From positions 1 to 25,111 of the IMG/VR virus record IMGVR_UViG_3300007734_000964: DNA of 25,111 nt; one strand, written 5' to 3'. This stretch comes from a virus. Of this stretch, positions 1 through 25,111 are shown one piece after another. The notes under the pieces were generated by a model, which did not search any database, was not told the origin of the DNA, and worked only from the letters and a program-made list of their open reading frames with translations. Numbering within the stretch: the stretch's first letter is position 1; each line of letters opens with the position of its first letter. Made by a program: the position numbers and the translations under genes.

Positions 1-1
1 G

Positions 2-985
2 AGAGAGTTTGGTGAACTATTTGGAAACAAGAATGTCTCGCTTCTTAATAGCGGAACTTCTGCGCTAACATTAGCATACAAGCTTGCAAATCTTGATCGT
101 GATACAGAAATCATTACTACACCTATGACGTGCATGGCAACAAATGAACCTGCGCATCTAACAGGCGCAAAGCTTGTTTTTGCTGATGTTGATCCTACAA
201 CGGGCAATATTGATCCCGAGTCTGTTAAGAAGCGTCTCACTAAGAAGACAAGGGCAGTCGTCGGTGTACACTGGGCGGGCCAGCCATTTGATATAAAGAC
301 AATAACAGATATTGTTAAAGATTACAATCCCTCAATTAGCGTGATCGAAGATGCGGCACATGCACTCGGTGCTTCTTATATGGGTAAGCCTATCGGAATG
401 CACAGCGACTTTGTGTGTTTCTCATTTCAGGCAATCAAACACCTCACGACTGTTGACGGAGGTGCAATCTGCTCACTTAGGCCAGAAGATGATGCTAGAA
501 TCAAGCGACTCAGGTGGTTTGGCCTTGATAGAAAATATCCGGGATCGCGATGGGAACAAGACATTACTGAAGCAGGCTACAAGTTTCACATGAATAATGT
601 CAATGCGATGATTGGTCTTGAGCAGATGAAGTATGTGAATGATATTGTAGCAGCACACAAGAAGAATGGCATGTTCTTTGATAAACACATCAAGAATAAT
701 AAGCTCACAAAACTCAGAAGAGACCCCAATGCAGAATCTGCTTATTGGATCTACACGATTCTTGCAGATGATCGTGATGATTTTAAGATATATCTCCATG
801 AGCATGGGATTGCATCAGATGTCGTCCATGTCAGGAATGATCGATATACTGTGTTTGATCAATACAGGCAAGATGATCTTGTGGGAACAGAAGAATTTTG
901 CAGCAAAATGATTAATATTCCAGTTGGTTTCTGGCTTACTAATGATGATCTAGCAAAGATCGTGAGTGTAGTCAATGCTTATTGA
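2..985 (+). CDS. DegT/DnrJ/EryC1/StrS-family PLP aminotransferase, 5' end missing
   Basis: The frame is open from the left edge, so the N-terminus lies outside the window; the first in-frame ATG at 125 is internal, because the residues before it (NSGTSALTLAYKLA) are the conserved PLP-phosphate loop of this family. The PLP-ring aspartate is in VIEDAAHALGASY, and the Schiff-base lysine is in FSFQAIKHLTTVDGG (codon 437-439). Members transfer an amino group from glutamate to a keto sugar nucleotide (for example PseC or LegC in nonulosonic acid pathways, or viosamine/perosamine synthases). About 327 residues are visible against a usual 360-400. The next gene is an acetyltransferase, the usual partner that acylates the new amine, and NeuB/NeuA homologues follow further down. 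The family is sure; the exact sugar is not. Confidence 0.93.
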   Translation, partial: REFGELFGNKNVSLLNSGTSALTLAYKLANLDRDTEIITTPMTCMATNEPAHLTGAKLVFADVDPTTGNIDPESVKKRLTKKTRAVVGVHWAGQPFDIKTITDIVKDYNPSISVIEDAAHALGASYMGKPIGMHSDFVCFSFQAIKHLTTVDGGAICSLRPEDDARIKRLRWFGLDRKYPGSRWEQDITEAGYKFHMNNVNAMIGLEQMKYVNDIVAAHKKNGMFFDKHIKNNKLTKLRRDPNAESAYWIYTILADDRDDFKIYLHEHGIASDVVHVRNDRYTVFDQYRQDDLVGTEEFCSKMINIPVGFWLTNDDLAKIVSVVNAY

Positions 986-1021
986 ATGCTATATTGATCA
1001 ATTTTAGAATTATGGTGAATT

Positions 1022-1480
1022 ATGACAATGACATTATTAGAGATGAAAGAAGTTGATCTTTCATTTGTGAATGAGACCAGAAATGATAGTTCGACTAGGC
1101 GTTATCTACGCAATAACAAGCTGATTTCACTAGATGAGACCTATACGTGGTTTCGAACAAGCTCACCCAAATGGTTCATCATTAATGTTGATGATCAAAA
1201 AGTTGGGTATCTTAGGACGAGTCACGATACCGGTGAAACAATCTGTTGCGGATGCGATATACATCCTGCACATCGTGGCAAGGGACACTCAAAGAATGCT
1301 TACAATCTTCTAATGGAAGATCTCTATTCCCGAGGTTATATTTTAATCTGGCTTGAGGTCTTTAGGGATAATGTGATTGCTTACAATCTGTACAAGAAAT
1401 TAGGTTTCATCGAGGCAGGTCCTACTAAGAGGAACATTGATAAAAGGCCGTGTGTCACTATGGTTCATAAGGTGATTTAA
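1022..1480 (+). CDS. GNAT-family N-acetyltransferase, probably acting on an amino sugar
   Basis: A 152-residue protein of ordinary GNAT size. The acetyl-CoA pyrophosphate loop is seen as HPAHRGKGHS (residues 81-90, R-x-x-G-x-G type), and the C-terminal motif B as NVIAYNLYKKLGF (117-129). In function it would transfer acetyl from acetyl-CoA to an amine. Lying 36 bases after a sugar aminotransferase, it most likely acetylates the 4-amino sugar nucleotide, as PseH does in pseudaminic acid synthesis; that role is inferred from context. A start six bases later (1028) is also possible, and the GGTGA at 1014-1018 is better spaced (9 bases) for that start than for 1022 (3 bases). The gene ends just before the AT-rich segment holding a candidate late promoter. 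Confidence 0.85.
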   Translation: MTMTLLEMKEVDLSFVNETRNDSSTRRYLRNNKLISLDETYTWFRTSSPKWFIINVDDQKVGYLRTSHDTGETICCGCDIHPAHRGKGHSKNAYNLLMEDLYSRGYILIWLEVFRDNVIAYNLYKKLGFIEAGPTKRNIDKRPCVTMVHKVI

Positions 1481-1483
1481 TGT

Positions 1484-1539
1484 ATGATATATAAATAGGA
1501 ATTCCATGCGGTCCTAATAGTGAACATTATGCTAACTTC
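1484..1539 (+). other. Probable frameshifted 5' end of the following glycosyltransferase gene
   Basis: Upstream of the TTG at 1540 the same frame encodes IGIPCGPNSEHYANF without any ATG, GTG or TTG, back to a stop at 1492-1494. This peptide looks like a true glycosyltransferase N-terminus. An ATG at 1484 starts MIYK in the next frame and stops at 1496. Adding one A to the AAA at 1493-1495 would join the two into MIYKIGIPCGPNSEHY. The sequence therefore suggests a one-base loss in a short A run, either a sequencing or assembly error or a real mutation. A non-standard ATA start at 1495 is the other reading. Confidence 0.6.
1490..1497 (+). promoter_or_regulatory. Candidate T4-type late promoter (TATAAATA)
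   Basis: An exact copy of the T4 late promoter -10 element lies in the short gap between the acetyltransferase and the next glycosyltransferase gene. A gp55-type late sigma factor is encoded further along the window, so the recognition machinery is plausible. Against it: in AT-rich DNA this octamer is expected a few times by chance in 25 kb, and the same bases may be coding sequence of a frameshifted gene start. Confidence 0.25.
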
Positions 1540-2283
1540 TTGATCAAATCCATCGAGAGAACAATATCAAGAAAGTTGACATACCAGTACGTCATTGGGA
1601 TCAACAAGGCTGGAGTCGACCGGCACATCATACAAAAAAATCTAGATAACATCAATGTCGTCTATCACGAGAGGCTATCATCACATGATGGCAGTAGCGG
1701 GCATGGTAATTGTTTAAATCTGATCTTTGAAAACATGACATCAAGATTTGGTGTCCTCGTAGACTCAGATGTTGCTTTTCTTTGCAAGAACTGGGATGTA
1801 TGTCTGATCGATCAGCTTGATTCATCCACTGTCATGATAGGCAGTGAATACCACCCAACAGACGGTAAGATGATTAACAGGCCAAATGTCATCATGTGTG
1901 CATTTGACACAAATGTACTCAAATCTCTAGCAGTTGATTTTATGCCAAGCCTTGCCAGGCTTGTTGCCGATGAGCATCTTGCAAAGGTTTTTGGCTGCAA
2001 AATATCACAGACATTCTTTCTGGACACAGGTTGTGATATGATTAAGCAACTAATTGATGCAGGATACACAACTAAGACACTCAAGATCGTCTCACCTCGT
2101 TATAAAGATACAACTGATAGGCTTAGGCTATTAAAGCACAATGAGAAAGGTGAAGAATATCACATAGGTGACATCGTTGTGTGTACACATATAGGCCGAT
2201 CACTTTCAAGAAATTTTGAGTCTGATCCCGTAATCAATTCGTGGAAGTCAAGTGTAAGCGTGTGGTTAGATGGGAAAATCTAA
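1540..2283 (+). CDS. GT-A-type glycosyltransferase (family 2-like), N-terminus probably truncated by a frameshift
   Basis: The protein, 247 residues from a TTG start, has a glycosyltransferase A fold signature: a DSD metal/nucleotide-sugar motif (VLVDSDVAF, D75-S76-D77) after a mixed alpha/beta nucleotide-binding half. It should move a sugar from a nucleotide donor to a growing glycan in the cytoplasm. The TTG start is only the first permissible codon. The reading frame continues upstream with convincing protein sequence (IGIPCGPNSEHY) to about 1495, so the true start is probably ATG 1484 with a one-base deletion between. The end overlaps the next gene by 14 bases, suggesting translational coupling. 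Acceptor and donor are unknown. Confidence 0.72.
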   Translation: MIKSIERTISRKLTYQYVIGINKAGVDRHIIQKNLDNINVVYHERLSSHDGSSGHGNCLNLIFENMTSRFGVLVDSDVAFLCKNWDVCLIDQLDSSTVMIGSEYHPTDGKMINRPNVIMCAFDTNVLKSLAVDFMPSLARLVADEHLAKVFGCKISQTFFLDTGCDMIKQLIDAGYTTKTLKIVSPRYKDTTDRLRLLKHNEKGEEYHIGDIVVCTHIGRSLSRNFESDPVINSWKSSVSVWLDGKI

Positions 2284-2908
2284 TGAGCTGGTATTCCCAT
2301 GGTATATCAAGAATCTACCGGAGAATGCAAAACGCATAGCAATCTTAGGCAGCACTGCAGCCTCATTTGTGCATCAGAAATATCCAAATGCAGAAATAAA
2401 TCTGTATGATATTCAGCTAGGCAATTGGGACATTAATGCCGATGTATGGAATATTGAAGAGTGCTCTTTCGATCTTGTTGTCATTACAAGATGCGCATAT
2501 TTTTCAAAAGATCCTGCGCGCCTTATTGAGAAATCATTAAGTCTGTTAAGAAAGATGGGTATTTTATTTGTAGACTGGGGAATGGGCGATCATTGGAGAT
2601 TTAAGAATTACAAGGTAGGCTGGATTAAGGATGGTGAACATGAATTTGCCTATCATGAAGATAATTTTTTATGGTCTACTGTGTGGTCTCATGACTTGTT
2701 GTCACATACACAAGTTCAAATTTTTGCTGAGAGAATTAAAAAATACGGCTATTCGTGTATTGAATCAGCAATCAATACTGAATTTCCCAGGGTTTTTAAT
2801 ATTGACAACAAAGATATGCTAATAAAAGTTGATGCATTAGCATTGTGGGAAGAGAATCCACAGCTTTATATTCTTACAATATTTCAGCAGAAAGCAGGCA
2901 AAGATTAA
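2270..2908 (+). CDS. Putative class I SAM-dependent methyltransferase
   Basis: A 212-residue protein with a Rossmann methyltransferase layout. A degenerate glycine motif I (IAILGSTAASF, residues 23-33) is followed by an acidic residue at the end of strand 2 (LYDIQ, D47), then strand 4 FDLVVITRCAYF (67-78) and a helix-turn resembling the standard segment after it (LLRKMGILFVDWG). Motif I lacks the usual GxGxG, so assignment rests on the overall pattern. The start overlaps the preceding glycosyltransferase by 14 bases and the stop shares one base with the next start. Within this cassette a sugar or glycan O-/N-methyltransferase is the natural guess; substrate unknown. Confidence 0.6.
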   Translation: MGKSNELVFPWYIKNLPENAKRIAILGSTAASFVHQKYPNAEINLYDIQLGNWDINADVWNIEECSFDLVVITRCAYFSKDPARLIEKSLSLLRKMGILFVDWGMGDHWRFKNYKVGWIKDGEHEFAYHEDNFLWSTVWSHDLLSHTQVQIFAERIKKYGYSCIESAINTEFPRVFNIDNKDMLIKVDALALWEENPQLYILTIFQQKAGKD

Positions 2909-4062
2909 TGAAAAACAAGCTTGGAATCGTAGCAGGAGATCTTTTTTGGAGTAGCATTCCATATGATTCTCTTAATGTTCAATTAGCTTTCAATAAAGTA
3001 ACCAATACTGACATCATCATGTTTAAGGATGATATCAGGCTAAACAAGAAATTTACAGGAAAAGAAAAGTTCTCATTTGATAAAAGCTTATTTGTGAATA
3101 ATAATCGCTTAGTAGTCATCAAAGACTGGAGTGAGCTGATCAAACTGTCAAATGACTATGATTTTTTAATTTCAAGTGCCAAGATTGCACCCAAAACAAG
3201 ATACCCACATAGCATGTTTAAACAGCTTAAATGTCCAATCGGTGCATGGGATGTTGGAGGTGCTGATATTTTAACTTATACCGAACACTACAACTTTGTT
3301 TTATTGAAAGGTCATATATGGAAAACGTGGATGCAGAAAATTCATCCAAATTGTTTCTCATATGTAGCAGGAACACCGCATTATGACTATTATTACAAAG
3401 ATTTTTCCGGGTTTGGCAAGATAGATGATGCTGATGTTTTTAACAAAAAGTACAAAATAGACGCAAATAAAAAGAAGATCTTAATTGCACCGTCTAACCC
3501 ACAGTCACACTCAGCACAATTTAAGGAAAATCTTTCAAATTTAGAGAAGCTATCAAAAATCTCACAACTCTTAGGATATGAGCTACTCGTTAAGACATAT
3601 CCGCATGATTATGTCTTTAGTGAAAATGACAATCACTACTCAGGAATATACAGAAGATCTAGTCTTCTATCACCAAATAAACCACAATATGAATATCTTT
3701 CTAACACATTTCCAAATCTTAGGGTACTAGAAAGTCAAGATCATTTCACTGCAATGAAGAATGTAGATTACGTCTTCAACATGTCAGGAAGTCATATAGC
3801 ATGGGAAACATTCTTGACTAATGCAATAAGCTTTTCCATGAATTATGAGAAACAGCCGTATTTTAATCGCCCTAAGTATTTACCAGATTATGTTAAATTT
3901 CCAGATGACATCATCAATGTAGAAATTGACGATATTGAAAAAATTAAATCAATAACAGCACAAGACGTTGATAAGAAAAGTCTTAATATGTTGATATTGC
4001 AAGACAAATTTGAAAATCAAGTAAAGCACATAGTAGAATACATTTACAACCTCAGGAAATAA
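2908..4062 (+). CDS. Putative GT-B-like glycosyl/glycerophosphate transferase
   Basis: The start was taken at ATG 2908, which overlaps the previous stop by one base (TAATG), because the 21 residues of open frame before it are a shadow of the upstream gene. The 384-residue product has two alpha/beta halves. The C-terminal half starts near KKKILIAPSNPQSHSAQF and contains a surface loop plus FNMSGSHIAWETFL around residue 290, which resembles the donor-binding region of GT-B enzymes and CDP-glycerol glycerophosphotransferase-like capsule proteins. Membrane segments are not evident. It is the largest enzyme of the cassette and likely adds a capsule- or LPS-like building block; the precise family could not be settled by eye. 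Confidence 0.55.
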   Translation: MKNKLGIVAGDLFWSSIPYDSLNVQLAFNKVTNTDIIMFKDDIRLNKKFTGKEKFSFDKSLFVNNNRLVVIKDWSELIKLSNDYDFLISSAKIAPKTRYPHSMFKQLKCPIGAWDVGGADILTYTEHYNFVLLKGHIWKTWMQKIHPNCFSYVAGTPHYDYYYKDFSGFGKIDDADVFNKKYKIDANKKKILIAPSNPQSHSAQFKENLSNLEKLSKISQLLGYELLVKTYPHDYVFSENDNHYSGIYRRSSLLSPNKPQYEYLSNTFPNLRVLESQDHFTAMKNVDYVFNMSGSHIAWETFLTNAISFSMNYEKQPYFNRPKYLPDYVKFPDDIINVEIDDIEKIKSITAQDVDKKSLNMLILQDKFENQVKHIVEYIYNLRK

Positions 4063-4065
4063 TAA

Positions 4066-4776
4066 ATGGGAAATCAAAGTTTGCTAGGTGTTTCATTTGA
4101 CATAAAAACAAGAAAGTCAATTGCTGACGAAGTAAGTAGATTATTTCAAAAAAATGACGAAGATTATAAGATCCTTGTTGTAGGATCTCCAAATGCATGG
4201 GAAATTAGAGATATTGATCCAGCTATTGCATCTAGGACTAAGATCGTGTGTGTAGATCTGGATAATATGACAAATTTTATCGAGACTGCGAGAAACTTTT
4301 TAGATAGTGAATACTACGCTGGAAACTTCTTCAATTTTAATCATAACTACAAGTTTGATTTGATTATCAACAGGTGGCATTTTCATCATCTAACCACACA
4401 GCAGAAAAAAGACTTTTACAGAAAGAGTCAAACGCATTTAAAGACAAATGGACATGTTATTACAGTTGATTATTTCTTCAATAGATTCGATAATTTTGAA
4501 GAAAAGATTAAAGCAGGATTAGAGCATATCAGGTATAGAAAAGTCAACGCCGATCCTCCATTTGATGATCCAGCAGATGAAGAATTAATAACACAGATTC
4601 AAAATTGTGATATTGATGATCATCGAGGAGGAAAAATGGACTCTGTAGAAAATGTCTTAAAATACGCAGAAGAATCTCATTTTATCAATGAATGTAAATT
4701 AACGTATGACTCATTATCCTATGACAGGCCTGATCTATGGGGCCAGTATATGATCACTTCGAGGAAAAATGATTAA
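4066..4776 (+). CDS. Putative class I SAM-dependent methyltransferase
   Basis: A 236-residue protein. Motif I region ILVVGSPNAWEI (36-47), acidic strand-2 end CVDLD (D64), and strand-4 FDLIINRWHFHHL (97-109), followed by KTNGHVITVDYFF, match the Rossmann methyltransferase order. The FHHL segment is typical of methyltransferases of the Methyltransf_11/12/23 type. The start is three bases after the preceding stop, with AGGA at 4054-4057 about 8 bases upstream as ribosome binding site. It is the second of three small methyltransferases spread through the glycan cassette and overlaps the NeuB-like gene by 8 bases, so it is probably translated with it. The substrate is unknown. Confidence 0.7.
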   Translation: MGNQSLLGVSFDIKTRKSIADEVSRLFQKNDEDYKILVVGSPNAWEIRDIDPAIASRTKIVCVDLDNMTNFIETARNFLDSEYYAGNFFNFNHNYKFDLIINRWHFHHLTTQQKKDFYRKSQTHLKTNGHVITVDYFFNRFDNFEEKIKAGLEHIRYRKVNADPPFDDPADEELITQIQNCDIDDHRGGKMDSVENVLKYAEESHFINECKLTYDSLSYDRPDLWGQYMITSRKND

Positions 4777-5482
4777 ATTGATTTCTGAGATTGGCATCAA
4801 TTTCAATGGTGATTTTCGTCTCATAGAAGAAATGATAAGACAATCATCTGTAGGCAAAGCAGATCTTGTAAAATTTCAACTCTATTCTTCACAAAGAGTA
4901 TTTGGCGATGATTCGCGAAAAAAGAATGAGTTTACATACGATCAAGTCAAAATGATTAAGCAAATTTGTGATGCTTATAGAATAGATTTTTTTGCTTCTG
5001 TTTTTGATGAAGAACGCTTAGATTGGTGCCTAGATTTAGGTGTTGATTATTTTAAGATAGCAAGTCGAACTATTGCTCGTGAATCTGGCTTAGCTGCAAA
5101 GATAGCACATGCAGGTAAAAAGACATACATTTCATTAGGTCAATGGCGAGAAAAAGCGTTGCCACTTTTTGACCTAGAGAATGTTTCATATTTTAATTGC
5201 ATCTCAAAATACCCAGTAAGCCTTTTTGATATAAAAGAAAGTATAGGATGGAAATATACTAATAGAGTTGTGGGCTTAAGTGATCACAGCTATGGTATCG
5301 CAAATTGTCTACATCATATTTCACTTGGTGCGAATATTATAGAAAAACATTTCACTCTTTGCAAGTCTTCATTGGGAAACGACCATGTCGGATCTATGAC
5401 TCTTGATGAACTTAAAGTTCTTAGAGAACTTGGAGACCAACTTGCTATCATAAGAGATTTAACAATATTGACTGCTAAATAA
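4769..5482 (+). CDS. neuB-like: NeuB-type N-acetylneuraminate/nonulosonate synthase, catalytic barrel only
   Basis: NeuB/PseI/LegI enzymes condense phosphoenolpyruvate with an N-acyl hexosamine to form a nine-carbon nonulosonic acid. The TIM-barrel markers are in order: ISEIGINFNG (5-14), VKFQLY (34-39), FFASVFDEE (74-82), DYFKIAS (93-99), ISLGQW (121-126), YPVSLFDI (148-155), VGLSDHSYG (168-176) and EKHFTL (192-197). The two metal-binding histidines of the family are kept (H173 and H194). Two things are odd. The protein stops at 237 residues where typical NeuB has about 340-350, so the C-terminal SAF/antifreeze-like domain is absent. The usual GxNHxG is GINFNG, with Phe in place of His at residue 12. 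The gene overlaps the upstream methyltransferase by 8 bases. The family is certain; substrate may differ from standard NeuB. Confidence 0.88.
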   Translation: MIKLISEIGINFNGDFRLIEEMIRQSSVGKADLVKFQLYSSQRVFGDDSRKKNEFTYDQVKMIKQICDAYRIDFFASVFDEERLDWCLDLGVDYFKIASRTIARESGLAAKIAHAGKKTYISLGQWREKALPLFDLENVSYFNCISKYPVSLFDIKESIGWKYTNRVVGLSDHSYGIANCLHHISLGANIIEKHFTLCKSSLGNDHVGSMTLDELKVLRELGDQLAIIRDLTILTAK

Positions 5483-5498
5483 GCATAGTAGAAATAAC

Positions 5499-6071
5499 AT
5501 GAAGCGCCCGCAAGAGTATATAACTGGAATTGAATACTGGTCTAATCCTGATTTACAACAGAACGGCAAGAAAGACTATCTAAATGATGTTATTCGTCGC
5601 CGATATTATGAAGAAATTATTAAAAGTCTTTATGAAATCTTTGACAAAGAAGATACATTTACACTTCATGAGCTTGGATGCGGCTGGGGCACAAATCTAG
5701 GTGCAATCAATGCTGCTTTTCCTAATGCAAAAATTTCTGCTAATGATATCTGGAAAGATGCGATAGATTATGTGCAGACAAACAGACCTTATGTCGATAT
5801 CATAGAGATGGATACGTTTGATTTTATCAAAATGAAAATTACATCAAATGTTGTTTATGACGTAATAATCACAAATGCGCATCTTATTCACTTCAAAGAT
5901 GAAAGTTTGGAAGAGATCAAGAATTTGCATAAAATATGCAAATATGCCGTTATTCAAGAGAATATAAGCGGCTTAGAAAAAGTCGTGCTTTCTATGGAAA
6001 GCAAAGTACGACACATGGATAACATGCCCGACTCAGATTATCAATATCTTTTCAAGAGAGAAAGTATATGA
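5499..6071 (+). CDS. Class I SAM-dependent methyltransferase
   Basis: A 190-residue protein with a clear motif [12 protein letters not shown] (residues 56-66), an acidic motif II region (ISANDIW), and strand-4 sequence [14 protein letters not shown] typical of class I methyltransferases. It is the clearest of the three methyltransferases in the cassette. It sits between the NeuB-like and NeuA-like genes and its last four bases overlap the NeuA-like start (ATGA arrangement), so the product may act on the same sugar or on the glycan carrying it. Methylation of nonulosonic acids or terminal sugars is known in bacterial surface glycans; here it is inference. Confidence 0.8.
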
Positions 6072-6778
6072 ATGTCTTAGGCGTAACGCTCGCGCGTGGT
6101 GGTTCAAAAGGAATACCACGCAAGAATATTAAAGATGTATTTGACAAACCTTTAATTGCACATACGATAGATGCAGCCTTGAAAAGCAATATCTTCAAAT
6201 CATATATTGTAAGTACTGATTCGCAAGAAATTGCAGATATCGCAGCCAGATTTGGAGCGAAAATACCGTTTCTTAGGCCTGCTGAATTGTCAGGTGACAC
6301 TGTATGGTCGCGAGACGCTTTACGTCATGCCGTGCTTGAGTGTGAGAGGATCTATGAAACAAGATATGATTTTGTTATAGAGCTTCCTTGTGTTTCACCT
6401 CTGCGTAATGAGCGTCATATTAAAGAAGCTTATGATAAATTACTAAATACAGGTGCAGACTCAGTCATCTCAGTTTGCAAAATGCAAGATAAGCACCCCG
6501 TTAGAATGAAGAGAATTATCGATGATACAATACATGATTTCTGCAAAGAATTTCCTGAGGGTGAAGGTTCTAGAAGACAAGACCTAGAACCCTGCTATAT
6601 CAGGAATGGTGCAATCTATGCTATGACTAGAGATTGCATTGTTGAAAAATTTTCTAGAAATGGTCTTGTATCTCGCCCGTATGTCATGGATGAGCTAGAA
6701 TCAGTTAATATAGACTCATACATTGATCTAAAACTAGCAGATTTGCTGTTAAGAGAAAAAAATGAAAATAAGGATTGA
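6068..6778 (+). CDS. neuA-like: NeuA-type CMP-nonulosonic acid (acylneuraminate) cytidylyltransferase
   Basis: NeuA/PseF/LegF enzymes use CTP to activate a nonulosonic acid as CMP-sugar for glycosyltransferases. The nucleotide-binding loop [14 protein letters not shown] (residues 8-21) is intact, as are [10 protein letters not shown] (68-77), the ELPCVSPLR segment (105-113, the LqpTSPLR equivalent), [18 protein letters not shown] (169-186) and the acidic C-terminal NIDSYIDL (214-221) that carries metal-binding aspartate. Length 236 fits the single-domain family. It overlaps the gene before by 4 bases and the gene after by 17 bases, so it sits inside a tightly coupled unit. The family is sure; the sugar accepted (Neu, Pse, Leg, Kdn or other) is open. 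Confidence 0.92.
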
Positions 6779-7670
6779 TTGTCCTCTAAATTTTTTAAGT
6801 TCTTCTGAAATAGATGAAATTCTTTTAAACCGAGGAATGATTTTAGAACAGCATGATCCAGAATCTATTATTGTCAATCCTGGCACTGACAAGTTTTTAG
6901 GTGAAGATTATTTTTCTGAATTCAAAAATTTGAAGAATGTCGCATCGCCATCAACAGGAACAAATCATATTGATCTTTCTTTTTTGTCTAGCAAAGGAGT
7001 AAAGACTTACTGTCTGCTTGACGATAAGGCCTCATTAAAAAATATACACGCATCAGCAGAATTTACGTGGATTCATATTATGAATCTTCAGCGGAAATTT
7101 ATAAATGCGACAAGGTCTGTTGATCAATGGAGATCAGATAAGAATGAATCAAACTTAAGATCATATGAGCTTTTTAATAAGTCAATTGGCATTGTTGGAA
7201 TGGGTAGAATCGGTAATAAAATAGCAAAATATGCAAGTGCTTTTGGATTACGCATTTTTTACTATGATCCCTATGTAATAGCATCAGAAACATCCTCGGA
7301 AAGAGTAGATTCATTAGAATCTCTAGCAAAATGCGATATTATATCAATAAACTGTGCGCTCAATGACGAAACAAGAAATATTGTGAATTTTGGCGTTTGG
7401 GATGAACTTAAAGCAGGATCTATTGTTGTGAATACATCACGTGGCGAAGTAGTAAATGAAGATTACATTGTCCATCTTGTTGAAAGAAACCAAATAATGT
7501 TTGGTGCCGATGTTTTGCACAATGAACAAAATATCAGCAAGTTAAAAGAATCACCTTTGTATAAATTGTCAAAGATGTGCGATAGAGTTGTCTTGACGCC
7601 GCACGTCGCCGGCGCTACAAAAGAAAGTCAAACTAAGGCACTCGTTGCTGTCCTAGACTTAATAAGGTAA
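6762..7670 (+). CDS. D-isomer-specific 2-hydroxyacid dehydrogenase (SerA-like)
   Basis: A 302-residue NAD-dependent oxidoreductase. The dinucleotide-binding motif is GIVGMGRIG (residues 143-151), with the acidic NAD-ribose residue following in YYDP. The catalytic triad of the family is visible: Arg227 in NTSRGEVV, a glutamate near 255 (LHNEQ) and His281 in TPHVAG. These enzymes interconvert 2-keto acids and D-2-hydroxy acids, the best known being phosphoglycerate dehydrogenase. No ACT or other regulatory domain follows, so it is the short form. A 17-base overlap with the cytidylyltransferase ties its translation to sugar activation, suggesting that its substrate belongs to the glycan pathway and not to serine synthesis; that link is inference. 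Confidence 0.88.
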
Positions 7671-7675
7671 GAGTA

Positions 7676-8359
7676 ATGGAAAAAATAACAATAGGCATTT
7701 GTTGTTATAAACAAAAAAAATGGCTTTATAGATGTCTTAGAAGTCTTGCATCACAACAACACATTGACTTTCATGATATTGAAGTAATTGTAGTAAACGA
7801 TGAACCAGGAACAGAACCAGAAATTGATGAGATTACTAAACGATTAGATGATGTTCTTAATATAAAAGTAATCCACAATGAAAAGAACATAGGCTTACCG
7901 TCTTCACTGAATAAGATACTCAAGCAAGCAAGAGGCAGATACTTTGTAAGAGTTGATGCAGATGATTATGTTTCTAGTCATTTCATTCATTATCTTGTAA
8001 CTTTCTTAGAGTTGTCTAGAAACTATCAAGCTGTTGCATGTGATTACAAAAAAGTCAATAATGCAGGTAGCATTATCGAATATCATGTTGATTCACAGAA
8101 AAACCCAATAGCATGTGGTATTATGTTTACGTACGAAGCACTTTGCGAAGTTGGCCTGTATAATGAAGAATTCAAGATGAGAGAAGGCCATGAACTCCTC
8201 AATCGATTTAGACAGACATTTTCTATCTTTAATTTACCTGTACCGCTCTATCGTTATAGAATTCACAATGAAAATAGATCACTGACTGATTCTAGTGTCG
8301 ATCTATACGATAAGAAGCTCGAGAATCTAATCAAAAATAAGGATAACAATAATGAATAA
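7676..8359 (+). CDS. Family 2 glycosyltransferase
   Basis: A 227-residue GT-A enzyme. The N-terminal TIGICCYKQKKWLYRCLRSL and VIVVNDEPG match the GT2 start. The nucleotide-sugar/metal motif VRVDADDYV (D94-A95-D96) is intact, and the aromatic/His-rich YRYRIHNENRS near the end is a frequent feature of small GT2 proteins. It is soluble, without membrane helices. It lies 5 bases after the dehydrogenase and overlaps the next gene by 8 bases. It should add one sugar to a glycan or protein acceptor using a nucleotide-sugar donor, possibly one supplied by the neighbouring genes. Confidence 0.9.
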   Translation: MEKITIGICCYKQKKWLYRCLRSLASQQHIDFHDIEVIVVNDEPGTEPEIDEITKRLDDVLNIKVIHNEKNIGLPSSLNKILKQARGRYFVRVDADDYVSSHFIHYLVTFLELSRNYQAVACDYKKVNNAGSIIEYHVDSQKNPIACGIMFTYEALCEVGLYNEEFKMREGHELLNRFRQTFSIFNLPVPLYRYRIHNENRSLTDSSVDLYDKKLENLIKNKDNNNE

Positions 8360-9194
8360 TATTGGTGTAATTGGCAATGGTTTCGTAGGTTCTGCAACTG
8401 TGGCAGGATTTTCATTGCATGCAAATGTGAGAGTCTATGATGAGAATCCAAAGGCATCAATCAACACATTCGAAGAGACAATCAATGAGTCTGAGTTTGT
8501 TTTTGTCTGTGTTCCTACACCAATGTCACTTGAGACCGGTAAGATTGACCTCTCAATTATTGAGAGTGTATTTGATAGAGCCTCTAAAGTTAATAAACGC
8601 GATGACAATATCTTTATTATTAAGTCAACAGTGATTCCTGGGTCCGTAGAAAAGTTAGTAAAGTCTTATCCAGGCCTTAACATCGTCTTTAGCCCAGAAT
8701 TCTTGACTGAGCGAAATGCGAAGCTTGACTTTATTAATGCATCGAGGATCATCATCGGCGGTCAGGATGAGATTGTCAATAGAGTTGAGTTAATGTTTCG
8801 TGAGAGATTTCCACACACCCCTATTATTAAAACTGATGTAACTACTGCACAATTCATCAAATACATGAGCAATTGCTTCTTTGCAACAAAAGTCGCATTT
8901 ATGAACGAAATGAAGCAAGCAGCTGATGTGTCTGGTGTTGATTGGCGGGTTGCTGTAAATGGTTTCCTTCTAGACGGACGCATTGGAAATTCACACATTG
9001 ATGTTCCAGGGCACGATGGTATGATGGGATTTGGCGGTAAGTGTTTTCCAAAAGACATCAATGCATTTATCAATTACTTTGATGAGATTGGAATAGATGC
9101 AAAGATCATGAAAGCAGCCTGGGATAAAAATATCGAAGTCAGGTCAAAGCATGACTGGCTGGATATCAAGGGAGCAGTTACAAGAAAATCTTAG
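8352..9194 (+). CDS. UDP-glucose/GDP-mannose dehydrogenase family protein, short form
   Basis: These enzymes oxidise the C6 alcohol of a nucleotide sugar to a uronic acid with two NAD+. The NAD-binding GVIGNGFVGSA (residues 5-15), the strand VFVCVPTPM (50-58), the central domain FIKYMSNCFFATKVAFMNEM (168-187, catalytic lysine 170) and the catalytic cysteine loop GFGGKCFPKD (226-235, Cys231) are all present. At 280 residues it lacks most of the third, UDP-sugar-binding domain of the usual 380-450 residue enzyme. Similar short forms are seen in phages, so this is probably a natural variant rather than a broken gene. It may make UDP-glucuronate or a related uronate for the glycan. It is the last gene of the cassette before a short hairpin-bearing gap. 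Confidence 0.88.
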   Translation: MNNIGVIGNGFVGSATVAGFSLHANVRVYDENPKASINTFEETINESEFVFVCVPTPMSLETGKIDLSIIESVFDRASKVNKRDDNIFIIKSTVIPGSVEKLVKSYPGLNIVFSPEFLTERNAKLDFINASRIIIGGQDEIVNRVELMFRERFPHTPIIKTDVTTAQFIKYMSNCFFATKVAFMNEMKQAADVSGVDWRVAVNGFLLDGRIGNSHIDVPGHDGMMGFGGKCFPKDINAFINYFDEIGIDAKIMKAAWDKNIEVRSKHDWLDIKGAVTRKS

Positions 9195-9201
9195 TTGTAA
9201 A

Positions 9202-9223
9202 ATTCTATGATTATGCATAGAAT
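9202..9223 (+). repeat. 8-bp perfect inverted repeat (hairpin) at cassette/core junction
   Basis: ATTCTATG and its exact complement CATAGAAT flank a 6-base loop, filling most of the 34-base gap between the nucleotide-sugar dehydrogenase and the nuclease gene. The stem is AT-rich and no T-run follows, so it is a poor intrinsic terminator. It could be an RNA processing or stability element, an operator, or chance. Confidence 0.45.
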
Positions 9224-9228
9224 AGACT

Positions 9229-10038
9229 ATGACTTCGTTCCCTACTGGCAAACCTCACGTATCATATTCTGAAATAAAGACATGGAAAGAATGCCCATGG
9301 AAGCACAAGCTTGTTTATATCGACAAGATTGATCTTTTCAAGCCTAATCCTAATGTCTCATTTGGAACAATTGTTCACGCTGAATGTGAATCTTATCTTA
9401 AGACGAGGCAATTTGATCGAGCGCGTCTTGAGAAAACGTTGCGTGAGACATGGGACAAACATCAATTTCCTGATTGTGAAAAGTGGCTCAAGGAAGGGTT
9501 ATTTCTCCTCGATGAAATACCTGCATATCTTGATGCCACATTTGAAAGCTGGACATGCGTGTCAGCAGAACATGCATTATATGAACCCATTGAAAGTCAT
9601 GACATTAAATTTAAGGGCTTCATAGACGGAATGATTCGCGCAAAGAACAAGCGTGGAAAAGATTGTCTATGGGTGATAGACTGGAAGACATCTTCTGCTA
9701 GAGGATGGAGAACAGAAAAGAAGCAAGACTTTTTAGTCCAAGCGCAAATTGCGCTATACAAGTCTTTTTGCTCACAAAAATTTGAGATTGATCCAAAAGA
9801 CATCAAATGTGGTTTTGTACTTCTCAAGCGAGGCTCAAAGCAAGGAAAGTCTTGTGAACTTGTTGAAATTTCTGTAGGTCCTGTGATGCTTGAACGATCA
9901 AATAAGCTTGTCTCATCGATGATAAATGGTGTTATGTCTGGCGTCGCTGTGAAAAATAGAATGTCATGCACATATTGTGATTTTAAAGCAACTGATCATT
10001 GTCCAGGATCAAATGACTTTAAGCCATTTACCAGTTGA
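9229..10038 (+). CDS. Cas4/RecB-like PD-(D/E)XK exonuclease with Fe-S cysteines
   Basis: The 269-residue protein has every element of the RecB/Cas4 nuclease family: N-terminal SYSEIKTWKECPWKHKL (12-28), GTIVHAE with His50, FKGFIDG with Asp133, VIDWKTSS with Asp151 and Lys153 as the D-x-K core, and QAQIALY (171-177). Four cysteines, C22 before the core and C247, C250, C258 after it (CTYCDF...HC), are arranged like the 4Fe-4S ligands of Cas4 and AddB. In phages such proteins are thought to act in recombination or DNA end processing. No CRISPR array or other cas gene is present here. The start ATG 9229 follows the hairpin-containing gap. Confidence 0.9.
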   Translation: MTSFPTGKPHVSYSEIKTWKECPWKHKLVYIDKIDLFKPNPNVSFGTIVHAECESYLKTRQFDRARLEKTLRETWDKHQFPDCEKWLKEGLFLLDEIPAYLDATFESWTCVSAEHALYEPIESHDIKFKGFIDGMIRAKNKRGKDCLWVIDWKTSSARGWRTEKKQDFLVQAQIALYKSFCSQKFEIDPKDIKCGFVLLKRGSKQGKSCELVEISVGPVMLERSNKLVSSMINGVMSGVAVKNRMSCTYCDFKATDHCPGSNDFKPFTS

Positions 10039-10061
10039 AGGACGGCATATGATTAGGGAGC

Positions 10062-11309
10062 ATGAATAAGAAATTCAAAGTTTTAGTTCTCTCTGATCAC
10101 GCTCTATCAACAAGCGGCGTAGGCACGCAGACACGACACCTTCTAACAGGAATGATTAAGAAGGGTTACTGGACATTCAGGCAGTTTGGTGCTGCAGTTA
10201 AGCATACAGACTACAGAACAGTCATAGTAAATGATGACCTCATTATCAAGCCTATTGACGGTTTTGGTAATAGAGACCTGATACGGCTTACGATTGCTAC
10301 TGAGAAGCCAGATCTACTCTTAATCTTTACTGATCCACGATTCTTCACGTGGCTATTTGAGATGGAAGATGAGATACACCAGATGTGCCCCATTGCATGG
10401 TGGCATGTTTGGGACAATGCGCCTTTTCCAAAATTCAATGATGTCTTTTACAAGTCTACTGACTTGATCAATTGCCATTCTCACATGACATACGAATTGA
10501 TCAAGGACAAGTTTCCTGACAAGGTAAATTTCATCCCTCACGCAATCCCTGATGATGTCTTCTTTCCTCTTGATGATCATGTTAGGAAGTCGTATCGTAG
10601 GAGCATGCTGGGTCCTGACAAAGATGATCATTTCGTTGGTATGTGGATCAATAGAAATGCTCGCCGCAAGCGACCTGGCGATGTATTAGTATCTTGGAAA
10701 TATTTCCTTGATGAGCTCTATAATCAAGAGGGTCACAAGAAAGCAACGATGGTTATGCATACTGATCCATTTGATCAGGAAGGGCCTAATCTTGTTGCTG
10801 TTGCCGAGATGCTTGGTATCTCCGATAATGTCGTCTTCTCAAAAGAGCGAATTGAATTTGACAAGCTAAATCTCCTATACAACATATCAGACTTTTGCAT
10901 AAACATCAGCTTTGCAGAAGGATTTGGTCTAGGAACACTTGAGGCAATGAGCGCAGGTGTGCCTATTATCGCTTGTAAGACAGGCGGTCTTACGAGACAA
11001 GTTGTAGATCATCGTGATGGTTCGCAAAATGGAATTGCACTAGATATTGACTGTAAGACGCTAGTTGGAAGTCAAATGGTGCCTTATATTTGGGAAGATT
11101 ATGTCTCTTGTGAAAGCATCTCAAAGGGCATAATGGAATTGTATAAGCTGCCTGATGATAAGAAGCGAGAGCTTCGAAAGAAAGTTAGAGACTATGCAAC
11201 AAGTGAATTCGCCTACCAAGACACAATTGATGCATGGCATGACACAGCATTGAATTTAGTCAAGACATGGCGTGAAAAGAGAACTGATTGGGTCGTGAGG
11301 ACTTTTTAA
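10062..11309 (+). CDS. GT4-type (group 1) glycosyltransferase
   Basis: A 415-residue GT-B enzyme. The N-terminal half starts VLVLSDHALSTSGVGTQTRHLL, with the acceptor-side glycine loop of retaining GT4 enzymes. The donor half contains WINRNARRKRPGDVL (basic, phosphate-contacting, about 195-209) and the E-x7-E motif AEGFGLGTLEAM (E286 and E294) followed by SAGVPIIACKTGG. An AGGGAG at 10055-10060 sits unusually close to the ATG (1 base between). It is followed with one-base overlap by a second transferase of related type. Its place between a nuclease and the late sigma factor, apart from the main sugar cassette, suggests a conserved job such as modification of virion or DNA, but the acceptor is unknown. 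Confidence 0.9.
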   Translation: MNKKFKVLVLSDHALSTSGVGTQTRHLLTGMIKKGYWTFRQFGAAVKHTDYRTVIVNDDLIIKPIDGFGNRDLIRLTIATEKPDLLLIFTDPRFFTWLFEMEDEIHQMCPIAWWHVWDNAPFPKFNDVFYKSTDLINCHSHMTYELIKDKFPDKVNFIPHAIPDDVFFPLDDHVRKSYRRSMLGPDKDDHFVGMWINRNARRKRPGDVLVSWKYFLDELYNQEGHKKATMVMHTDPFDQEGPNLVAVAEMLGISDNVVFSKERIEFDKLNLLYNISDFCINISFAEGFGLGTLEAMSAGVPIIACKTGGLTRQVVDHRDGSQNGIALDIDCKTLVGSQMVPYIWEDYVSCESISKGIMELYKLPDDKKRELRKKVRDYATSEFAYQDTIDAWHDTALNLVKTWREKRTDWVVRTF

Positions 11310-12472
11310 TGAAGAATGTTGTTATTCGTGCACCACTGCTTAGTATTTCAGGATACGGTGAGCATTCTAGGCAGATATATCGCTTCTTGGAAGGTCGTGA
11401 TGATATCACGCTCAAGACACAGATCGTCCAATGGGGCAACACAGCATGGTGCATAAATCCTACAGGATTTAATGGATCTGTTGATAAGATAATGTCGCAA
11501 TCGACGAATGACACAAGCGGATTTGATGTCTCTTTTCAAGTTCAGCTTCCAGATGAATGGGTAACTGATCTGGCATCTTTCAACATAGGCGTGACTGCAG
11601 GTGTTGAAACTGATATTTGCAATCCTACATGGATTGATGCAATCAACAAGATGAATCTAGTAATTGTTCCGAGCAAGCATGTAAAAAATACATTCATGCG
11701 ATCTGGGAAAGTTACAACACCTATCGAAGTCATAGGTGAATGGTATCAAGAAGAGCTTGACATAGCACCGCTTGAATCGATCACTTCAATTAAGTTTGAC
11801 ACGACATTCAACTTCTTAATTGTCTCGCAACTTACATCACTAGAAGAATCAGGTGATAGAAAAAATATATTCAACACGATACGATGGTTCTGCGAGACAT
11901 TTGAGAATGATCCAAGTGTAGGTCTAATTCTTAAGACAAATCTAGGGCGTGGCACAGAGATTGATAGAGAAAATGTGTTTAGCGTGATCACACAAGCACT
12001 AAACACATTTAGAAAAGGAAGTTTTCCAAAGATCCATGTCCTACATGGTAATCTTTCTGACCACGAGATCGCATCTGTATACAGGCATCCATCAGTCAAG
12101 TGTTTTATAAGCCTGACTCGTGGCGAAGGTTTCGGCATACCTATACTAGATGCATCTATTGCTGGGTTACCTGTCATTACAACAAACTGGTCAGGACAGC
12201 TCGATTTTATGAGCTTAGGAAAGTTTATTGGAATTGACTATGATCTAGTCAATGTGCCTGCAAACAAAATCGATCAACGGATATTTGTAGAAAACTCACG
12301 TTGGGCAAATCCCAAGGAGCAAGACTTCAAAAAGAAACTTAAGAAGTTTAGAGATAGCTTTGATGTCCCAAAAGGCTGGGCAAATGAGCTGTCATTGAAA
12401 TGCAAGAAGTCATTCTCAAGAACTGCAATTGTGCAAAATTACACTAAAACCCTAGAAAACGTCATTAAATAA
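11309..12472 (+). CDS. GT4-like glycosyltransferase with E-x7-D variant motif
   Basis: The start was set at ATG 11309, overlapping the previous stop (TAATG), with GAGG at 11296-11299 as a well-spaced ribosome site; the frame extends 21 bases further up but that stretch belongs to the upstream gene. The 387-residue product opens with VVIRAPLLSISGYGEHSRQI, the glycine-containing acceptor loop of GT-B enzymes. It carries RGEGFGIPILDASIAGLPVI, where the E-x7-E motif becomes E273-x7-D281. A central insertion-like stretch around EESGDRKNIFNTIRWFCETF fits the donor domain. It is likely a paralogue or functional partner of the gene before it, the pair adding successive sugars. Confidence 0.85.
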   Translation: MKNVVIRAPLLSISGYGEHSRQIYRFLEGRDDITLKTQIVQWGNTAWCINPTGFNGSVDKIMSQSTNDTSGFDVSFQVQLPDEWVTDLASFNIGVTAGVETDICNPTWIDAINKMNLVIVPSKHVKNTFMRSGKVTTPIEVIGEWYQEELDIAPLESITSIKFDTTFNFLIVSQLTSLEESGDRKNIFNTIRWFCETFENDPSVGLILKTNLGRGTEIDRENVFSVITQALNTFRKGSFPKIHVLHGNLSDHEIASVYRHPSVKCFISLTRGEGFGIPILDASIAGLPVITTNWSGQLDFMSLGKFIGIDYDLVNVPANKIDQRIFVENSRWANPKEQDFKKKLKKFRDSFDVPKGWANELSLKCKKSFSRTAIVQNYTKTLENVIK

Positions 12473-12474
12473 AA

Positions 12475-12807
12475 ATGATCATACTACTACTTGTTTTAAC
12501 ACTAATCGCCTTGTCAATTGCAACAGCTTATTTTGCATATAAGTCATATAAGTTTGGTCTAGTTATTCTTCGCACACAAGATGCAATTGAAGATGCGCTT
12601 GACGTATTTGATGAAAGATATGCAAAAATGACTGACATTATGCAGAAGCCTGTCTTTTTTGACTCCATCGAAATAAGACAGGTTATTGAGGACATCTCTG
12701 TTTCTAGAGATGCTATCCTCTTCGTTGCTAGTAGACTATCTAGTTCGCAAGAGACGAGTACAGATGAAGAAAACAATCAAAAAGAAAAGAGTCGCCCGAG
12801 CGAATGA
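12475..12807 (+). CDS. Small single-pass membrane protein of unknown function
   Basis: A 110-residue protein. Residues 2-20 (IILLLVLTLIALSIATAYF) form one hydrophobic helix, followed by a basic segment (YKSYKFG), so it is probably anchored with its N-terminus out and its main part in the cytoplasm. The remainder is helical and ends in a charged, disordered tail (SSSQETSTDEENNQKEK). It starts two bases after the second glycosyltransferase stop. Its last 44 bases overlap the sigma factor start in another frame. No family was recognised; the membrane placement beside a late-transcription gene gives no firm role. Confidence 0.7.
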   Translation: MIILLLVLTLIALSIATAYFAYKSYKFGLVILRTQDAIEDALDVFDERYAKMTDIMQKPVFFDSIEIRQVIEDISVSRDAILFVASRLSSSQETSTDEENNQKEKSRPSE

Positions 12808-13480
12808 TCTCAAGCATTACTTTCATTCTGGAACGCACGATGCAATCGTAAGCTTTCAAGCAGAAATCGATCCTAAGATCAAATCACAGATCTATGTTGA
12901 TGAAATTTGCCCTGCGTTCAATAAGCTTGTAGAAAATCTGATATTCATTCACGGCACGACAACCGTGATTATGTCAGATGAATTCAAGAATGATTGTGTT
13001 ACATTCCTATATGAAACACTTAAGAAATTTGATGCATCACGAGGATCAAAGGCATTCTCATATTTCAATGTTGTTGCAAAAAATTGGATTATCGTTAAAA
13101 GTCGTCAAAAGCAAAAACATGCAAATAGGCATGTCAGCATAGAAGACGCAGGGGTTATCTCAGAAATTGAGATAGTCCCTTTTGACATTCATAAGCATGA
13201 TCCGCTTCTTACCACTGAGGCGATTCAAGCAAATACACTTGAAAATATCAGTACAATCTTAAATAGAGTCAAAAATCGTCTCTCTTATGAGAACGACAAG
13301 ATTTGCATGGATTGTATTATGAAGCTATTTGACAAAGTTGACACGCTAGAAAGTCTTAATAAACGTGCAATTTTTGTCTATGTTAGGGACATGACTAATC
13401 TGTCACCTAAACAGCTTTCTTCTTCAATGTCGTCAATTAGAAAGCATTACAGAGAAATAAGCAAGACGCTGATCTTTTAG
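12764..13480 (+). CDS. 55: T4 gp55-like late-transcription sigma factor
   Basis: The protein should recruit host RNA polymerase to phage late promoters. It carries the region-2-like signature FDASRGSKAFSYFNVVAKNW (residues 89-108), closely matching the FDP-x-x-G-x-AFSYF segment of gp55-type sigma factors in T4-like phages, followed by a basic stretch (VKSRQKQKHANRH). The start was placed at ATG 12764, giving 238 residues with a basic N-terminus (MKKTIKKKRVARAND). The longer frame back to 12686 would overlap the membrane protein by 122 bases and encodes no convincing protein. T4 gp55 has 185 residues, so this form is somewhat longer at the C-terminus. It lies right before the tail baseplate genes it probably transcribes. 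Confidence 0.82.
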   Translation: MKKTIKKKRVARANDLKHYFHSGTHDAIVSFQAEIDPKIKSQIYVDEICPAFNKLVENLIFIHGTTTVIMSDEFKNDCVTFLYETLKKFDASRGSKAFSYFNVVAKNWIIVKSRQKQKHANRHVSIEDAGVISEIEIVPFDIHKHDPLLTTEAIQANTLENISTILNRVKNRLSYENDKICMDCIMKLFDKVDTLESLNKRAIFVYVRDMTNLSPKQLSSSMSSIRKHYREISKTLIF

Positions 13481-13488
13481 GGGGTGTC

Positions 13489-13875
13489 ATGTCTAAGGAA
13501 ACAGTAGAAACGTATGCAAATGCACTTGAGAAATTCAACGAAAAAGAAAAGAAGATCGAGAATTTCAATGAAATGTTGCTGAGCATCAAAGATCTCGATG
13601 ATAAACGCAGGATTCTCTGGCAAGAGATCTATAATAATGCAACAACAGATCGTGAAAATGCATCAATCTTATTCACAGACACACTAATGCAAGTGAAAGG
13701 AAATGCTGCGAATCACAATATCTTAGGGCCTGTCATTGTCAAATACATCGAAAGAATGTCTAAAGCAAACGACCAGATTCTAAAACTTGCAGAGCTTATT
13801 TCTAAAGAAGACTCGCGTCAATCTGATCCTGCATCGATCTATGATAAAATCGGTAGCTTTGAAGATAGAGAGTAG
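13489..13875 (+). CDS. Coiled-coil protein of unknown function in the baseplate operon
   Basis: A 128-residue, highly charged and almost wholly helical protein. Heptad-like patterns run through residues 5-60 (ALEKFNEKEKKIENFNEMLL) and again at 90-108. No signal peptide, membrane helix or catalytic motif was found. The ribosome site is the strongest in the window: AGGGGG at 13479-13484 just before ATG 13489, implying high expression. It lies between the late sigma factor and the hub protein, three bases from the latter, so a tail-assembly or structural role is plausible by position only. Confidence 0.75.
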   Translation: MSKETVETYANALEKFNEKEKKIENFNEMLLSIKDLDDKRRILWQEIYNNATTDRENASILFTDTLMQVKGNAANHNILGPVIVKYIERMSKANDQILKLAELISKEDSRQSDPASIYDKIGSFEDRE

Positions 13876-13878
13876 ATC

Positions 13879-15045
13879 ATGGAATTGATGTCAAAAATCT
13901 ACACAGCAGTTGTTGTCGAATATTTCAAACGACCTGTTGAAACATACGATGAAGCAGACGCAATCTCAAAAAAATATATCGATCTCGATATGTCATTCAC
14001 AACGCCTGAGCGATTGATGAATATGCCACGTGGGTCATTTATTGGAAGAATTTTAGACACTCATACGGGCGTCGATTTGCGTGTCTTCTATCCTTTCTTT
14101 TCCCACATGAAAGCACCGATTAAGCCAGGTGAGCAGGTCTTCGTCTTGTTTAGCGGAAAGATTGGTTACTGGATGTCACGCAAGGTGTCAAATTTGATCG
14201 CGGAAGATCTTAATTACACTCATAATGATCGATCCGCATTCAGCGTCAACTTAACATCTAGTAAAAACCAGCCTGCTAAATTATTTCCCGACTTTGGCGA
14301 TGCTGGAATCTCATATACAACAGTCTACGATAACTCTGATTCTATTAAAAATGAATTCCAGGGTGAAGTTGTTCCGAGATATTCTGCGATAAGCACGGAT
14401 TTCTCTTTACAGGGATCAAATAATTCACTTATTACACTTGGTAGTGCTTCTTCTCTAGGACAAAATTCACCAAAGACAGGTATGGTGGACATTGTTGTAG
14501 GGCGCGGACAAACTTCAAGCACTTCACCTGGTGCTGAGTTCTTAAATGCACGTCAATACAATGAGAATGACAAGACAATTTACGGCAATGTAGATGAAGG
14601 CAATCTAGATCTTAAGAATGACCTCTCGAGGATTCATGCATCCATGGACATGAATCCTGATTCTAGCTTTGGAATAAAGATTGGCACAGATCTTGGCTCA
14701 GGTGCATCGATTGTTGAAAGATCAGATAAAATTAGACTCCATGCAAGAGAAGACATCAAGATTTCATCAGAATCAGATCTTAGTTCAGTTGGAATTGTAC
14801 TCAACAATACAAATGTCACAGTGACATCAGGTGATGGAAGTCAAGCAACAAGTGTCATCATTGATGCAGCAGGTCTTCAAAGTCAATTAGCAAGCGCTTT
14901 GACTGCGATTCTTGCAAATCTTGAAATATTAACAGCTCCTTTGATTGCAGCCGGTACCGATCTTCCTACTCTTGATCCAGTGACGTCACTTGTGACAAAT
15001 TTGTCTGCAAAATCATTTAGCTCAAAGATAATGAAGAGCGATTGA
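13879..15045 (+). CDS. Baseplate hub / needle protein with gp5-type OB-fold
   Basis: In T4-like tails the gp5 trimer caps the tube and forms the membrane-piercing needle. Here residues about 50-105 (PRGSFIGRIL, YPFFSHMKAPIKPGEQVFVL, GYWMSRK) form the OB-fold seen at the start of gp5/VgrG-like proteins. Later come DIVVGRGQ and, from about 275, repeats with the sense of a beta-helix (KIRLHAREDIKISSESD). The protein is 388 residues, against 575 for T4 gp5, and no lysozyme domain could be seen. A GAGAG at 13868-13872 supports ATG 13879. An ATG three codons later is possible. The 48-base gap after it is one of the longest in the window and may hold a promoter, though no convincing -35/-10 pair was found. 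Confidence 0.75.
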   Translation: MELMSKIYTAVVVEYFKRPVETYDEADAISKKYIDLDMSFTTPERLMNMPRGSFIGRILDTHTGVDLRVFYPFFSHMKAPIKPGEQVFVLFSGKIGYWMSRKVSNLIAEDLNYTHNDRSAFSVNLTSSKNQPAKLFPDFGDAGISYTTVYDNSDSIKNEFQGEVVPRYSAISTDFSLQGSNNSLITLGSASSLGQNSPKTGMVDIVVGRGQTSSTSPGAEFLNARQYNENDKTIYGNVDEGNLDLKNDLSRIHASMDMNPDSSFGIKIGTDLGSGASIVERSDKIRLHAREDIKISSESDLSSVGIVLNNTNVTVTSGDGSQATSVIIDAAGLQSQLASALTAILANLEILTAPLIAAGTDLPTLDPVTSLVTNLSAKSFSSKIMKSD

Positions 15046-15093
15046 TTGGAATTGATGCGTTGGGGCACTTGATAATAGCATAATTAGACCTAT

Positions 15094-15594
15094 ATGGCAA
15101 CATCATCTACGACAACTACACTTACAGCACGGTCATTCAAAGGCGGTGGTAGCGTAATAAGTCAGAGAATTGAGACTGTTCCTGCAGTTGATTCTCCGCC
15201 GATAGGCATTAAAACACCGTTAAGAAAAGCAACAAAAAGAGGTCAATTATTCGACCAGCATCTTGATATTGAATCAGACATAATAGATAACTTTAAGAAT
15301 ATGATTCTCACAAATTACGGTGAGAGACTTATGTATCCTGAGTTTGGTGCAAATCTGAATACACTTCTAACAGAACGTGTATCACAAGATGATTGGGATG
15401 AGAAAGCTTCACGTGCAATTATCAATACAACTCAAAAGTATATGCCGCAAGTGAGTGTGAATAACGTTGTCTGTACACCACAGGCTCCAAAGAATGACGG
15501 ATTTTCAAGAGTTGTTGTAACCGTCACATACTCAATACAACGATTGGGAATACAAGCAAGAAAGCTTGATATCACTCTTACAGCAATGAGCTAA
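15094..15594 (+). CDS. 25: gp25-like baseplate wedge protein
   Basis: gp25 is the small wedge protein that contacts the sheath and starts sheath assembly. The family core is clear: PIGIKTPLRKATKRGQLFD (36-54), then DIIDNFKNMILTNYGERLMY with the conserved GER (76-78) and PEFGANLNTLL with FG (84-85). The C-terminal half is the beta-rich part. Length 166 exceeds the 132 of T4 gp25 because of an N-terminal extension of some 35 Ser/Thr/Gly-rich residues. No good ribosome site precedes the ATG. It is followed by the gp6-like gene, the same order as in other T4-like phages. Confidence 0.9.
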   Translation: MATSSTTTTLTARSFKGGGSVISQRIETVPAVDSPPIGIKTPLRKATKRGQLFDQHLDIESDIIDNFKNMILTNYGERLMYPEFGANLNTLLTERVSQDDWDEKASRAIINTTQKYMPQVSVNNVVCTPQAPKNDGFSRVVVTVTYSIQRLGIQARKLDITLTAMS

Positions 15595-15597
15595 CGA

Positions 15598-17445
15598 ATG
15601 TCTACATTCAACATCAAGAAAAATCTTGTTCAGAAGAAAGAGAGATCATATCTCAATCGTGATTTCAACTCTTTTAAGTCTGAACTGCTGCGATATGTCA
15701 AGACATACTTCCCGGACCAGATCCAGGACTTTAGTGATGCATCTCTTGGCGGTATGTTCAATGATATGACGTCATATGTGGGTGACGTAATGTCATTCTA
15801 TCTTGACCACCAATTCAATGAATTAAATCTTGAAACTGCTGTTGAACCAACGAATATCGAACGACAGATTAGACTTGCAGGTGTGAAGATACAGGGTGCA
15901 TCACCTGCATCTTGTATGGTAAGCTTCTATATCAAGGTAGAATCTGAGCTTGTCAATGGCGTCTATCGACCTAAAATGTCTTATCTGCCTATCATTAAAT
16001 CAAAAACAAAATTACAAGCAAGCAATGGAACTGTTTTTGAACTATTAGATGACATTAATTTTGCAAGTATGACCAACGGTGCATTGACTGCTGATGTAAG
16101 CGTCTTAACATCTGATAATACAGGAAATCCACTTACATACTCATTGCGTAGAAGTGCGCTGTGTTCATCAGGTGAGACAATTGAAGAAAAATTCGTTATA
16201 CCAAATACATTTGTCCCGTTTAGAAATATCACTCTTTCAAGAAATAACGTCTCAGAGATTCTAAGCGTTGTAGATTCTGATCTAAATGAATACTATGAAG
16301 TTGAGTCACTTACGAATGACGTTGTTTTTAAGCGAGTAGCCAATACAATGTCAGATAATGACACTGTACCTGACAATCTTTATATCGTGCCTGCACCCTA
16401 TCGTTTCTATACAAAGACGACACTCAATACTGCAGTTACTTCTCTTGTATTCGGCTCAGGAAGAGTAGACACACTTGATGATGACATCATCCCAGATCCT
16501 AGTGAAGTTGCTTTACCACTTTATGGTGATAGAAAGACATTCTCAAGAGTTGCAATCGACCCAAATTCGCTGCTTCAGACAAAAAGTCTAGGCGTAACAC
16601 CTGTCAATACAACATTGTCTATCTACTATCGATCGGGTGGAAGTCTTTCTCATAATGTTGCTGCAAATACTATTAGAACAGTCATTTCATTAAATACCAA
16701 ATTCGGTCAATCGGTGCCATCGACAAAAGTTGCGCAGATAAGATCATCAATTGAAGTGAAGAATGAATCATCAGCTACAGGCGGTGAAAACATACCTTCT
16801 CTTGATGAGTTTAGGTCAATTGCATTAAACTTCAAAAATTCACAATCACGTATTGTGACAAGACAGGATTTAATCGCACGTGTCTATTCAATGCCTCCAA
16901 ATTTTGGAAGAGTATTTAGAGTTGGGACACGATCAAATCCCACGAATCCTCTCGCATCAATCTTGTATGTTGTAAGCAGAGATCAAGATGCTCATTTGAC
17001 AATATCGCCTGATAGTCTTAAGAAGAATATTGCAAAATATCTTAACGAGTTTAGACTGACAGCAGATGCATATGACATAGTTGATGCGCCCATTATCAAT
17101 TACGGATTTTTGTACACAGTTGCATTGTCAGATGGTGTTGATGCTTCAACAACACTTCAAAAGATCAACAACAATATTTCATCTTATCTAAGTGTAATCA
17201 ATTTCCAGATTGACCAGCCTATTGTGATTAGCGATATCTTGAATCTGATTATAAATCAGTACGGTGTAATCTCATTAGAGAAATACAAATTCATCACACG
17301 GACAGGTACAGTTGAAGACAGAGTTTATTCAGATGTCTCATACAATCTAACATCAAATACTTCTCGTGGACTTATCACGCCACCTCGAGGTGGAATATTT
17401 GAGATGAAATACGCAGACTATGACATAATCGGGAATTCGGTGTAA
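15598..17445 (+). CDS. 6: gp6-like baseplate wedge protein
   Basis: gp6 dimers tie neighbouring wedges into the inner baseplate ring; it belongs to the wider gpJ/gp6 wedge family. The N-terminal signature is unmistakable: SYLNRDFNSFKSELLRYVKT (17-36), YFPDQIQDFSDASLGGMF (37-54) and SYVGDVMSFYLDHQFNELNL (59-78), followed by NIERQIRLAGVKIQGASPAS. A second conserved region near residue 420 (SRIVTRQDLIARVYSMPPNF) also fits. At 615 residues it is close to the 660 of T4 gp6. It starts 3 bases after the gp25-like stop. Confidence 0.93.
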   Translation: MSTFNIKKNLVQKKERSYLNRDFNSFKSELLRYVKTYFPDQIQDFSDASLGGMFNDMTSYVGDVMSFYLDHQFNELNLETAVEPTNIERQIRLAGVKIQGASPASCMVSFYIKVESELVNGVYRPKMSYLPIIKSKTKLQASNGTVFELLDDINFASMTNGALTADVSVLTSDNTGNPLTYSLRRSALCSSGETIEEKFVIPNTFVPFRNITLSRNNVSEILSVVDSDLNEYYEVESLTNDVVFKRVANTMSDNDTVPDNLYIVPAPYRFYTKTTLNTAVTSLVFGSGRVDTLDDDIIPDPSEVALPLYGDRKTFSRVAIDPNSLLQTKSLGVTPVNTTLSIYYRSGGSLSHNVAANTIRTVISLNTKFGQSVPSTKVAQIRSSIEVKNESSATGGENIPSLDEFRSIALNFKNSQSRIVTRQDLIARVYSMPPNFGRVFRVGTRSNPTNPLASILYVVSRDQDAHLTISPDSLKKNIAKYLNEFRLTADAYDIVDAPIINYGFLYTVALSDGVDASTTLQKINNNISSYLSVINFQIDQPIVISDILNLIINQYGVISLEKYKFITRTGTVEDRVYSDVSYNLTSNTSRGLITPPRGGIFEMKYADYDIIGNSV

Positions 17446-17447
17446 CC

Positions 17448-18950
17448 ATGTACAAAATCATTCAAGCAGAACGAGATTCATACATTACCAATAAAATTAT
17501 TGGTCAGATTAGAGTAACCGATGCCAACGTAGGTCAAGCAGGATCTATCGATATATTCAAATTGTATGATGAGAATGTGATTACAGGTGAGACAAATCCG
17601 ATAGAGCTGTCTAGAGGCTTGATCTATTTTAATCTTTCTGAGATTAGGTCGTTAACTGGTTCTTCGCTAGATATAACAAGTAATAGCTTTAAATGCTATC
17701 TGAAATTGTCAGACATCTATGGCGGACAGACGACACCATCTAATTTCACGCTTGCTGTATTCCCGCTATCGAAATCATTTGATGAAGGTAGAGGAAAAGA
17801 TGTCGTCAGGTTTGAAGACGTTGATTCATGTAATTTCATAACTGCCTCGGTGATCTCGACGCCTGTTATCTGGAGCCTTACGGGTGCTAACAAAGCAGGC
17901 TTTCTAGGAAGCAACGACATTGATATTATTTCATCAGGTAATCTACGAGACAATTTAGGCATTGTTAATCTCTTCGTCACGCAGGCCTTTGCATTAGGAA
18001 CTGAAGATCTTGAAGTTGATATTACAAAGATCATATCAGGAACCATCGCAGGACTTTTACCTGACTGTGGTTTCAGAATCTCGTTTTTAGAATCTCAAGA
18101 GACAGACACTAAAACGCGTTTTGTCAAAAGATTTGCATCAAGAAATACAACAAATACTTCAAAGCGTCCAAAATTAATTGTCATCTATGATGACACAATA
18201 CATGACGACCATGAAAGTATGACATACAACACAAGCGGTTCAATATTTCTAAACAATTTTGATAGAGGTATTCCTTCAAATATTCTCTCAGGTGCTGCAG
18301 CAAATTCCATTCAAGGCAGCAGTTGTATGTACCTGAACATCTTTACAGGATCGTTCAATAAACTTTATGACGTCTCACAGTTTAAATTTGGTGATAATTT
18401 CCAGACAGGTCTCTATACCTCATCATTCGCAGTTAGTTCATTTGAATCTGCGTTGTCTGGCGCAATAGGAACATCAGGATCAATAGTCTTTAATGAAGTC
18501 TGGAAATCACGCGATCTTTCTGTTGCATTCTATTCTGGCTCAATCACAATAAAGTCACCTACAAGAACAGCATTCATACAAACGCCTCAAAGATTCTTTG
18601 TTAATATCACGAATATGAGATCATCATACAAGGACACAGAGAAATACAGATTTCGTCTCTTCGTAGAAGATTTTAATCGTCCTGTTGTTTATTCAAAATT
18701 ACCGCTTGAGAATACAGGCGTTGTAGTTGATAAATGTTATTATAGAGTAAGAGACTTTGAAAGTGGTGATATCATTATACCGTTTGATGATGCTGGAACA
18801 CTTACATCAAATGATGCAACAACTCATTATTTTGATTTCTTCATGTCATCGTTGCCTCGCGGAAGAACATACACGTTTGATTTTAAGATAATCAATAAAG
18901 GCCTCGAGCTTATCATAAATGATGTCGCAGCCAAATTTAGAGTAGAGTAA
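17448..18950 (+). CDS. Virion protein with DNRLRE-like N-terminal domain
   Basis: A 500-residue protein lying two bases after the gp6-like gene. Its N-terminal third contains RGLIYFNLSEI, then FTLAVFPLSKSFDEGRGKDV and later PVIWSLTGAN, an order of beta strands and a W/F-x-EG-x-G turn that resembles DNRLRE domains found in bacterial surface proteins. The C-terminal part is rich in Ser/Gly/Thr and beta strands, with no motif recognised. By position it belongs to the baseplate or fibre set; T4 has no gene at this point between gp6 and gp7. A structural, perhaps glycan-contacting, role is inferred. Confidence 0.65.
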   Translation: MYKIIQAERDSYITNKIIGQIRVTDANVGQAGSIDIFKLYDENVITGETNPIELSRGLIYFNLSEIRSLTGSSLDITSNSFKCYLKLSDIYGGQTTPSNFTLAVFPLSKSFDEGRGKDVVRFEDVDSCNFITASVISTPVIWSLTGANKAGFLGSNDIDIISSGNLRDNLGIVNLFVTQAFALGTEDLEVDITKIISGTIAGLLPDCGFRISFLESQETDTKTRFVKRFASRNTTNTSKRPKLIVIYDDTIHDDHESMTYNTSGSIFLNNFDRGIPSNILSGAAANSIQGSSCMYLNIFTGSFNKLYDVSQFKFGDNFQTGLYTSSFAVSSFESALSGAIGTSGSIVFNEVWKSRDLSVAFYSGSITIKSPTRTAFIQTPQRFFVNITNMRSSYKDTEKYRFRLFVEDFNRPVVYSKLPLENTGVVVDKCYYRVRDFESGDIIIPFDDAGTLTSNDATTHYFDFFMSSLPRGRTYTFDFKIINKGLELIINDVAAKFRVE

Positions 18951-18955
18951 ATACA

Positions 18956-21900
18956 ATGAGATCAAAAACAGGAAATCGTCCAAGTTTTAGATCAAGCAAT
19001 GCTATTTCTAATGCAGGAAATCAAAGAAATGTATTCAAAAATATCATTAATGCAGACTTACGTCAAGCTTCATCTATTAATACATCGTCATTTAAGTATG
19101 ATCCTGATGGTGTTGGCCTAAGATCAACACAAGAAATTCCTGTCGATTACACGCGATTTGAAAATCACACCTTTTTCAACTCAGCACGCGGCAAGGTTGA
19201 TACTGCATTTGATCTGATGATCAATCAGTATCCCTATGATAAGACACGTGCTGACATTGAACTATTTCTTGATCAATTGTCTGGTTATGAGAAGTACGTT
19301 TATGACAATTTTCCAAAGAACACAGGATACCTAAATTTTGCTGGTACTACAATTCCTGGTGCGTCTAATGGGACTTACATTGAGATACGAGATGGAAAGT
19401 CACTAAACTTTCCAGCTCTAAATAATGTTGATTATGGGACTGAAATCTTGGATCCTGGCACATCGCCCTTCTCAATTGAGATGCAAGTTATGGTGCCGAA
19501 TCAAGCTAATGACAATCAGATCATCGCACAAAGAATTTCAACAACTGCAGGTATGACACTTGCATTGTCGTCATCATCGAGCACAACTGAATGTAAGATA
19601 TTGTTTCTTGTCTCATCCGCATCTGATGCTTATGTCATAGCATCAGGCTCTATCAGCAAAGGACAATGGGTTCATCTTTGTGCGCAGCTTGAACCTTCTA
19701 ATGGCGGCAAACGATCAGTAATCTACGTTAATAGCAAGCCATCTTATGAATCGAGTGATGATCAAGATTTTGGAAGCATCACTTTTAGCGGCACGTCAAT
19801 GTTCATTGGGTCAGGATCAGCACATAATATTCTTGACTACAATTTTATGCCTGCTTACACATTCTCTGGATCTATTGATGAAATTAGATACTTTAAAGCT
19901 TATCGCTCGTCCAAGACTCTTCGTGCGTATGCACAGCGTGAAGTTTATGCAGAAAGCGGTAGTTTGACTGCATATTTTAAGCTGAATGAGCCATCTGGCT
20001 CTTATGCAGGTAACAATGTTGCATTAGATTCATCGGGTAATAAGCTGCATTCGTATATTAAGAATTACACAGCTGACTTACGAAACACATCGTCACTCAA
20101 TAATCCAATAATCTATGAGAATGCTTCTTATTCGCCCGTCTTATTTGCAAATTATTCTGATGTAAAAAGCCTCAATTCGCTATTATTGGACGATGCTGCT
20201 GCATATGATGATGAAAATCCAAACTTCATATTGAAATTAATACCGATGCACTATCTTACTCTTGGTGCCCAAGCATCAGGATTTCAAAAGATAGACCAAA
20301 ATTTAGGATTAGCATACACAGCTGCATCTATTCCAGGTACAGGAAATCTACAAAAACCCCAGTTAATTCTGTCATTTTTGTTGACTTATGCAAAGTTCTT
20401 TGATGAGCTGAAACTCTTTTTAGACTATTTCTCACATGTCAATTATGTAGAATTAGATGATCCTGAATCAGCTATTGATAAGTTCTTACCATTTGTTGCA
20501 CAATATTACGGTCTTGAACTTCCAAATTTCTTCTCAAATACGACACCAGACCAGTTCTTCTATGGGCAAACACTTCAGAATGATTATGCATTTGCCCAGC
20601 AGACATTGAAAGATGTTAGGCATCAGATATGGCGTCGCATTCTTGGGAATTTTAAGGAACTTACCTTATCGAAGGGAACAAGATCTTCAATACGTTCAGC
20701 AATCTTGTCAACAGGAATCATACCTGACAATTTCTTCAATATTAGAGAATATGGTGGCCCACCATTGCAAGATCTTGCGGGTCTAAGGCAACAAACGCAA
20801 GAAACGTCAGCAATGTTAGATATGTCAGGATCACTCACACCCACTTCGTACACAAAAAACGGAAGCTTCTTTACACAGATACCACATTTCTATACACCGT
20901 ATTTATCAGGTTCTAGAGTTGAGCCAGGTATACCAAATGCTGTTGGCACGTTTGTTAATATAGATGGCACGAACATCTCAAATCAGCCAAATGATGGATT
21001 GATGACATCTGGATCGTTTTCGATTGAAAGTTTTGTCAAATTCAAATCTTCAACAAATCATGCTAATACACAAAGCCTTTTAAGACTTCAGACAACAGGA
21101 TCAAGTGAACTTTCAAATACAGGTTCTTGTCTTCTTAATCTTATATACACACATGATTCATCAGCAGAATCGGGATCACTAACACTTAAGATCAGGTCAA
21201 GTAAGCAAACACTTGCCCCTACTCTGAATCTTGTATTGACAGGTGTTAACTTTTTCAATGGTGAAAAATGGCATGTTGCATGCGGTCGAGATCGAGGTGA
21301 TCTAATAAATTCTATTTCATCATCTTATTATTTGAGATGTGGCTATCAAGAAGACAAGGTGACTTACACTTACTTTACGACATCTTCATATTTCTGTGAA
21401 GTCACAGGAAGTGATTATTCGCAGGACATGTTCCAGAATGTAAATTCATCATATAACGCATCTGGATCGTATCTGATCGTTGGTTCGCAGAGTCTAGACA
21501 CGACAAGCACATACTTCTTGAATAATTCAAGTGATAATGCGTTAACACATTTTGATGGTCTTGTGTCGCAAATAAGATTCTGGTCCAAGAGTCTAAATAT
21601 GCAAGAAACACTCGAGCATCTTAGGAATTACAGATCACTTGGCGTAGAAAACCCAAAGATCAACTTTAACTTTGACACAGAATCATCAGGTTCATTTGAG
21701 CGGCTTAGGGTCGACGTGAGTATCGATCAGGCTACAACAGCATCGAATGCATCGGGAAGCATTAGATTGTTTGATTTCTCACAGAATAATTTGCATATGT
21801 CAGGAAGCGGTTTCCAGCAATCGACAAGGCTCATTAAACCCGAGTATTTTGCTATAAACAGAATTTCACCTAATATTGATCTCTTACAGACTGATGACAA

Positions 21901-22420
21901 AGTTAGAGTTAGAAGTCTGCTCGATCCACTCGCAACAGACTCATATACATCACCTGCACCTGTTTATGAGCTTGGCCCTGATACATCAGTCAATGACGAT
22001 AACAGGCTGTCGATCGAATACTCAGCAATTAAAGCATTGAATGAAGACATAATAGGATTATTTGGTGACACAAGACCTATTGATTCTGCTTTAGGACATA
22101 CATCGTATATGTTTGATAGCATCTATCCAGATCTTGAAAAGATTTCAAAAGTCTATTTTGACAGGCTCGTAGATCCAATCGATCTCAGGCGATATCTTGA
22201 TCTCTTTAAATGGTTTGATTCATCACTGACAATTCTTCTTAATCAACTTGTTCCACGAAAAGTAAATTTCTTAGGTGTGAACTACGTGGTTGAGTCTCAT
22301 ATCCTTGAACGTCATAGACACAGATATTTGTTCGACAAGCAATATCTTGGTGCTGAACGTGCAAAGACTGATCTTGACATATATTTGACAGCAGTCGAAG
22401 CTGTGATAAAGAGATACTAA
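18956..22420 (+). CDS. Large baseplate/tail protein (gp7 position) with two LamG-like domains
   Basis: An 1154-residue protein in the position and size class of T4 gp7 (1032 residues), the big wedge protein. Two concanavalin A/LamG-like domains are seen. One spans about 140-375 (FSIEMQVMV, GQWVHLCAQL, SGSIDEIRYF) and the other about 680-940 (FSIESFVKF, GEKWHVACG, LVSQIRFWSK). Between them lies a tail-protein segment with IWRRILGNF, KGTRSSIRSAI and IREYGGP near residue 600, which resembles tail protein I/gp7-type proteins of marine T4-like phages. The C-terminus (LVPRKVNFLGVNYVVESHIL) is another conserved block. So wedge and glycan-binding functions appear fused. It ends with a one-base overlap to the next gene. 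Confidence 0.75.
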   Translation: MRSKTGNRPSFRSSNAISNAGNQRNVFKNIINADLRQASSINTSSFKYDPDGVGLRSTQEIPVDYTRFENHTFFNSARGKVDTAFDLMINQYPYDKTRADIELFLDQLSGYEKYVYDNFPKNTGYLNFAGTTIPGASNGTYIEIRDGKSLNFPALNNVDYGTEILDPGTSPFSIEMQVMVPNQANDNQIIAQRISTTAGMTLALSSSSSTTECKILFLVSSASDAYVIASGSISKGQWVHLCAQLEPSNGGKRSVIYVNSKPSYESSDDQDFGSITFSGTSMFIGSGSAHNILDYNFMPAYTFSGSIDEIRYFKAYRSSKTLRAYAQREVYAESGSLTAYFKLNEPSGSYAGNNVALDSSGNKLHSYIKNYTADLRNTSSLNNPIIYENASYSPVLFANYSDVKSLNSLLLDDAAAYDDENPNFILKLIPMHYLTLGAQASGFQKIDQNLGLAYTAASIPGTGNLQKPQLILSFLLTYAKFFDELKLFLDYFSHVNYVELDDPESAIDKFLPFVAQYYGLELPNFFSNTTPDQFFYGQTLQNDYAFAQQTLKDVRHQIWRRILGNFKELTLSKGTRSSIRSAILSTGIIPDNFFNIREYGGPPLQDLAGLRQQTQETSAMLDMSGSLTPTSYTKNGSFFTQIPHFYTPYLSGSRVEPGIPNAVGTFVNIDGTNISNQPNDGLMTSGSFSIESFVKFKSSTNHANTQSLLRLQTTGSSELSNTGSCLLNLIYTHDSSAESGSLTLKIRSSKQTLAPTLNLVLTGVNFFNGEKWHVACGRDRGDLINSISSSYYLRCGYQEDKVTYTYFTTSSYFCEVTGSDYSQDMFQNVNSSYNASGSYLIVGSQSLDTTSTYFLNNSSDNALTHFDGLVSQIRFWSKSLNMQETLEHLRNYRSLGVENPKINFNFDTESSGSFERLRVDVSIDQATTASNASGSIRLFDFSQNNLHMSGSGFQQSTRLIKPEYFAINRISPNIDLLQTDDKVRVRSLLDPLATDSYTSPAPVYELGPDTSVNDDNRLSIEYSAIKALNEDIIGLFGDTRPIDSALGHTSYMFDSIYPDLEKISKVYFDRLVDPIDLRRYLDLFKWFDSSLTILLNQLVPRKVNFLGVNYVVESHILERHRHRYLFDKQYLGAERAKTDLDIYLTAVEAVIKRY

Positions 22421-23148
22421 TGAATTACTTTATAGATACAGGAATTAAAAAACTTGAACGCCAAATAACGACTGGATCAATACAGCCAGATGACACAATT
22501 TTAATCGATGCCTACAGACAAGGTATAGAGGTGAATCTTGTGAAGTATTTCATGAGATCAACACTTCCATATATGTCATCAAAAGGTCTTGGAAGATCTA
22601 CAATTAATGATAGGCTTATTCCAGAACTTGACATGCGAGACCTGGGTCAGCAGGTAGAAGTCAATAATATTGTGGCATTCGAAGACGCATCTGAGCGTGT
22701 ATCTGCTAGTGATATCCTCATAAATAATATGATCTATCAGGCAGAAGTTGATCCTCTTTATTCGGTCGAAGTAAATGACGGAAGGATCGTTGTATTTTCT
22801 GATTCTGGCAAAATAGAACTTGCGAATCAGACACAACAATTTAATGCAAGAGGCGTACGAGGAAGCATTGATCCAGTAAGCATATCTGACACATACACAT
22901 ATAATGCTGATGTAACTATCATTTTTGAAGATGGTGTAGGCAAATTACTAAATGTCGTTATACCGGGTTTTATAAAATCTAATGAAATGTTGAATCCATT
23001 TATTGAGAAAGACAACTTGACAAATCTCGGAACGTCAATCGAATACACATATATCGGTCCTAATGAAAAGACATTTTCTCGAGGCTTTTCATACTATGGA
23101 TCAGCTTCTGGTACAGATTCAGTATCATTTGGTGGATTATTACGATGA
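22420..23148 (+). CDS. Unrecognised virion-associated protein
   Basis: A 242-residue protein. The start shares one base with the stop of the LamG protein and its end overlaps the next gene by four bases (ATGA), so it is part of the same translational unit. The first 60 residues are helical; the rest is mainly beta strands with a Gly/Ser-rich end. No motif, signal peptide or membrane helix was found. The position suggests a baseplate wedge component such as the gp8 or gp53 equivalents, but sequence alone does not support either. Confidence 0.7.
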   Translation: MNYFIDTGIKKLERQITTGSIQPDDTILIDAYRQGIEVNLVKYFMRSTLPYMSSKGLGRSTINDRLIPELDMRDLGQQVEVNNIVAFEDASERVSASDILINNMIYQAEVDPLYSVEVNDGRIVVFSDSGKIELANQTQQFNARGVRGSIDPVSISDTYTYNADVTIIFEDGVGKLLNVVIPGFIKSNEMLNPFIEKDNLTNLGTSIEYTYIGPNEKTFSRGFSYYGSASGTDSVSFGGLLR

Positions 23149-25111
23149 AGACAAGAATTCTAAATATCTCACCTCGTGCACAGCTTCGTGCTGACGATGA
23201 TGCGCTAGGTTCTTATCCGACATTATTACGGTCTAGTGATGAAAGAACGTTAGGTAATGATCCAATCTCTTTTGATGATAGTAAAACCCAGATATATGAG
23301 TCTAGGCAGGTCTTGATGCCTTACAATATTTCAAGATCACAGGCACAATCATCAGGATTTCTGACGGGAACAATTGAAGTTACAAAAGTTCCTCATCCAT
23401 CCACGCAATTCTTGACAAATTTTGTAGATAATTCATATTCACCATTTAATGAATCTAGAAATCCTGCAGCATTCTTTAATCAGACAGATATATCAGGAAC
23501 AAGCCCGTCAGCATATCCAGGATTTTCATCACCAATAACAAGCAAAGTGATGATTGAGATAGACATCACACCTGCAGCAGTTAAAGATTCTTATAAGATG
23601 GATCCATCTTATGCAACAAATGCCCAGTATCAAAGAGGTACTGGATTTATGTACTTCAATTTTGATAAAAAGCAATGGGAAGATATCGGTCTAGTAGAAC
23701 CAGGAACAGGCAACTCAACAAATTATAAAATTAGCATTGACATCAATAGTGATCTCAAGGCTATACCGACCAGCTTAGAAAAACAAGTTGGTCAATTTAC
23801 TCCATCTCCTGGTGTCGCAGCATCATCAAAGCTAAATACAGGCGTAGAGTTATTACAGCTTGGGTATGGAAAGATTGGAACGCCTACAGCATTTTTTGAT
23901 GCACCAAGAGCACCAAGATACCATGCAACGTCAAGTCAGACAATTAAGATGTCAGATTATATCCAGCATCCATTTGTGCTTGAGAAAGTTTATGTTGAGA
24001 TGCCCGTCATAGGACGTAGAACACAAGATGCAGGAGCTATACCAGTCAAACAAGGCGCATACAAAGATATCACAAATCACGTATTTTTCATCTACAAACA
24101 AAACAGATCAAATTCTACTGTCGATAGTGTGTCTGATATTTCTTCAAGTATTAGATCACTTGTTGCAAATGAATCGTTTTGTTTCTATAACAACTATTCA
24201 ATTTTTTCTGTGGGTCGCCCGATACACGATCCGCCCGTTATGATCGATCATAATCAGCCTTTAGGCATTGCGTCGACGTCATTAAAAGCAACAACATTAA
24301 ATCTGTTATTTACACCCAAGATCTATGACCAGATGTTTACTGCAGTAACACAGTATCCATTTGAAATCAATCCTTCACCACCTCCACCCGCAGGTCTTGG
24401 ACGTCCATTTGGGGTATCGCATTTTTGGCAAGGTGGGACAATAACACCAGCTCAATCAGGATCTCTGCTTGCATTCAGCAATACGCTAGAACATGACATA
24501 GTCAATTATAATACTCTAGCATACCCGGGCATAAGTCAGACATTAAATGATCCTGCATTGCACCCAGAAAATTTTGTAGGAATTAGACACTACACATTTG
24601 ATCCTAGACCTATGCATTCAAGCACATGGAGAAGCAAGTCAGGCCCTGGATCAAAGCTAACAAATGAATTCTTTACAGGATCAAGTCCAGGTGGAATTGT
24701 ATTTAGATATGATGTTGGTGCTACAACAGACCGGACAGACCCGAGATCGAATACACAATCCGGAGCCGACTCATTTTCTAGATCAACACCGTACTTGCTT
24801 CTACCAAGTGATGAATTAATATTTGGACTTGACTCTGGATTCCACACGATAATCTCAGCGTCACTCGGCGTGAGTACACTGAATTTTCCAGTTGCACACA
24901 ACGTCCCTGGAACAGATAGATCAGCGTCTAGTATGACAGGTTCGATGTTAACAATACCTGCACAACCTGCAAAGGTTCGCCTATTCGGTTCGCTGATATT
25001 GAATAATGCTGAGAAGCTTCCTGTGCTGAATCAGCAGCTAACATCGAATGCAATACATGAAGCAATTCAGGATGAGTTAGTTGATCAATTCGATATTAGC
25101 GAACGTTTACT
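23145..25111 (+). CDS. Large virion structural protein, 3' end beyond the window
   Basis: Reading codon by codon from ATG 23145 no stop occurs to the right edge, giving at least 655 residues. It opens MKTRILNISPRAQLRADDDA. The composition (Ser, Thr, Pro, Gly, Asn and aromatic residues, few charged) is that of a phage tail or fibre protein. A Pro-rich stretch (NPSPPPPAGLG) lies near residue 410. No enzymatic motif or collagen-like repeat is evident. The 4-base overlap with the preceding gene and position after the wedge genes suggest a peripheral baseplate or fibre-attachment protein. The short frames that could be drawn on either strand inside it are shadows. Confidence 0.8.
   Translation, partial: MKTRILNISPRAQLRADDDALGSYPTLLRSSDERTLGNDPISFDDSKTQIYESRQVLMPYNISRSQAQSSGFLTGTIEVTKVPHPSTQFLTNFVDNSYSPFNESRNPAAFFNQTDISGTSPSAYPGFSSPITSKVMIEIDITPAAVKDSYKMDPSYATNAQYQRGTGFMYFNFDKKQWEDIGLVEPGTGNSTNYKISIDINSDLKAIPTSLEKQVGQFTPSPGVAASSKLNTGVELLQLGYGKIGTPTAFFDAPRAPRYHATSSQTIKMSDYIQHPFVLEKVYVEMPVIGRRTQDAGAIPVKQGAYKDITNHVFFIYKQNRSNSTVDSVSDISSSIRSLVANESFCFYNNYSIFSVGRPIHDPPVMIDHNQPLGIASTSLKATTLNLLFTPKIYDQMFTAVTQYPFEINPSPPPPAGLGRPFGVSHFWQGGTITPAQSGSLLAFSNTLEHDIVNYNTLAYPGISQTLNDPALHPENFVGIRHYTFDPRPMHSSTWRSKSGPGSKLTNEFFTGSSPGGIVFRYDVGATTDRTDPRSNTQSGADSFSRSTPYLLLPSDELIFGLDSGFHTIISASLGVSTLNFPVAHNVPGTDRSASSMTGSMLTIPAQPAKVRLFGSLILNNAEKLPVLNQQLTSNAIHEAIQDELVDQFDISERL

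Follow-up and report, generated by a model that had tools for sequence, protein, structure and literature searches.

Can an enzyme of the N-acetylneuraminate synthase (NeuB) family work without its C-terminal SAF domain, and if so, on what sugar? In Neisseria meningitidis NeuB (Nme, the family's best-studied member and our reference for residue numbering), Arg314 from the SAF domain of the partner subunit is reported to position the C2 N-acetyl group and to be essential, the R314A variant being inactive (PMC6795526). The window analyzed here, a whole uncultivated viral contig of 25,111 bp whose downstream genes match baseplate wedge proteins, encodes a NeuB homologue that has no SAF domain (Table 1). 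The frame runs from an ATG to a TAA, and the next gene starts at 5499.

Table 1. Features of the SAF-less NeuB and of neighbouring genes in the window.
Feature	Position	Strand	Basis
Probable GT-B-fold glycosyltransferase, 405 aa	2845..4062	+	low-confidence model; no Pfam match; conserved in 4 loci, always ahead of NeuB
SAF-less NeuB (class A), 237 aa, full (beta/alpha)8 barrel	4769..5482	+	ORF, Pfam match, alignment, model
EIGINFNG loop, residues 7-14; H12F private; E7 (Nme Glu25) kept	4787..4810	+	alignment, codon comparison
FASVFDEERLDW, residues 75-86; class-A hallmarks R83 (R/K 40/40) and W86 (40/40)	4991..5026	+	class comparison
KIASRT, residues 96-101; K96 = Nme Lys129, R100 at C2-specificity position, T101 for Glu/Asp	5054..5071	+	alignment
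H173, metal ligand (Nme His215)	5285..5287	+	alignment, conservation
H194, metal ligand (Nme His236)	5348..5350	+	alignment, conservation
SAM methyltransferase; TIGR03587 (methylase associated with pseudaminic acid) matches weakly	5499..6071	+	profile search
NeuA/PseF-like CMP-sugar synthetase	6068..6778	+	profile search, synteny
D-2-hydroxyacid dehydrogenase, in 13/13 window-subclade loci	6762..7670	+	profile search, synteny
Family 2 glycosyltransferase, conserved module	7676..8359	+	synteny
UDP-sugar-dehydrogenase-like, catalytic-Cys motif GFGGKCFPKD, without C-terminal UDP-binding domain	8352..9194	+	motif, synteny

NeuB (PF03102) is the sole Pfam family matched by the protein, over residues 23-219 (E 4.8e-33; 115.1 bits versus a cut-off of 22.1). 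The SAF profile (PF08666) has no match in it, nor do KDO8P/DAHP synthase profiles such as PF00793, and one of 64 relatives gives a weak DAHP_synth_1 match. Scores fall well below the equivalog cut-offs for N-acetylneuraminate synthase (TIGR03569, 117.3 versus 399.65 bits) and pseudaminate synthase (TIGR03586, 89 versus 340.25 bits). An earlier note on this DNA had read the protein as a barrel with its motifs and both metal histidines kept, stopping before the SAF domain, and the Pfam search, the alignment and the structure prediction it called for bear this out: the AlphaFold2 model is a complete eight-strand (beta/alpha)8 barrel (pLDDT 95.5). Among PDB folds, Leptospira 6ncs (285 residues) comes closest, followed by Nme NeuB and PseI and, after these, by KDO8P/DAHP synthases. 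The PEP side of the site is retained along with the metal site, as Lys35, Gln37, Lys96, Ser171 and Glu192 align with Nme Lys53, Gln55, Lys129, Ser213 and Glu234. The protein departs from sialic, pseudaminic and legionaminic acid synthases in having no C-terminal SAF domain with its essential arginine, and in carrying Arg at the proposed C2-specificity position, where Neu and Leg synthases have Gly and Pse synthases have Phe.

An alignment-based search confirmed at least 508 viral NeuB-like loci. The majority kinds among the best 80 of these are both SAF-less: class A, to which the window protein belongs and whose members mostly have 227-257 residues, and class B, of ~276 aa (e.g., L139). Class A comprises the window protein plus 35 viral and 4 cellular relatives (n = 40), which form one clade (SH-aLRT 99) in a quick, midpoint-rooted tree built from barrels only; the class-A side of this branch includes one protein with a longer tail (L106, 289 residues). 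Class B is a separate clade nested within SAF-bearing NeuBs, so on this midpoint-rooted tree the loss of the SAF domain, or the failure to gain it, happened repeatedly, and a single loss shared by all viral NeuBs is rejected. All three kinds can coexist: one viral contig (L110:1313-7727) has a SAF-bearing gene of 342 aa, a class-A gene of 240 aa and a class-B gene of 275 aa. Cellular class-A genes occur in 4 of the 193 genomes in the phylum of a Planctomycetales MAG. A marine thaumarchaeal genome (G013, L055:1002-1733) has five NeuB-family genes, two of which are SAF-less short frames of ~233-250 aa. The 508 or more viral loci show NeuB to be common among uncultivated phages, although the genomes of named phages almost never carry it (3 of 50,697 records). 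Our search of open-access papers for accounts of phage NeuBs, or of a NeuB clade without SAF, yielded only a Leptospira fusion protein.

Is the missing domain genuine? All eight of the nearest viral relatives (58-67% identical) stop at the same point, at 228-239 residues. Because the whole clade shares this SAF-less end, it cannot be put down to faulty assembly or to decay in the recent past, and the frameshift that the earlier note proposed looking for is ruled out. That note also asked whether a separate gene might encode the domain. The 25,111-bp window record has none, and of 24 further viral records with class A, up to 476 kb in size, 23 have none either; in the remaining record, a SAF domain is present inside a separate full-length NeuB. 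In all, no SAF was found in 24 of the 25 class-A viral records searched, which are fragments of uncultivated genomes, may be incomplete and include a few near-duplicates. The evidence that SAF is genuinely missing in class A is strong but not absolute, since a domain encoded on an unsampled part of these genomes or by the host could still be supplied.

Such a supply in trans would involve a mixed dimer, in which a NeuB of the host or a second phage NeuB provides the SAF function. Some genomes have candidate partners: L110 also encodes a SAF-bearing NeuB, the L009 genome additionally carries full-length NeuBs, and in L095 a fusion of NeuB, a SAF-like segment and NeuA lies directly downstream of the class-A gene. 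However, 24 of 25 class-A viral records lack SAF, and the barrel itself is altered at residues 83, 86, 100 and 101, changes that would be needless were SAF borrowed. We regard this arrangement as improbable.

These four residues, which the earlier note had not mentioned, are the informative differences in the alignment of 40 class-A barrels with 85 SAF-bearing ones. Residue 83 is Arg or Lys throughout class A (40/40) and never basic in SAF-bearing NeuBs, where it is mostly Ser (48/85) or Ala (24/85). Trp86 is likewise universal in class A versus 1 of 85. Arg100 occurs in 36 of 40 class-A proteins (the other four have V, K, S and S) versus none of the 85, which have Phe (33), Gly (27) or other residues. 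Position 101 is mostly Thr or Ser in class A and Glu or Asp in 81 of 85 SAF-bearing proteins. All four hallmarks are found together in 36 class-A members and three of them in the other 4; 80 SAF-bearing NeuBs have none, five have exactly one and none has more. Residue 100 is the column in which Gly (Neu, Leg) versus Phe (Pse) is proposed to set the orientation of the C2 N-acetyl group (PMC7371886), with the Phe of PseI KIASF aligning with the Arg of KIASR. Other parts of the site hardly vary: Q37, K96, S171, H173, E192 and H194 are invariant in class A (40/40), and K35 (39/40), Y148 (37/40) and D205 (Nme Asp247; 35/40) nearly so. The window gene and class A are a conserved variant inside the known NeuB family.

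The earlier note had placed weight on a different change, the GINFNG reading of the GxNHxG loop. The reading is correct, but the His12Phe substitution is not the key change. Every relative in the window subclade reads GINHNG, the window protein alone having undergone the two base changes from CAY to TTC. Across class A, position 12 is His in 30 of 40 proteins, Phe in 4, Trp in 2 and Ser in 2. Phe also occurs in 4 of 85 SAF-bearing NeuBs and recurs sporadically in class B, and the equivalent Nme His30 is missing from the list of ligand-contacting residues (PMC6795526). As a family trait, His12Phe is ruled out.

A private substitution of this kind, together with the missing SAF domain, might suggest a degenerate, non-catalytic remnant of a host gene. 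We consider this very improbable given a large, deeply conserved clade that keeps its catalytic residues, a complete barrel in the model, tight synteny with NeuA, and purifying selection (dN ~0.3 versus saturated dS).

The neighbourhood points to a sugar pathway. In 29 of 37 loci, NeuA is no more than three genes away from the class-A gene, and the window subclade has a fixed gene order: NeuB, NeuA/PseF-like, 2-hydroxyacid dehydrogenase, GT2 and short UDP-sugar-dehydrogenase-like, with an occasional extra gene between. In L006 and L097, NeuB and NeuA have a GT29 sialyltransferase-like gene between them. The proximity to NeuA and the GT29 genes point to a CMP-activated ulosonic acid that is transferred onto a glycan. 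Phage GT29 genes occur near SAF-less NeuBs, and mostly near NeuA, at L006:6684-7514 and L143:3537-4277, with homologues in L097, L136, L165 and L166; PF00777 (GT29) was matched in both genes tested, those of L006 and L143. The L095 fusion noted above (L095:5684-7456, 590 aa) takes the place of a lone NeuA directly after the class-A NeuB.

Several other genes have features of their own. In the window and 12 relatives, the D-2-hydroxyacid dehydrogenase has intact GxGRIG and TPHVAGAT motifs and always follows NeuA in the subclade. Homologues of the UDP-sugar-dehydrogenase-like gene occur in L001, L002, L004, L006, L007, L092, L096, L097, L099 and L100. Every complete motif-bearing copy has G(F/Y)GG(K/S/H)C(F/L)PKD, ends ~45-52 residues later and has no UDP-binding domain, making this a second module enzyme that is missing its substrate-side domain. 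The AlphaFold model of the ORF at 2845-4062 (pLDDT 62) resembles GT-B glycosyltransferases, which suggests the fold only. At the left edge of the window (2-1480), a GNAT acetyltransferase and a PseC-like DegT aminotransferase, the latter truncated where the contig stops, are suggestive of an amino-sugar route that extends beyond this edge.

So, what does the enzyme make? The idea that the barrel could accept a different or smaller substrate holds in part. The sequence indicates an altered sugar pocket, as residues 83, 86, 100 and 101 differ from those of known NeuBs, and a smaller substrate is one of two options for it. In the other, which we prefer, Arg100, with Arg/Lys83, would replace the partner SAF arginine in cis, so that the substrate could be of the hexose type and of normal size, or could be phosphorylated.

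The two basic residues may instead bind a phosphate or carboxylate, so that a phosphorylated or shorter aldose would be converted to an octulosonate-like product or a phosphorylated nonulosonate. Class A has gained these two residues and lost the conserved acid at position 101, and the SAF-less KDO8PS and DAHPS, which take substrates of this kind, rank next after NeuB structurally. In Leptospira, a NulO synthase whose C-terminal domain is endonuclease/phosphatase-like was proposed to act on a phosphorylated sugar (PMC3438082), and a small HAD-like gene occurs in 6 of 37 class-A loci. Weighing against such a change of substrate, loci of the window subclade do not regularly have a phosphatase or sugar-phosphate isomerase gene nearby, D205 is mostly kept, and the CMP-transferase of the window is closest to PseF rather than KdsB. 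On balance, it seems rather unlikely.

We consider it probable that the window gene encodes a working SAF-less, PEP-condensing ulosonic-acid synthase that uses Arg100 in cis for the SAF arginine of a partner and feeds the adjacent CMP-transferase. Such an enzyme would condense PEP with an open-chain aldose at the two-histidine metal site. Arg100, at the C2-specificity position of its own barrel, would stand in for Arg314 of a partner SAF domain, with Trp86 and a second basic residue, Arg/Lys83, as its support on the catalytic face. We infer the spatial overlap of Arg100 and Arg314' from alignments and from two papers (PMC7371886, PMC6795526). The adjacent CMP-transferase would then activate the product, and a phage-encoded glycosyltransferase may attach it to a glycan on the virion or host surface.

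As a distinct, mostly viral branch with no lid and an arginine in its own pocket, class A hints that these phages may have a variant way of making a surface sugar. Tentatively, it may represent an ‘Arg-type’ specificity class, distinct from the Neu/Leg (Gly) and Pse (Phe) types, that works without a domain-swapped SAF lid and makes an undescribed CMP-activated acidic sugar for uncultivated phages to decorate virions or hosts. Given that the SAF arginine is reported as essential in the meningococcal enzyme, a natural SAF-less clade whose different arginine should occupy the same sub-pocket offers a direct test of the role of SAF, and its members, if active as predicted, are minimal catalysts of 230 residues.

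How does the window NeuB compare with known systems? It shares with Nme NeuB (1XUU) the barrel fold, two metal histidines, PEP-binding residues and a neighbouring CMP-transferase. It differs in lacking SAF, and thus any equivalent of Nme Arg314 and Phe288, and in having Arg for Gly at the C2 position; class A also has Thr or Ser for Glu134 and Ser for Asn184. That Ser is shared with pseudaminate synthase PseI (Campylobacter jejuni, 8H2C), and the genes next to the window NeuB are closest to PseF and PseC, although with scores below family cut-offs. PseI, however, has a SAF domain, and its Pse-type Phe129 is replaced by Arg. Class-B viral NeuBs are also SAF-less and often adjoin NeuA, but belong to a different clade and lack the Arg100/R83/W86 signature. 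KDO8P/DAHP synthases are similarly SAF-less PEP-condensing (beta/alpha)8 enzymes, yet show only ~10-13% identity to the window protein, which matches the NeuB Pfam family instead. Nearest among solved structures, by both sequence (29% identical) and fold, is a NeuB of Leptospira borgpetersenii (6NCS, a chain of 290 residues); in L. interrogans, the NulO synthase is reported to be fused to a different C-terminal domain (PMC3438082). The 6NCS protein reads KIASC and has no Arg100 but, like the window NeuB, its chain stops soon after the barrel.
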